Source: Parvibaculum sp. (GTDB taxonomy: Bacteria; Pseudomonadota; Alphaproteobacteria; Parvibaculales; Parvibaculaceae). Taken from it: a DNA stretch of 64,000 bases. The stretch is from positions 1 to 64,000 of the forward strand of contig NZ_JAUYUS010000009.1 of assembly GCF_030694575.1 (NCBI RefSeq), in the 5' to 3' direction. Below the pieces are notes generated by a model. That model worked only from the letters and a program-made list of their open reading frames with translations. It ran no database searches and was not told the origin of the DNA. Made by a program: the position numbers and the translations under genes. Shown in pieces: positions 1 through 64,000 of the stretch (positions are counted from its first letter, which is position 1; every line of letters begins with the position of its first letter).

Positions 1-165
1 ACGAACCTGATCGGCGACGAGGTGGCGGACTGGGCGCGGCTCGCCGCCGAACCGCAGACCGCGATCCATCTCTACGGCAAGCGGGAAGCCCGGCCCGGCC
101 GCAAGATGGGCCATGCGACAAGGCTTTACCCGCTGGGCAAGAGGCCGCCGGTTACACCTTCTTAA
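1..165 (+). CDS. purK: PurK C-terminus (partial)
   Basis: The reading frame is open from base 1 and ends at TAA 163-165, so only the last 54 residues are present. The tail contains LYGKREARPGRKMGH, the characteristic end of the ATP-grasp enzyme N5-carboxyaminoimidazole ribonucleotide synthase. That enzyme carboxylates AIR in de novo purine synthesis. The catalytic ATP-grasp core lies outside the window. No terminator is evident in the 92 bp before the next gene. The call rests on the C-terminal motif alone, but the motif is distinctive. Confidence 0.85.
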   Translation, partial: TNLIGDEVADWARLAAEPQTAIHLYGKREARPGRKMGHATRLYPLGKRPPVTPS

Positions 166-257
166 CTCTCGAGGTTCCAAGCTGGCAGGGGGACAAAACG
201 CCCCCGACCGAAAGCGCATCGAATGAAGCGCGGCGGAACCGCAAGAAGGGCATCGAC

Positions 258-890
258 ATGGCCGCAGAGCAGGCCGTAGCCGAGCGTGACGAAGGCGCCG
301 CAACGAAACTGCGGCGCTTCATGGACGAAACAGCGCCAAGCGCGGGACGTGCCAGCGCCTCGCCGCGTTTTGGCCCGCCCGCACTCACCGATCTCTTTGC
401 CTATTGGAACGACCTGCCGCGCCGCGACGGCATGCCCGATGCCGCGGACTTCGACCCGCTGACGCTGATGCAGTGGCTTCCCGACATGACAATGGCAAGC
501 CTGAACTCCCCGGACGAGATGATCTTTCGTCTCGTCGGTACGCGCGTCGCCGAACGCATGACGCACGACCCGACAGGCACGAATATGCTCGACCTCCTCT
601 CGGCGGAGACGCGCCGGCAGGTTGCCCGCGACATGCACGAGATCGGCATGCGTCCCTGCGGCTATCACGCACGCTACATGAATGTTTACGGCTCGGGCCG
701 CGTGTCGCATGTGCAGAGCATCTATCTGCCGCTGCGCGCACCCGTGGGACAGCCCTGCCGGCTCATCGCCGTGCACGCGCCGGAAGAAGCGCTGGAATAT
801 CAGCGCCCCGCCGACCTCACGATCTGCGCCACATCCATCGACGAAATCGTCTGGATCGATGTGGGCTATGGCACGCCGGAAACGGCCTAG
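258..890 (+). CDS. PAS-domain protein (PAS_5 type)
   Basis: This 210-aa soluble protein has one PAS_5-type domain at about residues 45-180. The family is recognised from the run around FAYWNDLPRRDGMPDAADFD and the later FRLVGTRV segment. Such alphaproteobacterial proteins usually lack an output domain and are of unknown function, presumably sensing a ligand or redox state. The start at 258 is supported by an AAGAAGG element upstream. The TAG stop overlaps the TAG stop of the convergent COQ9 gene inside one CTAG. No kinase or cyclase domain is fused to it. Confidence 0.7.
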   Translation: MAAEQAVAERDEGAATKLRRFMDETAPSAGRASASPRFGPPALTDLFAYWNDLPRRDGMPDAADFDPLTLMQWLPDMTMASLNSPDEMIFRLVGTRVAERMTHDPTGTNMLDLLSAETRRQVARDMHEIGMRPCGYHARYMNVYGSGRVSHVQSIYLPLRAPVGQPCRLIAVHAPEEALEYQRPADLTICATSIDEIVWIDVGYGTPETA

Positions 891-1582
891 CCGCGATACC
901 GCAATCTGCCGAGCAGCGCGAAGGGATCGGGGAGTTTCGCGGCGACATTCTTTGCCGCCGCCTTCGCCTTCTCGATCCGCATGATGTCGTCGATACGGCG
1001 GTCAAGAAACTCCCAGGTCCGCGCGAAGCCTTCGGAATCGTCCGAGAACCAGTAGAGCGTGACCGACGAGAAGACGCCGGCGAGCGTCGCCCGCTTGGTG
1101 TAGAAATTGAAATCGGTGGAGGTGTCGCCGACGGCGCGCCAGATCGCATCCACCGTGCGGTAGAGCGCGCGGGGCCCGCGCGCGCCGGATGTCGGCAGCG
1201 CCAGCAGCGTGATGGCCCGGCGCATGGCCTCGCGATGCGCGAGATCGGCCTCGATGCGCGTGACGACCGCGAGCTTGATCCGCTCCCGGATTTTCATCGT
1301 GGCCAGGTCTTCCTTCGCCAGCGCCTCTTCCATGCGGCGGTCGCCATCGGCGAGGAAATAATCGACGAGATCGACGACGCCGTCCGGGAAGGCGAGACGC
1401 ATTTCGCCATGCGCGACGCCCGCCGCGTCCGCCGCCTCGCGCAGGAGCCGCGGCGTCCAGCCGTCGAAGGCGACATTGGGCAGCGCACGGCCGAGGATTT
1501 TCGCCCGCACGGCTTCGAGACGATCCGTCTTCGGCTTGCCCGTACCGGGACGCTTCGCCCCGGGGCTTCGTGTCTCAGGCAT
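887..1582 (-). CDS. COQ9-family ubiquinone biosynthesis protein
   Basis: The 231-aa product matches COQ9. It has a basic N-terminus, a TetR-like helical segment and the conserved [24 protein letters not shown] region (from about residue 142). This region is followed by the [15 protein letters not shown] stretch. COQ9 proteins bind isoprenoid lipids and help present ubiquinone intermediates to the COQ7-type hydroxylase. The gene lies downstream of peptide deformylase and overlaps its end by 8 bp, so the two are probably co-transcribed. It converges on the PAS gene with a shared CTAG stop. Confidence 0.88.
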
Positions 1583-2162
1583 CGGCTTTCTCCTTTTCGC
1601 TCTCTCTGGCCTCCGCGCGCGCGGCGAGCCATGCGCGGGCTTCCGTCTCGAAGATCAGTTCGGTGAGATCGTCCATCCGCTGCGGATAGAGGATGCCGTC
1701 GAGATGGTCGCATTCATGCTGGACGACCCGGGCATGGAAGCCCTTCGCCCGGCGCTCGATCAGCGCACCGTCGGGCCCGTAACCCCGGTAGAGAAGCTCG
1801 GTATACCGCGGCACGGCGCCCCGGAGGCCGGGAACGGAGAGACAGCCCTCCCAGCCCTTCTCCATCTCCGCCGTCAGGATCTCGATTTCGGGGTTGATGA
1901 GGATGGTGAGGGGGGCGGTACGGTCGAAAGCCTCCGCTTCGTCGATCCCTTCCGGCAGGCGGCTCTCCGGCGCCTGGAAGACCACGATCCGCCACGGCTC
2001 ATGGACCTGCGGCGCCGCGAGCCCGGCGCCATTGGCGTCGATCATGGTTTCGATCATGTCGCGGACAAGCGCCTTCACCTCCGGGGCGGTCGGGTCCGGA
2101 ACGGGCTTGGCGACACCCCGGAGGACGGGGTGGCCCATGCGGGCAATCTTGCGTATGGCCAT
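1575..2162 (-). CDS. def: Peptide deformylase
   Basis: The enzyme removes the N-formyl group from nascent proteins. All three deformylase motifs are present: GAGLAAPQ (45-52), EGCLSVP (105-111, metal ligand Cys107) and HECDH (149-153, ligands His149/His153, catalytic Glu150). The chosen ATG at 2162 gives 195 aa beginning [12 protein letters not shown], the normal family N-terminus. An upstream ATG at 2207 would add 15 unconserved residues. The gene is divergent from rpsU and overlaps the COQ9 gene downstream. Confidence 0.93.
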
Positions 2163-2248
2163 GCGAGGAATATGAGGCCGGGGGCCGGTTCCGGCAACGG
2201 CCACCAAGCCGCAGGGGCCGGATTCAGGCGCTTTTCAGGGCTCGACAG

Positions 2249-2277
2249 TGGACAATCCCCCCAAGCTTTGCTAGAAA
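2249..2277 (+). promoter_or_regulatory. Candidate sigma-70 promoter of rpsU
   Basis: A TGGACA -35 at 2249-2254 and a TAGAAA -10 at 2272-2277 are separated by 17 bp. They would start transcription about 60 nt before the rpsU GTG. The call is by pattern only. Confidence 0.4.
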
Positions 2278-2345
2278 GCGGCTCGTTTGCGGGGCCGGAC
2301 CCGGTCATCGCTGCTAACCTATTGAATCGAAAACAGGATCAGCTC

Positions 2346-2573
2346 GTGCAGGTACTCGTTCGCGACAACAACGTCGATCAGGCCATGAAGGCGCTGAAGA
2401 AGAAGCTTCAGCGCGAAGGCGTGTTCCGCGAAATGAAGCTCCGGAACTTCTATGAGAAGCCCTCCGAGAAGCGTGCCCGCGAGAAGGCCGAAGCGATCCG
2501 CCGCGCCCGCAAGCTCGCGCGCAAGCGCGCCCAGCGCGAAGCCGGCATCGTGACCGCCCCCGTCAAGAAGTAA
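2346..2573 (+). CDS. rpsU: 30S ribosomal protein S21
   Basis: The 75-aa product has the classic S21 sequence: [19 protein letters not shown], then the FREMK and [20 protein letters not shown] segments, and a basic C-terminus. S21 sits on the 30S platform near the anti-Shine-Dalgarno and aids initiation. The start is GTG at 2346, because the family begins MQVLVRDNN. An AGGA at 2335-2338 sits 7 bp upstream. The longer open frame running through the def region is antisense shadow. A terminator follows, so this is a monocistronic unit. Confidence 0.95.
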
Positions 2574-2597
2574 TCCGGCCCTTCGGAGCCGAACGGA

Positions 2598-2630
2598 ACG
2601 CCTCCGGTTTTCGGGGGCGTTTTTGTTTTT
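2598..2630 (+). terminator. Intrinsic terminator of rpsU
   Basis: A 9-bp stem with one G-T pair (2598-2606 with 2612-2620) and a 5-nt loop is followed by a T-rich tract at 2620-2630. It lies 24 bp after the rpsU stop. Confidence 0.85.
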
Positions 2631-2634
2631 GGGA

Positions 2635-3114
2635 TCAGAGCCGCTTCGACATCAGCCGCTCATAGTTGCGGTAGCCGGCTTCCCGATAGATGCGCTGCGC
2701 GCGCGCATTGCCTTCCAGCACATAGAGCCTGATTTCGCCGATGCCCGAGGCCTTGGCATGGGCCTCCGCCGCGTCCAGCAGCAGGCGGCCTATGCCCTGC
2801 CCGCGCGCCGCCTCGTCGACGCTGATGTCCCAGATCATCGCGTGGCGGCGGTGCTCGGGCCGCACGAAGGCGCCGGGGTCTTCCTCGAAGGTGTAGCAGA
2901 TGAACCCGGCGACGCGGCCCTGCGCCTCGGCGACCAGCATGACGCCGCCCTGGGCCTCGATCTGGCCCTCGACCCAGGCGAAATGCTCGGCGGCCGCGGA
3001 GGCATCCGCGCGGTTATCCTCGATCTCCGTCTCGAAATCGTTGAGCACGCCCATAAGGCGGACAAGCATGGGCCTGTCTTCGGCCCGTGCGGGACGCACA
3101 ACGGCATCGGCCAT
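2635..3114 (-). CDS. GNAT-family N-acetyltransferase
   Basis: The 159-aa GNAT protein has a clear acetyl-CoA-binding motif A, ISVDEAARGQGIGRLLL, at about 96-112. The motif B region follows with NARAQRIYREAGYRNYERL. The substrate is not predictable and may be a small molecule or a protein N-terminus. It lies 1 bp downstream of the DUF6614-like gene and is probably the last gene of a small leftward operon. Its stop abuts the rpsU terminator tract. Confidence 0.8.
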   Translation of the reverse strand: MADAVVRPARAEDRPMLVRLMGVLNDFETEIEDNRADASAAAEHFAWVEGQIEAQGGVMLVAEAQGRVAGFICYTFEEDPGAFVRPEHRRHAMIWDISVDEAARGQGIGRLLLDAAEAHAKASGIGEIRLYVLEGNARAQRIYREAGYRNYERLMSKRL

Positions 3115-3115
3115 G

Positions 3116-3466
3116 TCAGAAGCGTTCCTCTCCGCGCTCGCGCACCGGATCCGGGAAGTCGCGGTAGAGGCCGAACTGGATGTTGCGGACCAGCGAGTTG
3201 ACGCCGTGATGCTCGACCTCGACCGGCTCGGCGCGCGTCGCGACCCAGTTGAAGGCGCTGTCGAGCTGCGTCATGTCGGTCACTTCGATCATGAAGTGAA
3301 ACTCGCCGAGATGCGATGGCGCGAGGCCGAGCTTCTTGCGGGTGAGCCGCCAGCCCTCGATGACGCCTTCGGCTTCCAGAAGCTCCATGTAGCGCGTGAA
3401 GGCCTCCGCGAAGTCGATGTCGCGGACGCCGGGCTTCAGGTCGCACCAGCCGTGATAGATGTCCAT
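3116..3466 (-). CDS. Conserved small protein, DUF6614-like
   Basis: The product has 116 aa and begins MDIYHGWCDLKPGVRD. Repeated EFHFMIEVTD and HHGVNSLVRN segments give it the look of a small ferredoxin-like alpha+beta fold. The DUF6614 label is from memory of the family pattern, and no reaction is known. The start at 3466 is preferred because the family begins MDIYH. The extra upstream residues in the open frame are low-complexity shadow. It sits between a small membrane protein gene and a GNAT gene in the same direction. Confidence 0.65.
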   Translation of the reverse strand: MDIYHGWCDLKPGVRDIDFAEAFTRYMELLEAEGVIEGWRLTRKKLGLAPSHLGEFHFMIEVTDMTQLDSAFNWVATRAEPVEVEHHGVNSLVRNIQFGLYRDFPDPVRERGEERF

Positions 3467-3470
3467 GGAT

Positions 3471-3848
3471 TCAGCTCCGGCTGAGGGTCCTGGCGGCGAA
3501 GACGGCAAGCACCACCATCGTGAATTCGACGACGAGCGGCGTTGCGATGCCTTCCGGCGCACCATCGACGGCAATGCCGACAAGACGGCCGAGAAAGGCG
3601 AGACCGTAGAGCGCCGCCGCCCCGAGCAGCCAGTGCGGACGGCCGCCGAAAAGTGCCAATCCGCTCGCGAGCGCGCTGGCAAGAAAGAAAGCACCGATAT
3701 CGGCGCGAAGCGCATTGAGCCCGATGGGCGAAAGCGCCCCGAGGCCAAGCCCCTCACCCGTCTCAGCGGGCGACAGAATCATCATTACGCCCATCGCGAG
3801 CGAAAAGAGCCCCACCAGCACGGCAGCGATACGAGCTATCCAGATCAT
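3471..3848 (-). CDS. Small integral membrane protein, DUF4345-like
   Basis: This 125-aa protein has four hydrophobic segments (about 3-23, 44-64, 70-90 and 104-121). The ALRADIGAFFLASALAS and LLGAAALYGLAFLGRL segments resemble the DUF4345 family. Function is unknown. The start MIWIARIAAV at 3848 removes nine polar residues encoded by the longer frame. It is 4 bp upstream of the DUF6614-like gene and downstream of the terminator of the pnt operon, so it needs its own promoter. Confidence 0.6.
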   Translation of the reverse strand: MIWIARIAAVLVGLFSLAMGVMMILSPAETGEGLGLGALSPIGLNALRADIGAFFLASALASGLALFGGRPHWLLGAAALYGLAFLGRLVGIAVDGAPEGIATPLVVEFTMVVLAVFAARTLSRS

Positions 3849-3883
3849 TTTTGTTTCTCCCCTCTTGATACCCACCCCGGACG

Positions 3884-3916
3884 AAAACGGGCGGTGCCCA
3901 TCTTGAGCACCGCCCG
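3884..3916 (-). terminator. Intrinsic terminator of the pnt operon
   Basis: A perfect 10-bp GC-rich stem (3888-3897 with 3907-3916) is followed on the minus strand by TTTT at 3887-3884. It lies 36 bp past the pntB stop. Confidence 0.8.
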
Positions 3917-3952
3917 CCTGTTTCGTCCAGCCGGAACCTTGCGCGGTTCGGC

Positions 3953-5359
3953 TCAGAGGTTCTTGACGATTTCCTCGACCATCTTCTTCGCGTCGCCGAA
4001 CAACATCATCGTGTTGTCGCGGAAGAAGAGCTCGTTCTCGACGCCCGCGTAACCCGAACCCATGCCGCGCTTCACGAAGAGAACCGTCTTCGCCTTTTCG
4101 ACATCGAGCACCGGCATGCCGTAGATCGGGCTTTGCGGGTCGGTCTTGGCCGAGGGATTGGTGACGTCGTTCGCGCCGATGACGAAGGCGACGTCGGCCT
4201 GGCTGAACTGATTGTTGATGTCTTCCAGTTCGAACACTTCGTCGTAAGGCACGCTCGCTTCGGCAAGAAGCACGTTCATGTGCCCGGGCATGCGGCCCGC
4301 GACCGGGTGAATGGCGTAGGAAACCTTCACCCCTTCGGCCTTCAGGACATCCGCCATTTCACGCAGCGTGTGCTGCGCCTGCGCGACCGCCATACCGTAG
4401 CCCGGCACGATGATGACGGAGCCGGCATTCTTCATGATGAAGGCCGCGTCGTCCGCCGAGCCCTGCTTCACGGGGCGCGTCTCGACCGCACCGCCACCCG
4501 CCGCCGACGTATCGGCGCCGAAACCGCCGAGGATGACTCTGATGAAGGAGCGGTTCATGCCCTTGCACATGATGTAGCTGAGGATCGCGCCCGACGAACC
4601 GACCAGCGCGCCGGTGACGATGAGCGCGAGATTGCCGAGCGTGAAACCGATGCCCGCCGCCGCCCAGCCCGAATAGGAGTTCAGCATCGACACCACCACC
4701 GGCATGTCGGCGCCGCCGATCGGGATGATGATCAGAAAACCGATGACGAAGGAGAGGATGGTGATGGCGAGGAAAAGCTCGGTCGTCTGGTTGGCCGGAT
4801 CGGCGACGATGTAGCCGATGCCGCCGACGATGGCGAGCGCGAGCGCCGCATTGATGACATGACGGCCGGGCAGCATGATCGGCGCGCCCGACATGTTGCC
4901 GTTGAGCTTCGCGAAGGCGATGAGCGAACCGGAGAAGGTGATCGCGCCGATGGCGACGCCGAGACCCATTTCAATGAGGTTCGCGCCGTGGATGGCGTGA
5001 TAGGCGCCGATGCCATAGGCCTCGGGCGCGAGGAACGCCGACCAGGCGACGAAGACCGCCGCGAGACCAACCAGCGAATGGAAGGCCGCGACGAGCTGCG
5101 GCATCTGCGTCATGGCGATGCGGCGCGCAATGACGGCACCGATACCACCGCCGATGGCGAGACCGACGACGATCAGCGTCCATGTCAGCGTGTTCTGCGC
5201 CTGCAGCACGGTGAGCGTGGTGACGATCGCGATCGTCATGCCGATCATGCCGTAGGTGTTGCCCTGACGGGAGGTCTCGGGCGAGGACAGGCCACGCAGC
5301 GCGAGAATGAAAAGAACCGCTGAAACGACGTACAGCAGGGCCGCTATGTTGGCTGACAT
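3953..5359 (-). CDS. pntB: NAD(P) transhydrogenase subunit beta
   Basis: The 468-aa product is the PntB subunit. It has about nine membrane helices followed by the NADP(H)-binding domain III, with the VIIVPGYGMAVAQAQHTLRE Rossmann motif and VAFVIGANDVTNPSAK. It works with the alpha subunits to couple proton entry to NADPH formation from NADH. The start MSANIAALLYVV at 5359 fits the family, and the open frame extends upstream only as shadow. It is the last gene of pntAA-pntAB-pntB, with a 13-bp gap to pntAB and a terminator after it. Confidence 0.95.
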   Translation of the reverse strand: MSANIAALLYVVSAVLFILALRGLSSPETSRQGNTYGMIGMTIAIVTTLTVLQAQNTLTWTLIVVGLAIGGGIGAVIARRIAMTQMPQLVAAFHSLVGLAAVFVAWSAFLAPEAYGIGAYHAIHGANLIEMGLGVAIGAITFSGSLIAFAKLNGNMSGAPIMLPGRHVINAALALAIVGGIGYIVADPANQTTELFLAITILSFVIGFLIIIPIGGADMPVVVSMLNSYSGWAAAGIGFTLGNLALIVTGALVGSSGAILSYIMCKGMNRSFIRVILGGFGADTSAAGGGAVETRPVKQGSADDAAFIMKNAGSVIIVPGYGMAVAQAQHTLREMADVLKAEGVKVSYAIHPVAGRMPGHMNVLLAEASVPYDEVFELEDINNQFSQADVAFVIGANDVTNPSAKTDPQSPIYGMPVLDVEKAKTVLFVKRGMGSGYAGVENELFFRDNTMMLFGDAKKMVEEIVKNL

Positions 5360-5372
5360 GTTCGTGGCCCTC

Positions 5373-5690
5373 TCAGCGCTGCTTTTTCTTGTACATGGCC
5401 AGCATCCGCTGCGTGACCAGGAAGCCGCCGAAGATATTGACGGCGGCAAGGACCACGGCGACGAAGCCGAAAATCTTGGAGAGCCAGCCGCCCTCACCCG
5501 CCAGCGCGACATCGAGGCCGACGGCGGTGAGCGCGCCGACGATGATGACCGACGAAATGGCATTGGTGACGGACATGAGCGGCGTGTGGAGCGCGGGTGT
5601 CACGCTCCAGACCACGTAGTAGCCGACGAAGATCGCGAGCACGAAGATCGCGAGCCGGAAGATGAAGGGATCGATTGCGGCCGCTTCCAT
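5373..5690 (-). CDS. pntAB: NAD(P) transhydrogenase subunit alpha, membrane part
   Basis: This 105-aa protein carries the three to four helices that form the C-terminal membrane part of PntA in enterobacteria. It includes PALHTPLMSVTNAISS, the conserved segment of domain II. Alphaproteobacteria often encode this part separately. Its start codon shares one base with the pntAA stop (TGATG), which implies translational coupling. It assembles with PntB in the inner membrane. Confidence 0.93.
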   Translation of the reverse strand: MEAAAIDPFIFRLAIFVLAIFVGYYVVWSVTPALHTPLMSVTNAISSVIIVGALTAVGLDVALAGEGGWLSKIFGFVAVVLAAVNIFGGFLVTQRMLAMYKKKQR

Positions 5691-6823
5691 CAGTTGCCTC
5701 CCTCGCGAAGTGACGGATGCACGACCTGACCGTCCCGGGTCAGGCAGGTGCCCGTGATGATTTCGTCTTCCCAGTTGATCGCGAGCGCTTTCGTCTCCTT
5801 GTCGATCAGGGGCGTGATGAAGTTGAGCAGGTTCTTGGCGTAGAGCGCGGAGGAATCGACCGTGAGCTGGCCGGCGACATTGGTGTCGCCGATGATCGTG
5901 ATGCCGTGCTTCACGACGCGCTTGCCGGCTTCGGAGAGCGGGCAGTTGCCGCCCCGCTCGACCGCGAGATCGACAAGGATCGAACCCGGCTTCATGGTCT
6001 TCACCATCTCTTCGCTTACGAGCTCAGGCGCCGGACGGCCCGGGATGAGCGCGGTGGTGATGACGATGTCCTGCTTCTTGATGTGTTCGGCGACGAGAGC
6101 GGCCTGGGCGCGCTTGTACTCGTCGCTCATTTCCTTGGCATAGCCGCCGGCGGCGTCGCCGCTCTCTTCCGATTCGACCATGATGAAAGTGCCGCCGAGG
6201 CTCTGCACCTGCTCCTTGGTGGCGGAGCGCACGTCCGTCGCCGAGACGATGGCGCCGAGACGCTTCGCCGTCGCGATCGCCTGCAGGCCCGCGACGCCGA
6301 CGCCCATGATGAAGACGCGCGCGGGCGCGATGGTGCCCGCCGCCGTCATCATCATCGGCATGGCGCGGGTGAAGGCCGCGGCCGCGTTAATGACCGCCTT
6401 GTAGCCGGCGAGGTTCGACTGCGAGGAGAGCACGTCCATGGACTGCGCGCGCGTGATGCGCGGCATGAATTCCATCGCAAAGGCATTGATGCCCGCGTCG
6501 GCATATTTCTTCAGGCGGGGCTTGTCGTCCCACGGGCTGAGGATCGCGGCGAGCATCGTGCCGCGCTTCATCATGCCGATCTCTTCATCCGACGGGGCGC
6601 GCACCTTGAAGACGATGTCCGCATCCTTGAGCGCCTCGGCTTCGCTCGACGCGATGGCGGCACCGGCTTCCCGGTAGACGTCATCGGCGATGGAGGCATG
6701 CTCGCCGGCGCCCGATTCCACGATGATCTCGAGGCCGAGCGCGGTCAGCTTCTTCACCGTCTCGGGCGATGCCGCCACACGCGTTTCGCCGTCGAGCCGT
6801 TCCTTGGGGATCGCAAGTTTCAT
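5690..6823 (-). CDS. pntAA: NAD(P) transhydrogenase subunit alpha, NAD-binding part
   Basis: The 377-aa domain I protein is related to alanine dehydrogenase. It begins MKLAIPKERLDGETRVAASP and has the Rossmann motif VFIMGVGVAGLQAIATAKRLG at roughly 168-188. It then has the NRVRT-like VSATDVRSATKEQVQSLGG segment and the mobile loop region. It binds NAD(H) on the cytoplasmic face. A hairpin and an AT-rich palindrome lie in the 130-bp leader between this gene and the upstream oxidase subunit gene. Confidence 0.95.
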   Translation of the reverse strand: MKLAIPKERLDGETRVAASPETVKKLTALGLEIIVESGAGEHASIADDVYREAGAAIASSEAEALKDADIVFKVRAPSDEEIGMMKRGTMLAAILSPWDDKPRLKKYADAGINAFAMEFMPRITRAQSMDVLSSQSNLAGYKAVINAAAAFTRAMPMMMTAAGTIAPARVFIMGVGVAGLQAIATAKRLGAIVSATDVRSATKEQVQSLGGTFIMVESEESGDAAGGYAKEMSDEYKRAQAALVAEHIKKQDIVITTALIPGRPAPELVSEEMVKTMKPGSILVDLAVERGGNCPLSEAGKRVVKHGITIIGDTNVAGQLTVDSSALYAKNLLNFITPLIDKETKALAINWEDEIITGTCLTRDGQVVHPSLREGGN

Positions 6824-6843
6824 GGACCGTCGCCTGTTTTCCG

Positions 6844-6868
6844 GGCGGCTGCGAAAACCGCAGCCGCC
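6844..6868. repeat. Perfect 10-bp hairpin in the pntAA leader
   Basis: Arms 6844-6853 and 6859-6868 are perfectly complementary with a 5-nt loop. On the minus strand it lies 21 bp before the pntAA ATG and has no T-tract after it. It is therefore not a normal terminator and may be an RNA stability or attenuation element. Confidence 0.6.
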
Positions 6869-6876
6869 AAGTGCGA

Positions 6877-6893
6877 ATAAGAATTATTCTTAT
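6877..6893. promoter_or_regulatory. 17-bp AT-rich palindrome upstream of pntAA
   Basis: ATAAGAAT-T-ATTCTTAT forms two perfect 8-bp arms around one central base. It is in the only AT-rich stretch of the leader, 54-70 bp before the pntAA start. It looks like a dimeric repressor site. It resembles, one mismatch per half, the Irr/ICE-type iron motif of alphaproteobacteria, but the regulator is not known. Confidence 0.45.
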
Positions 6894-6952
6894 ATGAAGC
6901 GTTAGAGACTGAAAGCAAGCATTGATTCCAGCCTGCCCTGCCCCAACTCGCC

Positions 6953-7096
6953 TTAAAGGAGGAAAATCGCCATCAGCACCAGCGTGAGCGCGATCAGGGC
7001 CGAGCCCCATTTGCTCGCCGTGATGAAACTGTCATAGGTGCCGAGGTGCAACTTAACGTCCATCTCTTCGCCCCAGCCGTCTTGCTTCTCTGCCAT
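6953..7096 (-). CDS. aa3-type cytochrome c oxidase subunit IV
   Basis: This short gene encodes 47 aa (MAEKQDGWGEEMDVKLHLGT...). It has a polar N-terminus, the conserved TYDSFITASKWGSALIAL segment and one C-terminal membrane helix. This is the pattern of the small bacterial oxidase subunit IV family (COX4_pro_2), a single-helix accessory subunit of aa3 oxidase. The family is often found just upstream of pntAA in alphaproteobacteria, as here. A GAGG lies 4-5 bp before the ATG, and a good promoter lies about 50 bp upstream. Confidence 0.8.
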   Translation of the reverse strand: MAEKQDGWGEEMDVKLHLGTYDSFITASKWGSALIALTLVLMAIFLL

Positions 7097-7147
7097 GGTA
7101 CCTCGCCCGCTTGATGCCGCTCGTTAACGTCGATTTGAGCGAGGCGG

Positions 7148-7175
7148 ACTATAGCAAACGAACCGTCCGCGGCAA
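7148..7175 (-). promoter_or_regulatory. Candidate promoter of the oxidase IV/pnt unit
   Basis: On the minus strand TTGCCG (7175-7170) and TATAGT (7153-7148) are separated by 16 bp. Predicted initiation is about 45 nt before the subunit IV ATG. Confidence 0.55.
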
Positions 7176-7247
7176 GCACCGCGACCGGCGGCATTGCGCT
7201 AAATCCATGCAGCTCATGTGCAATTTCGTACAAGGCGACGCGAAGGC

Positions 7248-8216
7248 TCAGCCTCCGAAAGGCGACGGGATCGGCCCCGTTGCCGCCTTGCGCGACGGCG
7301 CGGAATGGTCCCAGTCGGCCAGCAGCGCCCGGAGCGCCGCCACGAAGGCCAGCGGCTGGTCGAGCATGACGTGGTGGCGTGACTGCGGGATCTCGATGAC
7401 GGGCGCGGAACTGCCGAGCAGGCTGAACATGTAGTCGCCGATCTCCGCCGGCAGCAGCACGGAGAACTCGCCCCGCATGATGGCGATACGGCACCGCGTG
7501 GCGGCAAGCCGCGCGCTCATGTCGCCGATATCGAAACGCTGCCAGATGGCCGGATCGAACTTCCAGGTCCAGCCGCCCTCGACTTCCTTCAGCGAGTGGC
7601 GCGCGATGTAGTCGACGATATAGCGGTTTTCGCAGGGCTGCGGCGGCGCCAGACGGAAGCGCCCCATCGCCTCTTCAAGCGTCGGATAGATGCGGTGCGG
7701 CCGGAACTCGCGATTGGGCGGCCCGCCCGGCCGGTCCGGCGGATTGACCGGACTGTCGACGATGACGGTTCCGGCGAGGCGGTCGCCATAAAGCGCACCC
7801 GTCAGGATGGTGATGAAGCCGCCGAAGGAATGGCCGACGATGATCGGCGGCTCTTCGCCGTCGAAAAATCCCGCATCCTCGCAAACCGCGATCTGTTCCT
7901 CGGCGAAGGTCTCGATCGTGTATTTGTCGCGCCAGCCGCTGTCGCCCATGCCCGTGACGTCGATGGCGGCCACGGAATATTCGCGTGCGAGAAAAGGCGC
8001 GACGAACGACCACCAGCGCGCATGCGCGCCATTGCCGTGAACCAGCAGCAGGCCCGGCCGGGTGCGATCGCCCCAGCGGAGATAATGGACCTTCGTGCCC
8101 GCTACCTCGACATGACGGCTCTCGGGCTCGACGGCGATGGCGCGCGAGAACCAGCCGGGCGGAACCGCGATGGACGGGCCTTCCTCGTCGCCCGGCGCAA
8201 GTGCGAAATCGCTCAT
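7248..8216 (-). CDS. Alpha/beta-hydrolase (paralogue of 33594-34589)
   Basis: The 322-aa alpha/beta-hydrolase has an oxyanion-region [10 protein letters not shown], the nucleophile elbow VGHSFGGF (Ser in GHSFG) and a late His in [10 protein letters not shown]. The substrate is unknown, but the fold suits small esters or lactones. The start [13 protein letters not shown] at 8216 overlaps the thioesterase stop by ATGA. It closely resembles the hydrolase at 33594-34589 (shared [16 protein letters not shown]-like, GMGDS and GWTWKFD segments), so the two are paralogues. Confidence 0.8.
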
Positions 8217-8656
8217 TTGGGCGGCCTCTCGCCAAGCGCCTTGAAGACGCCCGTGCCCGACATGATGGTGCGCTCGCCGCACCAGATCCGGCCCTGCACG
8301 GTGAAGAAATCATCCTCCGCGCCGACGACCTCGCCGGTGCCCTCGACCCATTCGCCGATCTTCGCGCCCGACAGAAAATCCGTCAGCAGGCGCACCGTCA
8401 CCCAATAGCGGTGGGTGCTCATGGTAATCGCGTGGCCGAAGGCCATGTCCGCGAAGGCCATCAGCATGCCGCCATGGCAGTTGCCCATGCCGTTGGTGTG
8501 ATACTCCTGCACGAGAAAGGCGCGCGTATAGCGGCCATCGGCCTCGATCTTTTCATAGAGCGGACCGATCTGGCGCCCGAAGCCGTGGAACCAGTTGAGG
8601 TTCACATAGCCTTCGGGCAGCGCGATGGTGTTTTCCTCGAGGAGATCGTCCGTCAT
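8213..8656 (-). CDS. PaaI-like hotdog thioesterase
   Basis: This 147-aa hotdog-fold protein carries the PaaI family pattern [19 protein letters not shown] at about 65-83. In the family this segment holds the catalytic Asp/Glu and the acyl-thioester site. It probably hydrolyses acyl-CoA or aryl-acyl-CoA. It is coupled to the downstream hydrolase through ATGA and follows the UbiB-like gene after 41 bp, so it is probably the third gene of a four-gene leftward operon. Confidence 0.78.
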
Positions 8657-8697
8657 CGCCGGAAGCCTTCGTTAAACGCGGAAAGGAAGGGAACCGC

Positions 8698-10083
8698 TCA
8701 GGCGGCGAGCGGTACGCCCGCCTTCTTTAGCGCGGCGCTCTGGCGCTTGTCGAGCTTCGCAACGTCGAAGTTCTCGATGGTCTCGTTGAAGAGCCTGTGG
8801 AAATTAAGCTCTGCGCCGAGATGGAGAAAGACCGAGCCGAGACCGACGGCCGCGCGATCCATGAAGACGAATTCCCGTGGCGGCGTCACGGGCCCGAGCT
8901 CGCGCAGACGCTTGTGGACACCGAAGGCTTCCTTGCGGCCATATTCGCCCGGGCGAATACCGTCGGCGACGGAACGCACGCGGTTATCGAGCAGCGGCGC
9001 ATAGATGAAACCGGCCCAGACATTCAGGACGTCGATGAGTTCATTCGAGAGATTGCGAAAGCCCCAATTCTCATAGGCCGCCGCGGCGCGGTCGCGATCG
9101 TCCGTTTCGAGCGCGCGGTAAAGCTCGACCACGCCCGCGACGAAGGCCGGCGGGAAGATTCGGATGCAGCCATAATCGAGGAGATTGATGCCGAGATCCT
9201 GTCGCACCGTGTAATTGCCGAGATGCGGATCGCCGTGAATGACGCCGTAATGGCTGAACGGCATCCACCACGCGGCGAACATGGTCTCCGCGATGCGGTT
9301 TCTGTCTTCGAGCGGATGGTCGCGGAAGGAGAGCAGCGGCTTGCCCTCGAGCCAGCTCATGGTGAGGAGACGTTTCGTCGAAAGCCGGCTGTAGACGTCC
9401 GGCACGTCGATGCGCGGATCGCCGGCGAAGATATTGGCGTAGAGACGCATATGCGCGGCCTCGCGCTCGTAATCGAGTTCCTCGCGCAACCGGTCGCCGA
9501 TTTCCTTGTACATTTCGCGCGTGTCGATGGCGCTGTCCATCCGGCGATGGATGGAGAAGATGAGACCGAGCTGTTTCAGATCCGCATCGACGGCCGACTG
9601 CATGTCGGGATACTGAAGCTTGACGGCAAGTTTCTCGCCATCGTCCGTCGTCGCTCGATGTACCTGTCCGAGAGAGGCCGCGGCGGCGGCTTCCTTCTCG
9701 AAGGTGCCGAACCGTTGCTCCCAGCCGGGCCCGAGTTCGGCGCGCATCCGGCGTTTGACAAAGGGCCAGCCCATGGGCGGCGCGGCGGACTGAAGCTCTG
9801 CAAGTTCGGCGGCAAACTCGGCGGGCACGGCCTCCGGGATGGTCGCGATCATCTGCGCGACCTTCATGATCGGCCCCTTGAGGCCGCCCAGCGCCGATTT
9901 GAGCTCCCGCGCGGTGCGGCCATCCGCCTGATCGAGACCGAGAAGCCGCGCGCCCGCCATGCGGGCCGCGATGCCGCCGACGCCCGCGCCGACCTGCGCA
10001 TAGCGCTGCACCCGGCGGCCAAGACGGTTCGCCTCGCTGTCGCGGGTCTTCGGCGGATCGCCGCGCGGCGGCTCTTCGCTCAT
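8698..10083 (-). CDS. UbiB/ABC1 (AarF) family atypical kinase
   Basis: The 461-aa protein has the ABC1 kinase-like core. It shows KVAQM (74-78, in place of KxGQ), the alanine-rich loop AAAAASLGQVHRA (132-143), LAVKLQYP with Lys155, HGDPHLGN (283-290) and LLDYG (301-305). Family members support ubiquinone biosynthesis or lipid homeostasis as ATPases. It lacks the two C-terminal membrane helices typical of UbiB proper, so it may be a paralogue rather than the main UbiB. It overlaps the M3 peptidase gene by ATGA. Confidence 0.82.
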   Translation of the reverse strand: MSEEPPRGDPPKTRDSEANRLGRRVQRYAQVGAGVGGIAARMAGARLLGLDQADGRTARELKSALGGLKGPIMKVAQMIATIPEAVPAEFAAELAELQSAAPPMGWPFVKRRMRAELGPGWEQRFGTFEKEAAAAASLGQVHRATTDDGEKLAVKLQYPDMQSAVDADLKQLGLIFSIHRRMDSAIDTREMYKEIGDRLREELDYEREAAHMRLYANIFAGDPRIDVPDVYSRLSTKRLLTMSWLEGKPLLSFRDHPLEDRNRIAETMFAAWWMPFSHYGVIHGDPHLGNYTVRQDLGINLLDYGCIRIFPPAFVAGVVELYRALETDDRDRAAAAYENWGFRNLSNELIDVLNVWAGFIYAPLLDNRVRSVADGIRPGEYGRKEAFGVHKRLRELGPVTPPREFVFMDRAAVGLGSVFLHLGAELNFHRLFNETIENFDVAKLDKRQSAALKKAGVPLAA

Positions 10084-11924
10084 TCCATCGCCTCAAGCTC
10101 GTCGATGAAGCCGCGGATCATGGAGAGGCCCTTGTCCCAGAAGGCGGGATCGCTCGCATCGAGCCCGAACGGCGCGAGCAGTTCCTTGTGGCGCAGCGTA
10201 CCGCCGGCGGAAAGCATCTCGAAATAACGCTCCGCGAAACCTTCCTGCGCATGTTCGTAGACCGCATAGAGCGAGTTCACGAGGCAATCGCCGAAGGCAT
10301 ACGCATAGACATAGAAGGGCGCATGTATGAAGTGCGAGATGTAGCACCAGTATGTTTCATAGCCCTCGCCGAGGTGAATGGCGGGGCCGAGGCTCTCGCC
10401 CTGCACGTCGAGCCAGATGCGGCCGATATCCTCCGCCGTCAGCTCGCCTTCCCGGCGCGCTGTGTGGACGCGGCGCTCGAACGTGTAGAACGCCGTCTGG
10501 CGCACGACCGTATTCAGCATGTCCTCGACTTTGGAGGCGAGCATCGCCTTGCGGCGCTCCTTCGTCTCCGCGCCGGCGAGGAGCCTGCGGAAGGTGAGCA
10601 TCTCGCCGAAGACGCTCGCCGTTTCGGCAAGCGTCAGCGGCGTATCGGCCATGAGCGGACCTTGCTTCGCCGCGAGCACCTGGTGAACGCCGTGACCGAG
10701 CTCATGTGCAAGCGTCATCACGTCGCGCGTCTTGCCCTGGTAATTGACCAGCACATAGGGATGTGCGCTCGGCACGGTCGGATGGGCGAAGGCGCCGGTC
10801 GCCTTGCCCGCGCGCATCGGCGCGTCGATCCACCCCTTGTCGAAGAAGCGGCCGGCAATCTCCGCCATTGCCGGCGTGAAGCCGCGATAGGCGTCGAGCA
10901 CCGTATCGCGCGCTTCGTTCCACGAAATCACGGCGTCGTCGGAATGAGGCAGCGGTGCATTGCGGTCCCAATATTCGAGGCGGTCGAGACCGAGCCATTT
11001 CGCCTTCATCGCATAGTAGCGATGCGAAAGATCGGGATAGGCCCGCCGCACGGCATCCACCAGCGCCTCCACGACTTCAGGCTCCACGCGATTGGCGATG
11101 TGCCGCGATTGCGCGATGTCTTCGAAGCCGCGCAGGCGATCCTCGATCTCCTTGTCCTTCGCCAGCGTATTGGTGATGAGCGTGAACAGTGGCGTGTTTG
11201 CCTTGAAGGTCTTAGCCAGCGCATGCGCGGCCGTCTCGCGCTTCCCTGCATCCTTGTCCGAGAGGAGATGCAGCGCGCCCTCGACCGTCAGCGTCTCGCC
11301 GTCCACTTCGAAGGAAAGCCGCGCCATCGTCTCGTCGAAGAGGCGGTTCCACGCCGCATGACCGGTGAGGCTTTTTTCATGGAGCAGCGTTTCGAGCTCG
11401 TCGGAGAGCTGGTAGGGCCGCATTGCGCGCAGATCGCGCAACCAGGGTGCGTAATGCGCGAGCGCCGGATCCTCCAGTGCCTTTGCCAGCACATCGTCCT
11501 CGATCCGGTTCAGCTCGAGCGCGAGGAAAAGGAGATCGGTGGAGATCGTGGTGATCCGCCCCTGCATGTCGCCGTAAAATTTGGCGTTGGCGGGATTGAC
11601 GTTGTCCTGCGCATAGAGAAGCCCGGCATAGGACATGAGGCGGCCGAGCCTGTCCTCGATCTCCTCGAAGCTCCTGAGAGCGCCGGCTATCTCCGCGCCT
11701 CCGCCCGGCGCGGCGGCCAGCTTGCCGATACGGCCCTTGTATCGCTTGTTGAAGTCGGCGGCCGCCTCCGCCGCCCAGGTGAGATCGGCCTTCACCTCCG
11801 GCGCTTCGGGCGCTGCGTAGAGATCGGCGAGATTCCAGACCGGAAGCTTCCCAAGCGCCTTTTCCTCCGCCTTCGCGCCTGAAGCGGACGAATCTGGAGC
11901 GAAAGGGGGGATTGGACGCAACAT
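10080..11924 (-). CDS. M3-family oligoendopeptidase F-like
   Basis: The 614-aa zinc metallopeptidase of the M3/PepF family has its active site HELGH at 407-411 and a downstream Glu in the helix with TASVFGEML. It hydrolyses medium-length peptides in the cytoplasm, and no signal peptide is seen. The start at 11924 (MLRPIPPFAPD) is preferred over the ATG at 11984, which adds a poorly conserved basic stretch. First gene of the operon with the UbiB-like kinase, thioesterase and hydrolase. The link between peptidase and UbiB-like kinase is a frequent alphaproteobacterial pairing. Confidence 0.85.
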   Translation of the reverse strand: MLRPIPPFAPDSSASGAKAEEKALGKLPVWNLADLYAAPEAPEVKADLTWAAEAAADFNKRYKGRIGKLAAAPGGGAEIAGALRSFEEIEDRLGRLMSYAGLLYAQDNVNPANAKFYGDMQGRITTISTDLLFLALELNRIEDDVLAKALEDPALAHYAPWLRDLRAMRPYQLSDELETLLHEKSLTGHAAWNRLFDETMARLSFEVDGETLTVEGALHLLSDKDAGKRETAAHALAKTFKANTPLFTLITNTLAKDKEIEDRLRGFEDIAQSRHIANRVEPEVVEALVDAVRRAYPDLSHRYYAMKAKWLGLDRLEYWDRNAPLPHSDDAVISWNEARDTVLDAYRGFTPAMAEIAGRFFDKGWIDAPMRAGKATGAFAHPTVPSAHPYVLVNYQGKTRDVMTLAHELGHGVHQVLAAKQGPLMADTPLTLAETASVFGEMLTFRRLLAGAETKERRKAMLASKVEDMLNTVVRQTAFYTFERRVHTARREGELTAEDIGRIWLDVQGESLGPAIHLGEGYETYWCYISHFIHAPFYVYAYAFGDCLVNSLYAVYEHAQEGFAERYFEMLSAGGTLRHKELLAPFGLDASDPAFWDKGLSMIRGFIDELEAME

Positions 11925-12030
11925 CGGGATACTCCATCGGAAGAGGCGGGCCTCGAACCTATATTGCGCGCGGACCCCTGTCATTCAACGGAAGGGCGGA
12001 GTTGGCCTTAACAATTGCGGCAATCTCCAC

Positions 12031-12064
12031 AAAAGAAAAAGGCCCCAGCCTTGCGGCTGGAGCC
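12031..12064 (-). terminator. Intrinsic terminator of the OmpA-like lipoprotein gene
   Basis: A 10-bp stem (12041-12050 with 12055-12064) closes a 4-nt loop. It is followed on the minus strand by TTTTTCTTTT. It lies 23 bp after the stop codon at 12088. Confidence 0.9.
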
Positions 12065-12087
12065 TTGATCTTAGGTTCGTCGGTGCT

Positions 12088-12927
12088 TCAGCAGCCCGCG
12101 ACAACCGCACGGCGGTTGAGCGGCTCACGCACGCCGTCACCCGTCTGAACGGCAAGCTCGGTCTCGCCACGCGATACCGCGCTGCAGAGTTCCTTGCCCT
12201 GAGCCGTCAGCGCGTTGGACACGGAGTCCGCACGGCGCTGGCCGAGTGCCTGGTTGTAGGCATTGCTGCCCGACGTATCGGTGTGACCGACAACCGACAG
12301 GGCACCGGTCGTTTCAGCGACGATCTGATCGATCACCGACTGCGCTTCCGGCGTCAGGTTGTACTTGTCGAAACCGAAGTAGATGGTCCACGGACCCGAC
12401 GGCGCCTGAAGGGCGCAAGCCGTGAGAGCCTCGTAGAACGCGGCCTTCTCGGCTTCCACGCGATCCGGCTGTACCGGGCCGCCTTCACCGCCGAAATAGG
12501 AGCCGTTCACGCCGAGCTTGTTGTCGCTCGCCTGTTCGACCCAGCCGTCGTAGTAACGCTGCGCCTTGGCGCATTCGCAGCCGCGATCGGTGCGGCCGCC
12601 ATTGTCCAGTGCAGCCATGAGCTTGGACCGGGCGTCCTGCAATTCAGGCAGATCGCTCGAGAGAACCCCTTTTGTGGCGGGGTCGAAAGGAAGAACGGTT
12701 TCGCCAGCAGCCGCGGCGCGGCCCTTGGCGACGATCGTGGCCGTATCGACCCAGTTGCAATCGACATAGGCTTCCGAAGTCGCCCTGTCCTGATATTCGC
12801 GAGCCAGGCAAGCATTGAAGGTATCGCCCTGAATGTCTTCATGCAGGTACGATTCCGCCGTCCACGTGCCGCAACCAGCCAGCACAAGGAAAGAACCCAA
12901 CGCTATAAGCCGGGATATCATTTTCAT
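12088..12927 (-). CDS. OmpA-domain outer-membrane lipoprotein
   Basis: The 279-aa protein has a signal peptide and lipobox LAGC with acylated Cys19. The C-terminal OmpA/MotB domain is at about 180-275, with IYFGFDKYNLTPEAQSVIDQ and VVGHTDTSGSNAYNQALGQRRA, which bind peptidoglycan. The central region is Cys-containing and not assigned. It probably anchors the outer membrane to the wall. The start at 12927 has a GGAGA 5 bp upstream. A strong terminator follows, so it is monocistronic and likely abundant. Confidence 0.85.
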   Translation of the reverse strand: MKMISRLIALGSFLVLAGCGTWTAESYLHEDIQGDTFNACLAREYQDRATSEAYVDCNWVDTATIVAKGRAAAAGETVLPFDPATKGVLSSDLPELQDARSKLMAALDNGGRTDRGCECAKAQRYYDGWVEQASDNKLGVNGSYFGGEGGPVQPDRVEAEKAAFYEALTACALQAPSGPWTIYFGFDKYNLTPEAQSVIDQIVAETTGALSVVGHTDTSGSNAYNQALGQRRADSVSNALTAQGKELCSAVSRGETELAVQTGDGVREPLNRRAVVAGC

Positions 12928-13292
12928 CCCAATCTCCGTCGTTATTTCGCTCTGCCCCCCGACGATACGACGGGTGGCCCGGACCCCACCGGTAAGCCCT
13001 CATAAGCCTAATTTCATCGCACGGAACCGCAGAAACCATCAACCCGTATTGGAGGAGAGACACAAGTTCTGCGCCATGCGTCACATGTCGGCAACACTGT
13101 TGCCCCGCGGAATCGGCGCCCCGGAAGCCGGAAAGAGCGCCGATCGCGGCTCCTGAGCGACTGTCCCAGCTTGTGCCACTAACCGGCGATTATCGGCCTA
13201 AGGATTAAGGGCCCCTTTACCAATACGGCCCAATATGAGGCAAAGGCGGGGTTTATCCCCGGTCCGCAGCCATTATGCTACCGAGGAACAGA
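12928..13292. other. Divergent intergenic region
   Basis: The 365 bp between the OmpA-like gene (left) and the NtrC-type regulator (right) must hold both promoters. The only recognisable element is TTAA-N7-TTTA at 13205-13219, close to the CtrA consensus TTAA-N7-TTAA. No convincing small ORF or RNA structure was found. Confidence 0.4.
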
Positions 13293-14834
<1,542 letters not shown>

Positions 14835-14862
14835 GACGACCCACCCTTCTTCGTTGGACAGG

Positions 14863-14898
14863 AACGGCGCGGAACCCACTCCGCGCCGTTTCTCTTTT
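14863..14898 (+). terminator. Intrinsic terminator of the NtrC-type regulator
   Basis: A perfect 11-bp stem (14863-14873 with 14880-14890) and 6-nt loop are followed by TTCTCTTTT. It lies 28 bp past the stop. Confidence 0.9.
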
Positions 14899-14950
14899 GG
14901 GTGGCCCGAACCGGGGATAAAGCCCCGCCGGAACGGTCCCGGGAGGGCGA

Positions 14951-14979
14951 TTGTCATCGAATTGTCACGGGATTGTCAT
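14951..14979 (+). promoter_or_regulatory. Triple TTGTCAY direct repeat (Pho-box-like)
   Basis: TTGTCAT, TTGTCAC and TTGTCAT start at 14951, 14962 and 14973, an exact 11-bp period. This is how OmpR/PhoB-family response regulators bind DNA. No obvious gene starts downstream on the plus strand. Similar arrays occur at 58803 and 63556. Confidence 0.5.
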
Positions 14980-15346
14980 AATCATCCGTAGACGGACTTA
15001 TCCCCGCCCCGCACCCCGTCCGCCGGACGTTCCCGTCGCCAGCGCGACCCCCGCCTGCAACACTTGTCCCCGCCCTGCCCCGGCTCACCGCGCCACACTT
15101 GTCCCCGCTGTGGCGCGAACACCATGTGGCAGGAATGTATGTGGCGAGGAGGATACAGGGGGATAAGGCAGGCCCGATCTTAACTTCGGCTTCGGGATCA
15201 TCCCACCGATCCTCCGGCCCTTCGTTTTTCGACCGCTTCTGACCCGAAGTGGTCATTCGGGAGCTTTATGCCAGTTCGTCACGCCAAAGGTTTTAACCAG
15301 TAGCATGGGACGTCACGAGCCGCTCCGCTCTATCACTTCAATTGAG
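14980..15346. other. Non-coding flank of the accessory island
   Basis: The stretch lies between two convergent genes and holds no supported ORF. It contains two copies of ACACTTGTCCCCGC (near 15059 and 15094) and short ATCCCCGC-type runs. GC content drops to the right, where the island begins near 15.3 kb. A tRNA-like D-arm sequence just after the last island gene does not fold into a tRNA. Confidence 0.4.
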
Positions 15347-15748
15347 CTACTGAAACAGCTCGCGCAACCACCTGCCAAGCCGAACCCACCATTTGCGATC
15401 GTGCGCACGGGCAGTGTAGTAGACCTCCCGCCGCTTCTGCTCCGCATTGCGACCAGCCTCGATACGCGCTTCGCTCCATTGGCCTGCCCAAAGCGTCTTG
15501 CCGCCTGTAATCAAGTAGTGAGAACGACATGTCAGCTGCCAGTTTCCGACAGATGGATCGAGGGTCGGCCCGCCGGCGGTATCGCTCACCTGCCATTCCG
15601 TGGGACCGAGCGGTGTCGTCACCTTCGTTCCGCATCCGCACGCGCAAAGGTGGGCGGCGATATCGAACTCGGCGGCCACATAAAGCACTCCGGGCTTAAG
15701 GGTTTTGGGAACGTACTCCACACGTTCGAGGCGGAAAGACTCGATCAT
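15347..15748 (-). CDS. DUF6527 protein of a Ubl-conjugation operon
   Basis: The 133-aa protein matches DUF6527. It has a CACGCG zinc-knuckle-like motif at 35-40, DPSVGN at 64-69 and CRSHYLI at 74-80, the conserved Ser/Cys/His-containing core of the family. Members sit in bacterial ubiquitin-like operons. As I recall they are proposed peptidases that mature or remove the Ubl (BubE-type in the recent naming), but catalysis is inferred here. It overlaps the E2/E1 fusion gene by ATGA. Base composition and codon use differ from flanking core genes, consistent with transfer. Confidence 0.78.
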   Translation of the reverse strand: MIESFRLERVEYVPKTLKPGVLYVAAEFDIAAHLCACGCGTKVTTPLGPTEWQVSDTAGGPTLDPSVGNWQLTCRSHYLITGGKTLWAGQWSEARIEAGRNAEQKRREVYYTARAHDRKWWVRLGRWLRELFQ

Positions 15749-16932
15749 CTGGGCTCACCGTGAATCTTGAGGTCGTTGACCTTGAAGAGGAAGTGATCGA
15801 AGCCATTCTCGTCGAGATAGAACCCTTTGAGCTGCTTGTATCGAATGACGGCAAGACAGGCATTGAGAGCGTTCAGCTCGGCAGTCTGCACCGTGACTCG
15901 ATACTCGTCATCGGGATGGTCGGAAAGTTCGGCCAGGTTACGATCCCGCATCGTCTGTGCATTGGCTGGCTCATAGTAGGTGGCGCGCAGCGTGCCGTTG
16001 ATCGCATACTGCTTGCGATTGAGACCCATGCCAACATCGATGAACGGGATTTGCAACTTCATCAGCAGATCGAAAATCCCCCGCCGCGAGCTGCCCTTAT
16101 CGACGCAGACAAAGGCAAATGTCACGTCCTTCAGCTCCTCGATACAGGATTCATCGATGAATTTCGACAGGAGCGTGATGCCGTGCCGGAAGTTCTCGTA
16201 CCGCCCCTGATATACCTCAGCCTTCGAATGATCGAGTTCGCCATCATCCGCCAGTCTGCCCGGCGAACGAAAAGCGTTGTGAACATGATAGAGATCGCGG
16301 TCGAAGCCGAGGATGCGCGCGACCGGCGTCTTGGCCATGTAATCAAGCACGTACGAGCCGGTGCCGCCGAGGCCGATGATGGCGACAACCTCATTTTTGA
16401 AGAACTGTGCCAAGTCGCCGATCTCGGCGCTGCTGGTCAGCGTATCGGCGAATTTGAAGACCGATTCTTCACCTTCCGATTTCACCTGTCGGAAAGTGAG
16501 GGGAGTTACCCCATAGCGTTCCATCGCGGGGCCGCTAAGAATGGCCACGTAGCGATCGATCTTAGCGACATGATCAGGATAACCGCCAGTCGGCTTGTTC
16601 GACATCGACCGCTGCACGACCACGTCGGTGCTGATCAAGGAAAGGCTGTGTGACCCACCGGCAAGGTTGGGGATGGGCTTACCATCAAGACCGTACGGGT
16701 GCGAGCCCGCGAAGTAGATCTGATGGTTCTTCATGACAAAGCGCTTCTTGTCCGTGGACTTCAACGTGCACACGATCGCGCCCCAGCAGAGCTCGCCTTT
16801 GTCGTCGAGATAAGGAATGTCCCGGACAACCAGGTGGCCGCTGTCGAGCGCGAGCGCGTAGCCCTTCACAAGCAGCTGTTCGATGTCCTTGTTATGCTTG
16901 ACCAGTTCTTGAAACATTGAACACCATGCCAT
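15745..16932 (-). CDS. E2-like (DUF6791)/ThiF E1-like fusion protein
   Basis: This 395-aa two-domain protein has residues about 1-170 resembling DUF6791, an E2-like segment (NHQIYFAGSHPYGLDG, SNKPTGGYPDHVAKI). Residues 175-390 form a ThiF/E1 adenylation domain (IIGLGGTGSYVLDYMAKTPV, nucleotide motif GLGGTGS at 187-193; HNAFRSPG; PFIDVGMG; ELNALNACLAVIRYKQL). It should adenylate the Ubl C-terminus. No classical E1 catalytic Cys can be assigned. The start could be 16932 or the internal ATG at 16917; either overlaps the Ubl gene, implying coupling. Confidence 0.82.
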   Translation of the reverse strand: MAWCSMFQELVKHNKDIEQLLVKGYALALDSGHLVVRDIPYLDDKGELCWGAIVCTLKSTDKKRFVMKNHQIYFAGSHPYGLDGKPIPNLAGGSHSLSLISTDVVVQRSMSNKPTGGYPDHVAKIDRYVAILSGPAMERYGVTPLTFRQVKSEGEESVFKFADTLTSSAEIGDLAQFFKNEVVAIIGLGGTGSYVLDYMAKTPVARILGFDRDLYHVHNAFRSPGRLADDGELDHSKAEVYQGRYENFRHGITLLSKFIDESCIEELKDVTFAFVCVDKGSSRRGIFDLLMKLQIPFIDVGMGLNRKQYAINGTLRATYYEPANAQTMRDRNLAELSDHPDDEYRVTVQTAELNALNACLAVIRYKQLKGFYLDENGFDHFLFKVNDLKIHGEPR

Positions 16933-17155
16933 TCTTGATCTTCACAGTGCCGCCCGGCGACAGCGTGCCCTCGGGCTTGTTGCCCTGACCGCGCTTGTAG
17001 GTGACCGAATAGGTCGTCTCCGGATGCTGGGGATACTCGGGGTCCGCCAGCGTTACGAGTTCCACGTACGTCATGTCATCTTTCTCGACCTCGTACGGGG
17101 TTCCATCGATGACGATGGTGACCGTCTTTTTCTTATCCTTCTCTTCGTTGGTCAT
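16892..17155 (-). CDS. Single-domain multiubiquitin-type Ubl
   Basis: The 87-aa beta-grasp protein begins with a charged tail (NEEKDKKK), then TVTIVIDGTPYEV, YVELVTLAD and GGTVKIKNGMVFNV, the pattern of the multiubiquitin domain. Only one domain is present. The C-terminus is VSRTGQA, without Gly-Gly, so conjugation would be non-canonical or preceded by trimming. It is the substrate partner of the overlapping E2/E1 fusion and probably of DUF6527. It follows the small basic gene after a strong hairpin. Confidence 0.8.
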   Translation of the reverse strand: MTNEEKDKKKTVTIVIDGTPYEVEKDDMTYVELVTLADPEYPQHPETTYSVTYKRGQGNKPEGTLSPGGTVKIKNGMVFNVSRTGQA

Positions 17156-17181
17156 TTGCCTGTTCCTTTCGCGTCGAAGAT

Positions 17182-17211
17182 GGGTGGCAGGTTCTGCTTA
17201 ACCTGCCACCC
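17182..17211. repeat. Perfect 12-bp hairpin before the Ubl gene
   Basis: Arms 17182-17193 and 17200-17211 pair perfectly around a 6-nt loop. It lies between the small basic gene and the Ubl gene, 26 bp before the Ubl ATG. On the minus strand no T-tract follows, so an RNA-processing or translation-tuning role fits better than termination. Confidence 0.65.
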
Positions 17212-17221
17212 GCTGGATTTT

Positions 17222-17353
17222 CTACTTCTTGTCCGGACGCTGGGTGAGCGCCGAACCCGCTGCCGTCTTTGCCGCCTTACTCGCCTTCGGGTCCCGCAGG
17301 ACCTTCGACGCCGCCGAGGCAGCCTTCTTGCTGGTCACTTCCGACTTCGCCAA
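17222..17353 (-). CDS. Lys/Ala-rich 43-aa protein, first gene of the Ubl operon
   Basis: A small frame encodes AKSEVTSKKAASAASKVL followed by RDPKASKAAKTAAGSALTQR. It is basic and Ala-rich, predicted helical, and resembles short hypothetical proteins seen in many proteobacteria. The start is TTG at 17353, placed by AAGGGGGTGA (nearly a full anti-16S match) about 5 bp upstream. A GTG at 17360-17362 overlaps that element and is less likely. It sits between operator 1 and the Ubl gene and should be on the same transcript. Function unknown; DNA or RNA binding is possible from charge alone. Confidence 0.6.
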   Translation of the reverse strand: MAKSEVTSKKAASAASKVLRDPKASKAAKTAAGSALTQRPDKK

Positions 17354-17407
17354 ACCACTCACCCCCTTTCCGGGAACATTGACCTAAACGTCAAACTGGT
17401 AGTATCG

Positions 17408-17429
17408 TATCCTACGAATACGTAGGATA
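17408..17429. promoter_or_regulatory. Operator 1 (Ubl-operon side)
   Basis: TATCCTACG-AATA-CGTAGGATA has 9-bp perfect arms. On the minus strand it covers the expected -35 to -10 region ahead of the 43-aa gene. Its 18-bp core is the exact reverse complement of operator 2. The likely binder is the adjacent XRE protein. Confidence 0.75.
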
Positions 17430-17439
17430 TCCGGGTCTG

Positions 17440-17460
17440 AAAAAGCCACCTAGCGGTGGC
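17440..17460 (-). terminator. Leftward terminator between the two operators
   Basis: GCCACC-GCTA-GGTGGC forms a 6-bp stem (17445-17460) followed on the minus strand by TTTTT at 17444-17440. It would stop leftward transcripts coming from the repressor side before they reach the Ubl operon promoter, or act as an attenuator. Confidence 0.55.
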
Positions 17461-17467
17461 GGCCAGC

Positions 17468-17487
17468 ATCCTACGTATTCGTAGGAA
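17468..17487. promoter_or_regulatory. Operator 2 (repressor side)
   Basis: TCCTACG-TATT-CGTAGGA (17469-17486) has 7-bp perfect arms and is the reverse complement of the operator 1 core. Its centre is 59 bp from that of operator 1. It ends 19 bp before the XRE start codon, a position suited to autorepression. Confidence 0.75.
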
Positions 17488-17506
17488 TAACATAGTCAGG
17501 AACGTC

Positions 17507-17845
17507 GTGTCAAACAAGCCGGAGAATGGACTCGAATTTGGGGATCGGTTGCTGGCCGCCCGTGAAGCAAGGGGGCTGAACCAGACTGAGCTCGCGAAGG
17601 CATCGGGGCTGCAACCCGCCGCTATAGGGCATTTTGAAAAGAACAGGCGCAAACCGTCGTTCGCAAATGTCCGGGCGCTGGCCAAGGCCCTAGAAGTGTC
17701 GGCAGACTACCTTCTGGGACGTTCGCCCACCATGAAGGGCGCGACGACCGCATTTCGCGGTGAGGAAAATCTGTCGGCGGGCGACCGCGAACATATCCAG
17801 ATGATGATCGACCTCATCAACAAGAAGAAGGGCGGCGATGGCTAA
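17507..17845 (+). CDS. XRE-family repressor (CapH-like)
   Basis: The 112-aa protein has an HTH_3 domain at about 14-70 (RLLAAREARGLNQTELAKAS, GLQPAAIGHFEKNRRKPSF) and a charged helical C-terminal tail ending INKKKGGDG. The GTG start at 17507 follows AGGAA. It overlaps the metallopeptidase gene by 8 bp. By analogy with ImmR/ImmA of ICEBs1 and CapH/CapP of CBASS, it should bind the two flanking palindromes and be inactivated by cleavage. That mechanism is inference. The upstream in-frame ATG at 17456 lies within or before operator 2 and is unlikely. Confidence 0.82.
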   Translation: MSNKPENGLEFGDRLLAAREARGLNQTELAKASGLQPAAIGHFEKNRRKPSFANVRALAKALEVSADYLLGRSPTMKGATTAFRGEENLSAGDREHIQMMIDLINKKKGGDG

Positions 17846-18728
17846 GTTCCAGCTCACAAAGGCGCGACAGCACGGCGAGCGCGTCGCCGCCGAGAAAGGT
17901 TATACGGCTTTCCCGGTTAATCCGTTCGCCATCGCTGAGTCCGAGGGCATCCTGATCGTTCCGAAGCCCGCCGAGATCAAGGGTGTCAGCGGTGGAATCA
18001 TCTTCGATGAGGACGTGCCATCGATCTTCTATGCCACCCACATCGAGAGCGAAGGGTTCCAGCGCTTCACCGTGGCGCATGAGCTGGGACATTACTTCTT
18101 GGACGGTCATCCCGAGGAAATCCTGAAATCAGCCAAGATGCATGTCTCGCGGGCAGGCTTCCGTCAGGGCGATAATTCCATCGAACTCGAGGCCGATCAT
18201 TTTGCCTCGGGCCTCTTGATGCCCACCCAACTCGTGAAGAAGGAGCTGACATGCGGAGTCATTGGACTTGCCGGTGTCGAGCAGCTCGCCAATCGATCGC
18301 AATGCTCATTCACCGCTGCGGCGATCCGCGCCGCCGAGTGTAGCCCTTACCCAATGGCCATCGTCGTGAGCCAGGGATCGGACGTTTGTTATTGCTTCAT
18401 GTCCGAAGGCTTCAAAGGGCTCGGCAAACCGCTCACGTTTCTGCGCAAGGGCTCGCCCCTACCTCTCAGTGCGACGCGGGACTTCAACAGCGATTCAAAC
18501 AACGTTCGCTACGGCAAGCGGCAGACCACCGAGACCACACTTGCCGACTGGTTCGACGGCTCCAAGCAAATTCGCCTCGATGAGGAGATCGTCGGACTTG
18601 GCTCGTTCGGCTGTACGCTGACGGTGTTTTCGAGCGACGCCTTAGCCGAAGATCATGCTGACGAGGACGCGGATGAAGAGGCAAATCTGATCGAGAGCTA
18701 CACCCCGAAGTTCGCTTACGGTCGCTAG
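17838..18728 (+). CDS. ImmA/IrrE metallopeptidase (CapP-like)
   Basis: The 296-aa protein has a COG2856 zinc peptidase domain with HELGH at 81-85 and the third ligand in IELEADHFASGLLMP (Glu118). A C-terminal domain at about 165-270 contains several Cys residues (CYCFMSEGF) and an LGSFGCTLTVF segment like the sensor domain of CapP proteins. CapP-type enzymes cleave the cognate XRE repressor when activated by single-stranded DNA. The same switch is inferred here for the Ubl operon. The C-terminal tail is acidic (DHADEDADEE). Confidence 0.83.
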   Translation: MAKFQLTKARQHGERVAAEKGYTAFPVNPFAIAESEGILIVPKPAEIKGVSGGIIFDEDVPSIFYATHIESEGFQRFTVAHELGHYFLDGHPEEILKSAKMHVSRAGFRQGDNSIELEADHFASGLLMPTQLVKKELTCGVIGLAGVEQLANRSQCSFTAAAIRAAECSPYPMAIVVSQGSDVCYCFMSEGFKGLGKPLTFLRKGSPLPLSATRDFNSDSNNVRYGKRQTTETTLADWFDGSKQIRLDEEIVGLGSFGCTLTVFSSDALAEDHADEDADEEANLIESYTPKFAYGR

Positions 18729-19045
18729 TATCCTCAGGTCCCGGGCTACGACGTAGTCGAACAGCTCGACACGGACGAACGTCGACCTACCATTATCGCA
18801 ATGTGCCACTGTTCCGGTCGAGCTCGCGGAACGTCCGCTCTTGGCGCAAAGCAGCTCTTTAGACGGCCAGGTAAGGGGCGACGCGCGTTTGAGGCAGAAA
18901 ATATCCGTCGGACTTTTTCCATGAGGCCCTCACCCCTCCCGCCTGCACGGGCTCACGCCGCTCCGGCATCGGGACAGTGTGCATAACTACGTTCCGTTTC
19001 GCGGCGCCCCCTCACCCTTCCACGGCCGCCTTGCGGCCGTTCCCT
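18729..19045. other. Right flank of the island, no gene seen
   Basis: No supported ORF or RNA was found between the metallopeptidase stop and the first CCCTCTCCCC repeat. Island-like composition fades after about 18.9 kb. No direct repeat matching the left edge was noticed. Confidence 0.4.
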
Positions 19046-19067
19046 CCCTCTCCCCGAGGGGAGAGGG
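19046..19067. repeat. CCCTCTCCCC palindromic repeat, copy 1
   Basis: CCCTCTCCCC-GA-GGGGAGAGGG is a perfect 10-bp inverted repeat. The adjoining GCGGCGCCCCCTC is repeated near 19079. It resembles the REP-like intergenic elements common in alphaproteobacteria. Confidence 0.75.
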
Positions 19068-19126
19068 AAATGAAATTTGCGGCGCCCCCTCGCCTTCCCG
19101 CAGGCTGAAGCGGGCGGTCGAACTCG

Positions 19127-19147
19127 AAAAGGCCCACCGGGCCTTTT
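19127..19147. terminator. Bidirectional terminator downstream of the permease
   Basis: AAAAGGCCC-ACC-GGGCCTTTT has 9-bp arms and T-runs in both directions. It lies about 90 bp past the stop of the leftward permease gene. Confidence 0.65.
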
Positions 19148-19175
19148 CGCTTGCGTGCCGCAAGACGCCTCTCAC

Positions 19176-19197
19176 CCCTCTCCCCGGGGGGAGAGGG
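19176..19197. repeat. CCCTCTCCCC palindromic repeat, copy 2
   Basis: The same arms as copy 1 around GG, 130 bp away, with CTCACC directly before it as in typical family members. The two copies bracket the bidirectional terminator. Confidence 0.75.
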
Positions 19198-19234
19198 AGA
19201 TGATTTTGGCGCGCGGGCGCCGGAGGCGCGGGCC

Positions 19235-20260
19235 CTAGCCCACCGCCATGAAGCCCAGCCCGAGCAGGAAGGCGCCGGCAAGCGCCGTGCCGATGTAGAG
19301 CGCGAAGACGGGGAGGCGGACGAGCGCGAAGACGGCCATGGCGGCCGGCACGCTGGTGACGCCGCCCGCGAGCAGGAAGGCCATGCCGGCGCCGGGCGCC
19401 ATGCCCTGGTCGATGAAGCCCGAGACGAGCGGCAGCGCCGCATAGCCGTTGAGATAGGCCGGCACGCCGACCAGCACCGCCGCGCCGACGGAGAGGATGC
19501 CGTCGGTGCCGACGAAGCGGATCACCGTTTCGGCGGGAAGCCAGGCGACCAGCAGGCTTTCGAGCAGGAAGGCGAGCGCCAGCCACTTGGCCAAAAAGAG
19601 AGCGATGTCGAGCGAGGCGGTGCGGAAGGTTTCGAGCCGCGCCGGCTCCTGCCAGAAGCGCCAGGCGACGGGCTTCGGATCGCGCACCACGCCGCCGCCG
19701 CAGCCGCCATTGGAGACGCTGTCGCGCAGCACATCGGTGAAGCCGCCCGCCGCCTGCACGCCCCAGGCGAGGAAGCCGCCGAGGAGGCCGATGGCGACGG
19801 CGGCGAAGGTCTTGTAGAGCGCGAATTCCGGCCCGAGGATGCCCGAGGTCAGCACGAACATGGACGGGTCCATGATCGGCGAGGCAAGCCAGAAAGCCAT
19901 GACGGCCGGCAGCGACACGCCCATGGCGAGAAGCGCCGCGATGATCGGGATGACGCCGCAGGAGCAGAAGGGCGAGAGCGCGCCGAAGAGCGCCGCGACG
20001 AGGATCATCTGCGGCGTGGCGCCGGTGAAGACGCGCGCGATCAGATTGTCCATGCCGCTCGCCTTGGCGAAGCCCGCCAGCAGCACGGAGAAGGCGAGGA
20101 AGGGCGCGATCTTGAGGAGGCTTTGCGCGGTGAAGCCGAGGCTCGGCGCGAGTTGCGAAGGCGCGGCAAGCGCGACAAGGGCGAGAACCGCCAGAAAGGC
20201 GATCACCACGCGGTCGAAACCGATTGCCGCATCGGCCATGCGGCGGACGAGAACAGTCAT
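19235..20260 (-). CDS. ArsP/DUF318-type permease
   Basis: The 341-aa membrane protein has about eight to ten helices and the signature PFCSCGVIP (about 96-104), the paired-Cys site of ArsP-like permeases and related Cu/Zn exporters. A loop with SNGGCGGGV may add another thiol. ArsP exports trivalent organoarsenicals, but other soft metals are possible. The gene is preceded 13 bp upstream by a 25-bp sequence shared with the arsR/ATP-grasp promoter, so it should be controlled by the neighbouring ArsR. Confidence 0.82.
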   Translation of the reverse strand: MTVLVRRMADAAIGFDRVVIAFLAVLALVALAAPSQLAPSLGFTAQSLLKIAPFLAFSVLLAGFAKASGMDNLIARVFTGATPQMILVAALFGALSPFCSCGVIPIIAALLAMGVSLPAVMAFWLASPIMDPSMFVLTSGILGPEFALYKTFAAVAIGLLGGFLAWGVQAAGGFTDVLRDSVSNGGCGGGVVRDPKPVAWRFWQEPARLETFRTASLDIALFLAKWLALAFLLESLLVAWLPAETVIRFVGTDGILSVGAAVLVGVPAYLNGYAALPLVSGFIDQGMAPGAGMAFLLAGGVTSVPAAMAVFALVRLPVFALYIGTALAGAFLLGLGFMAVG

Positions 20261-20272
20261 CTTGCTATCTCC

Positions 20273-20297
20273 ATATTTCCAGTTTTACCGTTATTTG
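20273..20297. promoter_or_regulatory. ArsR operator-like site, permease copy
   Basis: ATATTTCCAGTTTTACCG followed by TTATTTG matches the site at 22017-22041 at 20 of 25 positions, with both conserved blocks intact (CCAG, CGTTAT). It lies immediately before the permease start. Confidence 0.6.
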
Positions 20298-20347
20298 AGG
20301 GTGCGAAAAATCCGGTTTCGCAGGCCGGTTTCAAACCTCTTGAATGA

Positions 20348-20692
20348 TTAGCCGGGACGGCGGCGGTCGGCGCAGCATTCGCGCATGAGGAAGCCGAGCG
20401 TCGCGTCCATGACCCTCATGTCGGCATGGCAGATGAGGGTGGTGCCGTGGCGCTCCTGCACGACGAGGCCGACCTCGATCAGGCGCCTGAGATGGAAGGA
20501 GAGCGTCGAGCGCGGGATCTCGAGCATTTCCTGCAGCTCGCCGACCGAGCGGCCCTCCGGCCCGGCGCGCACCAGCGAGCGGTAGACGGCGAGGCGGACC
20601 GGCTGTCCCAGCGCCTCGAGGCATTGGGCCGTGCGGTCGAGATCGGCGGATTTCTTCGGGGCGGCTTTCAGGGCCGTGTTTCTCGCGCTCAT
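20348..20692 (-). CDS. ArsR-family metalloregulator
   Basis: The 114-aa winged-helix repressor has a recognition helix in IPRSTLSFHLRRLIEVGLV (59-77) and a C-terminal Cys pair in RECCADRR (105-112). This resembles C-terminal thiol sensors for As(III) or similar ions. The start overlaps the ATP-grasp stop by ATGA, so both are made from one transcript. It probably represses that transcript and the permease gene through the shared 25-bp sites. The true inducer is not determinable from sequence. Confidence 0.82.
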   Translation of the reverse strand: MSARNTALKAAPKKSADLDRTAQCLEALGQPVRLAVYRSLVRAGPEGRSVGELQEMLEIPRSTLSFHLRRLIEVGLVVQERHGTTLICHADMRVMDATLGFLMRECCADRRRPG

Positions 20693-22002
20693 GCCGTTGC
20701 TCCGCAGGCGGTGTCCGTACATTGGGCCTCGGCGCAGCCGGCTTCGGCGCAGCCTGCATCCGCCGTGGCGCTTTCGAGCCAGAGGATCGGCGCGAAGCCG
20801 GCACCCTCGCCCCGGAAGCCCGTGACCTGGCCGCCATAGAGCCGCGCGGCGGCGAAGAGGGGCTCGGCGCCATGCGCCCAGACGCGGATATCGGCCTTGT
20901 GCGCGGCGGGGCCGCCCGCGAGAAGCAGGGCGCGCTGCGAGGGCTCGGCGAAACGCTGCGCGAGATAGGCCTCGCCTGCGATCTCGCACCACTTCTTGCG
21001 GCTGATCTTGTCGCCGCGATAGACGCCGCGCGAGGCATAGCCTTCCGCCGGCTTGAAGACATAGTCGCGGCGCGCTTCCCACAGGCGCTCCGCGCTGGCG
21101 GGGCCGACAAGCTCCGTATGCGGAACGGTGTCGAGGACGAGGGCGGCGTCGGCATGCGCCTCGGCGGCGAGCGCGGCGGCGGCTTCCGGGTCGCTCAAGG
21201 CGATCAGGAGGTGCTTGTCGGCAAAGGCGCGGTAGACATCGGGGTTCGGCGCGACGACGGCCTCGCCTGCTTCCCAGGCACCCTTGAGCGCGGCGCTTTC
21301 GGGCTCGCGCAGATGGAAATCGACGAGCCGGTTATAGACCATGTCGATGGGACCGCGCGGCCCGAGAAGCGCGCCGCCCTCGCGGCGAAGCGCGGCCCGG
21401 TCGAGAATGTCGACGGCGATCCCGCGCGCTTCGAGGGCGGCGGCGCAAAGGCGCATGTCGAGATAGAGGGCCTGGGTTTCGGGCGCGTCGTCCACGATGG
21501 CGACGCGGCGAAGCGGGCGGCCGGGGCGAAGCCGCGCCCAGGCATCGAGCAGCATCTCTTCCGGCGCGAAGCCTCCGCTCGTGCGCGCGGGGGAAACGGC
21601 ATCGAGGAAGAGCGGCTGCAGGAAGGCGCCGCCCGCATTGGTGTTGACCTCGATGAGCTTCGGGCCGCTGGCGGCGAGGTGGAAATCGAAACTGTTATAG
21701 GTGCCGGCGGCGGCGAGCGCCTCGGGGTCGAAGGGGCGCCGCGCCGCGCGGGCCCGCGTGGCGGCAAGCGCCAGCAGCAGCGCACCGACGGCACGGGCGC
21801 GATGGAAGAGATCGTCGCGCAGGGAGGTGGGCAGAAAGAGCGGCTGCCCGGCCGACAGCGCCTCGAGCTCGCCCGCCGCGGAAGCCCCCGCCTCCGCCCC
21901 GAGCCGCGCGGCAGCGGCGGCCTGAAGTGCGGCACGCTCCAGCGGCAGGCAGAAACATTCCTCGTTGAGGCGGGCGATGGTGGCGACGTCGATGGGCTGC
22001 AT
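20689..22002 (-). CDS. ATP-grasp-like protein with Cys-rich tail
   Basis: The 437-aa protein resembles glutathionylspermidine/glutathione synthetase-like ATP-grasp proteins. It shows LIEVNTNAGGAFLQPLFLD (116-134), MVYNRLVDFHL, ADKHLLIALSD and DYVFKPAEGYASRGVYRG (313-330). Residues 418-433 form a tail with four regularly spaced Cys (CAEAGCAEAQC then TDTAC), as in metal-binding tails. It may ligate an amino acid to a thiol or peptide in metal tolerance, which is an inference from co-operonic arsR and the ArsP-like permease. The start MQPIDVATIARL was chosen since the upstream frame runs across the operator. Confidence 0.65.
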   Translation of the reverse strand: MQPIDVATIARLNEECFCLPLERAALQAAAAARLGAEAGASAAGELEALSAGQPLFLPTSLRDDLFHRARAVGALLLALAATRARAARRPFDPEALAAAGTYNSFDFHLAASGPKLIEVNTNAGGAFLQPLFLDAVSPARTSGGFAPEEMLLDAWARLRPGRPLRRVAIVDDAPETQALYLDMRLCAAALEARGIAVDILDRAALRREGGALLGPRGPIDMVYNRLVDFHLREPESAALKGAWEAGEAVVAPNPDVYRAFADKHLLIALSDPEAAAALAAEAHADAALVLDTVPHTELVGPASAERLWEARRDYVFKPAEGYASRGVYRGDKISRKKWCEIAGEAYLAQRFAEPSQRALLLAGGPAAHKADIRVWAHGAEPLFAAARLYGGQVTGFRGEGAGFAPILWLESATADAGCAEAGCAEAQCTDTACGATA

Positions 22003-22016
22003 GGGGCACTCTGACG

Positions 22017-22041
22017 ATATAACCAGAATTATCGTTATATG
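22017..22041. promoter_or_regulatory. ArsR operator-like site, ATP-grasp/arsR copy
   Basis: ATATAACCAGAATTATCG followed by TTATATG contains ATATAAC and GTTATAT as perfect 7-bp arms. It lies 15 bp before the ATP-grasp start and shares its blocks with 20273-20297. Confidence 0.65.
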
Positions 22042-22168
22042 GGTGGAAGGAGGCCGACGGCAAGGTTTTTTTTGCGGGGCGGCCTTGTACCGGCCGGCAG
22101 GCACCCCATTTTCCAGTTGCGAATTGTTCGCAACTAGGCATAATGCCGGAAATCGCGCGAGGTGGATC

Positions 22169-22315
22169 ATGTCGCTCAGGGAAAGCATCGTCAGGGAATT
22201 GTCGCTCGAGGAATTGCTGGTGGACCCGGTGGTGCGCCTCGTGATGCGCCGCGACGGCGTCCATGAACGCGACATCCGCGCGCTGGCGGAGCGGGCGGCG
22301 GAGAAGCGGGCCTGA
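22169..22315 (+). CDS. Small conserved hypothetical protein (48 aa)
   Basis: The product begins MSLRESIVRELSLEELLVDP and continues with a VMRRDGVHERDIRALAERA helix. It is soluble, acidic/basic amphipathic and has no Cys. A GAGGTGG element 4 bp before the ATG supports translation. Similar short proteins exist in other alphaproteobacteria by my recollection. No function can be given. It stands alone between divergent and convergent neighbours. Confidence 0.55.
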   Translation: MSLRESIVRELSLEELLVDPVVRLVMRRDGVHERDIRALAERAAEKRA

Positions 22316-22331
22316 GCCCGGCATTCGGCCG

Positions 22332-23210
22332 CTACCGCCCGAGCCGGTCCTCGATCATCCGCTTGAGGTCCGAGAGTTCGGCGCGCATGGCGCGGACATC
22401 CGCCGCGGTGGCTTCGCGTTCGGCATGCGCCCGGCGTTCGATTTCCGTGCGCTCGGCGCGTGCGCGTTCGTCGCGCGCATCCTGCGCCGCGTTCTGCTCC
22501 TCGTCATGCAGCGACTGCATGGAATTCACGATGATGGCGATAAAGAGGTTCAGCACCATGAAGCTCGTCATCACGATGAAGGGCACGAAGAAGACCCAGG
22601 CATAGGGATAGACCTCCATCACCGGCCGCACGATGCCCATGGACCAGCTTTCCAGCGTCATGATCTGGAAGAGCGAATACATCGAGCCGCCGATGGTGCC
22701 GAACCAGTCGGGGAAGGTATCGCCGAAGAGCTTGGTGGAGAGGACGGCGCCGACATAGAAGACGAGGGAGAGCACGGCGATGATCGAGCCCATGCCGGGC
22801 AGCGCGCCGAAAAGCGCGGCGACCACTTTCCGCAGCGACGGCACGACCGAGAGAAGCCGGAGCACGCGCAGGATGCGCAGCGCGCGGAGCACCGAGAGCG
22901 GCCCGGCGGCCGGCACCAGCGCAATGCCGACAATGATGAAGTCGAAGACATTCCAGCCGTCGCGGAAGAAGCGCAGCCGCGCGGCGAAGAGCTTCAGCGC
23001 GATCTCGGCGACGAAGATCGCGAGCGCGATGCGGTCTGTCAGGATGAGGACGGGGCCGGCCGCTTCCATCGCCGCCGCCGAGGTTTCGAGGCCGAGCGTG
23101 ACAGCGTTGACGAGAATGACCGCAGTAATGGCGTTCTGGAACCAGGATGTTCCGACCAGCGAAGCGGCGCGCGCGCGCTGGCTGCCCGGTTCGGTTTCGG
23201 TGACGGTCAT
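22332..23210 (-). CDS. BacNav-type voltage-gated sodium channel
   Basis: The 292-aa six-helix channel has S4 as VLRALRILRVLRLL with Arg109, 112, 115 and 118 every third residue. The pore loop carries the selectivity filter TLESWS (185-190), identical to that of NaChBac/NavAb-type channels. S6 ends in NLFIAIIVNSM. The C-terminus from about 235 is a charged coiled coil (EEQNAAQDARDERARAE) that assembles the tetramer. It conducts Na+ across the inner membrane on depolarisation. Monocistronic. Confidence 0.92.
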   Translation of the reverse strand: MTVTETEPGSQRARAASLVGTSWFQNAITAVILVNAVTLGLETSAAAMEAAGPVLILTDRIALAIFVAEIALKLFAARLRFFRDGWNVFDFIIVGIALVPAAGPLSVLRALRILRVLRLLSVVPSLRKVVAALFGALPGMGSIIAVLSLVFYVGAVLSTKLFGDTFPDWFGTIGGSMYSLFQIMTLESWSMGIVRPVMEVYPYAWVFFVPFIVMTSFMVLNLFIAIIVNSMQSLHDEEQNAAQDARDERARAERTEIERRAHAEREATAADVRAMRAELSDLKRMIEDRLGR

Positions 23211-23285
23211 GAATGCCTGGCCTTCGATGCGGTGGAACCCTTCGCCGAGATAGGCGAGGGAAGGCCGCGATGCAAGCGCCCCCCG

Positions 23286-23921
23286 TCACACCAGATGCTT
23301 CACCATGCGGATATGCGAGGGCACGCCGTGGGAGGCCGCGATTTTCGGCACGGCGGTTTCCGCGATCCGCTCGAGCCCCATGCGCTCGTAGAAACGCACC
23401 GCCGGATTGACCGACGCGACGTCGAGATGGAGCGAGGCACAGCCCGCCTTCCGTGCGCGCTCGAAGCAGTCGAGCAGCAGCTTCTCGCCGATGCCCCGTC
23501 CACGCGCCTCCGGGTGGGCCGAGAGGAAGAGGAGATACCAGGCATCGTCCGGCACTTCCGGGAAGAGCCAGGGAACATGGCTCGCGACGCTGGGCAGATG
23601 CGCGAGCAGTTCGGGGCTCGCCATCTCCGCCATCGCCATCATGGCCGTGCCGAATTCCTGTTCGTAGAGCGATTGCGGAAAGCCGAGCGCAATGCCGGCG
23701 AGGCGGCCGTCATGCAGCGCGGCCTTCGCATGGACATGCGAGAAGGCGCCCGTATCGCGCTGCCAGAGGGCGCCGGTGATCTTCAGGAAAGCGGCAAAGT
23801 CGCGGTTATAGAGACAATCGAAGACATAGGAGCCGGTGTCGTAGATGAGACGGGCGGCGACATCCGGCTCGCCGGGGCCTGCTTCCGCCAGCGCGATGGT
23901 ATCCGCGTTCATGACCGTCAT
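23286..23921 (-). CDS. GNAT-family acetyltransferase
   Basis: The 211-aa protein has a C-terminal GNAT domain with motif A LSAHPEARGRGIGEKLLLDC (about 133-152) and the motif B region NPAVRFYERMGLER. The N-terminal 90 residues are less conserved. The substrate is unknown. The start at 23921 follows GGGAGAG by 5 bp. It lies downstream of DUF2312 in the same direction but 100 bp away. Confidence 0.8.
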   Translation of the reverse strand: MTVMNADTIALAEAGPGEPDVAARLIYDTGSYVFDCLYNRDFAAFLKITGALWQRDTGAFSHVHAKAALHDGRLAGIALGFPQSLYEQEFGTAMMAMAEMASPELLAHLPSVASHVPWLFPEVPDDAWYLLFLSAHPEARGRGIGEKLLLDCFERARKAGCASLHLDVASVNPAVRFYERMGLERIAETAVPKIAASHGVPSHIRMVKHLV

Positions 23922-24024
23922 CGTTTCTCTCCCTTTTTTATTCGGGCGAAACTAGCACGGCGCGGCGAAAGGAAAACGGGGACGGTGCGAGACGGATCGC
24001 CGCGCCTTTCCCGGAGATGAGAGA

Positions 24025-24282
24025 TCAGGCCATGCCCAGGGCGCTGAGGTAAAGCTCCAGGATCGCTTCCTGCTCCTGACGCTCGGCCTTGTCCTGCTTG
24101 CGGATGCGCACGACCTGACGCAGCGTCTTGGTGTCGAAGCCGTTGCCCTTCGCCTCGGCATAGACTTCCTTGATGTCGTTCGCGAGCGCCGCTTTCTCTT
24201 CCTCGAGACGCTCGATACGCTCGACGATGGAACGAAGCTGGTCATGCGCGACGCCTGTATTGGGGGTATTGCCGTCCGCCAT
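24025..24282 (-). CDS. gapR: GapR-like nucleoid protein (DUF2312)
   Basis: The 85-aa protein matches DUF2312 throughout: [20 protein letters not shown], then [28 protein letters not shown]. GapR of Caulobacter forms a clamp on AT-rich, overtwisted DNA and supports type II topoisomerases during replication. The start [10 protein letters not shown] at 24282 uses a GGAGCG upstream. The longer frame adds MERRI by consuming that site. It is followed by a separate gene 103 bp downstream. Confidence 0.9.
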
Positions 24283-24398
24283 GATGCGTCGCTCCAATTA
24301 TGCAGGTACATGAGTGAGGGTCGCGACGATAGTGCCGCCCGCGCGCGGCGGCAATATGCGGCAGCGAGAAAGCTGTGGATAGTCGGGAAGAACCGCGC

Positions 24399-24701
24399 TC
24401 AGCCGTGAGATTTTTTCTGCGCTTCGGCGAAGGCCGCGAGTTGTTCGGGCGTCGCTTCCGGCTGGTGCTTCGCTTTCCACTGGGCGAAGGGTTCGCCATA
24501 AATCTCTTCCCGCGCCGCGTCTTTCGAGATGCCGATGCCTTTTTCTTCCGCCGCCTCGCGATACCAGTCGGCAAGACAGTTGCGGCAGAAGCCGGCAAGG
24601 ATCATCAGGTCGATGTTCTGAACGTCCGTACGCTCGCGCAGATGACCGACGAGACGGCGGAAGGCGGCGGCTTCGAGTTCGGTTTGCGTCGGCTGGTCCA
24701 T
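24399..24701 (-). CDS. DUF1244 protein
   Basis: The 100-aa product has the full DUF1244 pattern: FRRLVGHLRERTDVQNIDLM, GFCRNCLADWYREAAEEKGI and SKDAAREEIYGEPFAQWK. The two Cys in FCRNC are conserved, and the fold is helical. Function unknown. It is 15 bp downstream of the N-formylglutamate amidohydrolase gene and likely co-transcribed, a linkage seen in related genomes. Confidence 0.88.
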   Translation of the reverse strand: MDQPTQTELEAAAFRRLVGHLRERTDVQNIDLMILAGFCRNCLADWYREAAEEKGIGISKDAAREEIYGEPFAQWKAKHQPEATPEQLAAFAEAQKKSHG

Positions 24702-24716
24702 GGGCTCGTCCTCTCT

Positions 24717-25556
24717 TTACGGCGATACGGGAAGGGCGGGATCGGCATGCGAGCCGAAATGACGAATGTCGCGCAGGCCCGGCATGGCGGCGATCCCGGC
24801 GAGATGGCGCGCATAGCGCGCGGCCCATGCTGCCTGCCCTTCTTCCGTCTCAATCAGGTCCTGCCGGATTTCGATGAGCGCGTGCGGCAGCCCGTGCATC
24901 GTGGCGTGGCGGTAGAGGCAATCGTTTTTCAGCCGGCCGGTATAGGGCTCGTTGTCGCCGACGACGATATCGCCTTCCGCCCGCAACGCCGCGATGAGCG
25001 GCACGGGCAGACGGCCGTCCTTGTCCCACAGGATGCCGGTGTGCCAGGGGCGGACATTCCCGCGCCAGCGCGGCGTGAAGCTGTGGACGGAGATGAGGAT
25101 CGGAACGGCGCCCTTGCCGCGAGCGCGCGCGATCATGCTCTCCACCGCATCGTGATAGGGCGCGTGGAAGGCGGCGATGCGATGCGCGAACTCGGCCGCA
25201 TCGCGATGCGCGTCGACATCGCGATTGCCGGGCACGATGGCGCCGTCGGACAATTTCATCACGATGGTCGGATCGTCCTCGCCGCGATTGAGATCGACGA
25301 GAAGACGCGAAAAGCGCGCAAGCACCGCCGGACAATCGAGCAGCGCCGACAGGTGCCGCGCGACGCCGGCCGCGCCGATGTCCCAGGCGATATGGCGCCC
25401 GAACTCCGCCGGCGGCAGTCCGAGCGTGCCATAACCGTCCGGCAAGGCATTCGAGGCGTGGTCGCACAGCACCAGAAAGCCCGGCAACCCGTCGGGGTTC
25501 ACCAGTTGGAAAGGTTGTTGCGGAGAAGTTTCGGCCTGAAGTGACAGATCGTGCAT
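24717..25556 (-). CDS. N-formylglutamate amidohydrolase family protein
   Basis: The 279-aa FGase-family hydrolase (zinc enzyme fold) is recognised from VLCDHASNALP, DIGAAGVARHLS, ARFSRLLVDLNR and ILISVHSFTPRWRG. The family hydrolyses N-formyl-L-glutamate in histidine breakdown, or related N-acyl amino acids. No hut genes are near, so the substrate is uncertain. A second family member lies at 53953-54909. Its start is only 20 bp from the divergent glycerate kinase start. Confidence 0.82.
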   Translation of the reverse strand: MHDLSLQAETSPQQPFQLVNPDGLPGFLVLCDHASNALPDGYGTLGLPPAEFGRHIAWDIGAAGVARHLSALLDCPAVLARFSRLLVDLNRGEDDPTIVMKLSDGAIVPGNRDVDAHRDAAEFAHRIAAFHAPYHDAVESMIARARGKGAVPILISVHSFTPRWRGNVRPWHTGILWDKDGRLPVPLIAALRAEGDIVVGDNEPYTGRLKNDCLYRHATMHGLPHALIEIRQDLIETEEGQAAWAARYARHLAGIAAMPGLRDIRHFGSHADPALPVSP

Positions 25557-25576
25557 TCACGCATTATATCTGAAGT

Positions 25577-26920
25577 ATGAAAGCGCGGGATGCGGAAACG
25601 AGGGCGCGGCTGAAACGCCTCTACGACGCGGCGGTGCGGGACGCGTTGCCCGAGACGTGCCTGCCGCCGCATCTGCCCGAACCGCCCAAACCGGGCGAAG
25701 GCCGCCTCGTGATCTTCGCGATCGGCAAGGCCGCGGCGGCGATGGCGGCGGCGGCGGAAAATTACTACGACAGGGAATTCCCCGGCACGCAGATCGAAGG
25801 CCTGGCGCTGACGCGCTACGGCCATGCGCGCCCCACACGGCATGTCGAGGTGCTGGAAGGCGGGCATCCGGTGCCCGACGCGGCGGGCGAAGCGGCGTCG
25901 AAGCGGCTCCTGCGCATGGCGGAGTGGCTGGGGCCGGAAGATTTCGCGCTGGTGCTGTTGTCAGGCGGCGCCTCCGCGCTGACCGTGCAGCCTGTGCAGG
26001 GCATCTCGCTCGAAGACGAGATATTGCTGACGCGGGCGCTGCTCGCGTCCGGCCGGCCCATCGGCGACATCAATTGCGTGAGGAAACACATCTCGCGGAT
26101 CAAGGGCGGCAGGCTCGTCGAGACGATCCACCCCGCCCGCTCGCTCACGCTGGCGATCTCGGATGTGGCGGGCGACGACCCGAGTACCATCGCCTCGGGA
26201 CCGACCGTGCCCGACACGACGAGCAAGGCGCGCGTGATGGCCGTTGTCGATGCGTTGAGGCCGCCAGTGCCCGACGCGCTGCGCGAGGCAATCGCCGCCG
26301 CGCCCGAAACGCCGAAACCGGGGGCTGAAATTTTCACCCATGCAAGCTACAAGCTGGTGGCGAGCGGCACGGGCTCGCTCGGCGCGGCCGCCGCGCTGGC
26401 GCGGGCCGAAGGCTACGAGCCGGTGGCGCTCGGCGACGCCCTCGAAGGCGAGGCGCGCGAGCTGGCGCAAGAACATGCCCTGAGGGCCCTTCAGGCACGG
26501 GCCGAAGGACGCCGCGTCGCCATCATTTCGGGGGGCGAGGCGGCGGTGACATTCGAGGATGGTGGGAAGGCGGGCAAGGGCGGGCCGAACCAGGAGTATG
26601 CGCTGGCGCTCGCCATTGCGCTCGACGGAACGCCCGGCATCTCCGCGCTGGCGGGCGACACGGACGGGATCGACGGCGGCTCCGGCGCGGCCGACGATCC
26701 GGCAGGGGCGATCGTCATGCCCGATACGCTCGACCGCGCCCGTGCCCTCGGGCTCGATCCGGCGAAGATGCTGGACGGTCACGATTCCGGCACGTTTTTC
26801 GGCCAGCTTGGCGACCTCGTGAAGACCGGGCCGAGTTACACGAATGTGAACGATTTTCGGGTCATACTGGTCGAGAATACCGAGACAGACAGGAGCGACC
26901 AGGTTGATTCGCCGCCGTAA
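25577..26920 (+). CDS. Glycerate 2-kinase (MOFRL family)
   Basis: The 447-aa glycerate kinase type 2 has the N-terminal domain FAIGKAAAAMA, LLSGGASALT and the CVRKHISRIKGGRL segment. The C-terminal MOFRL domain carries ISGGEAAVTF, GPNQEYALALA, GDTDGIDG and HDSGTFF. It phosphorylates D-glycerate to 2-phosphoglycerate. Its last 17 bp overlap pyruvate kinase, so glycerate carbon can pass through enolase to PEP and then pyruvate from one transcript. Confidence 0.9.
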   Translation: MKARDAETRARLKRLYDAAVRDALPETCLPPHLPEPPKPGEGRLVIFAIGKAAAAMAAAAENYYDREFPGTQIEGLALTRYGHARPTRHVEVLEGGHPVPDAAGEAASKRLLRMAEWLGPEDFALVLLSGGASALTVQPVQGISLEDEILLTRALLASGRPIGDINCVRKHISRIKGGRLVETIHPARSLTLAISDVAGDDPSTIASGPTVPDTTSKARVMAVVDALRPPVPDALREAIAAAPETPKPGAEIFTHASYKLVASGTGSLGAAAALARAEGYEPVALGDALEGEARELAQEHALRALQARAEGRRVAIISGGEAAVTFEDGGKAGKGGPNQEYALALAIALDGTPGISALAGDTDGIDGGSGAADDPAGAIVMPDTLDRARALGLDPAKMLDGHDSGTFFGQLGDLVKTGPSYTNVNDFRVILVENTETDRSDQVDSPP

Positions 26921-28337
26921 CGTCAAGATCGTCGCAACGCTTGGCCCCGCTTCCGACACGCCGGAGATGATCCGGAAGCTGTTCGACGCGGGAGCCGACG
27001 TCTTCCGCCTCAACATGAGCCATCTCGACCACAAGAACCTGAAGCGGGTGCATGCCGCCGTACGCCAGGTGGAGGAGGAATGCGGACGGCCCATCGGCAT
27101 TCTCGCCGACCTGCAAGGGCCGAAGCTCCGCATCGGCGAAATGAAGGACGGCGCCGCGACCCTGGAGACGGGCAAGCGCTTCCGCCTCGACATGGGCAAG
27201 AAGGCCGGCGACCAGACGCGCGCACCCCTGCCCCACCCCGCGATCTTCGACGCGGTGACAGCGGGCCAGATGCTCCTGCTCGACGATGGCAAGATCCGCC
27301 TGCTCGTGAAGGGCAAGGGACACGATTATATCGACACCGAGATCGTGACCGGCGGGCGCCTGTCGAACCGCAAGGGCGTGAGCCTGCCCGATACCGTGCT
27401 GCCGCTCGCGGCGCTGACCGAGAAGGACCGCAGCGACCTCGACATGGCGCTCGAACTCGGTGTGGACTGGGTGGCGCTTTCCTTCGTGCAGCGCCCCGAG
27501 GACGTGGCGGAAGCCCGCAAGATCGCGCGCGGACGCGCGGCCGTGATGGCGAAGATCGAAAAGCCGCAGGCGCTGAAACATCTGGAAGAGATCATCGAAA
27601 TCTCGGACGCGATCATGGTGGCGCGCGGCGACCTCGGCGTCGAACTGCCGCTCGAACAGGTGCCCGGCTGGCAGAAGCGCCTGACGCGCGCGGCGCGGCG
27701 CTCCGGCAAGCCGGTGGTCGTGGCGACGCAGATGCTGGAATCGATGATCTCCGCGCCGACGCCGACACGCGCCGAAGTCTCCGACGTGGCGACCGCCGTG
27801 TTCGAGGGCGCGGACGCGATCATGCTGTCGGCGGAATCGGCGGCGGGACAGTTTCCGGTCGAGGCCGTGGCGATGATGGACAGGGTGGCGCAGTCGGTCG
27901 AGGGCGATCCGACCTATCCCGGCATCATCTATGCGCAGCGCGCGGAACCCGAAGCGACCGGCGCCGACGCGATCAGCGCCGCCGCGCATTCCGTCGCCGA
28001 CACGCTTAAAGCGGCGGCAATCGTCTGCTGGACGAATTCCGGCTCGACGGGCCTTCGCGCCGCGCGCGAGCGGCCGCATGTGCCGATCATCGTGCTGACG
28101 CCTGTGCCGGCGACGGCGCGGCGGCTGGCGCTGGTCTGGGGCCTCCATTGCGTGCTGACGGAAGACGCGAAGGACCTCGACGACCTGTCGGATCGCGCCG
28201 GGCGCATCGCCTTCTCGGAAGGCTTCGCACAGCCTGGCCAGCGGATCGTGGTGACGGCCGGCGTGCCGCTCGGCACGCCGGGCGCGACGAACATGCTGCG
28301 GGTGTCGTTCGTGGGACGGCGCGAACAGGGCGAGTGA
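26904..28337 (+). CDS. pyk: Pyruvate kinase
   Basis: The 477-aa enzyme converts PEP and ADP to pyruvate and ATP. It has VKIVATLGPASDT, FRLNMSHL, the K+/substrate loop ADLQGPKLRIG, MAKIEKPQAL with the catalytic Lys, VARGDLGVELP and the active-site signature around VVVATQMLESM. The start is TTG at 26904, inside the end of the glycerate kinase gene, with AGGAG 9 bp upstream. The allosteric C-terminal domain is present. Confidence 0.95.
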   Translation: MIRRRNVKIVATLGPASDTPEMIRKLFDAGADVFRLNMSHLDHKNLKRVHAAVRQVEEECGRPIGILADLQGPKLRIGEMKDGAATLETGKRFRLDMGKKAGDQTRAPLPHPAIFDAVTAGQMLLLDDGKIRLLVKGKGHDYIDTEIVTGGRLSNRKGVSLPDTVLPLAALTEKDRSDLDMALELGVDWVALSFVQRPEDVAEARKIARGRAAVMAKIEKPQALKHLEEIIEISDAIMVARGDLGVELPLEQVPGWQKRLTRAARRSGKPVVVATQMLESMISAPTPTRAEVSDVATAVFEGADAIMLSAESAAGQFPVEAVAMMDRVAQSVEGDPTYPGIIYAQRAEPEATGADAISAAAHSVADTLKAAAIVCWTNSGSTGLRAARERPHVPIIVLTPVPATARRLALVWGLHCVLTEDAKDLDDLSDRAGRIAFSEGFAQPGQRIVVTAGVPLGTPGATNMLRVSFVGRREQGE

Positions 28338-28344
28338 GGTATCC

Positions 28345-29364
28345 CTACTCCGCCGCCATTGCTTCTTCCACCGTTCCATCGGCGTAAATCGTCGTCATGC
28401 CGGCGCGGGGGCGCTCGCCTCGCGCAAGGCGGAGCGCCGCATCGACGACGATGTCGCGCCGCGCGTGGTGCGGCATGTGGCCGGTGCCCTTGAGCTTGAT
28501 GAGCTCGGAGCCCGCCACCGCGTTGTGAAACGTGTAGGAATGGATTTTCGGCGAGACGGTGTAGTCGGCATTGCCGGTGACGACGATGGTCGGCACGGCG
28601 ATCTCGCCATAGCGTGCGCTCTGGCGCGCGAGATGCGCCTTGAGGCCGACCGTATCCTCGCTGTTGGCGCGGAATTCGGAGGGCCGGAAGAGCAGCGGCA
28701 AGGCCGTCTTCAGGGCGTATCCTTCGGGCGCCTCGTCGGGATGGAAATTGCCGCGCACGCCCGGCCCCATCAGGAACTTGCCGCCGGGAACGATCAGGGT
28801 ACGGACGAAGAGCGGGCCGACGACCGGCGCGGCGACGACCGGGTGGTACCAGGCGACGCCACCCGGCCAGGGATACAGCGCACCCGACAGCGGCAGCAGG
28901 CCGGTGAGTTCGTCCGGGAAGGCGAGCGCATAGGCAGCGGCAACGGAAGCGCCCCAGCTATGGCCGAGAACGACCGGCCGCTCGAGACCGAGCGCATGCA
29001 CCGCCTCGCGGACGGCACGCGCCTGCACGGCGGGATCGGCAATGTCGAGATGGGGCCCGCGCTCGCTCCAGCCGTGACCCGGACGGTCGATGGCGACGAC
29101 CCGGGTTTCGCGCGACAGCGGCCCCACAAGGCTTTCCGTCATGTCGCGCAGATTGCCGCTGGCGCCGTGAATGAGGACGATGGGAGCGACGCCCGGCCGC
29201 GCCTCGCCGCGATCGACATAATGGAGCCGCGTGCCCTCGAATTCGCCGCCGAGCGCAACGAACTCGCCTTGCGGCGGCCATGCCGTCGCCGCGCGCGCAA
29301 GCGCCCATGCCGAATAGAGCGCGAGCGCGCCGCCGAGACCGAGCAAAATCATCAGAAATGTCAT
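28345..29364 (-). CDS. Membrane-anchored alpha/beta-hydrolase
   Basis: The 339-aa protein has an N-terminal helix (about 2-26), probably a membrane anchor, then an alpha/beta-hydrolase domain. Key elements are IHGASGNLRD, DRPGHGWSER, the nucleophile elbow VLGHSWGAS and the late His in GTGHMPHHA. An insertion around GALYPWPGGVAWYHP may form a lid. The substrate is unknown. The start at 29364 lies just after the TPR gene stop, so both genes form an operon. Confidence 0.78.
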   Translation of the reverse strand: MTFLMILLGLGGALALYSAWALARAATAWPPQGEFVALGGEFEGTRLHYVDRGEARPGVAPIVLIHGASGNLRDMTESLVGPLSRETRVVAIDRPGHGWSERGPHLDIADPAVQARAVREAVHALGLERPVVLGHSWGASVAAAYALAFPDELTGLLPLSGALYPWPGGVAWYHPVVAAPVVGPLFVRTLIVPGGKFLMGPGVRGNFHPDEAPEGYALKTALPLLFRPSEFRANSEDTVGLKAHLARQSARYGEIAVPTIVVTGNADYTVSPKIHSYTFHNAVAGSELIKLKGTGHMPHHARRDIVVDAALRLARGERPRAGMTTIYADGTVEEAMAAE

Positions 29365-29365
29365 G

Positions 29366-29968
29366 TCAGATGCCCCGGCCCTCGACCTCCAGCTCGAGCG
29401 GCTCGATGCGCGACTTGCCGTCCCGCAGCCAGGGATCGAGCGCAAGCGCGCGGCGATAGGCGTCGAGCGCACCCTTCTTGTCGCCAAGCTCTTCCAGAAT
29501 GATGCCGAGCCCGGCGAGCGCCTCGTAGTGGCGCGGCTCGAGCCGCAACGTCTGCTCGATGTCGCGCAACGCGGACGCATAATCGTCGCGGATGTAATGG
29601 ATGGTGGCGCGCTTGTTCCAGCCTTCGGCGAAACCGGGCGAGAGCGTCACCACTTCATCGAAATAGAAATAGGCGCGGTCGTAGTCTTCCTCGTGCAGCG
29701 CATCCAGGCCGCGCCCCATCAGGAGATCGACGCTCGGGCTGCCGGACTGGAGCCAGAGGGCCTGGATGGCGCTTTCCACCGCACGGCCTTCTTCCGCGCT
29801 TTCGGCGGCGGCGAGCTGACCGAACAACAGATCGAGCGCGCGCTGCCGCGCATCGGCCTCCTCCTCGCCTTGCGCAGGCGGCGGCGCTTCCTCCGCGCGA
29901 ACGGCGGAAGCCGCCGAAGCGAAGCCCGGCAGCACCAGCAGGAGGTACAGGAAAAAGCGCATGGTCAT
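29366..29968 (-). CDS. Exported TPR protein
   Basis: The 200-aa protein has a signal peptide (MTMRFFLYLLLVLPGFASAA) with a likely cleavage near residue 25. An acidic linker and three TPR motifs follow (about 84-185: AYFYFDEVVTLSPGFAEGWN, ASALRDIEQTLRLEPRHYEA, GALDAYRRALALDPW). It probably acts as a periplasmic scaffold. The upstream part of the open frame is antisense shadow of the saccharopine dehydrogenase gene. Coupled to the downstream hydrolase gene. Confidence 0.8.
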   Translation of the reverse strand: MTMRFFLYLLLVLPGFASAASAVRAEEAPPPAQGEEEADARQRALDLLFGQLAAAESAEEGRAVESAIQALWLQSGSPSVDLLMGRGLDALHEEDYDRAYFYFDEVVTLSPGFAEGWNKRATIHYIRDDYASALRDIEQTLRLEPRHYEALAGLGIILEELGDKKGALDAYRRALALDPWLRDGKSRIEPLELEVEGRGI

Positions 29969-30006
29969 GGACAGCGATGATAGGGCCAAGACCGGGCCGG
30001 ACCAAA

Positions 30007-31062
30007 TCAGCCGTTCAGGTCCTGCCGCGTGCAGCCCTCGAATCCGGTGATGAAATCGGCGCCGAAGACGGAGGACGGCGTCTGGAACCCGGGCTGCGCA
30101 TCGCCCGCGAGAACGCGGCGAACGATTTCGAGCCCGGTCATGGCAGTGAGCGTGTAGCCCTCCGGCGTCCGCAGGCGCGACTGGACGCGCTCGCCCTCCG
30201 CATTGACCGCCTCGCCGAACAGGACGGCAAAGCCTTCGCGGCGCTGCTCGTCGGTCGGCCCTTCGGGCTGCTTTTCGATACGCTTTTTCAGGGCACGCTG
30301 CATCGGCCCGAGGCTCATGAGCCAGCGCGCCACGGCCCCCATCTTCGCCATCTGCTCGAACTGCGGATTGCTCTCGAAATAGACGGTGATGTCGCGGATC
30401 TTGGTCGAATGCCAGGCGGTCGAAACGTCGCCCCAGCCGACCGCGATGGAGGGTTTCGCGCCCTGCCCGTAATCGATGTCGCGGCGGAGCGGCTTTTTGG
30501 CGGCGACGATGCGGCCGTCGCGGCGGATGCGCGTTCCCTTGCCGATGCTCTCGATGCCGGTCTTCGCCGTGCCGTGCGACATGTGGCCAAGGCCGGAAAT
30601 GCCGAGGGTCAGTTCCGTCGCGTCCGGCATCCGCGCTTTCATGTGAGCGGCAAGGCAATCGCTCGGCACGACGTCGAAGCCGACGCCCGGCATCAGCATG
30701 ACGCCCGCCTTCTGTGCCGCCTCGTCGCGCGCGGCGCAATCCTCGAAGACGTCGATCTCGCCGGTGATGTCGAGGTAATGCGTACCGGTACGGAGGCAGG
30801 CCTCCACCATCGGCTTCGACGTCCGCGAGAAGGGACCGGCGATATGGAGGACGACATCCACCTGGCTGAGGCCGGCGTCCAGCGCTTCGGTCTCGTCGAG
30901 CGCGATCGCCTGGTATTCGAAGCCGTGCTGGGCGGCGATGGCCTTGAGCCGGGCCTCGTTGCGCCCCGCCAGAAGCGGCTTCATGCCGAGCGCCTTCGCG
31001 GTGCGCGCCACGAGCTTGCCGGTATAGCCGGTGGCGCCGTAGATCATGAACCGGTCGCTCAT
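30007..31062 (-). CDS. Saccharopine dehydrogenase-like reductase
   Basis: The 351-aa protein begins MSDRFMIYGATGYTGKLVAR, a Rossmann GATGYTG motif. It continues with HIAGPFSRTSKPMVEACLRTG and YLDITGEIDVFE, the pattern of trans-acting enoyl reductase/saccharopine-dehydrogenase-like proteins. These reduce lipid or polyketide intermediates in some bacteria. The exact substrate is not known here. It lies 38 bp upstream of the TPR gene and may share its transcript. Confidence 0.82.
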   Translation of the reverse strand: MSDRFMIYGATGYTGKLVARTAKALGMKPLLAGRNEARLKAIAAQHGFEYQAIALDETEALDAGLSQVDVVLHIAGPFSRTSKPMVEACLRTGTHYLDITGEIDVFEDCAARDEAAQKAGVMLMPGVGFDVVPSDCLAAHMKARMPDATELTLGISGLGHMSHGTAKTGIESIGKGTRIRRDGRIVAAKKPLRRDIDYGQGAKPSIAVGWGDVSTAWHSTKIRDITVYFESNPQFEQMAKMGAVARWLMSLGPMQRALKKRIEKQPEGPTDEQRREGFAVLFGEAVNAEGERVQSRLRTPEGYTLTAMTGLEIVRRVLAGDAQPGFQTPSSVFGADFITGFEGCTRQDLNG

Positions 31063-31160
31063 CGAGATATCCCTTTTTGCGTCATGTAACCCGCCCCCGA
31101 ACGCAGGTGGCCCCGCCTATTAGGCCGCGACAGGGCGCGCGAGGCAAACGCGGAAGTCCC

Positions 31161-31198
31161 AAAAGCAGAAAGGCCGCTTGCCTGGCGGCAGCGGCCTT
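31161..31198 (-). terminator. Intrinsic terminator of rpmJ
   Basis: A 9-bp stem (31170-31178 with 31190-31198) with an 11-nt loop is followed on the minus strand by TTCTGCTTTT. It lies 41 bp after the stop. Confidence 0.7.
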
Positions 31199-31238
31199 CA
31201 ACTCAAGACGGCGCCCCCGAAGGGCCGCCATACGCGCG

Positions 31239-31364
31239 TCAGCCCTGGCGGGCCTTGAAGCGGCGGTTGGTCTTGTTGATGATGTAAACGCGTCCCTTGC
31301 GGCGCACGAGACGGTTGTCCCTGTGCCGATTCCGGAGCGATCTCAATGAGTTACGGATCTTCAT
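31239..31364 (-). CDS. rpmJ: 50S ribosomal protein L36, zinc-free type
   Basis: The 41-aa product begins [20 protein letters not shown] and ends [17 protein letters not shown]. It is the C-minus form of L36, in which the four zinc-binding Cys of the classic protein are absent. L36 binds 23S rRNA near the peptidyl transferase entry. The gene has its own promoter (31454-31482) and terminator. Confidence 0.95.
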
Positions 31365-31453
31365 GGCTCAACCTCGGATCGGGCCGCGCGGAAAGATGCA
31401 AACACCGCACCCCGCCTCCGGCCCGATGCCGGAACGCCCTTAAGTTGGCGCGG

Positions 31454-31482
31454 AACCTAAGCGGGCGGTCCCTCACTGTCAA
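31454..31482 (-). promoter_or_regulatory. Promoter of rpmJ
   Basis: On the minus strand TTGACA (31482-31477) and TAGGTT (31459-31454) are separated by 17 bp. Initiation is expected about 80 nt before the rpmJ ATG. A separate TATAAT at 31495-31500 on the plus strand could serve the divergent kinase gene. Confidence 0.65.
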
Positions 31483-31621
31483 CCGCCAAAACCCTATAAT
31501 CCGGGCCTTTCAGCTCATCGCGGAGGCCCGCCCCGCGAAGTTTGGTATCTTTCCAAAAAGGGCGGAATATCCTATGTCAAAATCTGCATTTCCTTGTCGC
31601 AGTGGCGGGGGCTAATCGGAG

Positions 31622-33091
31622 ATGACCGGGCTGGGTCTGACGACGCGTATTTTCGGCATCGACCGCGCCGGCACCGAAGACATGCGCCGGACGAACGCCG
31701 CGCTGATGGCGGTCTCGTTCCTGCTGCTGTTCGGCGCCGCCGTGGCGGCCCTGATGCTGGCCGACCGGGCGCGGACAAATACCGACGCCGTTGCCCGCAC
31801 GATCGAGGTGCGCTCTGAGCTTCTCTCCGTCCTCAATCTGCTGCAAGGCACCGAAACCGGCCAGCGCGGCTATCTGCTGACGCGCGAGACGAAGTATCTG
31901 GAGCCCTACAACCAGGCCCGATTCGAAATCGAGCAAACGCTGACATCGCTTGAGGGGCGCGTCGCCGACAATCCCCGCCAGCACAAGCGCGTCGAGGCGC
32001 TCCACGACACGGTAAGGCAGCGCATCGCCATTCTCGACGGCACGATCGCGATGGCCCGCGAAGGGGACTTCGAGGGCGCGATCCGCATCGTCGGCAACGA
32101 CCGCGGCAAGGCGCTGATGGACGAGGCCCGCCGGCTGGCGAGCGAGGCCATCTCCGAGGAGAACGCGCTTCTCGCCGCGCGTGCGGAAAAAGCGAAACGC
32201 TCGCATACCTGGCTCTTCGTCTCGCTTATCGGCGCACTCAGCGCCTCGTTCATCCTCGCCATGCTGTCGATACAGCTTGCGCGGCGCCAGTTCCTGACCA
32301 TGAAGGAACGGCGCGACCAGCTCGCCCGTCTCAACGAGGAACTGGAAAAACGCGTGGCGGAGCGGACCCGCGAAGCCGAAAAGGCACGTGCCCTCGCGGA
32401 AGCGGAAGCCGAGCGCGCGGAATACGAGCGCGGCCGTGTGGAACTGCTGCTGCGCGACGTGACGCACCGCGTCGGCAACAATCTCGCCATGGTGTCGTCG
32501 CTGCTGCGGATGCAGCAGACGAAGGTCGAGGACGGAGAAGCGCGCTCGGCGCTCGAAACAGCGCGCGGCCGCATCCAGACGATCAGCACGGCACAGCGGA
32601 GGCTCCGCCTCGGCGCCGATCTTCAATCGACGCGCGCCGACGAATTGCTGGAAGCCGTGGTTTCCGATCTCGCCGATTCGACGCTGGAAAACGGGACGAT
32701 CACCATAAGAAGCACTTTCGATCCGCTGATTGTGGCCTCGCGCGACGCCACAACACTTGCGGTGGTGCTGGGTGAGCTAGTATCAAACGCCATCAAGCAC
32801 GCCTTCCATGGCCGGAGCAGCGGTGAAATCACCGCTTCATTCACGCTGGGACCGGACGGTGTGCCGGTACTCGCCGTCGTCGATGACGGCATCGGGATGG
32901 GGGAAGCGTCCGAAGGACGGCCGGGCCAGGGCGGCCTCGGCACGATGATTATCGAGAATCTCTCGCGGCAGTATGCCGGCGAGATCAAAAAGCACAGGAA
33001 CGAGGCGGGCGGAACATCCGTGTTCATCACCCTGCCAAAACTGCAAGTCAGGCAACCGGAGACGGTTTCCGAGGAAGGCGCCGAGCTATGA
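31622..33091 (+). CDS. CHASE3 sensor histidine kinase (HisKA_2 type)
   Basis: The 489-aa inner-membrane kinase has TM1 at about 25-46 and a CHASE3 sensor with LLQGTETGQRGYLLT. TM2 is at about 196-218, followed by a coiled coil. The HisKA_2 phosphoacceptor box is RDVTHRVGNNLAMVSSLL with His282, and the HATPase domain has ELVSNAIKHAF, DDGIGM and GLGTMII. This family often feeds the alphaproteobacterial general stress response, but no PhyR/NepR/EcfG gene is here. Its last codons overlap the receiver gene by ATGA. Confidence 0.88.
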   Translation: MTGLGLTTRIFGIDRAGTEDMRRTNAALMAVSFLLLFGAAVAALMLADRARTNTDAVARTIEVRSELLSVLNLLQGTETGQRGYLLTRETKYLEPYNQARFEIEQTLTSLEGRVADNPRQHKRVEALHDTVRQRIAILDGTIAMAREGDFEGAIRIVGNDRGKALMDEARRLASEAISEENALLAARAEKAKRSHTWLFVSLIGALSASFILAMLSIQLARRQFLTMKERRDQLARLNEELEKRVAERTREAEKARALAEAEAERAEYERGRVELLLRDVTHRVGNNLAMVSSLLRMQQTKVEDGEARSALETARGRIQTISTAQRRLRLGADLQSTRADELLEAVVSDLADSTLENGTITIRSTFDPLIVASRDATTLAVVLGELVSNAIKHAFHGRSSGEITASFTLGPDGVPVLAVVDDGIGMGEASEGRPGQGGLGTMIIENLSRQYAGEIKKHRNEAGGTSVFITLPKLQVRQPETVSEEGAEL

Positions 33092-33564
33092 TCGTCGAGA
33101 AAACAAGCCATCGCACATTCACCATGAAGGTCCTCTGGTGGCTGAGCGGCATCGATGGCAGTTCCGGCGACACGACCGGCGGCGGCGAGAGCCCGCGCGG
33201 CGGACTGCCGCTTGCCGGCAAGACGGTGCTGGTGGTGGAGGACGAGTTCTTCGTCGGCCTCGAAATCGCCCAGACGCTGGAATCGGCGGGCGCGGAAATC
33301 GTCGGACCGGCCCGCACGCTCGAGGAAGCCGCCGAACTGATGAGCGACGGCACGCCCGACATGGCGGTGCTCGATGTCGATCTCGACGGGCTATATTCTT
33401 TCGATCTCGCGCTCGACCTTCAGCGGCGCGGCATCCGCGTCGTCTTCGCAACTGCCCATGCGGACGACGGCAACCTCTTCCGCGGCCAGGTCGCGGCGAT
33501 CCCGCGCATCGGCAAGCCCACTACCCCCCGCGCTCTACTGCGCGCCCTTTTGCCGCTCTCCTGA
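33088..33564 (+). CDS. Single-domain response regulator
   Basis: The 158-aa protein has a 44-residue Gly/Ser-rich leader, then a receiver domain (TVLVVEDEFFVGLEIAQTL, phosphoacceptor Asp96 in MAVLDVDLDG, Thr/Ala at FATAHAD, Lys in RIGKPTTPRAL). It has no output domain, so it probably acts as a phosphate sink or relays to another protein. It is coupled by ATGA to the CHASE3 kinase and is its probable partner. An internal Met13 start is possible. Confidence 0.85.
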   Translation: MIVEKTSHRTFTMKVLWWLSGIDGSSGDTTGGGESPRGGLPLAGKTVLVVEDEFFVGLEIAQTLESAGAEIVGPARTLEEAAELMSDGTPDMAVLDVDLDGLYSFDLALDLQRRGIRVVFATAHADDGNLFRGQVAAIPRIGKPTTPRALLRALLPLS

Positions 33565-33593
33565 GCGAAACGATTTTCTGTAAAGCGAACCGC

Positions 33594-34589
33594 ATGAGTA
33601 TTACGACAGAGACAGGCGACTGGATGACGGAGCCTGCCGTCGCCACGCTGCCCGAAGAAGACATTATCCTGCACCGGCCGCAATGGTTCCGGAACGCCTT
33701 GGCTGCGCCATGCGAGAGCCGGCGCCTGACGGTCGACGGCACCGGCATTCATTACCTGCGCTGGGGCAATGGCGATCCCAGCCGCCCGGGCATCCTGTTC
33801 GTGCACGGGAACGGCGCGCATGCGCACTGGTTTCACTTCATCGCGCCGCTGCTCGGCGAACATTACAACGTCGCCTCGATGGACCTCGGCGGCATGGGCG
33901 ACAGCGACTGGCGGATCGACTACACGCGCGAAACATTCGCGCGCGAGATCGGCGAAGTGGCGCTGTCGGCGGGCCTCGGTCCGAAGCCGGTCGTCGTCGG
34001 TCATTCGTTCGGCGGCTTCGTGTCGCTGATCGCCGCGCACCGCTACGGCGAAAAGCTGGGCGGCCTCATTCTCTGCGACTTCACCGTGCGCCCGGCAAAC
34101 GACGCTCATGAGTGGTTCCTGAACGGTCCGGAGCGGCGGCCGACGAAAATCTACAAGAGTTTCGAGGAGGCGAAGTCGCGCTTCCGCCTTGCGCCGCTGC
34201 AGCCCTGCGCCAACGGCTTCATTCTCGATTACATCGGCCCTTTGAGCCTGCGGCAAGTGACGGCGGGCGAAACGCGCGGCAAGCGGACCTTCGAGGAAAG
34301 CGGCTGGACCTGGAAGTTCGACCACTCGATCTTCAACGGCCTGCGCATGGGCGACGATCATGCCGACATCTATACGAACCTCGCCTGCCGGGGCGCGACC
34401 ATGTTCGGCCTCGACAGCAAGGACTATGAACCGGAGAAGCTCGACTTCCTGCGCCGCATCGCGCCCGAGAAACCGGCCTTCACCGTGCCGGGCGCGCAGC
34501 ACCACATCATGCTCGATCAGCCGCAGGCTTTCGCCACCGCCGTGGGCGCGACAATGGCGCAATGGCAGGCGGAAGGCGCTTTGGAGTGA
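33594..34589 (+). CDS. Alpha/beta-hydrolase (paralogue of 7248-8216)
   Basis: The 331-aa protein shares the architecture and long stretches with the hydrolase at 7248-8216. It has [32 protein letters not shown], the nucleophile elbow [10 protein letters not shown] and the late His in AQHHIMLDQP. It carries a longer insertion around ETRGKRTFEESGWTWKFDHS. The substrate is unknown. The start at 33594 was chosen because the longer frame overlaps the receiver gene. A small membrane gene overlaps its stop by GTGA. Confidence 0.8.
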   Translation: MSITTETGDWMTEPAVATLPEEDIILHRPQWFRNALAAPCESRRLTVDGTGIHYLRWGNGDPSRPGILFVHGNGAHAHWFHFIAPLLGEHYNVASMDLGGMGDSDWRIDYTRETFAREIGEVALSAGLGPKPVVVGHSFGGFVSLIAAHRYGEKLGGLILCDFTVRPANDAHEWFLNGPERRPTKIYKSFEEAKSRFRLAPLQPCANGFILDYIGPLSLRQVTAGETRGKRTFEESGWTWKFDHSIFNGLRMGDDHADIYTNLACRGATMFGLDSKDYEPEKLDFLRRIAPEKPAFTVPGAQHHIMLDQPQAFATAVGATMAQWQAEGALE

Positions 34590-34795
34590 CACTCCCGCTC
34601 ACGCTGGCCGTTCTGGCGATGAGCGCCGCGGCGGCGGGCGTGCTGGTCTGGCTTGAGAAACGGCCGACGGAATTCGGCCGTGTGCGACTGTTGCCCACGA
34701 CGACGCTGATCTTCCTCTGTATCATCGTCGCCGTCGTGATGCTGGTGCATCTGGTGACGCTGATGGGCGGCCATACGGGAAACCGCTTCTATTGA
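34586..34795 (+). CDS. Small two-helix membrane protein
   Basis: The 69-aa product from a GTG overlapping the hydrolase stop (GTGA) has a GGAAGG 9 bp upstream. It has two hydrophobic helices (about 3-22 and 38-58) and a short cytoplasmic loop (LEKRPTEFGRVR). An ATG at 34562 would add eight residues but lacks a ribosome site. Function is unknown; coupling suggests it works with the hydrolase. Confidence 0.55.
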   Translation: MTLPLTLAVLAMSAAAAGVLVWLEKRPTEFGRVRLLPTTTLIFLCIIVAVVMLVHLVTLMGGHTGNRFY

Positions 34796-34839
34796 ACGGA
34801 AGAGGCGCCGCCCTCCGGCTGCCTTAAAGGAACAAGCCG

Positions 34840-35634
34840 ATGGACAGATCGCGCGCCCGTTCTCTTCTCGTTTTCTTCGCGCTGGTCTTCGCCCTGTCGG
34901 TCCCGTTCTGGGTGGCAGGCCATTTTGCCGGCTATCTTTCCGACCTGATCCCGATCGCGCTGCCGGCAAGCTCGCTGATGGCCTTCACGCCGGCCGCCGC
35001 CGCTCTCTATCTGATCTGGCGGCAAGACGGCGCCGGCGCCGCGCGGGAATTCCTCCGAAGGTCCTTCGATTTTCGTCGCATTCCACACCCGGGCTGGATT
35101 GCCGCCGCAGCGCTTTTCATGCCTGCCACGCTTTTCCTCACCTGGCTCGCGATGAATGTCGGGGGCGCACCGCTTCCCGAGCCGCATTTGCCGCTCGTCG
35201 TCCTCCCCGTCTTTCTGGTGATGTTCTTCGCCGCCGCGCTCGGCGAGGAGCTCGGCTGGCAGGGCTTCGCCTTCGACCGCATGCGCGAACGCTGGAACGC
35301 ATTGACGATCGCGCTCATTGTCGGCGCCATCTGGACGATCTGGCACCTCATTCCCTATTTCCAGACCGGGCACGGCGCGGCATGGATTGCATGGCATTGC
35401 GGGGTCACGATGCTGCTGCGGGTCGTCACCGTATGGTTTTATGTCAACGGCCGAAGGAGCGTCTTCATCGCGGCACTCTTTCACACGATGAGCAATGTCG
35501 CCTTCTTCCTGTTCCCGAATTACGGCTCGCACTACGACCCGGCCTGGTTCATCTGGATCATCGGGGCCGCGGTTGCCGCCATCGTCGTCTTCTACGGGCC
35601 CTCGCTGACGCGAACCCGTCATCCCGCCGCCTAG
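34840..35634 (+). CDS. CPBP-family intramembrane protease
   Basis: The 264-aa protein has about eight membrane helices and the CPBP/Abi motifs. These are GEELGWQGF (motif 1, glutamates 137-138 area), IWTIWHLIPYF (motif 2) and ALFHTMSNVAFF (motif 3). The family cleaves prenylated or membrane proteins, or acts in bacteriocin self-immunity. The TAG stop is shared with the convergent MFS gene in one CTAG. Confidence 0.82.
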   Translation: MDRSRARSLLVFFALVFALSVPFWVAGHFAGYLSDLIPIALPASSLMAFTPAAAALYLIWRQDGAGAAREFLRRSFDFRRIPHPGWIAAAALFMPATLFLTWLAMNVGGAPLPEPHLPLVVLPVFLVMFFAAALGEELGWQGFAFDRMRERWNALTIALIVGAIWTIWHLIPYFQTGHGAAWIAWHCGVTMLLRVVTVWFYVNGRRSVFIAALFHTMSNVAFFLFPNYGSHYDPAWFIWIIGAAVAAIVVFYGPSLTRTRHPAA

Positions 35635-36977
35635 TGGAGCCCGATCTCTTCCTCTTCCTCGTCGATCAGACCCATATCGTTGCTGCGAAGGTTCTTCAGC
35701 ACCGGATGGAAGATCGCGAAGGCGAGAATCATCACCATCAGCGCGATACCGAGAATGAAGGGCGCCGAATGCAGGACGTAGAAGAGCGGAATGCCGATCG
35801 CCGGATTGAGGATGTGACCGGTCGCCGCCGTGGAGCCGATGAGCCCGGCGACCGCACCCTGATCCTTCAGTGAAACGGAGAGCGACGCACCGGCGGAAAG
35901 GCCCGAGCGCAGGAAGCCGAAACCGAGACCGGCCAGCGCCAGCGCCGAGACGAGTACGCCGTAGGAACCGCCAAACACCAGCATCGCGAACGAGACGATC
36001 ATGGTGGCGGCACCCCAGCGCAGCAGGAACGGCACCGACAGATCGAACCGCTGGATGAGGCCGAGTTGCGCCACGAGCGTCGCCATCGCCATCGCCATCA
36101 TGCCGACGCTGACGAGCTGCGTTGCCTCCGAGCCTTTCATGGAAAGCTCCGCCATCAGGTAGAAGGCGAAGAGCTGCATCATGATCGACTGGCTGAGGCT
36201 GAGAATGACACCGATGACGAGCCAGGGCATGACGTTGGGCGCGGTCCATTTGAGCGCCGCCTGCTTTTCCTGCTTCTCGGAAAGCATCTTTTTCGGCCGC
36301 GTGCGCTCCGGCAGCAAAATCCAGATGGCGATGCCGCTGACGAAGGCGAGCGCGCCGACCGCAAAGAACGGCGCGAGAATGTGGATTTCCGCGAAGGCGG
36401 CGGCGACGCCGGGCCCGACGACCGTGCCGAGGCCGAAAGCGGCGCCGATCTGCGCGATGCTGCCGGCCCGCTCTGCGCGCGTGGTGCGGTCGGCGACATA
36501 GGCCTGCGAGGCCGGCATGGAGCCCGAACCGAAAATGCCGAAGATCGCGCGCGCCCCCATGACCAGCGGAAACATCAGCACCATCGAAATCCAGTGCTGA
36601 TAACCCGCCAGCAGCACGAAGCCGACAAGCGACGTCGAGAAGGCGAAGCCGAAGACGCCGATCAGGATGACGGGCTTGCGGCCCATGACGTCGCTGCGAC
36701 GGCCCCAGAACGTGCTGGTGAGCACCCAGAGCGCGGCCGAGAGCGAAAAGATCATCGTCGTTTCGAACTCGGACATGCCGAGATCGGCGGCGATGGGCGG
36801 CAGGACGGCGAAGACGAGGGTTTGGCCCATGCCGACCGAGAGCAGGCAGACGAAGAGAATGAAGAAGGCGCGCTTGCGCTCCTGCGGCGTGGTCTGCCGA
36901 TGAGGATCGTGCAGAGGCGGCGTTGTCCCGGCCGGCGCGGCGGCTGCGGCCGTTGTGGTTTCTTCCTCTGCCGACAT
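35631..36977 (-). CDS. MFS transporter
   Basis: The 448-aa protein has 12 predicted helices. It carries the MFS loop 2-3 signature in STFWGRRSDVMGRKPVILIG and the central loop RTRPKKMLSEKQEKQ. It lies in the drug:H+ antiporter/TetA-like part of the superfamily. The N-terminus has an Ala/Pro-rich cytoplasmic tail of about 40 residues. The substrate is unknown. Convergent with the CPBP gene, with a shared CTAG stop. Confidence 0.88.
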   Translation of the reverse strand: MSAEEETTTAAAAAPAGTTPPLHDPHRQTTPQERKRAFFILFVCLLSVGMGQTLVFAVLPPIAADLGMSEFETTMIFSLSAALWVLTSTFWGRRSDVMGRKPVILIGVFGFAFSTSLVGFVLLAGYQHWISMVLMFPLVMGARAIFGIFGSGSMPASQAYVADRTTRAERAGSIAQIGAAFGLGTVVGPGVAAAFAEIHILAPFFAVGALAFVSGIAIWILLPERTRPKKMLSEKQEKQAALKWTAPNVMPWLVIGVILSLSQSIMMQLFAFYLMAELSMKGSEATQLVSVGMMAMAMATLVAQLGLIQRFDLSVPFLLRWGAATMIVSFAMLVFGGSYGVLVSALALAGLGFGFLRSGLSAGASLSVSLKDQGAVAGLIGSTAATGHILNPAIGIPLFYVLHSAPFILGIALMVMILAFAIFHPVLKNLRSNDMGLIDEEEEEIGLH

Positions 36978-37116
36978 CTGGTGGAGCGCCTCCCCGACAA
37001 ACGTCCCTCTTGCGGGGACCGCCCTTCCTTTACGTCAAACGAGAGAACCTTTCCAGCCCGGCAGCAAAATCCGCCGCCTCGGTGACCTAGCGAAAAGCCC
37101 GGGAAATCCCGCAGAT

Positions 37117-37146
37117 TTGACAGGGCTTGCCGGGGCGACGCCTACT
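37117..37146 (+). promoter_or_regulatory. Candidate promoter of the acyl-CoA dehydrogenase gene
   Basis: A consensus TTGACA is at 37117-37122. A CCTACT lies 18 bp further at 37141-37146, about 40 bp before the ATG. The -10 is weak. Confidence 0.35.
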
Positions 37147-37184
37147 CTCCCGCAAAAGCATTCGAGAAATACCGGGAGGAAGCC

Positions 37185-38420
37185 ATGGAACTGGGGTTCA
37201 GCGCGGCCGATGGGGCCTTTCGCGACGAGGTACGAAGCTTTCTCGATGAGAAACTGACGCCGGAGCTGCGCGCGACGGGAAAGCGCATGACCAGCGTCTA
37301 TGCCGACTACGACACGACCATGGCCTGGCACAAGGCGCTTTACGAGCAAGGCTGGGTCGCGCCCGCCTGGCCCGTTGAATATGGCGGCTGCGACTGGTCG
37401 GTGATCCAGCATTACATTTTCTCGAGCGAACTTGCCGCCGCCGGGGCGCCCTCGCTCTCGCCCATGGGTCTCGGCATGTGCGGGCCGGTGCTGATCGGCT
37501 ATGGCACGCCGGAGCAGAAAGCCTTTTACCTGCCGCGCATTCTTTCCGGCGAAGACTTCTGGTGCCAGGGCTATTCCGAACCGGGCTCCGGCTCCGATCT
37601 CGCCAGCCTGCAGATGAGCGCCGTACCGGACGGCGACGACTTCGTCTGCAACGGCCAGAAAATCTGGACGACGCATGCGAATTACGCGAACCGGATTTTC
37701 AATCTGGTGCGCACCTCGAAAGAGGATATTCCCCAGCGCGGCATCACCTTCATCCTGATCGACATGGCGACGCCGGGCGTGAAGGTCGAACCGCTGGTGA
37801 TGCTGTCGGGCGAGCACATCCAGAACCAGATATTCTTCACCGATGTGCGCGTGCCGAAACGGAATGTCGTGGGCAAGGTGGGCGACGGCTGGACGGTGGC
37901 GAAATACCTGATGCAGTTCGAACGCGGCGGCCATGCCTATGCGCCGGGACTGCACACGCGGCTCGACCGCATCGCCCGGATGGCCCGGCAGGAAGGCGGC
38001 AATGGCGGCGGGCGCCTGATCGACGATGCGAACTTCGCCGCCAAGCTCGCCGAAACCTCGGTCGAGATCACGAGCCTCGAATATACCGAACACCGCATCA
38101 TGTCGGCGCTCAGCCATGGCGAGGCTCCGGGCGCCGAAAGCTCGCTGCTGAAAACGCGCGGCACGGAGATCAGCCAGCGCGTGACGGAACTGGCGTTGGA
38201 AGCCGTGGCCTACTACGCCCTACCCTTCCAGCCGCATGCGACGGCACCCGGAGGCCCCGTGCCCGGCGCGCCGGCCGTCACGCCGAACGAAACGCCTGTC
38301 GGTCCCGATTATTCCTGGCCGGTAACGGCGAAGTATCTCAACGACCGCGCAGGCTCGATCTATGCGGGCACCAACGAAATCCAGCGCAACATCATGGCGA
38401 AGGCCGTGCTGGGGCTCTAG
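37185..38420 (+). CDS. Acyl-CoA dehydrogenase
   Basis: The 411-aa FAD enzyme has the N-terminal helical domain and the beta-domain signature WCQGYSEPGSGSDLASLQ (about 125-142). The FAD motif region NGQKIWTTHANYAN and the C-terminal AGTNEIQRNIMAKAVLGL complete the match. An insertion near GGPVPGAPAVTPNETPVGPDYSW marks the subgroup that acts on bulky substrates such as steroid side chains. It converges with the arylsulfatase gene through a shared CTAG. Confidence 0.9.
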   Translation: MELGFSAADGAFRDEVRSFLDEKLTPELRATGKRMTSVYADYDTTMAWHKALYEQGWVAPAWPVEYGGCDWSVIQHYIFSSELAAAGAPSLSPMGLGMCGPVLIGYGTPEQKAFYLPRILSGEDFWCQGYSEPGSGSDLASLQMSAVPDGDDFVCNGQKIWTTHANYANRIFNLVRTSKEDIPQRGITFILIDMATPGVKVEPLVMLSGEHIQNQIFFTDVRVPKRNVVGKVGDGWTVAKYLMQFERGGHAYAPGLHTRLDRIARMARQEGGNGGGRLIDDANFAAKLAETSVEITSLEYTEHRIMSALSHGEAPGAESSLLKTRGTEISQRVTELALEAVAYYALPFQPHATAPGGPVPGAPAVTPNETPVGPDYSWPVTAKYLNDRAGSIYAGTNEIQRNIMAKAVLGL

Positions 38421-40192
38421 GAACGGAGGCGGCGCCAGAGGCGCGGGCCGAACGCGAAGCCCGCCCAGACGAGACCGCCGAGCACAAGAACGAGAGCCAC
38501 GAGAGCCGGCCACTTCTCCCTCAACTGATCGTGGATGCGATTGGTGGTGAGCTGCGCCATCTGGTCGTAGCCTTCCGGCACTTCCAGTACGCCGACGCGG
38601 GCGGCATAAGCTTCATATTCCGCCATCATCGTGGCGAAGAGCTCGGGCTGCGCGGCGGACAGGTCGTTCGTCTCGCCGGGATCGCGCGCGAGATCGTAGA
38701 GATACCATTTGGCGTCGCCGAGCGGCGGCATGTTGCGGACGAGCTTGTAGTCGCCGCGGAAGAGCGCCGCATTTCCCGCCGCCTCGATGCCGACGGAATC
38801 CGTCTCGGCATAGACCCTGTCCGCCTCGCCGCGAATGAGCGGCAGAAGGGAGCGGCCCGTCATCGGCTGCGCGGAACCGCCCGCCTGGGCGGCGCCCGCC
38901 ATATCGAGAATGGTAGGTGCGATGTCCTTGATGAAGCTGAAAGCACCTGTCGTGCCCTCGCGCGTGACATGGGCGCCCGACAGGATGAGCGGCACGCGAA
39001 GACCGCCCTCGCCCGCATGAAGCTTGAAGAAGGCACCGGGCGAGGCGGCCGCGCTCGCGAATTCCGGGCCGATGAAGGCGTAGGAACCTTTCTCGCCCAA
39101 GGTTTCGATGTCGCGGCTGTAGCCGACCGACCAGAGCCACTGATTGAAACCGAAAGTGGCGGTGGGATCGCCCGGCTCCGGACCGTTATCCGACATCACG
39201 ATGAAGACGGTGTTTTCGAACTGGCCCGTTTCCTTCAGATAGGCGACAAGGCGACCTATATGGAAATCCATCGCTTCGAGCATGGCGGCATTGACGGCCA
39301 TGCTCTTGGCACGGAACTGCTTTTCCTTCTCGGTAAGGCCTTCCCATTCGACGAGGCCGCGCGGCATGGGCCCGAGCTCGGCATCGGCGGCGATCAGCCC
39401 GCGCTCGATTGCGGCGCGGAAGCGCGACTCTCGAAGCGCGTCCCAGCCATCGGCATAGACGCCGTCATACTTCTCGATGAACTCGCGAGGCGCCTGCACC
39501 GGAATATGAACCGCCTGAAAGGCGATATAGGAGAAGAAGGGATTGCCGTCCTTCTTGCCGCTCTCGATATAGTCGATGGTCTTGTCGACGAAGAATTTCG
39601 AGGAATAGAAATCGTCCGGCAGGCCCGTGGGCTTGCCGTCCTCGAACCAGTCGGCATCGTCGTAGATCGGCAGATAGGTCTTCTTTTCCCAATTGTCGGC
39701 ACCGGATGCATCGAGCACGAAGGAGCGGTCGAAGCCGCGCGCGGAAGGCAGCGACTTCTCGTCATGGCCGAGATGCCACTTGCCGGTCATGTAGGTGTCG
39801 TATCCCGCTTGCTGGAGCAGGCTCGCAACCGTGACGACGTCGTCCGAGAGGCGGCCGAGATAGCCGGGCTTTCCGCGATGCTCGAGCGGCGCGGATTCGG
39901 GCAGGTTGCCGATCCCCGCGAGATGACTGTCGACGCCGGTCATCAGCATGGCGCGCGACGGCGCACAGATGGGCGAGGCGTGAAAGTTCGAGAACAACGT
40001 GCCGGATGCCGCCAGCGCATCGATATTCGGCGTCGCGATCTCGCTGCCGTAAGCGCCAAAATCGCTGAAGCCGACATCGTCCGCAAGGATCAGCACAATG
40101 TTGGGCCGCACTTCCTGCGCCTGGGCGGAGAGAACGATGAACGGCAGCAGGACCGCCGCCAGCTTCGAGCTATTAAAGATGTTCATCCCCAT
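38417..40192 (-). CDS. Membrane-anchored arylsulfatase
   Basis: The 591-aa sulfatase has a signal peptide (SSKLAAVLLPFIVLSAQAQ) and the metal site NIVLILADDVGFSDFGAYG. The formylglycine motif CAPSR has Cys76, and MTGKWHLGH and MSDNGPEPG also match. A C-terminal hydrophobic helix (VALVLVLGGLVWAGFAFG) with a basic tail would anchor it in the inner membrane facing the periplasm. It hydrolyses sulfate esters. No formylglycine-generating enzyme is adjacent. The start at 40192 overlaps the coding end region of the GST-like gene, with a 5-bp gap. Confidence 0.9.
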   Translation of the reverse strand: MGMNIFNSSKLAAVLLPFIVLSAQAQEVRPNIVLILADDVGFSDFGAYGSEIATPNIDALAASGTLFSNFHASPICAPSRAMLMTGVDSHLAGIGNLPESAPLEHRGKPGYLGRLSDDVVTVASLLQQAGYDTYMTGKWHLGHDEKSLPSARGFDRSFVLDASGADNWEKKTYLPIYDDADWFEDGKPTGLPDDFYSSKFFVDKTIDYIESGKKDGNPFFSYIAFQAVHIPVQAPREFIEKYDGVYADGWDALRESRFRAAIERGLIAADAELGPMPRGLVEWEGLTEKEKQFRAKSMAVNAAMLEAMDFHIGRLVAYLKETGQFENTVFIVMSDNGPEPGDPTATFGFNQWLWSVGYSRDIETLGEKGSYAFIGPEFASAAASPGAFFKLHAGEGGLRVPLILSGAHVTREGTTGAFSFIKDIAPTILDMAGAAQAGGSAQPMTGRSLLPLIRGEADRVYAETDSVGIEAAGNAALFRGDYKLVRNMPPLGDAKWYLYDLARDPGETNDLSAAQPELFATMMAEYEAYAARVGVLEVPEGYDQMAQLTTNRIHDQLREKWPALVALVLVLGGLVWAGFAFGPRLWRRLRS

Positions 40193-40197
40193 GCTTC

Positions 40198-41280
40198 TCA
40201 TCCTCTTGCGGCCCGCCATTGCCGGTCGACCGGTTTCGCCGGCGCCGCCGGCATCGACGCCGTATATACGGCCGGCGCATTCAGAATCTCCTGTGGTCCC
40301 CCCAGCGCCGCGTCAACCCGCGAACGGGCTTCGGGGCCGAGTGCGGCATATGCATCGCGTAGTGCTGCGAGACAATGGGCACGGTAGGGACTGACCGGCA
40401 CTCGCCAACCCACCCCCTCAACCGCATAGGAGACATGACGGTCGCCGCGCTTCAATGCTTCATCGTTCGCCGCCAGATAAGGAAGGTAGGCGGCGCATGC
40501 TTCCCTGAGGATGGGCGCCAGATCGGCGGGAACGGCAGCGGGCAAAGGCGCGCCCGCGAAATCCACCGGCGTCAGCGCCCACATCCGCGCCACCCAGGCA
40601 AGCACATGCGGCGCGCGGGTGCGCATGATGGCGGCGGGCGTCGGATCGCTTGCAAAGTGGCGGAACATGGATCCGAAGAAACCGAAATCCGCTTCCACCG
40701 GACGCTGGCCCATGAGAAAGGGGCGCAGCACGAAAACAGCCTCAAGCGCATCGAGCGTTTCGAGATAAAGCGCTTCGATCTGCGGTGCCGTTTCCTTGGT
40801 CACGCCATCCTGCGAGAGATAGACGCGACGCTGGCGCCGCAGGATCAATCTCCGCCTGAGCCAGAACGGCAGCTTCAGGTCGCGCATCATGGTGCGGGCA
40901 ATGGCGGCGCTCATCAGCGTCATGTCGTCGGGAAAATGCCAGCGGTAGTAGAGCGCCGGCCGCCACAGCCACTCATCGCCATAGTCCTCGAGCAGAAGAC
41001 TGATGAAATGCGTGGCGGGGTCGCGCGGCGACAAGGCGGGCTCCGCTCCCATGCTTTCGAAATGCCGGATGATCCGCGTCGTATCGGTGAGCCAGGTGCC
41101 ATCGGGCATTTCAAGTTGCGGCATCTGGGCGATGCCGGTCGCCCGCGCCGTGCGGCGGAAAGACGCCATGTCCATTTCCGCGAAACGATAGGGAATGCCC
41201 TTGGCGCGCAGATAGGCTTCCATCTTGCCCGTGAAATAGGAAAGGCTGAGGCCATGCACGATGATCGGCTGTTCGGGCAT
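40198..41280 (-). CDS. Glutathione S-transferase-like protein
   Basis: The 360-aa protein has an N-terminal thioredoxin-like GST domain (IIVHGLSLSYFTGKMEAYLR, IAQMPQLEMPDGTWLTDT) and a long all-alpha C-terminal part. It is larger than a typical 210-aa GST. The MPQLEM cis-Pro loop is present, and the usual catalytic Ser/Tyr is not obvious. It is co-directional with and nearly abutting arylsulfatase. The start MPEQPIIVHG at 41280 is favoured over the upstream ATG, which reads through the palindrome at 41307. Confidence 0.7.
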   Translation of the reverse strand: MPEQPIIVHGLSLSYFTGKMEAYLRAKGIPYRFAEMDMASFRRTARATGIAQMPQLEMPDGTWLTDTTRIIRHFESMGAEPALSPRDPATHFISLLLEDYGDEWLWRPALYYRWHFPDDMTLMSAAIARTMMRDLKLPFWLRRRLILRRQRRVYLSQDGVTKETAPQIEALYLETLDALEAVFVLRPFLMGQRPVEADFGFFGSMFRHFASDPTPAAIMRTRAPHVLAWVARMWALTPVDFAGAPLPAAVPADLAPILREACAAYLPYLAANDEALKRGDRHVSYAVEGVGWRVPVSPYRAHCLAALRDAYAALGPEARSRVDAALGGPQEILNAPAVYTASMPAAPAKPVDRQWRAARG

Positions 41281-41306
41281 AAGGGCTTTCTGCGGCCGGA
41301 TTATTA

Positions 41307-41323
41307 TGACATTTATAATGTCA
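41307..41323. promoter_or_regulatory. 17-bp palindromic operator between divergent genes
   Basis: TGACATT-TAT-AATGTCA has perfect 7-bp arms in an AT-rich stretch. It is 27 bp before the GST-like start and 80 bp before the nitroreductase start. A TetR, MarR or GntR family repressor is likely, but none is encoded nearby. Confidence 0.6.
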
Positions 41324-41402
41324 ATATAACAGTCCCGTCGCAACCGGCAAGCCCGTGTGCTACCACTCCCGGCAAAGAAATCATCTTGCCGGAGACCTTT
41401 CC

Positions 41403-42074
41403 ATGGACCTCGACGAAGCGCTCAAGGCGCGGAAATCCGTTCGCGCGTTCAAACCCGATCCCGTACCGCTCTCGTTGGTGAACGAAATTCTCGAACTTGC
41501 ACGGCACTCGCCGTCGGGCACGAATATCCAGCCATGGAAGGTGCATGTCGTGACGGGCGAGGTCCGCAGGCGGCTGGAAGCCGAAGTTCTCGCGCATCGC
41601 GACACGAAGCCCGCCGATGCCGCCGCCGAATTTCCACGCACCTCGAAGCGCAAGGAACCCTACACCACGCGCATGCGCACGCTCGGCAAGGAGATGTACG
41701 GGCTGCTAGGCATCCCCAAGGGCGATCAGGCCGCGAACTGGCGCCAATGGGGCCGCAACTATCAGTTCTTCGACGCGCCTGTCGGCCTGATCTTCACGAT
41801 CGACAAGGACCTCGATGCGATGAGCTTCCTCGATATCGGGATTTTCATGCAGTCGATCATGCTGGCGGCGAAATCGCGCGGGCTGGACACCTGCTCGCAA
41901 GGCGCGTGGAACAATTTCTGGACGGTGACGCGGCGCGTGCTGAATGTGCCGGACGACGAATACATCGTCTGCGGTATGTCGCTCGGCTATGCGGACGAGA
42001 CCTCACCGGTGAATACACTCGTCGCCGAACGCGAGCCCGTGGCCAGCTTCGCGACATTTCATGGCTTCGAATGA
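41403..42074 (+). CDS. Nitroreductase family protein
   Basis: The 223-aa FMN-dependent oxidoreductase has the flavin-binding ARKSVRAFKPDPVP segment and the SPSGTNIQPWKVHVVTG motif (about 36-52). The glycine-rich IVCGMSLGYAD near the C-terminus completes the match. It uses NAD(P)H to reduce nitroaromatics or quinones. The start at 41403 has GGAGA 8 bp upstream. Divergent from the GST-like gene across a palindromic operator. Confidence 0.88.
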   Translation: MDLDEALKARKSVRAFKPDPVPLSLVNEILELARHSPSGTNIQPWKVHVVTGEVRRRLEAEVLAHRDTKPADAAAEFPRTSKRKEPYTTRMRTLGKEMYGLLGIPKGDQAANWRQWGRNYQFFDAPVGLIFTIDKDLDAMSFLDIGIFMQSIMLAAKSRGLDTCSQGAWNNFWTVTRRVLNVPDDEYIVCGMSLGYADETSPVNTLVAEREPVASFATFHGFE

Positions 42075-42077
42075 GGC

Positions 42078-42437
42078 TCAGAAGCGCGGGCGGCCGAGAG
42101 GATGCACGGGCCGCGCGCGGTCGCCCGTCATGGCGGCCTGACCGGCGGGGAGCGACGGATTGAAATAGAAGCCGTTGGACACGAAGACCACCGTCCTCGT
42201 CGCACCGACGCCGCCCGTGAAGCCCGCCGTATCGATAGAGCCGGTCAAATCGGCGGCATCTCTCGGTGCCTCATCGCCCGCCCAAGGGTCGATCCAGCGG
42301 ATATTGTCCGCATGGGGCTCGGCGCCTGCCAGCTCATCCGGCGCCCAGGGATCGACCGAGCGCAACTCGCCGGCGAGCGCCGGAACTGAAAAACCCGCCG
42401 CCACAAGGCCCGCCAGAATGAAAAGACGCAGGGTCAT
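42078..42437 (-). CDS. Small exported protein with DPWA repeats
   Basis: The 119-aa product has a signal peptide (TLRLFILAGLVAAGFSVPALAG) cleaved near residue 23. The mature part contains two related segments, VDPWAPDELAG and IDPWAGDEAPRD, then a VVFVSNGFYFNPSLP segment. It has no known domain. Likely periplasmic. It converges on the nitroreductase gene with a 3-bp gap. Confidence 0.6.
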   Translation of the reverse strand: MTLRLFILAGLVAAGFSVPALAGELRSVDPWAPDELAGAEPHADNIRWIDPWAGDEAPRDAADLTGSIDTAGFTGGVGATRTVVFVSNGFYFNPSLPAGQAAMTGDRARPVHPLGRPRF

Positions 42438-42595
42438 AAACGCTTCCCGCACGATGTTTCATTTTGAAACATAAGGGCGCGGAGGCCTGAAATCAACGAG
42501 GCAGAATCGCGGAATTCCGCCAACTTGCCAAAGCCCGCCGCCCGGCTATCCTCCCCGCCAACAGAACAAAGGCAATGAGAAACAGGGAGACACCG

Positions 42596-43009
42596 ATGGC
42601 GGAATATAATCGCCCGCTGCCCTTGCCCACGCCCGAAACCAGACATTTCTGGGAAGGCTGCAGGCAAGGCGAACTGAAACTGCAGCGCTGCACGGCCTGC
42701 AAGCAGAGCTATTTTCCGCCACGTCCCTTCTGCCCCGCCTGCGGCTCGCGCGATGTGGAAATCTACAAGGCGAGCGGCAAGGCGACACTTTACAGCTACG
42801 TCATCAACCATCGCCCGAGACCCGATTTCGGCACGGAGCCGCATTCGATCGCGGTGGTCGAACTCGCCGAAGGCCCGCGCATGATGACCAACATCGTGGA
42901 CTGCCCGCAAACGCCGGAAGCGCTGCAACTCGACATGGCGCTCGAAGTCACCTTCGAGAAGGCAAGCGAGGAAATCAGCCTGCCGAAATTCAAACCGGCG
43001 AAGGGTTGA
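42596..43009 (+). CDS. Zn-ribbon/OB-fold protein (DUF35)
   Basis: The 137-aa DUF35 protein has a rubredoxin-like zinc ribbon CTACKQSYFPPRPFCPACGS (about 32-51) followed by an OB fold. Such proteins form complexes with SCP2-type thiolases, delivering acyl-CoA substrates in steroid or lipid breakdown. It is 4 bp upstream of exactly such a thiolase gene. The start MAEYNRPLPLP has GGGAG upstream. Confidence 0.88.
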   Translation: MAEYNRPLPLPTPETRHFWEGCRQGELKLQRCTACKQSYFPPRPFCPACGSRDVEIYKASGKATLYSYVINHRPRPDFGTEPHSIAVVELAEGPRMMTNIVDCPQTPEALQLDMALEVTFEKASEEISLPKFKPAKG

Positions 43010-43013
43010 GGCC

Positions 43014-44156
43014 ATGAAGCAGAAATCAGTAGCCGTCGTCGGCGCCGCCGAAACGACGGAGATGGGCAAGATTCCGGACATGTCGCAATTGATGTTGCAT
43101 GCAGATGCGGCATTGAACGCGATGCGGGATGCAGGGCTGACCGCAAAGGATATCGACGGCGTGGCGACGGCGGGCGACAGCCCGGTCGAAATCGCGCATT
43201 ACCTCGGCATCACGCCGACATGGGTGGACGGCACCAGCGTGGGCGGCTGTTCCTTCATGCTGCATGTCCGCCATGCGGCGGCCGCGATCAACGAAGGCCT
43301 GTGCAACACGGTGCTCATCACGCATGCGGAGAGCGGCCGCTCGCGCGTGGGCGCGCGCCGCTTCAGCCGCGACCCGGCGAGCCAGCAGGGTCAGTTCGAA
43401 GTGCCCTACGGCATCACCAATCCGCCGACCATGTTCACTATTCCGGCCCTTCGTTACATGAAGCAATATGGCGTGACGGAAGAAGACGTGGCTCATGTTG
43501 CCGTGGTGCAACGCGAATGGGCGGCCATGAACCCGCGCGCTTCCTTCCGCGACCCGATCACGGTCGAGGATGTGCTGAACTCGAAGATGATCGCCTGGCC
43601 GTTCCGGCTGCTGATGTGCTGCCTGGTAACGGATGGCGGCGGCGCGCTGATTCTGACAAGCGCCGATCGCGCGAAGGATTTTCCGCAAAAGCCCGTCTAC
43701 ATTCTCGGTACGGGCGAAAGCTGCGAAACACCGATGATCAGCCAGATGGAAGACTTCACGACATCGAAGGCCTTCCGCGTTTCCGGCAAGAAGGCATTCG
43801 ATGAAGCGGGCATCAAACACAGCGATGTCGATCATCTGATGATCTACGATGCCTTCGCCCATCTGCCGATCTACGGGCTCGAAGACCTGGGCTTCTGCGA
43901 GCGAGGCGAAGGTGCGGCCTTCATCCGCGAAGGCAATACGAGGCCCGGCGGCAAGCTGCCGCTCAACACCAATGGCGGCGGTCTCTCCTACATGCATTCA
44001 GGCATGTACGGCATGTATGCCTTGCAGGAGAGCGTGCGCCAGATGCGGGGCATCGCGCCGGCACAAGTGCCGGGTGCGAAGATCTCCATCGCGCATGGCG
44101 TCGGCGGCATGTTCGCGGCATCGGGCACCATCGTCTTCTCGAACGAAGCACCCTGA
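43014..44156 (+). CDS. SCP2-type (non-decarboxylating) thiolase
   Basis: The 380-aa thiolase-like protein has SVGGCSFMLHVRHAAAAI containing the active Cys position (about 82). It also has the NTNGGGLSYMHSGMYGMYAL segment and the C-terminal AHGVGGMFAASGT motif. It acts on acyl-CoA C-C bonds or aldol products together with the DUF35 partner encoded upstream. The HxxGHP motif of classic thiolases is replaced. Second gene of a five-gene rightward run. Confidence 0.85.
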   Translation: MKQKSVAVVGAAETTEMGKIPDMSQLMLHADAALNAMRDAGLTAKDIDGVATAGDSPVEIAHYLGITPTWVDGTSVGGCSFMLHVRHAAAAINEGLCNTVLITHAESGRSRVGARRFSRDPASQQGQFEVPYGITNPPTMFTIPALRYMKQYGVTEEDVAHVAVVQREWAAMNPRASFRDPITVEDVLNSKMIAWPFRLLMCCLVTDGGGALILTSADRAKDFPQKPVYILGTGESCETPMISQMEDFTTSKAFRVSGKKAFDEAGIKHSDVDHLMIYDAFAHLPIYGLEDLGFCERGEGAAFIREGNTRPGGKLPLNTNGGGLSYMHSGMYGMYALQESVRQMRGIAPAQVPGAKISIAHGVGGMFAASGTIVFSNEAP

Positions 44157-44173
44157 ACAAAGGAGAGGCCGGC

Positions 44174-44860
44174 ATGGACCTCGCGAAACCGCGCATCGAT
44201 GTCGGCCTCTTCACCACCAATCTCGAGCCGATGCTCGACTTCTGGCAGAACGAAGTCGGTCTGCCCTTCGACCATCTTCTGCCGCTTGGCGGCGGCCTGC
44301 AGCAGCATCGCCACGACCTTCTGGGGTCAGTGCTGAAAATCAACCACGCGCGCAACGCGCTGCCCGACGCATCGCCTTCCGGCTACCGGGAATTGCTGAT
44401 CGCGCGCGAAGGATTGCTCGGGCCCAAACGGCTGACCGACCCCGACGGCAATCTCGTGACACTGGTGCCACCCGGCGCCCACGGCATCGAACGGATCGGC
44501 ATTCGCCTCGGCGTCCGCGATGCCGTCGCGCATCGCCGCTTCTACGCGGTGGCGCTCGGTTTGCCCGACGTGCCGGAACGGGGTGGCGACAGCTTCATAT
44601 GCGGCGACAGCGTGATCCTGTTCGACGAGACGCCGGACGCAAGCGGCGATGCGGTCTTCGAAGGCCCCGGCTTTCGCTATATCACCATTCAGATAAGAAA
44701 CGTGGACGAGGAACATGCCGCCATCCTCGCACGCGGCGGCACGGAAGGCCGCGCGCCGCGAACGCTGGGCAAGGTGGCGCGCATCTCCTTCGTCCGCGAC
44801 CCCGACGGCAACTGGATCGAGATGTCCCAGCGCGCCTCCCTGGTCGGCGCACTGGAATGA
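44174..44860 (+). CDS. VOC-superfamily (glyoxalase-like) protein
   Basis: The 228-aa protein has two VOC half-domains (about 6-107 and 115-225). The second has IRLGVRDAVAHRRFYAVALGL and the C-terminal DPDGNWIEMSQR with a metal-binding Glu. It could be a glyoxalase, an epimerase or an extradiol dioxygenase relative; no metal-site His pair is conclusive. It is 17 bp after the thiolase gene in the same direction. Confidence 0.78.
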   Translation: MDLAKPRIDVGLFTTNLEPMLDFWQNEVGLPFDHLLPLGGGLQQHRHDLLGSVLKINHARNALPDASPSGYRELLIAREGLLGPKRLTDPDGNLVTLVPPGAHGIERIGIRLGVRDAVAHRRFYAVALGLPDVPERGGDSFICGDSVILFDETPDASGDAVFEGPGFRYITIQIRNVDEEHAAILARGGTEGRAPRTLGKVARISFVRDPDGNWIEMSQRASLVGALE

Positions 44861-44957
44861 TTTCTCGGGTACGGCTCTTCACGGGCGGGCGGACGTTCCG
44901 CTAGACTGGCCGCAGCGAAGACAAAGGCGTCCGAAGAGACGCCGCCAGGGAGATATC

Positions 44958-45566
44958 ATGCTCAAGATTTACCACGCGAAAAACACGCGCTCCGTCCGCA
45001 TCGTCTGGCTTTGCGAGGAATTGGGCATTCCCTATGAACTGCAGACGCTCAACTTCGCGCCGGCGGATCTGCAATCGGAGGCCTATCTCGCGATCCATCC
45101 GCTCGGCAAGGTACCCGCCGTGGACGAAGACGGACTGATCCTGAACGAGTCCGGCGCGATCACGCAATACCTCCTCGCCAAATACGGCAAGGGCCGGCTG
45201 GAACCGAAGCACGGCACACCCGAACACGCGAAGTTCCTGCACTGGTTCCATTTCGCCGAAGCCACCTTCATGGGTCCGCTCGGCAACATCGCGCAACACG
45301 CATTTATCCGCCCCGAAGCCGACCGCATTCCGCAGGTCGCGCAGGAGGGACAGCAGAATGCAAAGAAGATGCTGGACGTGCTGGAGAAGGAACTGACCGG
45401 CAAGAACTATGTATGCGGGTCCGAGTTTTCCGCCGCCGACATCATGCTCGGCTACGCGCTGCTTCTCTGCAAGCTGTTCGGGCTGCTGACTCCGGCTCAC
45501 CCGAATGTCAGCGCCTATTTCGGGCGCCTGAGCGAACGCCCGGCCTTTCAGAAGGCGACCGCCTGA
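44958..45566 (+). CDS. Glutathione S-transferase
   Basis: The 202-aa canonical GST has a thioredoxin domain (LKIYHAKNTRSVRIVWLCEE, HPLGKVPAVDEDGLILNESGAI) and a helical C-terminal domain (FSAADIMLGYALLL). The catalytic residue is probably Ser12 or Asn9 near NTRSVR. It conjugates glutathione to electrophiles. It sits between the VOC and TauD genes in a catabolic cluster. Confidence 0.88.
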   Translation: MLKIYHAKNTRSVRIVWLCEELGIPYELQTLNFAPADLQSEAYLAIHPLGKVPAVDEDGLILNESGAITQYLLAKYGKGRLEPKHGTPEHAKFLHWFHFAEATFMGPLGNIAQHAFIRPEADRIPQVAQEGQQNAKKMLDVLEKELTGKNYVCGSEFSAADIMLGYALLLCKLFGLLTPAHPNVSAYFGRLSERPAFQKATA

Positions 45567-45585
45567 CCGAAGGAAGGAACGTCTT

Positions 45586-46431
45586 ATGGGATACAAGACA
45601 ATCCAGGTGAAACCGATTTCCGGCGCGCTCGGCGCCGAAATCGAGGGCGTGGATCTGTCGAAGGATCTTTCCAACGAGACTTTCGACGATATCCATCAGG
45701 CTTTTCTCGATCATGTCGTGATCTTCTTTCGCGACCAGCACCTCAGCCATGAACAGCACAAGGCTTTCGGCCGGCGCTTCGGCACGCTCAACATCCATCC
45801 CTATGTGAAGGGAATGGAGGGCCACCCGGAAATCATGCGGATCGTGAAAGAGCCGGAGGATCGTATTAATTTCGGTGGCGGTTGGCATTCCGACATGTCG
45901 TTTCTGGAAGAGCCCGCGCTCGGCTCGATCCTCTATGCGAAGGAAGTGCCGCCCTATGGCGGAGACACATTGTGGGCGAACCAGTATCTCGCCTATGAGA
46001 CATTGTCGGACGGCATGAAGGCGACGCTCGAAGGCCTGAAGGCCGTGCATACGGCGAAGGGAGAATACAGCGAGCGCGGCGCCTCCGCGCAGGCGCGGAA
46101 ATCCATGGACGTGACAAGGGCAGGCGACGACACGCCGTCCTATGAGCATCCCGTGGTGCGCACGCATCCCGAAACCGGCCGAAAGGCGCTCTACGTGAAC
46201 CCGGCCTTTACCGAGAAATTCGCCGGCTGGACGAAGCGCGAGAGCCGGCCGCTTCTGAACTTCCTGTTCGAGCATTGCACACAGGAGCCCTTCACCTGCC
46301 GCTTCCGCTGGACGGCGAACGCCCTCGCCTTCTGGGACAACCGGGCCGCGCAGCACTTCGCCCTGAACGACTATCACGGTCATCGCCGACACATGGAACG
46401 CGTAACCGTAAACGGCGACCGGCCTTTCTAG
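45586..46431 (+). CDS. TauD/TfdA-family dioxygenase
   Basis: The 281-aa Fe(II)/2-oxoglutarate dioxygenase has its iron ligands in GGWHSDMSF (His101, Asp103) and a distal His with the 2OG-binding Arg in HRRHMERVTV. TauD releases sulfite from taurine and TfdA cleaves 2,4-D. The substrate here is unknown, though sulfonated or alkoxy compounds fit the neighbouring catabolic genes. It begins 19 bp after the GST stop with GGAAGGA upstream. Confidence 0.88.
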   Translation: MGYKTIQVKPISGALGAEIEGVDLSKDLSNETFDDIHQAFLDHVVIFFRDQHLSHEQHKAFGRRFGTLNIHPYVKGMEGHPEIMRIVKEPEDRINFGGGWHSDMSFLEEPALGSILYAKEVPPYGGDTLWANQYLAYETLSDGMKATLEGLKAVHTAKGEYSERGASAQARKSMDVTRAGDDTPSYEHPVVRTHPETGRKALYVNPAFTEKFAGWTKRESRPLLNFLFEHCTQEPFTCRFRWTANALAFWDNRAAQHFALNDYHGHRRHMERVTVNGDRPF

Positions 46432-46537
46432 CCCCGGGCGTCCTTGCAGAAGCCGGGTTGAAAGCAAGATTTTCCCTTGGAACCGCCGACCCGTGCGGGC
46501 ATCATCCCCATGAATCGGAACGGACGGGGGGGAAAAC

Positions 46538-47371
46538 GTGACCGGATCGTCGAAACTCATACAAAAGTTCATGCTTGTTTTGGCCGCGCTGGTGCTGATG
46601 CGAAGCCCATCAGCGATGGCCGAGGCAACCCTGCCGCCGGAGAGCGACGCGGCCGCGCGCGGGCTCGCCATCGCCGAGGAAATGGATGCCCGCGACAAGG
46701 GCTGGGGCGACGCGAAAGCGAAGCTGAAGATGGTCCTCACCAATGCGGCGGGCGACACGAGCGAGCGCGAGCTGCGCCTGATGATGCTGGAGGTGACGAC
46801 GGCAAACGAAGGCGACTGGAGCCTGATGATCTTCGACAAGCCGCGCGACATCGAGGGCACGGCGCTGCTGACCTATGCCCATGTGACGGCGCCCGACGAC
46901 CAGTGGCTCTACCTGCCCGCCGTGAAGCGCGTGAAGCGCATTTCGTCGGCCAACAAGTCCGGACCTTTCGTCGGCAGCGAGTTCGCCTTCGAGGATCTTG
47001 CGGCGCAGGAGGTCGGCAAGTTCACTTACCGGTGGCTGCGCGATGAACCCTGCGGAACGCTGACCTGTCATGTCGTCGATCGCGTGCCGACCTATGAAGG
47101 CTCGGGCTACACGCGCCAGACCGTGTGGATCGACACCACCGACTACCTTTTGCGCAAGACGGACTACTACGACCGGAAGGGAAGCCTGCTCAAGACGCTC
47201 GATTTCGGCGAATACAAAAGCTATCTCCACGGTATCTGGCGTCCGCTCGACCTCGAAATGGCAAACCACGAAACGGGCAAGAAGACGAAACTCGTCTGGG
47301 AGAGCTACGAATTCAAAACAGGGTTAACGGAGAGTGACTTCTCGACGGCGAGCCTCGAAAGAGCGCGCTGA
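46538..47371 (+). CDS. Outer membrane lipoprotein-sorting (LolA-like) protein
   Basis: The 277-aa exported protein has a signal peptide (LIQKFMLVLAALVLMRSPSAMA). The PF17131-like domain shows the patterns LYLPAVKRVKRISSANKSGPFVGSEF and TRQTVWIDTTDYLLRKTDYYDR. Such LolA-fold proteins usually partner MmpL/RND exporters that move lipids. The GTG start at 46538 follows GGGGGG. A barrel protein follows 78 bp downstream, and the RND pump beyond is convergent rather than co-transcribed. Confidence 0.83.
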   Translation: MTGSSKLIQKFMLVLAALVLMRSPSAMAEATLPPESDAAARGLAIAEEMDARDKGWGDAKAKLKMVLTNAAGDTSERELRLMMLEVTTANEGDWSLMIFDKPRDIEGTALLTYAHVTAPDDQWLYLPAVKRVKRISSANKSGPFVGSEFAFEDLAAQEVGKFTYRWLRDEPCGTLTCHVVDRVPTYEGSGYTRQTVWIDTTDYLLRKTDYYDRKGSLLKTLDFGEYKSYLHGIWRPLDLEMANHETGKKTKLVWESYEFKTGLTESDFSTASLERAR

Positions 47372-47449
47372 GGGCGGCCGCGCGTTCGCGGAAGGTTAAG
47401 ACAGGTTACGTAGAATAGTTGCTTCGGTTGCGTTGCAGGGTTTGGTGCG

Positions 47450-48673
47450 GTGGCGGGCGCGAGTTCAATAGCGGGGCGCAGAGCTCTGTTTCTTTTCATT
47501 TCGTCGGTCCTGACCGTGCCCGGCGCGGTCCGCGCCGGCGATTTCGAGTTGCGCGGTTCGATCGAACCGGAACTGCGCGTCTTTTCGGAAAGCCCCTCGA
47601 GCCGGGATCAGCGCGATACGACGCTCTCCATTTCAGGTGAGGCCACCGCCAAATATCTCTGGGACAATGACGACCAGTCCTTCGTCTTCACACCCTTCGC
47701 GCGTCTCGATCAGCGCGATAGCCGCCGCAGCCATTGGGACATTCGCGAGGCGCGCTACGCGCTCTATGCCGGCAAGTGGGAATTCCGCCTCGGCATCGAC
47801 AAGGTCTTCTGGGGCGTCACCGAAGCGGTGCATCTCGTCGATGTGGTGAACCAGACGGACCTTCTTGAAGATCCCATCAAACAGGAAGTGAAGCTCGGAC
47901 AGCCGATGCTGCGCATCCGGACCGTGCAGGACTTCGGCACGTTCGATGCGTTCCTGCTTCCCTATTTCCGCGAACGAACCTTCCCGGGAAGGAGCGGCCG
48001 GCCGGCGACGGATATCCCCGTCGACACCCACCTCGCAACATACGAAAGCAGCGCCGGGGACCGGCACACGGATTTTGCCGGCCGCTACAGCAATACGCTC
48101 GGTGCAATCGACCTGGGGCTCGGTTACTTCCAGGGAACGGCGCGCGATCCGATTTTGCAGCCCGCGCTAAACGGCGGCGGCAATCTCGTGCTGGCGCCGT
48201 TCTACCCGCAAATGAAACAGGCCTCGCTCGACCTTCAGGCGACGGTCGGCGCATGGCTCTACAAGCTCGAAGGCTTCGGGCGTCGCGAACTTGGCGACAA
48301 CTATGCTGCCGCGACCGGTGGCATCGAATACACGTTCTACGGCGCCTTCGGCAGCGAAGGAGACCTGGGTACCGTAGTCGAGTACAGCTACGACAGCCGC
48401 GGCATGAACCAGCGAAATCCCTATCAGAACGATGCATTCTTCGCCCTGCGCTGGGGTGCGAATGACACCGCCTCGACAAGCATGCTTGGCGGCATCGCCG
48501 TCGATACGGAAACGGGAGCCCTCGGATTCCGCTTTCGCGGCGAACGCCGCATCGCGGAGGATTATCGCCTCTCCATCGAAGCCTATGCTTTCAGTCACGT
48601 GCCGCCACGCGATCCGGTCTACAGCGTAGCCGACGACGACTACGTGCAGATCGGCATCGCCCGCTTCTTCTGA
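47450..48673 (+). CDS. Outer-membrane beta-barrel protein
   Basis: The 407-aa product has a signal peptide (about 1-29, ending AGDFELRG). It then has alternating amphipathic strands rich in Tyr, Arg and Asp (YALYAGKWEFRLGIDKVFWG, LRIRTVQDFGTFDAFLLPYF) and ends in QIGIARFF, the C-terminal Phe of Bam-dependent barrels. It resembles DUF1302-type proteins that accompany LolA-like and RND lipid or hydrocarbon exporters. The GTG at 47450 is the first start before the signal. Confidence 0.75.
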   Translation: MAGASSIAGRRALFLFISSVLTVPGAVRAGDFELRGSIEPELRVFSESPSSRDQRDTTLSISGEATAKYLWDNDDQSFVFTPFARLDQRDSRRSHWDIREARYALYAGKWEFRLGIDKVFWGVTEAVHLVDVVNQTDLLEDPIKQEVKLGQPMLRIRTVQDFGTFDAFLLPYFRERTFPGRSGRPATDIPVDTHLATYESSAGDRHTDFAGRYSNTLGAIDLGLGYFQGTARDPILQPALNGGGNLVLAPFYPQMKQASLDLQATVGAWLYKLEGFGRRELGDNYAAATGGIEYTFYGAFGSEGDLGTVVEYSYDSRGMNQRNPYQNDAFFALRWGANDTASTSMLGGIAVDTETGALGFRFRGERRIAEDYRLSIEAYAFSHVPPRDPVYSVADDDYVQIGIARFF

Positions 48674-48688
48674 TCCAGGCCTCCGACG

Positions 48689-51600
48689 TCACTCGGCCGG
48701 CGCATGCGACACGCGGGCAGCCTTGGCCGCGACCCGCCGCTCCCGCGCGCCGGCGATCAGAAGATAGACCGTCGGCACCACGAAGAGCGTCAGCAAGGTG
48801 CCGAAGCTGATGCCGCCAACAATCACGAGACCGATGGAACGGCGGCTTTCCGCGCCGGCCCCGCTCGCTAGAGCCAGCGGGAGAGCGCCCAGCACCATCG
48901 CGCCCGTCGTCATCAGAATGGGCCGAAGCCGAAGCCCCGCCGCTTCCACGACAGCCTCGTAAACCGAATGACCTTTCGCCCGCAGCTGGTTCGAGAATTC
49001 CACGATGAGAATGCCGTGCTTGCTGATGAGCCCGACCAGCGTGATGAGACCGACCTGACTGTAGATATTGAGCGTGGTGTTGGTGAGGAACAGCAGCAGC
49101 AGGGCGCCGGCAAGCGACAGCGGCACGCTGACCAGAATGATCAACGGATCGACAAAGCTTTCGAACTGCGCCGCCAGCACCAGATAGATGAAGAGCAGCG
49201 CCAGAACGAACGTAACGGCGATGGCGCCGGAGGATTTCACGAATTCGCGAAGCTGGCCGTCCACATCGGTCTGCGCATTGGACGGGAGAAGCCGCGCCGC
49301 GGCATCGTCGAGAAAATTCAGCGCCTGCCCCATGGAATAGCCCGGCGCCAGATTGGCCGAAATCGTGGCGGCACGAAGCTGGTTGAAACGGTTGAGCGAA
49401 TTGGGTGCAACGCTTTCGTTCACGGTCAGAAGATTGGAAAGCTGCACCATCTCGCCGCCCCCGCCACGCACATAAATATTGCTGATATCGCCGGGCGTGC
49501 GCCGCTCCTCATCTCCCACCTGCACGATCACATCGTACTGCTGGCCGCCTTGTTCGTAGCGGGTGATCTGACGGCCGCCGAGCAGCGTTTCGAGCGTCCG
49601 GCCGACGGTCGAAACGTCGATGCCCGCATCGACCACCTTGCTCCTGTTGACCTGAATATCGAGCTGGGGCTTTTGCAGCTTCAGGTTCGAATCCGGATTG
49701 ACGAAGCCCGGATTATTCCGGACCTCGTTCATCATCAGTTCGACATAGTGATCGAGTTCTTCATAAGTACCCGACGCCTGAATCACATATTCGACAGGCT
49801 GCGAACGGCCGCTCTGGCCGAGTGACGGCGGGTTGACCCCGAAGGCGAGAATGCCGGGGATGCGCGCAAGCTTCGGCTGGATCTCGTTGACGATTTCCTG
49901 TTGCGTGCGCGAGCGTTCGCTCCAATGCACCAGACGCGAGAACGACACGAGGTCGGTGATTTGCGGAAAGCCAGAGACGACGAGATAGCCCGCGACTTCC
50001 GGAATATCGATATAGATACTTTCGATCTGCTTCGCATAGCGCGCGGAGAATTCGAGCGTCGCTCCCTGCGGTGCCTGCCCGACGACGAGCAGCGTACCGC
50101 GATCCTCGACAGGCGCCAGCTCCTGCTGCAGCAGAAAGAAGAGCCCGACACAGGAAAGGGCAACGGCGGCAGCAATGCCGACAATGACGCGGTTCATGGC
50201 GAGCGCACGCCCGAGCATCCGCTTGTAGCCTGCATCGATCTTGTCGAGCTGAGTGCTCAGCCAGCGCTGAATTCTGCCCTCGTTCACCTCATGCCGGAGC
50301 AGCTTGGAACAGAGCATCGGCGTCAGCGTCAGAGCGACGAAACCGGAAACGACGACGGTGCCTGCAAGGGTAAGCGCGAATTCGAGGAAGAGCTTGCCCG
50401 TCCTGCCTTCGGCGAAACCGACAGGCGCGTAGACCGCCGCAAGTGTCAGCGTCATCGCGATGACCGCGAAAGTGATTTCCTTCGAGCCCGCGATGGCGGC
50501 ATCGAACGGCGTCATCCCCTCTTCGATATGCCGGTATATGTTTTCCAGCATCACGATGGCGTCGTCGACCACGAGGCCGATGGCAAGCACCATCGCCAGC
50601 AGCGTCAGCGTGTTGATGCTGAAACCAAGCATCAGCATGATCGCGAAGCTGGTAATCAGCGAAATCGGGATCGTGACGACCGGAATGAAGGAGGCCCGCA
50701 GCGTCCGCAGGAACACGAAGATAACGAGCACGACCAGTACGATCGCCTCGCCGATCGTCTCGTAAACCGATGAAATGGATTCCGCGATGAAGATCGACGT
50801 GTCGTAGCCGACCGCGGAGGACATGCCGACCGGCAGCGTCGGCGCCAGATCTTCAAGCGCCCGGCGCACGCCTGCCGCCACTTCCAGCGGGTTCGCCGTT
50901 GCCTGCTTCACGACACCGAGCGAAATCGAGGTCTCTCCGTTGTAGGTCGCGGATCGCCTTATGTTGGCAGCGGCCACCTCGACGCGCGCAACCTGCGCCA
51001 GCCGAACCTGAAACCCGCCAGCCTGCTTGACGATGATGTTCTCGAACTCTTCCGGCGTCTGCAGGGCCGTTTTCGCCAGCACCGTGAACTCGCGGTCGAG
51101 GCTTTCGATGCGTCCCGATGGAATTTCCGCATTCTGGGCGCGGATCGCATTCTCGACGTCCTGCACCGTAAGGTTGTAGGCGGCAAGACGCAGGCGGTCG
51201 ATCCATATCCGCATGGAATATTCGCGGCCGCCGAAAATGCTCACCTGTGCAACACCGGGCTGGTTCTGCAGCCGGTCCGTCACGATACGATCGAGATAAT
51301 CGGTGATTTCCAGCGCCGACATGCGGTCGCTCTTGAAAGCGATATACATGATCGGCTGCGCGTCGGCTTCCACCTTCGCGATGATCGGCTCATCGACATC
51401 GTCCGGCAGCAGTCCGCGCGCGCGTCCCACGCGGTCACGCACGTCGCTCGCCGCCACGTCGGGGTCCGTCTCGAGCGTGAACCGTGCCGTCACCTGGCTC
51501 TCTTCCGGGCGGCTCGCGGAAGAGAGAACCTCGATACCCTCGATACCGGCCATCGAATCTTCAAGCGGCTGCGTCACCTCCCGTTCGACGACGGAGGCGC

Positions 51601-51763
51601 TCGCCCCGCGATAGACAGTCGTAACCGTAACGACGGGTTCGTCGATCGCCGGATACTCGCGCACCGAGAGCCGGTCGTAAGAGACCAGCCCGAGAAGCAT
51701 CAGGATCAGACTGACCACGGTCGCGAAGACCGGGCGGCGAATGAAAAGCTCTGAAATATTCAT
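48689..51763 (-). CDS. RND efflux pump permease (AcrB-type)
   Basis: The 1024-aa HAE1-family pump begins MNISELFIRRPVFATVVSLI. It has the PAIDEPVVTV porter start, helix 4 with the AIGLVVDDAIVMLENI proton-relay Asp pair, two large periplasmic loops and the second repeat near the end (LITLVGLISKHGILIVEFSN). It exports drugs, solvents or lipids with a TolC-type channel not present here. The membrane fusion protein gene lies 24 bp upstream in the same operon. Confidence 0.92.
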   Translation of the reverse strand: MNISELFIRRPVFATVVSLILMLLGLVSYDRLSVREYPAIDEPVVTVTTVYRGASASVVEREVTQPLEDSMAGIEGIEVLSSASRPEESQVTARFTLETDPDVAASDVRDRVGRARGLLPDDVDEPIIAKVEADAQPIMYIAFKSDRMSALEITDYLDRIVTDRLQNQPGVAQVSIFGGREYSMRIWIDRLRLAAYNLTVQDVENAIRAQNAEIPSGRIESLDREFTVLAKTALQTPEEFENIIVKQAGGFQVRLAQVARVEVAAANIRRSATYNGETSISLGVVKQATANPLEVAAGVRRALEDLAPTLPVGMSSAVGYDTSIFIAESISSVYETIGEAIVLVVLVIFVFLRTLRASFIPVVTIPISLITSFAIMLMLGFSINTLTLLAMVLAIGLVVDDAIVMLENIYRHIEEGMTPFDAAIAGSKEITFAVIAMTLTLAAVYAPVGFAEGRTGKLFLEFALTLAGTVVVSGFVALTLTPMLCSKLLRHEVNEGRIQRWLSTQLDKIDAGYKRMLGRALAMNRVIVGIAAAVALSCVGLFFLLQQELAPVEDRGTLLVVGQAPQGATLEFSARYAKQIESIYIDIPEVAGYLVVSGFPQITDLVSFSRLVHWSERSRTQQEIVNEIQPKLARIPGILAFGVNPPSLGQSGRSQPVEYVIQASGTYEELDHYVELMMNEVRNNPGFVNPDSNLKLQKPQLDIQVNRSKVVDAGIDVSTVGRTLETLLGGRQITRYEQGGQQYDVIVQVGDEERRTPGDISNIYVRGGGGEMVQLSNLLTVNESVAPNSLNRFNQLRAATISANLAPGYSMGQALNFLDDAAARLLPSNAQTDVDGQLREFVKSSGAIAVTFVLALLFIYLVLAAQFESFVDPLIILVSVPLSLAGALLLLFLTNTTLNIYSQVGLITLVGLISKHGILIVEFSNQLRAKGHSVYEAVVEAAGLRLRPILMTTGAMVLGALPLALASGAGAESRRSIGLVIVGGISFGTLLTLFVVPTVYLLIAGARERRVAAKAARVSHAPAE

Positions 51764-51787
51764 GGCGCCCGCTTTCCCCTTCGCTCT

Positions 51788-52903
51788 CTATTCGCCCCCG
51801 GCAGCGGCTTCAGCAGCACCGGCGTCCCCCGCCTGCGGCGACGGCACCGGCTCGACGGGTGCGCCGTCCCGCACCTTGAGCTGACCGGCAACGATGACCG
51901 TCTCGCCCGCTTCCAGGCCGGATACGATCTCGACCTTGCCCGGCAGGCGCTCGCCGGTTCCGATTTCCTTCATTTTGGCGTGGCCTTCCACGACGACGAA
52001 CACCGCTTTCGCGCCCGTCGGCGACGTCACGATGGCCGCCTCCGGCAGGACGATCGATGTTCGCGTCTCGGTCACGATCTCCACCCGGCCGAAAAGACCG
52101 GGGCGCAGCGTTCCGTCCTCGTTCGCCAACAATGCGCGCGCGCTGAGGGCGCGGCCCTCGGTACTCACGACCGGATCGACAGCGCTGATGACCCCTTTGT
52201 AGGCCTTGCCCGGATTCGCATCGAACACCACATGCACCTCCTGACCCTTGCGGATCTGGGTGAGGAATACCTCCGACACGCTGAAGTCGATCCGAAGATT
52301 GTCCACATCCGCGAGCGTCGCGATGGGCTGCCCTGCCGTCAGATACTGTCCGAGGCTGACCTGCCGCAATCCAATGATCCCGGGAAAGGGCGCCGTGATC
52401 GTTGCCTTGTCGAGTGCAGACTTCGCGGCCGCAACCTCGGCTTCCGCCGATTTGAAATCGTTCAGCGCCTCGTCGCGCGCGCGCGCGGTGCCCGAGCCCT
52501 GCTTCACCAGTTGTTCGGCGCGCTGATAATTGGCGCGGGTAAGCGTGAGACGTGCCTCCGCCTGCATCAGGCGCGCCGTCAGGTCCTTGTCGTCGATCGT
52601 GATGACCAGGTCGCCCGCTTCCATCCGCTGACCGTCGGTGAAATCGATGCTCGTGACTATGCCTGTGATTTCCGGCGTGATCGTGATCGCCTGATCCGCC
52701 TGCAGCGTGCCGAGAGCCGCCACTTTTACAGTAACGGGCTCCATCGTCGCATCGACAACCTCGACCACGGGCGGCGGGAAGCTGCCGTGCCCCTGCTGCC
52801 CGGCGAGTCGCGCATAGACGAGATAGACAAAGCCAAGCACGGCAACGCCAGCTATCGCGCCAATTATCAGTGTACGCGGAGGAAGCTCTCTCAAGGACTG
52901 CAT
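51788..52903 (-). CDS. RND periplasmic adaptor (HlyD/MFP family)
   Basis: The 371-aa adaptor has an N-terminal membrane helix (IIGAIAGVAVLGFVYLVYA) and a barrel-sandwich/lipoyl segment (VKVAALGTLQADQAITITPE, DGQRMEAGDLVITIDD). An alpha-hairpin (ARLTLTRANYQRAEQLVKQG) follows, then the beta-barrel domain. It bridges the pump to an outer-membrane channel. It has no lipobox. First gene of the operon with the pump. Confidence 0.9.
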   Translation of the reverse strand: MQSLRELPPRTLIIGAIAGVAVLGFVYLVYARLAGQQGHGSFPPPVVEVVDATMEPVTVKVAALGTLQADQAITITPEITGIVTSIDFTDGQRMEAGDLVITIDDKDLTARLMQAEARLTLTRANYQRAEQLVKQGSGTARARDEALNDFKSAEAEVAAAKSALDKATITAPFPGIIGLRQVSLGQYLTAGQPIATLADVDNLRIDFSVSEVFLTQIRKGQEVHVVFDANPGKAYKGVISAVDPVVSTEGRALSARALLANEDGTLRPGLFGRVEIVTETRTSIVLPEAAIVTSPTGAKAVFVVVEGHAKMKEIGTGERLPGKVEIVSGLEAGETVIVAGQLKVRDGAPVEPVPSPQAGDAGAAEAAAGGE

Positions 52904-53095
52904 GGATGTCGCTCTCTGGGCTTTAACTCACCTCACGGCGGCAGCCCATTGTATCTATCTGCGGCTGGGGCGGCGCCGCTTCGAGGCGATACCGCAAGCT
53001 ACCTGAAATAGGTCATTTACACCGGCAGGAAAATGGCAATTTGCCAGCATATCCGCACAATTTGGCCGACGCCGCGGGGGCTGTCGGAATGGCAA

Positions 53096-53170
53096 TGGTG
53101 GGCGTGACAGGGATTGAACCTGTGACCCCTTCGATGTCAACGAAGTGCTCTCCCGCTGAGCTACACGCCC
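53096..53170 (-). tRNA. tRNA-Val (anticodon GAC)
   Basis: The minus strand folds to a full cloverleaf: acceptor GGGCGTG with CACGCCC, D arm TAGCTCAGCGGGAGAGC, anticodon stem CTTCG/CGAAG with loop TTGACAT (GAC), T arm GGTTCAATCCC, and an encoded ACCA 3-prime end. Confidence 0.97.
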
Positions 53171-53235
53171 ATTGCCATTCGGAAGGCGGGGCGCGGTCGT
53201 GCCCCGCCGGCACGGATGAAGTGCCGAAGGCCGTT

Positions 53236-53264
53236 CGTATATCTAGGATAAACCGCAAAGACAA
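53236..53264 (-). promoter_or_regulatory. Promoter of tRNA-Val
   Basis: On the minus strand TTGTCT (53264-53259) and TATACG (53241-53236) are spaced 17 bp apart, about 60 bp before the mature tRNA. Confidence 0.5.
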
Positions 53265-53291
53265 GCCGGAAACGGCGCCGCAAAACGCCCC

Positions 53292-53654
53292 TCAGGCGGC
53301 CGCCATCAGCCGGTCCACCTCGGCCACCAGATCGCGCAGGTGGAAAGGCTTGGAAAGAACCTTTGCATCCCGCGGCGCCGCCACCTCCGGATTGAGCGCA
53401 ACGGCGGCAAAACCGGTGATGAACATGATCTTGAGGGTTGGATCGAGCTCTGCCGCCAGACGCGCCAGTTCGATGCCGTCCATTTCGGGCATAACGATAT
53501 CGGTCAGCAGGATGTCGAAGATGTCCTGTTTCAGGCAGCCATGCGCTTCGTCGCCCTTGCCGAAAGAGACGACCTCATGGCCGGCATTTTCAAGCGCCTT
53601 GGACAGAAAACGGCGCATGGATTCATCATCTTCGGCAAGGAGAATTCGTGCCAT
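53292..53654 (-). CDS. cpdR: CpdR-type single-domain response regulator
   Basis: The 120-aa receiver-only protein begins MARILLAEDDESMRRFLSKALENAGHEVV, almost the CpdR signature. It has phosphoacceptor Asp52 in LLTDIVMPEMDG and Lys in VLSKPFHLRDL. Unphosphorylated CpdR primes ClpXP for degrading CtrA and other cell-cycle proteins; CckA/ChpT phosphorylation blocks this. It is divergent from the N-formylglutamate amidohydrolase gene, as in many rhizobial genomes. Confidence 0.9.
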   Translation of the reverse strand: MARILLAEDDESMRRFLSKALENAGHEVVSFGKGDEAHGCLKQDIFDILLTDIVMPEMDGIELARLAAELDPTLKIMFITGFAAVALNPEVAAPRDAKVLSKPFHLRDLVAEVDRLMAAA

Positions 53655-53952
53655 TGGCCCAGCCCAGTCGATCTTTAGTGTGCCCCACCAGTCCGAACGG
53701 CGCTCCCCTGAGGGAAGGCTCGATTCGTAACGCCAGCTTAGGGCGCGACGGGTAAACAGGATATGAACCAGGGGCCGCGCCGGCCGCTGTTTCTCTTTAA
53801 ATTGCAGGGGGAGGTCCGTAGGGAAGGCATATAGCGGGAACCTGCCCTTTTTCAGCCCTCGGTCGCCCCCGGGGAAGAAGCCATGCTATGCTTCCCCAAA
53901 GCGCACTTCGAGCGCCGTCATCTCGACACAGGCAGTTCGGCGACCCTCCCAG

Positions 53953-54909
53953 ATGGACCTTGCCTCCGAAACAGCAGCGGACGATTCGAATGCCGGGGCG
54001 GCGTCCTTCGAGGCGGACGAAGCCGATCTGTTCGAACGGCCGATACTGGTAGAGCGGCCGCAGCGGCAACTCATCCCCTTCGTCTTCAGTTCGCCCCATA
54101 GCGGCCGGAACTACCCCGACGCTTTCGTGGCGGGTTCCAATCTCGATCCGGTGACGCTGCGCCGCTCGGAAGACTGCTTTGTCGAGGAGATTTTCGGTGG
54201 CGTCGTGCCGCTCGGAGCACCGCTCCTGCAGGCCCGGTTCCCCCGCGCCTATCTGGACGCCAACCGGGAGCCCTACGAACTCGATCCCACCATGTTTGCC
54301 GAACCCCTGCCGCCGCACGTCAATACACGCTCGCTCCGCGTCGCAGGAGGCCTCGGCACGATCGCACGGGTGGTGGCCGACTCGGCTGAAATCTACCGCG
54401 CCCCCCTCGCCTATGCCGAAGCGGAGCAGCGCATCCGGCATCTCTACATGCCGTTCCACGAGACACTGCGGGAACTCCTTGAGGAAACGCTGGCGGCCTT
54501 CGGCCATGCGGTGCTGATCGATTGCCATTCCATGCCTTCTGTGGGGGGCCCCGCCGACGACGATAACGGCTTCGACCGGCCCGACATCGTGCTGGGCGAC
54601 CGCTACGGCACGTCCTGCGGCGGTTCCCTGACGGCGGAGGCCGAACGCGCGCTGAAACGCCTTGGCTACAGCGTCGCCCGCAACAACCCCTATGCCGGCG
54701 GCTTCAATACCGAACATTACGGCCGGCCGGCACGCGGGCTCCACGCGCTGCAGATCGAGATCAACCGCGCGCTCTACATGGATGAGGCGCGGCTGGAGCG
54801 AACAGACCGTTTTGTGCAGGTGCGGGATGATATGACCGCCTTCGCGGCCGAGCTCGCTGGCTATGACTGGTCCGCCCTTGGCGGCGGCGTGCGCGGCGCC
54901 GCCTTCTGA
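53953..54909 (+). CDS. N-formylglutamate amidohydrolase family protein
   Basis: The 318-aa FGase-family enzyme has FVFSSPHSGRNYPDAF, the RFPRAYLDANREPYELDPTMF segment, VLIDCHSMPS and NPYAGGFNTEHYGRP. It probably hydrolyses N-formyl or N-acyl amino acids. It differs from the family member at 24717-25556 (other subgroup, longer N-terminus), so they are not recent duplicates. Neighbour of cpdR across a 300-bp spacer (53655-53952) in which no other gene is seen. Confidence 0.85.
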   Translation: MDLASETAADDSNAGAASFEADEADLFERPILVERPQRQLIPFVFSSPHSGRNYPDAFVAGSNLDPVTLRRSEDCFVEEIFGGVVPLGAPLLQARFPRAYLDANREPYELDPTMFAEPLPPHVNTRSLRVAGGLGTIARVVADSAEIYRAPLAYAEAEQRIRHLYMPFHETLRELLEETLAAFGHAVLIDCHSMPSVGGPADDDNGFDRPDIVLGDRYGTSCGGSLTAEAERALKRLGYSVARNNPYAGGFNTEHYGRPARGLHALQIEINRALYMDEARLERTDRFVQVRDDMTAFAAELAGYDWSALGGGVRGAAF

Positions 54910-54957
54910 GCGGACCGACAAGACCCTGGACTTTCAGCCAGATTTTGGGCTTGAGAC

Positions 54958-54987
54958 AAAAAAAGGGGCCCTGGCGAACCAGGGCCC
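54958..54987 (-). terminator. Intrinsic terminator of the candidate sRNA
   Basis: A perfect 9-bp stem (54966-54974 with 54979-54987) and CGAA/TTCG loop are followed on the minus strand by seven T residues (54964-54958). Confidence 0.85.
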
Positions 54988-55036
54988 AAGTTTAGGGAGG
55001 AAACGCCCAGGAAGGGCTACGGCATCAGGAGAAAGT
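54958..55036 (-). ncRNA. Candidate alpha-r8/MmgR-type small RNA
   Basis: On the minus strand the motif TTTCCTCCCT (55003-54994) is followed by AAACTT and a strong terminator with a T-run. This exact 10-nt motif before a terminator is, as I recall, invariant in MmgR (alpha-r8) RNAs, which limit polyhydroxybutyrate storage in Sinorhizobium meliloti. The 5-prime end is a guess based on the roughly 77-nt size of that RNA. No protein-coding frame fits. Confidence 0.6.
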
Positions 55037-55067
55037 CTCAACCAATGCCGCGATGCACAAGATGACA

Positions 55068-55194
55068 TTGCGCTGCACACAAATCAAGAGAGAAATGAGG
55101 GCAGTGCAGCAAAAACAATCACTGCCCAACTAATTGGCATCACGCGACTTTTTTGGTCTCGCGTCCCCCCGATTTGCCAAAATGTGCAGCGCAA
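55068..55194. promoter_or_regulatory. TGC-rich inverted elements upstream of the sRNA
   Basis: TTGCGCTGCACA (55068-55079) recurs as its exact reverse complement at 55183-55194. Between them GGGCAGTG and CACTGCCC (55099-55106, 55120-55127) form an 8-bp hairpin whose flank also reads GTGCAGCAA. The spacing and TGC/GCA content recall PhaR-type sites of storage-polymer genes. The rest of 55037-55263 shows no gene. Confidence 0.4.
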
Positions 55195-55263
55195 CAAACC
55201 GTGATCAGCGCCTTCCCCGCGACCGCCGTTTCCGCCAAAAAGGTTTCTTAACGCCTACCGGCC

Positions 55264-56286
55264 ATGATGAAGCCCGAAACAAGCCGCGCAGGGGTCTCCG
55301 GACGCGCGGGAAGCGGGATGGGATCAATGGCCGCCGGTATACGCCCTCCGAAATCGCAAGCGCGAAATTTCGCTCTGCGCGCCGCATTCTGCGGGTCGTT
55401 GGCTTTGCTGATCGCGGCAGCGGCAACCCCGCGAGATGCCATGAGCCGCGAGAGCGACGGCATGGCGTTGAACGACCCATCCATTGCCTGCGAGGATGCC
55501 GCAATCCATCACGAACAGGCGAACGGCCTGCCCCGCGCCTTGCTGGCGGCGGTGGCGCTGGCCGAGTCGGGCCGCTACAGCCCGAAGACGCGGAAGGCGC
55601 GCGCCTGGCCCTGGACCATCAACGCCGAAGGCCGCCCCTACTACTTCAAGACCAAGCAGGAAGCGATCGCGACGACGCAGCGGCTGCTCGACAGCGGCAT
55701 GCGCTCCATCGACGTCGGCTGCATGCAGGTCAACCTGCGCTACCACCCCGAAGCATTTCTCAGCCTGGAGGAAGCGTTCGACCCGATGGCGAACGTCGCC
55801 TATGGCGCGAACTTCCTGATGCGCCTGCGCGACCAGACGGGCTCATGGCCGAGCGCCGTCGCCGGCTATCATTCACAGACCGCCGCGCGCGGCGGCCGCT
55901 ATTTCGCACGCGTCATCCGCATCTGGGAGAACGAGCGCGAGCATGTCGCGAAGCGCAGCTACGCCGCCCTGACCGCGAAGATCGACGTGTCGGGCCTGTT
56001 GAAGCCCGCCATCGGACACAGCGTGAATATTCTGCGGGAGCCCGCGACCGAAACCGTCGTCGCCTATCGCCCGGCACCGAAGGTTCTCGACCCGATACCC
56101 GGACAGAACGTGCGCGAGACGGCGAGCGCCGCCGTCGGCCTGCGCCTCTCGATCGCGGACGAGGACGTTGCGGAAGCGACGGCCACGGCAACCGCCATGG
56201 CAAGACACGAGCCGCGTGTGCTCGATCCGTTGCCGGCGGCAGCCGGACCGACGCGTGTCGCGGAAGCGTCACTGCCCGGGGCTTAA
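55264..56286 (+). CDS. SLT-domain lytic transglycosylase
   Basis: The 340-aa exported protein has a transglycosylase SLT domain at about 78-190. It shows HEQANGLPRALLAAVALAES with the catalytic Glu, VGCMQVNLRYHP, MANVAYGANFL and AGYHSQTAARGGRYFARVI. The N-terminus has a long basic region before the hydrophobic signal (ALRAAFCGSLALLIAAAA), so the true start may be a later codon. It cleaves peptidoglycan glycan strands. It stands 26 bp before the next gene. Confidence 0.8.
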   Translation: MMKPETSRAGVSGRAGSGMGSMAAGIRPPKSQARNFALRAAFCGSLALLIAAAATPRDAMSRESDGMALNDPSIACEDAAIHHEQANGLPRALLAAVALAESGRYSPKTRKARAWPWTINAEGRPYYFKTKQEAIATTQRLLDSGMRSIDVGCMQVNLRYHPEAFLSLEEAFDPMANVAYGANFLMRLRDQTGSWPSAVAGYHSQTAARGGRYFARVIRIWENEREHVAKRSYAALTAKIDVSGLLKPAIGHSVNILREPATETVVAYRPAPKVLDPIPGQNVRETASAAVGLRLSIADEDVAEATATATAMARHEPRVLDPLPAAAGPTRVAEASLPGA

Positions 56287-56311
56287 ATAACGGAAAAGCG
56301 GGGGCGCGCGC

Positions 56312-57904
56312 ATGATCGACAGCTTCGGTACGGCAATAAGCAATCTCGCCGACGCCCTCAACCGCTCCGCCATCTGGCAGGTTGTCGACATCCTGTCGGC
56401 GCTCTTCATCATGAGCATCGGCTGCCTGATCCTCGCCGTCGCCGTCATCTTCATCATCGACCGCACGCAGACACAGCACGCGGTGCGCCGCAACTATCCG
56501 GTCATCGGCCGCTTCCGCTATCTGTTCGAAACGCTGGGCGAATATTTCCGTCAGTACTTCTTCGCGATGGACCGCGAAGAGCTTCCCTTCAACCGCGCGC
56601 AACGCGCATGGGTCTATCGCGCGGCAAAAGGCGTCGACACGACGGTCGCCTTCGGCTCCACGCGCGACCTCAGGCCGGCCGGCACGGTGACTTTCGCGAA
56701 CTGCCCGTTCCCGACGCTCGACCAGAACGCGGCCGACACCGCCATCGTCGAAATCGGGCCCTACGCGCGCATGCCTTACCGTACCGCCTCCGTCTACAAC
56801 ATTTCGGGCATGAGCTACGGCGCCATTTCCAAGCCGGCGGTGCTTGCGCTTTCCAACGGCGCGCGCATGGCGGGCGTCTGGATGAACACCGGCGAAGGCG
56901 GACTGTCGCCGTTTCATCTCGAAGGCGGTGCCGACATCGTCTTCCAGATCGGCACGGCAAAATATGGCTGCCGCGACGACGAGGGATTGCTGTCGGACGA
57001 GAAGCTTGCGGCACTTGCCGCGCACGAGCAAATCCGCATGTTCGAAATCAAACTCAGCCAGGGCGCCAAGCCCGGCAAGGGCGGCATTCTGCCCGGCGCG
57101 AAAGTCACGCCGGAAATCGCGTCAATTCGCGGCATCCCCGTCGGTCACGACTCGATCAGCCCGAACCGTCACCCCGAAGTGAACAGCATCTCGGAGCTGC
57201 TCGACTTCGTCTCCCATGTGCGCGACGTGACGGGAAAGCCGACAGGTTTCAAACTCGTGCTCGGCGCCTATGAATGGCTCGACGATCTTTGCGAGGAGAT
57301 CAACAGCCGGGGCATCGAGAACGCGCCGGACTTCATCACGCTCGACAGCGCCGATGGCGGCACGGGCGCGGCGCCGATGGCGCTGATCGATTATGTCGGC
57401 CTGCCGATCTGGGAAAGCCTGCCGATGCTCTGCGATGCGCTGGAGCGCCACAAGCTGAAGACGCGCATCCGCGTCAACGCGAGCGGCAAGCTCATCACGC
57501 CCGCCGAAGTCGCATGGGCACTTTGCGTCGGCGCGGACTTCGTCAGCTCCGCGCGCGGCTACATGTTTTCACTCGGCTGCATCCAGGCGCTTCAGTGCAA
57601 CAAGAATACCTGCCCGACCGGCATCACCACGCATAACAAGAACCTGCAGCGCGGCCTCGACGTGACCGACAAGGCGGAGCGCGTGCGCCGCTATGCCGAA
57701 CGCGTGACGCATGAAGTCTGCGTGATCGCACATTCCTGCGGCGTCAACGAACCGCGCAAGCTCGACCGCGAACATGCGCGCATCATGGGACCGGACGGCG
57801 TGTCCGTGTCGCTGAAGGATTACTATCGGCGCTGGGTCCACCCCGAACGCCGGCCTTCACTGAGCGGGCTCGGCCGCCCGCAATTCGGTGCCGACGCCGC
57901 CTAG
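56312..57904 (+). CDS. Glutamate synthase-like FMN-binding membrane protein
   Basis: The 530-aa protein has one N-terminal membrane helix (about 30-52) and then a GltB-like alpha/beta barrel. Matching segments are YNISGMSYGAISKPAVLALS, NTGEGGLSPFHLEGGADIV, the glutamate-synthase core FEIKLSQGAKPGKGGILPG and ITLDSADGGTGAAP. A Cys-rich segment CIQALQCNKNTCPTGITTH holds the 3Fe-4S ligands. It lacks the amidotransferase domain, so it is a GOGAT relative of uncertain substrate. It shares CTAG with the convergent lipid-kinase gene. Confidence 0.85.
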   Translation: MIDSFGTAISNLADALNRSAIWQVVDILSALFIMSIGCLILAVAVIFIIDRTQTQHAVRRNYPVIGRFRYLFETLGEYFRQYFFAMDREELPFNRAQRAWVYRAAKGVDTTVAFGSTRDLRPAGTVTFANCPFPTLDQNAADTAIVEIGPYARMPYRTASVYNISGMSYGAISKPAVLALSNGARMAGVWMNTGEGGLSPFHLEGGADIVFQIGTAKYGCRDDEGLLSDEKLAALAAHEQIRMFEIKLSQGAKPGKGGILPGAKVTPEIASIRGIPVGHDSISPNRHPEVNSISELLDFVSHVRDVTGKPTGFKLVLGAYEWLDDLCEEINSRGIENAPDFITLDSADGGTGAAPMALIDYVGLPIWESLPMLCDALERHKLKTRIRVNASGKLITPAEVAWALCVGADFVSSARGYMFSLGCIQALQCNKNTCPTGITTHNKNLQRGLDVTDKAERVRRYAERVTHEVCVIAHSCGVNEPRKLDREHARIMGPDGVSVSLKDYYRRWVHPERRPSLSGLGRPQFGADAA

Positions 57905-58803
57905 CCGGGAATGACGAGGCGCAGAAACTGCGTGCCCTGCTCGATCCGCTGCGGCAGGAAACCACGCTCGTCGCCGTCGACTTCCACCGCCAGTCCCTCC
58001 GGCCCCGTCACGTCGATGTAACGCGCGGGCAGCACTTCGACATTGCGGAGACGCGGCACGAGGCCGAGACCAAGAGCGACGAGATAGAGCGCGAAGGCAA
58101 AACGGGATTTGCCCTTGAAAAGGAAGAGCGTGAGCCCTGGCTGCGCAATGTTCGCATCGGGCGCGAGAATGAACGGGCCCGCATAGTTGCGGCCATTGGT
58201 GACGACGGCCCATGCGGCGCGCTTCTCACGGCCGTCCACGACGAGGCGGATGTCGCGGCCGGGACCGCGCGCCCATGTCTTCAGGCCCGCCCAGATGAAG
58301 GCACCCTTGCCCCACAGGCGTTTGAGGCGCGGATCGATCGAATGAACGATCTCGCCGTCGAAGCCGATGCCGACCATCATCAGAAATATCTGGCCCTGTA
58401 TCACGCCCGTGCCGATGAGTTCTGCGGGGCCGCCGAGCAGCATGGATGCGACTTCCTCCGCATGCGGACGGAGGCCGATCTCGATGGCAAGCACATTGGC
58501 GGTGCCGAGCGGAACGATGCCGAGCGGTACGCCCTGACCGAGAAGACCGCGCGCGACTTCGTTGATCGTGCCGTCGCCGCCCGCCGCGACAATGACATCG
58601 GCCTTGCCAGAGCGCGCGGCCGCACGCGCCAGTTCCGTCGCGTGGCCGGGCGCTGTCGTCAGCTCGACGGTGACGTCCGCGCCGGCCGCGCGCAGGCGTC
58701 CCACGACAGCATCGAGCAGGTGTCTCCGTCGCGCGCCGGCGGTCGGATTGAGGATGATATGGATGAAGCGGCGCAGCGCCAAAACGGGCCTTTCGGGGCT
58801 CAT
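57901..58803 (-). CDS. Diacylglycerol kinase-family lipid kinase
   Basis: The roughly 300-aa DagK/YegS-type enzyme has ILNPTAGARRR, the ATP site AAGGDGTINEVARGL and the PLGTANVLAIEIGL segment. The C-terminal domain ends in AVEVDGDERGFLP. It phosphorylates diacylglycerol or another lipid. The ATG at 58803 lies inside a TGTCA repeat array. A TTG at 58782 with GAAAGG upstream would give MALRRFIHIILNPTAG and free the array for regulation. A GTG at 58809 is less likely. Confidence 0.85.
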   Translation of the reverse strand: MSPERPVLALRRFIHIILNPTAGARRRHLLDAVVGRLRAAGADVTVELTTAPGHATELARAAARSGKADVIVAAGGDGTINEVARGLLGQGVPLGIVPLGTANVLAIEIGLRPHAEEVASMLLGGPAELIGTGVIQGQIFLMMVGIGFDGEIVHSIDPRLKRLWGKGAFIWAGLKTWARGPGRDIRLVVDGREKRAAWAVVTNGRNYAGPFILAPDANIAQPGLTLFLFKGKSRFAFALYLVALGLGLVPRLRNVEVLPARYIDVTGPEGLAVEVDGDERGFLPQRIEQGTQFLRLVIPG

Positions 58804-58831
58804 TGTCACGCGACTGTCACAAATCTGTCAT
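58803..58831. promoter_or_regulatory. Triple TGTCAY repeat (Pho-box-like) at the lipid-kinase start
   Basis: TTGTCAC, CTGTCAC and CTGTCAT begin at 58803, 58814 and 58825, an 11-bp period. The last two units read CTGTCAC-AAAT-CTGTCAT, a near-perfect PhoB box. It overlaps the annotated start of the kinase and lies just after the PAP2 gene. Confidence 0.6.
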
Positions 58832-58914
58832 GACGTCCGAAATCGCGTCGCATCTGTCGATCGGACGACCCGGAAATCCGGTCGGAAGGATTAGCCAGAA
58901 AAACTTGTCCCCGG

Positions 58915-59640
58915 TCAACCGCGCTGCTCGAGACGATCGCGAATCGCCAGCGCGAGACTCGAGAGAAGAATCGCGAGGGCCATGGTGACGACCGTGTGGG
59001 ACAGGTAGTGCTGACCCCGCGCCATCTGAAATATCCCCAGCCCCCACCCCGCAACGAGACCCGGCCACCAGTACCGGAATGGCGGGGATAACTCCGCAGG
59101 CGCCAGCAAACGATAGCCGATAAGACCGAAACCCGCCGAAGCGTGGCCCGCGGGCCAGCATTGGAGATGGTCCTCGAACGGGACGAGACCGAAAAGACGG
59201 TCCGTTATCCCGATATGCGGATAGGGACCGGCGAACGGTATCTCCTGCGCCGGACAGGAGACGCCGGTAACATTCTTCAGCATACCGACGATAAGCGCCG
59301 TCAGGCCGAGGACGCAGACGGCGAGAAGAAGGCGTGTGTCACGCGCGCTCCAGCGTCCACGAACTGCATCCCAGAGAAGCAGGAGACAAATTGCGCCGGC
59401 GGCAACCGAGAGCAGAATCTTCGGGAGACGATAGAGAAGCCAGTATACGGCGTCGTGGCTTTCCGGCGGAAAAATCCATCGGGCCGACGCCGCATCGAAG
59501 AAGTGTATCTGCACCTGGAAATCGAAAACCTGGGCCGGCGGCCAGAGCATGACGAACGCAATCGCCGCCAGCGACAACACAACCTCCGGGGACCGGGGAG
59601 AGGAGGGCTTCCGGAGCGTGCTGGAGGATATATCGCTCAC
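58915..59640 (-). CDS. PAP2-family lipid phosphatase
   Basis: The 241-aa inner-membrane phosphatase has about six helices. The PAP2 core motifs are CWPAGHASAGF (variant of PSGH) and ARGQHYLSHT with the catalytic His. It acts on the periplasmic side, on diacylglycerol pyrophosphate, undecaprenyl pyrophosphate or lipid A phosphates. It overlaps EptA by ATGA, which suggests joint lipid A remodelling: a phosphate removed and a phosphoethanolamine added. Confidence 0.88.
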   Translation of the reverse strand: MSDISSSTLRKPSSPRSPEVVLSLAAIAFVMLWPPAQVFDFQVQIHFFDAASARWIFPPESHDAVYWLLYRLPKILLSVAAGAICLLLLWDAVRGRWSARDTRLLLAVCVLGLTALIVGMLKNVTGVSCPAQEIPFAGPYPHIGITDRLFGLVPFEDHLQCWPAGHASAGFGLIGYRLLAPAELSPPFRYWWPGLVAGWGLGIFQMARGQHYLSHTVVTMALAILLSSLALAIRDRLEQRG

Positions 59641-61349
59641 GGACGACCTATATCGATGACAGGCTCCGTCGCATGCGCGACCGCCACGCCGGAACGGCAG
59701 GGCGCGAGGAAATCCAGCTCCGGTTTGTAGACGTCGGTGCGGACATCGAAGCCGCCGAGCACCGAGTGGAAGAGATTGTCGTGGCTGAACGCATTGCCGC
59801 TTTCCGCCGCGAGGCAGGCCGTATCGAGCGAAATCTTTTCCCGGTAGCCTTCCGACGTCCAGACCAGCATGGGCACATGCTTCTGCGCGTCCGGCGCGAA
59901 CATGTAGGGCATGCCGTGGAGATAGATGCCGTTTTCGCCGAGCGACTCGCCATGATCGGATGCATAGATCATGGCTGTGTCGAACCTGTCCGACACACCA
60001 TCGAGAATTCCGACGGTCCGAGCGAGGATGCGATCGGTGTAGAGAATGCTGTCGTCGTAGCTGTTGACGATCTCGGACGGCGTGCAGGACTGGAGCTCGT
60101 TCGTATCGCAGGTAGGCGCGAAGACCCGGTAAGGCTCGGTGAAGCGCTTGTAATAGGAGGGCCCGTGACTGCCGATCTGGTGCAACACCACAATCGTGTC
60201 GTTATCGGCTTTGGCGAGCGCTTCCCTCAGCCGCTGCAGGAGAATGTCGTCCCGGCACTCCCCGCCATTGCAGAACTCCGTGTCGCCAGGTTCCCACATG
60301 GTTTCGCTCGGCACACGCGCGCATACGCCCTTGCAGCTTGAATTGTTCTCGAGCCAGAGAACATCGACACCCGCGCGCGCCAGAATATCCAGCATGTTCT
60401 CGCGCGATCCCGCCGCTGCGGCGGAATAATCGGCGCGTGCGAGATCTGAAAACATGCACGGCACCGACTCGGCCGTCGACGTGCCGCAGGAGCGAACCTC
60501 GCCGAAGCTCACGACGCCGAGTTTCGACAACTCGGGATTGGTCTCTCTCTCGTAGCCGTTAAGGGAGAAATGGTCGGCCCGCGCCGTTTCACCGACGACG
60601 AAAACCATCACCGTCTTCTTTCCGTCCCCATGCGCGGGGGCCCGCGTCACATTGGCCGCCACCCGCTCGAAACGCGACGTCATGGATCCGGGCACCTCCG
60701 TCGCATAACGCATGGAGGCATAGATTGCGGCGGAAGGGTTGACCATCAGGCGCACTTCGCGGTGATTGCGCAGAAGCATTGCGTAGTCCTGATAGAAGGT
60801 GGCCGCCGTGAGGCCGACGAGAACGAAGCTGCCGACGACGATCCCGGCACGGATTGCCGCTTCCTTCCGCCACGACGGGAGGACGAGCGGCACACGCCAG
60901 ATGACGATGGCTGGCAGAACGCCAAAGAGAGCGATGTCCGAAAAGAGCCTGATACTCAGAAGGTCGCCGACCTCGCGGGTGTCCGTCTCGATCACGTTCG
61001 CGATCATCGTCTTGTCCATCACCGCGCCATAGCTCGACGCAAAATAGGAGACCGACGCGGCGATCAGGACGAGGAGGATCAGAACGGGCTTCAATATGCG
61101 GGGCAGCGCGAAAGGCTGGAGGATGAGATTGAAGGCGATGACGAGAAAGAGCCCGACGGAAGCGAGGAACGCCAGGTCGTGGAAGGAGCGGCCGGGCGCC
61201 GCCGCCAGAACGGCGGCCCAGAGCTGGCCATTGTAGAAGAGGACGAGCGCCGCGGAGACGGCGAGCGCCAGCACGACCGGATGCTGCGCCGGAAAGCGGA
61301 ACGACGCACAAAGACGCCGAAATACATGTATCGGGCGGGAAAACTGCAT
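59637..61349 (-). CDS. eptA: Lipid A phosphoethanolamine transferase
   Basis: The 570-aa protein has five N-terminal membrane helices and a periplasmic sulfatase-fold domain. The metal/nucleophile site is VVGETARADHFSLNGYERETNP, and the catalytic Thr292 lies in CGTSTAESVPC, with Cys288/Cys298 as a probable disulfide. The His-containing DHGESLGENGIYLHG follows. It adds phosphoethanolamine to lipid A phosphates, lowering binding of cationic peptides such as polymyxin. It follows the sensor kinase gene after 34 bp and overlaps the PAP2 gene. Confidence 0.92.
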   Translation of the reverse strand: MQFSRPIHVFRRLCASFRFPAQHPVVLALAVSAALVLFYNGQLWAAVLAAAPGRSFHDLAFLASVGLFLVIAFNLILQPFALPRILKPVLILLVLIAASVSYFASSYGAVMDKTMIANVIETDTREVGDLLSIRLFSDIALFGVLPAIVIWRVPLVLPSWRKEAAIRAGIVVGSFVLVGLTAATFYQDYAMLLRNHREVRLMVNPSAAIYASMRYATEVPGSMTSRFERVAANVTRAPAHGDGKKTVMVFVVGETARADHFSLNGYERETNPELSKLGVVSFGEVRSCGTSTAESVPCMFSDLARADYSAAAAGSRENMLDILARAGVDVLWLENNSSCKGVCARVPSETMWEPGDTEFCNGGECRDDILLQRLREALAKADNDTIVVLHQIGSHGPSYYKRFTEPYRVFAPTCDTNELQSCTPSEIVNSYDDSILYTDRILARTVGILDGVSDRFDTAMIYASDHGESLGENGIYLHGMPYMFAPDAQKHVPMLVWTSEGYREKISLDTACLAAESGNAFSHDNLFHSVLGGFDVRTDVYKPELDFLAPCRSGVAVAHATEPVIDIGRP

Positions 61350-61383
61350 CCACGCATAGGAGTGGAGGCGGCTTACACCAACC

Positions 61384-62775
61384 TTACAGGGGCTTTGGCT
61401 GCGTCAATTTGGGCAGGCGCAACGTGAAGATGGCGCCCCGGCCCGGCTCCCGGCCCACCTCGATGGTGCCGCCATGAACGACGGCGATTCGCCGCGCAAT
61501 GGAAAGCCCGAGCCCCGCACCGCGGCCATTTTCCGGCTTCAGACGAACGAACCGCTGGAAAATGCGTTCAGCCTCGCCCGCCGGCACGCCGGCGCCGTCA
61601 TCGATGACGGCGACGCTCCCATCGTCCCCCGGCCTGACCTCGACCGTACCGCCGGGCGGCGTGTGCGTAAGCGCATTCTCCACCAGGTTGCGAAGCGCGA
61701 GGGCGAGAAAGTCGCCATTGCCGCGCACCGGCAGCGGGCGGCCGGACCCCGTGAGTTCGATCGATTTTCCTTCGGCGACGGCGCGCGGCGCAAGCTGCTC
61801 CGCGACACCGAGCGCGACCGCGCGAAGGTCCGCCGTTTCGTCCGGCCGCAAGGACAGACTGTCGGCCTGCGCAAGACGCAGGAGCTGCGTGACGAGCCGC
61901 TCGATGTCGTCCAGCTCCGCAACGAGATCCGGCACTTCGTCGATGCTGGAAAGCGTTTCGATGTTGGCTTTCAGCACCGCGAGCGGGGTGCGCAATTCAT
62001 GCGCGGCATTGGCGGTGAATTCGCGCTCGCGCCGGTAGCCGGCCTCGATGCTTTGAAGGGCGGTATTGACCGCGCGAACGAGTGGCCGGACTTCGCCCGG
62101 CAGGTTTTCCTCCGGCAGCCGCCTGTCGAGGGAAGAGGGGCCGATGCCACGCGCCATGACGGAAAGGCGCGTAAGCGGCGCCAGCGACTGGCGGACCGTC
62201 CAGACGATCACCACCGCCATCGCCAGCGCGAGAGCGAGAAGGAAAACCCAGGATTGTTCCAGGAATTCCGCAACGAGCGAATCCGCCAGCACGTCGGGAT
62301 GGACGGAACCCTGCGCGACCTGCAGGTAGAGCGGCGGCTCGATATTCGCGAGGCGAACGGTGACGCCGTAATAGGTCCCCCGGTCGGCATAATTCGCGCG
62401 GCTGAAATAGGGATCGCCGCCCGAGGCGGGAAGAGGCGCGAGCGGCGCCGAGAGGTCATGCGAGGCAGCGACGACGCGGCCTTCGCCGTCCATCAGCACG
62501 AATACATATTGCCGGTCGGGACGTTCATAGGCCTCGTCGAGCGTCTCGGGGAGCCTTATCCCGGCCGAGCCGTCCGCCGCGACCGAAACATAGGCGGCGA
62601 GGTCGCCCGCCTGCGCGAGAAGCGAACGGTCGCGAAGCGAGTCCCGCTCCGTCACATACTGGATTTGCAGGATGACGAGCAGCAGCACGAAGCTCGCGGC
62701 AGCGATGACGAGCATCCGCCGCGTGAGCTGCGCCGTGAGGGAAGAGGAAGTGAAGACGCTGAACAGGCGTTTCAT
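61384..62775 (-). CDS. Sensor histidine kinase of the EptA operon (PmrB/QseC-like)
   Basis: The 463-aa kinase has TM1 at about 17-42, a periplasmic sensor of roughly 110 residues and TM2 near 165-190. A HAMP region follows, then the HisKA box ANAAHELRTPLAVLKANIE with His259 and HATPase motifs (LVENALTHTPPGG, VIDDGAGVP, GRGAGLGLSIA). It probably senses metals, pH or cationic peptides at the envelope and phosphorylates the overlapping response regulator, as in PmrAB-type systems. Its start overlaps the regulator stop by ATGA. Confidence 0.9.
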   Translation of the reverse strand: MKRLFSVFTSSSLTAQLTRRMLVIAAASFVLLLVILQIQYVTERDSLRDRSLLAQAGDLAAYVSVAADGSAGIRLPETLDEAYERPDRQYVFVLMDGEGRVVAASHDLSAPLAPLPASGGDPYFSRANYADRGTYYGVTVRLANIEPPLYLQVAQGSVHPDVLADSLVAEFLEQSWVFLLALALAMAVVIVWTVRQSLAPLTRLSVMARGIGPSSLDRRLPEENLPGEVRPLVRAVNTALQSIEAGYRREREFTANAAHELRTPLAVLKANIETLSSIDEVPDLVAELDDIERLVTQLLRLAQADSLSLRPDETADLRAVALGVAEQLAPRAVAEGKSIELTGSGRPLPVRGNGDFLALALRNLVENALTHTPPGGTVEVRPGDDGSVAVIDDGAGVPAGEAERIFQRFVRLKPENGRGAGLGLSIARRIAVVHGGTIEVGREPGRGAIFTLRLPKLTQPKPL

Positions 62776-63443
62776 GCGGCGCTCAACAGGTAGCCGATGC
62801 CGCGCAATGTGTGGACCTCGACATCGGCATGCGCATCGGCCAGACGCTTGCGCAGGCGGTGGACGGCGACCTCGATGGAATTCGACGACACTTCCTCGCC
62901 GAATGCGTAGAGATTTTCCTCGATCGCCCGCTTGGGCACGACGCGGCCCTGACGTCGCAGCAGAATTTCAAGGAGGTCGAGTTCGCGCTTCGGGCAGACA
63001 ACCGGGGCGCCGCCGATGGAAACCTCGCGCGCCACGGTATCGAGTTCGACATTGCCGGCCGTGAGTTGCCGTCCGAGCGCCTTGCCCGGACGCCGCAGCA
63101 GCGCCCTGATCCGCGCGACCAGCTCTTCCATGGCGAAGGGTTTGAGAAGGTAGTCGTCCGCACCCGTATTGAGCCCGGCGACACGGTCTTCCAGACTGTC
63201 GCGGGCGGTCAGCACGAGAACGGGAAGCTCGCTGCCCTGACGGCGGAGCGAGGCAAGCAGTTCCAGCCCGTCGCCATCCGGCAGGGAAAGATCGAGGATG
63301 CACGCATCGTAGCGGACGGCCTCCAGCGCGGCGCGGGCACTGTCGAGATCGTGGCAGATATCCACCGCGAAGCCCTCCTGCCGGCATCCCTTCGCCACCA
63401 GCGTGGCGAGCCGGCGGTTATCCTCTATGACGAGCAGCCGCAT
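62772..63443 (-). CDS. OmpR-family response regulator (PmrA/QseB-like)
   Basis: The 223-aa regulator has a receiver (MRLLVIEDNRRLATLV, phosphoacceptor Asp51 in CILDLSLPDGDG, Lys in YLLKPFAMEEL). A winged-helix DNA-binding domain follows (SSNSIEVAVHRLRKRLADA, TLRGIGYLLSAA). It should control the eptA operon. The start MRLLVIEDN at 63443 removes nine residues of the longer frame. A TGTCA-repeat array lies 113 bp upstream. Confidence 0.9.
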   Translation of the reverse strand: MRLLVIEDNRRLATLVAKGCRQEGFAVDICHDLDSARAALEAVRYDACILDLSLPDGDGLELLASLRRQGSELPVLVLTARDSLEDRVAGLNTGADDYLLKPFAMEELVARIRALLRRPGKALGRQLTAGNVELDTVAREVSIGGAPVVCPKRELDLLEILLRRQGRVVPKRAIEENLYAFGEEVSSNSIEVAVHRLRKRLADAHADVEVHTLRGIGYLLSAA

Positions 63444-63555
63444 GGGCCCTCCCTGGGCGGCGCCGCACATGCTGCGGCGGCAAGCATCCTAGCACACGGA
63501 AAGTGAGCGTCATTCCAACGGGTTAACTGACGAAGTGCCGCAGGGGCCGACCTCG

Positions 63556-63584
63556 CTGTCACATAAACGTCATTGAACCGTCAC
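63556..63584. promoter_or_regulatory. Triple TGTCAY-like repeat between divergent genes
   Basis: CTGTCAC, ACGTCAT and CCGTCAC begin at 63556, 63567 and 63578, again at an 11-bp period. The array sits between the two-component operon and the LpxH-like gene. The site may bind the PmrA-like regulator or PhoB. Confidence 0.5.
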
Positions 63585-63717
63585 AAGACCTTGGCCTTCG
63601 GACTCCATATTCGCCTCATCGGAACCGGATGATTCGATGCCGAAGGCGGTCCCGATACGGATGACCCGAGACGGATGAATTGACCGGCGCACGAGGCGCA
63701 AAGAGATCGACGAGGAT

Positions 63718-64000
63718 ATGACCCTGTTCGATACGACTGTGTTCGACAGACCGCGGGAGACGGGCGAGGCGCCCGCCAAATCCGCGAAGAAAGCCCGCAA
63801 GGAAGCGGCCCGCGCCAAGGCGCGGCGCGGCGGGCTCGACGAAAGATTGCTGGGGCCCCGCCCCAGGCACCGCAAACAGCACCGAACGCTCTTCCTTTCC
63901 GACATCCATCTGGGCACGCCCGGCTGCAAGGCCGAACTGCTGCTCGACTTCCTCCGCCACAACGACGCCGAGACTTTCTACCTGGTCGGCGACATCATCG
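63718..64000 (+). CDS. UDP-2,3-diacylglucosamine diphosphatase-like metallophosphoesterase (partial)
   Basis: The gene is cut by the window end after 94 residues. A Lys/Ala-rich N-terminal region (SAKKARKEAARAKARRGG) precedes TLFLSDIHLGTPG and FYLVGDII, the DxH and GD metal-binding motifs of LpxH-type calcineurin-like phosphoesterases. LpxH hydrolyses UDP-diacylglucosamine to lipid X in lipid A synthesis. The basic extension is unusual. It is divergent from the EptA regulatory operon, which fits an envelope role. Confidence 0.75.
   Translation, partial: MTLFDTTVFDRPRETGEAPAKSAKKARKEAARAKARRGGLDERLLGPRPRHRKQHRTLFLSDIHLGTPGCKAELLLDFLRHNDAETFYLVGDII

What the first reader, a model, noticed from the sequence alone, without database searches (positions are those of the whole stretch)
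15347..18728. Compact ubiquitin-like conjugation island under an XRE/ImmA switch
Four leftward genes (43-aa basic protein, single-domain multiubiquitin-type Ubl, E2-like/ThiF fusion, DUF6527) are divergent from an XRE repressor overlapping an ImmA/IrrE peptidase. The sequence shows the motifs and overlaps directly. From family knowledge, Ubl/E1/E2 operons are linked to antiphage defence, and CapH/CapP-type XRE-peptidase pairs switch on defence operons after DNA damage. The inference is a damage-inducible Ubl defence module. Unusual points are the lack of a Gly-Gly Ubl tail, the fused E2/E1, no clear E1 Cys, and the extra 43-aa gene.
Basis: partly seen in the sequence, partly recalled or inferred. 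Interest (0 to 1): 0.88.

Follow-up and report, generated by a model that had tools for sequence, protein, structure and literature searches.

The report
DNA-damage-switched bacterial ubiquitin-like operon
This is a small mobile bacterial operon that makes a ubiquitin-like protein and its activating enzyme under a switch known to sense damaged DNA; the operon type was first described in 2006 and is probably a phage-defence or stress module, and what is new here is evidence on its protein tail, its control sites and a travelling small first gene.

Summary
The window carries DUF6527, a DUF6791-ThiF (E1-like) protein, a one-domain Multi_ubiq protein and a 43-aa basic ORF, divergent from CapH (XRE) and CapP (ImmA/M78). 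The kind is known: it is the 'polyUbl' operon type (row 6e, 'domain X' subtype) of Iyer 2006, and CapHP or CapW next to the related Bub operons was published in 2026. It is a sister of Bub: same Ubl family, E1 and DUF6527, but no JAB protease and no separate Prok-E2_E gene. The points flagged as odd (no Gly-Gly, no E1 Cys, fusion) are family norms. An E2 fold for DUF6791 is suggested by AlphaFold, not confirmed. New here: (1) the Ubl tail T-x-x-Ser-COOH (Ala in the window) is conserved across five phyla, and codon patterns in the 26-nt Ubl/E1 overlap show selection in the Ubl frame; (2) two 20-bp palindromes, unique in the genome, look like CapH operators and are conserved in two orthologues; (3) the 43-aa gene also leads unrelated WYL- or CapHP-controlled operons (nuclease-helicase, short Argonaute, SoFic). 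Most likely: ssDNA activates CapP, CapH is cut, the Ubl is adenylated and attached to targets. Defence is inferred.

The parts
15347..15748 (-). DUF6527 protein, 133 aa, predicted Zn site C35-x-C37-x-C39 ... C74-x2-H77
   Evidence: PF20137 5.7e-22; ligands invariant in seven sequences and conserved across the 39-row alignment; AF2 pLDDT 79 with no PDB fold match
15745..16917 (-). DUF6791-ThiF fusion (E1-like adenylating enzyme), 390 aa; DUF6791 about residues 10-160, ThiF 165-385
   Evidence: PF20590, PF00899; invariant G182-x-GG-x-G187, D206, N214, R217, K232, D273, no invariant Cys; VIA Z 21.4 to BubCD E1 domain
16892..16917 (-). 26-nt overlap of Ubl end and E1 start
   Evidence: ATG/GTG at exactly 26 nt in 37 of 39 loci; dual-coding constraint
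16892..17155 (-). Ubl (Multi_ubiq), 87 aa, tail F-N-V-S-R-T-G-Q-A
   Evidence: PF14452 7.9e-17; family profile matches PDB 9cd2 multi-ubiquitin protein 5.1e-19 through its last residue
17182..17211 (-). stable hairpin between the 43-aa gene and the Ubl gene
   Evidence: 12-bp arms; z -5.2, with equally placed hairpins in L037 (-3.0) and L038 (-4.3)
17222..17353 (-). 43-aa Lys/Ala-rich basic protein, TTG start
   Evidence: same place in L037 and L038; family leads other switch-controlled operons
17409..17428 (.). palindrome O1 ATCCTACGAATACGTAGGAT, predicted CapH operator on the operon side
   Evidence: only O1 and O2 in 3.8 Mb at up to 1 mismatch; conserved in L037 and L038
17445..17460 (-). 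terminator-like hairpin between the two operators
   Evidence: same element visible in L037 and L038 sequences
17468..17487 (.). palindrome O2 ATCCTACGTATTCGTAGGAA, predicted CapH operator on the capH side
17507..17845 (+). CapH-like XRE repressor, 112 aa, GTG start
   Evidence: PADLOC capH 7.3e-29
17838..18728 (+). CapP-like ImmA/IrrE (M78) peptidase, 296 aa, HELGH motif; overlaps capH by 8 nt
   Evidence: PADLOC capP 1.1e-62; PF06114

Best explanation
The locus is a horizontally acquired, JAB-less sister of the Bub/polyUbl ubiquitin-like operons, controlled by a CapH-CapP DNA-damage switch. Shown by sequence: a CapH/CapP pair divergent from the operon, two matching palindromes between them, an E1 domain with a complete adenylation site, a Multi_ubiq Ubl whose C-terminus is selected, and a protein with conserved Zn-type ligands. 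Inferred: CapH holds both promoters through O1 and O2; ssDNA from damage or phage replication activates CapP, which cuts CapH; the operon is then expressed; the E1 domain adenylates the C-terminal carboxylate of the Ubl (Ala here, Ser elsewhere); with no conserved Cys and no terminal glycine, the acyl group passes to a target lysine directly or by a non-Cys nucleophile, perhaps guided by the possibly E2-like DUF6791 domain; DUF6527 acts as target adaptor or regulator. No JAB is needed for maturation because the tail is encoded mature. The modified target then hampers phage or helps survive damage.
For: CapH/CapP models 98.9 and 209.8 bits; operators unique in the genome and conserved in orthologues; CapHP in 11 and WYL in 5 of 39 homologous loci, plus a probable CapKS pair; adenylation residues invariant with closest solved relative BubCD by sequence (1.6e-10) and fold (Z 21.4); same-genus genomes hold canonical Bub with the same Ubl and DUF6527 families; tail T-x-x-S selected in the Ubl frame: E1 codon 4 wobble A in 35/37, codon 7 wobble T in 36/37, codon 8 first base C in 37/37 while residue 8 varies among R/H/L/P; Bub tails instead mostly carry T-E-G, at the end or followed by an extension or an E2 domain; GC 0.54-0.60 for the operon proteins and capHP against 0.66-0.70 in flanks. 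Literature: PMC1779556 row 6e; PMC13373217 (CapHP/CapW at 219 of 544 Bub operons).
Against: No experiment on this subtype was found. No target, no catalytic Cys, and the E2 homology of DUF6791 failed profile tests. [quoted passage not shown] The window's own tail ends in Ala, the only exception in 39. Ubl adenylation could serve signalling rather than conjugation.
Confidence: 0.6

Rival explanations
1. Adenylation without protein conjugation: the E1 activates the Ubl C-terminus as MccB does a peptide, or makes a Ubl-AMP or Ubl oligomer signal, and the Ubl acts as a stress-induced scaffold.
For: No conserved Cys anywhere in the fusion; MccB is among the sequence and fold relatives; the tail ends in Ser, not Gly.
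Against: The closest relative by sequence and fold is BubCD from a full Ubl-E1-E2-DUB operon; a partner gene with Zn-type ligands is kept.
Confidence: 0.2
2. A general DNA-damage response module rather than phage defence, with the same biochemistry.
For: Damage-type switches dominate; many homologous loci sit with RecB-like nucleases, UvrD helicases, RmuC or DNA-repair exonuclease genes.
Against: Patchy, plasmid-rich distribution (116 plasmid records); relatives of the leader gene also head short-Argonaute and SoFic defence operons.
Confidence: 0.35
3. A sulphur-carrier pathway of the ThiS/MoaD kind.
For: ThiF-family E1 and beta-grasp-family Ubl.
Against: No Gly-Gly tail; no rhodanese and no recurring metabolic enzyme in the neighbourhoods read.
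Confidence: 0.03

Closest known systems
polyUbl operons, type 6e with 'domain X' (Iyer, Burroughs and Aravind 2006, PMC1779556)
   Same: Ubl of one to three repeats; E1 with an uncharacterised N-terminal domain in place of JAB; metal-binding third protein; sporadic distribution
   Different: Regulation, the selected tail and the leader gene are not mentioned in the passages read; domain X was not assigned a fold there
Bub operons (BubA, BubB, BubCD; Gong 2025, Ye 2026; as cited in PMC13373217)
   Same: PF14452 Ubl, homologous E1, DUF6527 in the same-genus Bub loci, CapHP or CapW control
   Different: No JAB domain, no Prok-E2_E gene, tail T-x-x-S/A instead of T-E-G
CapH-CapP switch (Lau 2022, as described in PMC13373217)
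   Same: XRE repressor and M78 peptidase in overlapping genes, divergent from the operon, palindromic sites between
   Different: Controls a Ubl/E1 operon of the DUF6791 subtype rather than CBASS
Cap2 of type II CBASS
   Same: E1 domain with an N-terminal extra domain, fold hit 7to3
   Different: No nucleotidyltransferase among the operon genes; no conserved E2 Cys

Membership tests
polyUbl type 6e, domain-X subtype | Ubl protein of one to three Multi_ubiq repeats | tested here: met
   PF14452 61.7 bits, cut-off 24.5
polyUbl type 6e, domain-X subtype | E1 domain with a non-JAB N-terminal domain | tested here: met
   PF20590 142.5 bits plus ThiF
polyUbl type 6e, domain-X subtype | metal-binding partner, C-x3-C-x35-38-H-x2-C in the paper | tested here: inconclusive
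   C35-x3-C39-x34-C74-x2-H77 conserved; similar but the last two ligands are in the other order
Bub (BubA/BubB/BubCD) | E1 domain homologous to BubCD | tested here: met
   1.6e-10, Z 21.4 over 208 residues, rmsd 2.6
Bub (BubA/BubB/BubCD) | JAB domain fused to the E1 | tested here: not met
   N-terminus is DUF6791; Prok-JAB is found in the true Bub protein of L036 but not here
Bub (BubA/BubB/BubCD) | separate Prok-E2_E gene between Ubl and E1 | tested here: not met
   Ubl and E1 genes overlap; no Prok-E2_E hit in the operon, present in L035 and L036
E2-E1 fusion | E2/RWD fold of the N-terminal domain | tested here: inconclusive
   AF2 order H10-18, four strands 21-70, H116-135; hhalign to Prok-E2_E not above shuffles; no PDB sequence match
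E2-E1 fusion | catalytic Cys in E2 or E1 | tested here: not met
   no invariant Cys in 12, 22 or 39 sequences
canonical Ubl | C-terminal glycine | tested here: not met
   Ser in 38 of 39 loci, Ala in the window
CapH-CapP switch | CapH and CapP homologues next to an operon promoter | tested here: met
CapH-CapP switch | CapH operators in the promoter region | tested here: inconclusive
   two conserved palindromes unique in the genome; binding not tested
CapH-CapP switch | ssDNA-activated cleavage of CapH | not testable with these tools
   needs biochemistry

The most novel reading that the evidence does not exclude
A protein-ligation pathway that works without a glycine tail, without an E1 or E2 cysteine and without a deconjugating JAB: the E1 adenylates a C-terminal Ser/Ala of the Ubl, kept by selection inside an overlapping gene, and an E2-like but Cys-less domain guides direct transfer; the pathway is one of several effectors plugged behind the same DNA-damage switches together with a portable 43-aa leader gene.
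Probability: 0.35. Interest if true: 0.75.

Novelty: new member of a known kind. Interest (0 to 1): 0.5.

Why it matters
It gives a very compact (about 3.4 kb) example of a bacterial ubiquitin-like system with its control region readable base by base. The selected T-x-x-Ser tail and the missing cysteines make a sharp, testable question: can an E1 with no thioester partner conjugate a Ubl? The 43-aa leader gene, if shared by damage-switched defence operons, would be a handle for finding new ones.

Tried and rejected
Homology of DUF6791 to Prok-E2_E: hhalign local and global scores lie within column shuffles; a visual HP...DG...I resemblance is therefore not claimed. DUF6791 profile against PDB sequences: nothing credible. 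DUF6527 model: no Foldseek or VIA match worth reporting, which does not prove a new fold. The VIA rows for the fusion model cover mainly residues 142-384, so the N-terminal domain is untested there. Phage records: no relative; IMG/VR: three clear loci and one short partial match. tblastn of the 43-aa protein in plasmids found nothing, although L037 and L038, both plasmid records, contain it; I put this down to the low-complexity filter. Three ImmA genes first counted as CapP (L040, L045, L054) fit PADLOC PD-Lambda-2_B better and were removed from the tally. The Bub papers of 2025 and 2026 are not held, so whether they include the DUF6791 subtype could not be checked; PDB 9cd2, named a multi-ubiquitin domain protein, suggests close relatives were studied. 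A search for PADLOC E1-E2 proteins to obtain bacterial E2 domains returned mostly plain ThiF/MoeB hits and was not used.
Full report
Observation. The leftward genes are a 43-aa Lys/Ala-rich ORF (17222-17353, TTG start behind a good ribosome-binding site), a one-domain Multi_ubiq protein (16892-17155), a DUF6791-ThiF fusion (15745-16917) and DUF6527 (15347-15748). The rightward pair is CapH (17507-17845) and CapP (17838-18728). PADLOC gives capH 98 bits and capP 210 bits. The E1 start at 16932 given by simple ORF finding is probably wrong: 37 of 39 homologous loci keep a start codon exactly 26 nt inside the Ubl gene, which in the window is 16917.

Distribution. DUF6791 is rare and patchy: 6 of 385 alphaproteobacterial genomes, 8 of 398 of the phylum, both counts including the window's own genome, 116 plasmid records, no phage record. 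The order Ubl-E1-DUF6527 was read in loci from Pseudomonadota, Bacteroidota, Cyanobacteriota, Actinomycetota and Bacillota. Among 27 genomes of the window's genus, Multi_ubiq occurs in three; the other two carry a different, canonical Bub operon. The operon protein genes and capHP have GC 0.54-0.60 (the 43-aa ORF 0.65) against 0.66-0.70 in the flanks, and in the sister genome with the closest flank homology stops at 15167 and resumes at 22194 with other DNA between. The cassette therefore looks acquired and sits in a variable spot.

Relation to known systems. Iyer, Burroughs and Aravind (2006, PMC1779556) described row 6e: polyUbl proteins of one to three repeats, an E1 usually fused to JAB but in a subset to an unassigned 'domain X', and a metal-binding protein. 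The window fits the domain-X subset. The JAB form is Bub: the same-genus protein in L036 matches PDB Citrobacter BubCD over nearly its whole length (1.7e-87), and its operon holds PF14452, Prok-E2_E, JAB-ThiF and DUF6527. So the window operon is a sister of Bub with DUF6791 in place of JAB and without Prok-E2_E. Its E1 is closest to BubCD by sequence and fold. PMC13373217 reports CapW or CapHP beside 219 of 544 Bub operons and says that phage protection by Bub has not been demonstrated. Control of this kind of operon by damage switches is therefore not new in kind.

The E1 and its partner domain. The adenylation site is complete: G182-x-G-G-x-G187, D206, N214, R217, K232 and D273 are invariant; the correspondence to MoeB G41, R73, K86 and D130 is my assignment from family knowledge, with the MoeB residues as listed in PMC12355090. 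No Cys is invariant in either domain. AlphaFold (seven sequences, pLDDT 75) gives helix, four strands, long helix for DUF6791, the order of an E2 or RWD domain, but profile-profile tests against Prok-E2_E gave scores within shuffles. E2-like is a reasonable lead, not a result.

The Ubl tail. The 39 tails share V-x-x-T-x-x-S at the end (Ser for Thr in two, Ala for Val in one), with Ala at the last place only in the window. The last codons overlap the E1 start in another frame, which allows a test. In the 37 loci with the 26-nt overlap, E1 codon 4 has A at its third base in 35 although residue 4 varies; codon 7 has T at its third base in 36; codon 8 begins with C in all 37 although the residue is R, H, L or P. 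Many of these genomes are GC-rich, where a wobble A or T is not favoured, so the pattern is not explained by the E1 frame; it keeps the Thr and the final Ser of the Ubl. The sequences are related, so the counts are not independent, but the loci span five phyla. The solved multi-ubiquitin protein 9cd2 ends in the same way. Canonical Bub Ubls mostly carry T-E-G, sometimes followed by extra residues or an E2 domain. Loss of JAB thus goes with a tail that is encoded mature.

The switch. Two palindromes, ATCCTACG-N4-CGTAGGA(T/A), lie 59 bp apart between the divergent genes. At up to one mismatch they occur nowhere else in 3.8 Mb, and a matching pair stands at nearly the same spacing in the Rhizobium leguminosarum and Ensifer orthologues (L037, L038). 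Other CapHP loci have their own palindromes. They are the likely CapH operators. By HMM tally of 39 loci, 11 have CapH plus CapP, 5 a divergent WYL protein at the operon, 1 a probable CapK-CapS pair (L044: HATPase protein plus winged-helix protein), 7 an ImmA-UvrD helicase directly upstream, 3 a PD-Lambda-2-like pair, 1 (L056) an uncertain CapP fragment, and 11 none recognised. Only four M78 genes exist in the window's whole genome, so adjacency here is unlikely to be chance.

The 43-aa gene. It is in the same place in the two closest orthologues, yet an 81% identical copy in a same-genus genome leads a PD-(D/E)XK nuclease and UvrD-type helicase operon under a WYL regulator (L079; domain calls made on the similar operon L119). 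A profile search found the family in 15 of 385 alphaproteobacterial genomes. Outside the Ubl operons, it stands first behind a divergent WYL or CapHP regulator in L079, L119 (nuclease and helicase), L123 (TIR-APAZ and short Argonaute), L126 (SoFic) and L125 (CapHP). Other neighbourhoods (L118, L120, L121, L122, L124 and the weaker matches) show no such setting, so the link is notable but not exclusive. Other Ubl loci carry different small proteins at the same first place, such as DUF2188 in L053 and L045.

Mechanism and limits. The likely chain is: ssDNA activates CapP, CapH is cleaved, both promoters fire, the E1 adenylates the Ubl tail, and the Ubl is moved to a target, with DUF6527 as adaptor or regulator. 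The presence of the switch genes and of an intact adenylation site is read from sequence; cleavage, adenylation, transfer and phage defence are inferred. My confidence: switch about 0.85, adenylation about 0.75, conjugation about 0.6, phage defence about 0.5.

Noticed in passing
L079 8167-8313; L119 6036-6179; L123 2379-2642; L126 1971-2138; L125 5999-6145: Relatives of the window's 43-aa gene are the first gene of unrelated operons behind divergent WYL or CapHP regulators: nuclease-helicase, TIR-APAZ/short Argonaute, SoFic; a possible marker of damage-switched defence operons.
   Followed up: partly
window 17182-17211: Very stable RNA hairpin between the 43-aa gene and the Ubl gene, with different sequence but the same place in L037 and L038; no U-tract on the operon strand.
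   Followed up: partly
window 17445-17460: Terminator-like hairpin plus T-run pointing to the operon between the two predicted operators, also visible in L037 and L038; could be an attenuator or insulator.
   Followed up: no
L023, L029, L030, L046, L050, L052, L057: Seven polyUbl loci have a protein of about 1130 aa with an M78/ImmA-like part directly upstream in the same direction, annotated UvrD helicase where annotation exists; a recurrent ImmA-helicase-Ubl arrangement.
   Followed up: no
L036 5309-9115; L035 5179-7847: Two same-genus genomes carry canonical Bub operons (Ubl, Prok-E2_E, JAB-E1, DUF6527); in L036 the divergent regulator is a single XRE-ImmA fusion of 362 aa.
   Followed up: partly
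L040 4649-6090; L045 2405-3855; L054 2379-3900: Three polyUbl loci sit next to a PD-Lambda-2_B-like HigA/ImmA protein with a small partner gene.
   Followed up: no
L044 10482-12148: The Cytobacillus polyUbl operon with a probable CapKS pair is followed by DarT and macro-domain (DarTG-like) genes.
   Followed up: no
window 18990-19230: GC-rich intergenic palindromic repeat (CTCTCCCC-GGGGAGAG) with similar copies in sister-genome loci L095 and L096.
   Followed up: no
window 15167-22194: Variable spot downstream of a sigma-54-type response regulator gene; sister genomes hold different DNA there.
   Followed up: partly

Follow-up and report, generated by a model that had tools for sequence, protein, structure and literature searches.

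A MmgR (alpha-r8) small RNA gene with PhaR-type operator sequences in Parvibaculum

The alpha-r8 locus and its RNA structure

Scanning the whole 64-kb stretch of Parvibaculum DNA analyzed here (the window) with Rfam cmscan returned two matches, one to RF00519 (suhB/mmgR, "Makes More Granules Regulator RNA") and one to a tRNA. The RF00519 match lies on the minus strand at 54951–55024, covers the full length of the model (positions 1–77, all 77) and scores 77.6 bits (E = 2.4e-14), well above the gathering score of 41 bits. The initial annotation had proposed an MmgR (alpha-r8) small RNA (sRNA) at this place and had named the covariance-model search as one way to check it; the outcome of that search, an amidohydrolase neighbor, the architecture of the family and a promoter operator of the PhaR type all agree with the proposal. 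We conclude that the locus is a genuine MmgR (alpha-r8) sRNA gene, an ordinary and well-supported member of a known sRNA family. The tRNA gene, at 53099–53170, has the anticodon GAC (valine) as read from the Rfam alignment and shares about 97% identity with one from a Shinella record.

Two plus-strand genes flank the sRNA. The convergent neighbor at 53953–54909 encodes an N-formylglutamate amidohydrolase (FGase; PF05013, E = 3.2e-77) whose protein is 75–84% identical to proteins in many Parvibaculum genomes, and the divergent neighbor at 55264–56286 encodes a transglycosylase SLT-domain protein (PF01464, E = 1.7e-7). Linkage to the amidohydrolase gene is the classical location of alpha-r8 (PMC12559287). 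Such linkage is the rule for a sole or main copy. Among 80 amidohydrolase loci of named genomes, 58 carried the motif in convergent orientation on the opposite strand within 900 bp; some of the remaining loci were cut by contig ends and others came from more distant lineages.

The minus strand around the core reads ...GTAGCCCTTCCTGGGCGTTTCCTCCCTAAACTTGGGCCCTGGTTCGCCAGGGCCCCTTTTTTTGTC... and contains the 10-mer TTTCCTCCCT at 55003–54994, as initially annotated; it is the only copy in the 64-kb window, where 0.09 would be expected by chance. The same ten positions (54994–55003, minus strand) form the anti-Shine-Dalgarno seed UUUCCUCCCU, an exact match to the family motif, which was identical in all 24 genus sequences aligned and unpaired in every fold computed for the window copy and a wider set of 17 sequences. 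Downstream, the strong terminator that had been noted proved to be a hairpin of 9 pairs, 8 of them G-C (GGGCCCTGG-TTCG-CCAGGGCCC, 54987–54966, minus strand), followed by a C and seven T ending at 54958. Sequence, the RF00519 match and a terminator call all identify 54958–54987 on the minus strand as a Rho-independent terminator with its U-run.

Upstream of the seed, two further stem-loops are found on the minus strand. SL2 (GCCC UUCCU GGGC, 55005–55017) belongs to the Rfam consensus and is invariant across the genus, so that covariation is uninformative for it. SL1 (55019–55051) is missing from the Rfam model and covaries: in the 24-member genus alignment, both bases change in 4 of its 14 pairs. 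Over the entire structure, 95.5% of the cells in this alignment are paired and 6 pairs show double changes, a number reached by 1 of 500 shuffles, with slid controls giving 0 or 1. The predicted transcript folds at −44.6 kcal/mol compared with −28.1 for shuffled sequences (z = −5.5). Folding gave the same three stems in all 17 sequences of the wider set, and the 5' stem also occurs in relatives of most other families, being shorter in Rhizobiaceae. As reviews already describe S. meliloti MmgR with three stem-loops (PMC7143759), SL1 is an extended form of a feature of the family and not a new one. Its addition defines the predicted transcript better than the Rfam model does. It also bears on the span first given for the sRNA, 54958–55036: its 3' end, at the close of the T-run, stands, but its 5' end splits SL1, and the predicted transcript extends to about 55051.

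Promoter elements and PhaR-type operators

The genus alignment points to a minus-strand promoter with a predicted −35 element TTGATT (55082–55087) separated by 17 nt from a predicted −10 element CATCTT (55059–55064), which is ATATT- or TATATT-like in relatives. A sigma-70 consensus scan called no promoter at the sRNA locus, and the prediction therefore rests on conservation. The spacer between the two elements carries a PhaR/AniA operator core, TGCAGCGCA (55069–55077), that fits YGCRNYGCR (PMC12542648), and the full 21-bp PhaR motif is present around it with one mismatch (55063–55083). In S. meliloti mmgR, CAATTGTGCACCGCAGCATTA lies 13 nt before the transcription start and is efficiently bound by PhaR (PMC12542648). 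Applying this spacing places the predicted start at 55050–55052, in agreement with a position 7 nt after the predicted −10 element. Taken with the RF00519 match and the fold, promoter spacing and operator-to-start distance predict a minus-strand transcript of about 94 nt at 54958–55051. The sequences show family membership, synteny, a covarying structure, conserved operators and genes for PhaR, phasins, polyhydroxybutyrate (PHB) synthases and Hfq; transcription of the locus, PhaR binding, the targets and an effect on PHB are inferred.

A second PhaR-like core, TGCATCGCG (55049–55057), lies over the predicted start. Most genus members keep this core; L004 and the family members L027, L029, L030 and L031 lack it. 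Because it overlaps the SL1 stem, part of its conservation may reflect RNA structure. Two more copies of the 21-bp motif, each with one mismatch, are found upstream of the −35 element (55094–55114), where conservation is only partial, and 65 bp before the SLT transglycosylase gene (55179–55199). Through the latter motif, the transglycosylase gene could also be under PhaR control.

The bare core YGCRNYGCR occurs often in GC-rich DNA and was uninformative in this window, with 75 matches, fewer than in shuffled sequences; three stricter controls were therefore used, namely the 21-bp motif, conservation and position. With one mismatch allowed, the 21-bp motif occurs 7 times in the 64-kb window, and 3 of these sites fall within the 354-bp gap that holds the sRNA (Poisson P about 1e-5). 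All 30 aligned loci, from the genus and its relatives, have the spacer core, and its variants stay within the consensus. As to position, 41 of 51 named amidohydrolase-linked copies have a core 40–90 nt upstream of the seed. These sequence data make PHB-linked control of the sRNA promoter, presumably exerted by PhaR, well supported. Simple patterns matched no NtrC-like or sigma-54-like site near the sRNA; S. meliloti mmgR is NtrC-activated.

The genome also encodes the corresponding machinery. Its phaR gene adjoins a thiolase gene, and two phasin genes, two PHB synthase-type genes (phaC) and Hfq are present. One phasin gene (L040, contig C123) is preceded by the same PhaR boxes at −137 and −85, which are conserved in its orthologues.

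Distribution in the genus and copies on phages

Parvibaculum is a genus of hydrocarbon and surfactant degraders. The alpha-r8 gene scored above the cut-off in 25 of the 27 Parvibaculum genomes searched, the two exceptions (G002 and G015) giving weak matches only, and, more widely, 47 of 61 relatives had a match. Besides the window copy, the 3.8-Mb genome contains two weaker RF00519 matches, on contigs C57 and C84. The first (L003:1501–1576, 31.6 bits) was rejected, being the rplQ terminator without the 10-mer; a terminator alone can thus reach about 30 bits with this model, and RF00519 matches of about 29–35 bits in Parvibaculum should be checked for the 10-mer. The second (L002:1501–1577, 43.6 bits) passes Rfam and keeps the hairpins, with a degenerate seed, TTTCCCCGCA. 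It sits downstream of an ORF of no assigned identity, and the three ORFs neighboring it had no PHROGs match. Given the missing 10-mer in one and the degenerate seed in the other, the window copy is the only intact alpha-r8 gene found in the genome. A search for a CrfA-like sponge yielded five perfect complements of the 10-mer at other places in the genome, none of them an obvious sRNA: three fall within coding frames and two at gene starts.

Phages and prophages commonly carry alpha-r8 RNAs as well. A sequence scan found the core CGTTTCCTCCCTNNACTTG on at least 120 viral contigs (L236–L355; for example L272:247–325, L275:2033–2106 and L344:5165–5242), which are predicted viral contigs, some of which could include host flanks. 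Of 20 viral copies tested, 13 pass the Rfam gathering score. Several adjoin genes for terminase, primase, a Sak4-like annealing protein or a repressor, and among the matches listed, the flanking DNA retrieved held no amidohydrolase gene near a viral copy. In a Bradyrhizobium phage record, a shorter stretch of similar sequence lies between genes, 1.3 kb ahead of the terminase gene. Second alpha-r8 copies were also found in other Parvibaculum genomes (L226:742–816, L227:731–810 and L228:663–745); the first adjoins a portal protein gene and the second an Rz-like spanin gene, prophage-like surroundings, and both have intact seeds. Lateral transfer of the alpha-r8 family has already been reported (PMC12559287), and the literature covered on the family, Lagares 2016 excepted, does not mention copies on phages.

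Only 5 of 116 viral copies, among the matches listed, carry a PhaR core 40–90 nt upstream of the seed, which equals the 4–5% rate in random 50-nt windows, whereas host copies nearly always have the operator. One tentative and, on balance, rather doubtful proposal is that the host amidohydrolase-linked alpha-r8 gene is PhaR-controlled across several alphaproteobacterial lineages, and that phage copies with the same seed and no operator impose the same program. If so, an infecting or resident phage could damp storage, uptake and catabolism regardless of the carbon state of the host, and the difference between host and viral copies makes such a bypass of carbon sensing directly testable.

Proposed mechanism, targets and related systems

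We propose the following mechanism. Transcription of the minus strand would begin at about 55051, and the RNA would fold into three hairpins, one at its 5' end, a small one and the terminator, probably leaving UUUCCUCCCU exposed. With Hfq, the seed would pair to the Shine-Dalgarno regions of many mRNAs and block their translation. PhaR (AniA) would repress the promoter by binding between the −35 and −10 elements and probably over the start as well; as PHB accumulates, granules would titrate PhaR away and the RNA would rise, damping carbon storage together with carbon uptake or catabolism. Elsewhere, alpha-r8 RNAs tune carbon storage or uptake, as described for MmgR in S. meliloti (PMC8401924) and for SisA in Caulobacter, where compensatory mutations demonstrated pairing with leaders through the 10-mer, with Hfq (PMC12559287). 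S. meliloti lacking the MmgR core is reported to contain more PHB and more phasin protein at an unchanged level of phasin mRNA (PMC8401924). By analogy with S. meliloti, and given the PhaR operator, the Parvibaculum copy may likewise limit PHB. We are highly confident in the combination of family membership, seed mechanism and PhaR control as the best explanation of the locus, a confidence that leaves aside the choice between storage and uptake or catabolism as output.

At the level of sequence, the initial suggestion of CCUCCC pairing with many leaders is borne out: RGGGAGGAA followed by ATG within 2–9 nt marks 28 start sites in the genome, compared with 2 for the reversed pattern, although any Shine-Dalgarno-like sequence would be enriched at such sites. 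Direct targeting of phasin was not supported, since the seed duplex energies of the two phasin leaders rank at the 12th and 22nd percentiles among 302 gene starts; a predicted phasin-leader site near −53 is off the Shine-Dalgarno sequence and is not conserved. On contig C111, three genes lying close together (L203, L204 and L205), encoding a short-chain dehydrogenase, a linalool dehydratase/isomerase-type protein and an acyl-CoA ligase, all start behind RGGGAGGAA. They are a possible multi-site target operon, judged by these motifs.

The same RNA might instead serve mainly to turn off uptake and peripheral catabolic genes under carbon plenty and affect PHB little or indirectly. In Caulobacter, SisA uses the same 10-mer to repress TonB receptors, transporters and metabolic genes (PMC12559287), and among the Parvibaculum genes whose start codon has an extended seed match, the identifiable ones mostly serve catabolism or transport (ring hydroxylase, P450, HpaB, FAA hydrolase, acyl-CoA dehydrogenase, CoA ligase, enoyl-CoA hydratase and MFS). 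However, the control variant RAGGAGGAA picks out similar kinds of gene (Rieske, acyl-CoA dehydrogenase, MFS and amidohydrolase), so that enrichment of a target class is not claimed, and the PhaR operator links control of the RNA to PHB status. Taken by itself, we put this possibility only slightly short of an even chance. MmgR-like storage and SisA-like uptake or catabolic outputs appear about equally likely and are not exclusive.

A role chiefly in cis, acting on the amidohydrolase mRNA at its 3' end, is very improbable: the layout is convergent, the Rfam match lying about 40 bp from the gene, and is conserved in many genomes, but the RNA does not overlap the amidohydrolase coding sequence, copies at other places, in Caulobacter (PMC12559287) and on phages, have no amidohydrolase neighbor, and conservation falls on the seed and not on complementarity to the neighbor. 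That the hairpin, 57 bp beyond the amidohydrolase stop codon, is a mere terminator of a neighboring gene without an independent sRNA is hardly credible even though a bare terminator such as that after rplQ comes near 30 bits, for the T-run is a minus-strand feature pointing away from the amidohydrolase gene, no minus-strand gene ends there, the 10-mer is invariant, SL1 covaries, the promoter is conserved and the window copy scores 46 bits above the false C57 match.

Read as a probably PhaR-controlled alpha-r8 RNA, the locus brings to Parvibaculum a carbon-storage sRNA whose function has been studied, with a testable predicted PhaR operator. What it adds to the known family is modest, a longer 5' stem and a double PhaR-like operator. 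MmgR of S. meliloti (RF00519) shares the sequence-structure family, the 10-mer seed and the three-stem plan (PMC8401924, PMC7143759), as well as the PhaR/AniA box between −35 and −10 (PMC12542648), which in Parvibaculum is a sequence match. The predicted Parvibaculum start lies 12–14 nt further upstream, so that SL1 is longer (an RNA of about 94 nt versus 77), and a second PhaR-like core lies over it. SisA of Caulobacter crescentus, also an alpha-r8 RNA, shares the 10-mer seed and the amidohydrolase linkage, and its Hfq-dependent repression of leaders has been demonstrated (PMC12559287); it is reported to be nearly constitutive and to be removed by the sponge CrfA. Among the five perfect 10-mer complements in the Parvibaculum genome, no sponge was recognized. 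The suhB element of Corbino et al. 2005 (PMC1273637) shares the unstructured conserved core, the terminator and the occurrence in multiple copies. Its only other conserved structure is reported to be a short 5' helix, and no specific neighbors are reported for it (PMC1273637), whereas the Parvibaculum copy shows covariation in SL1 and a conserved neighbor.
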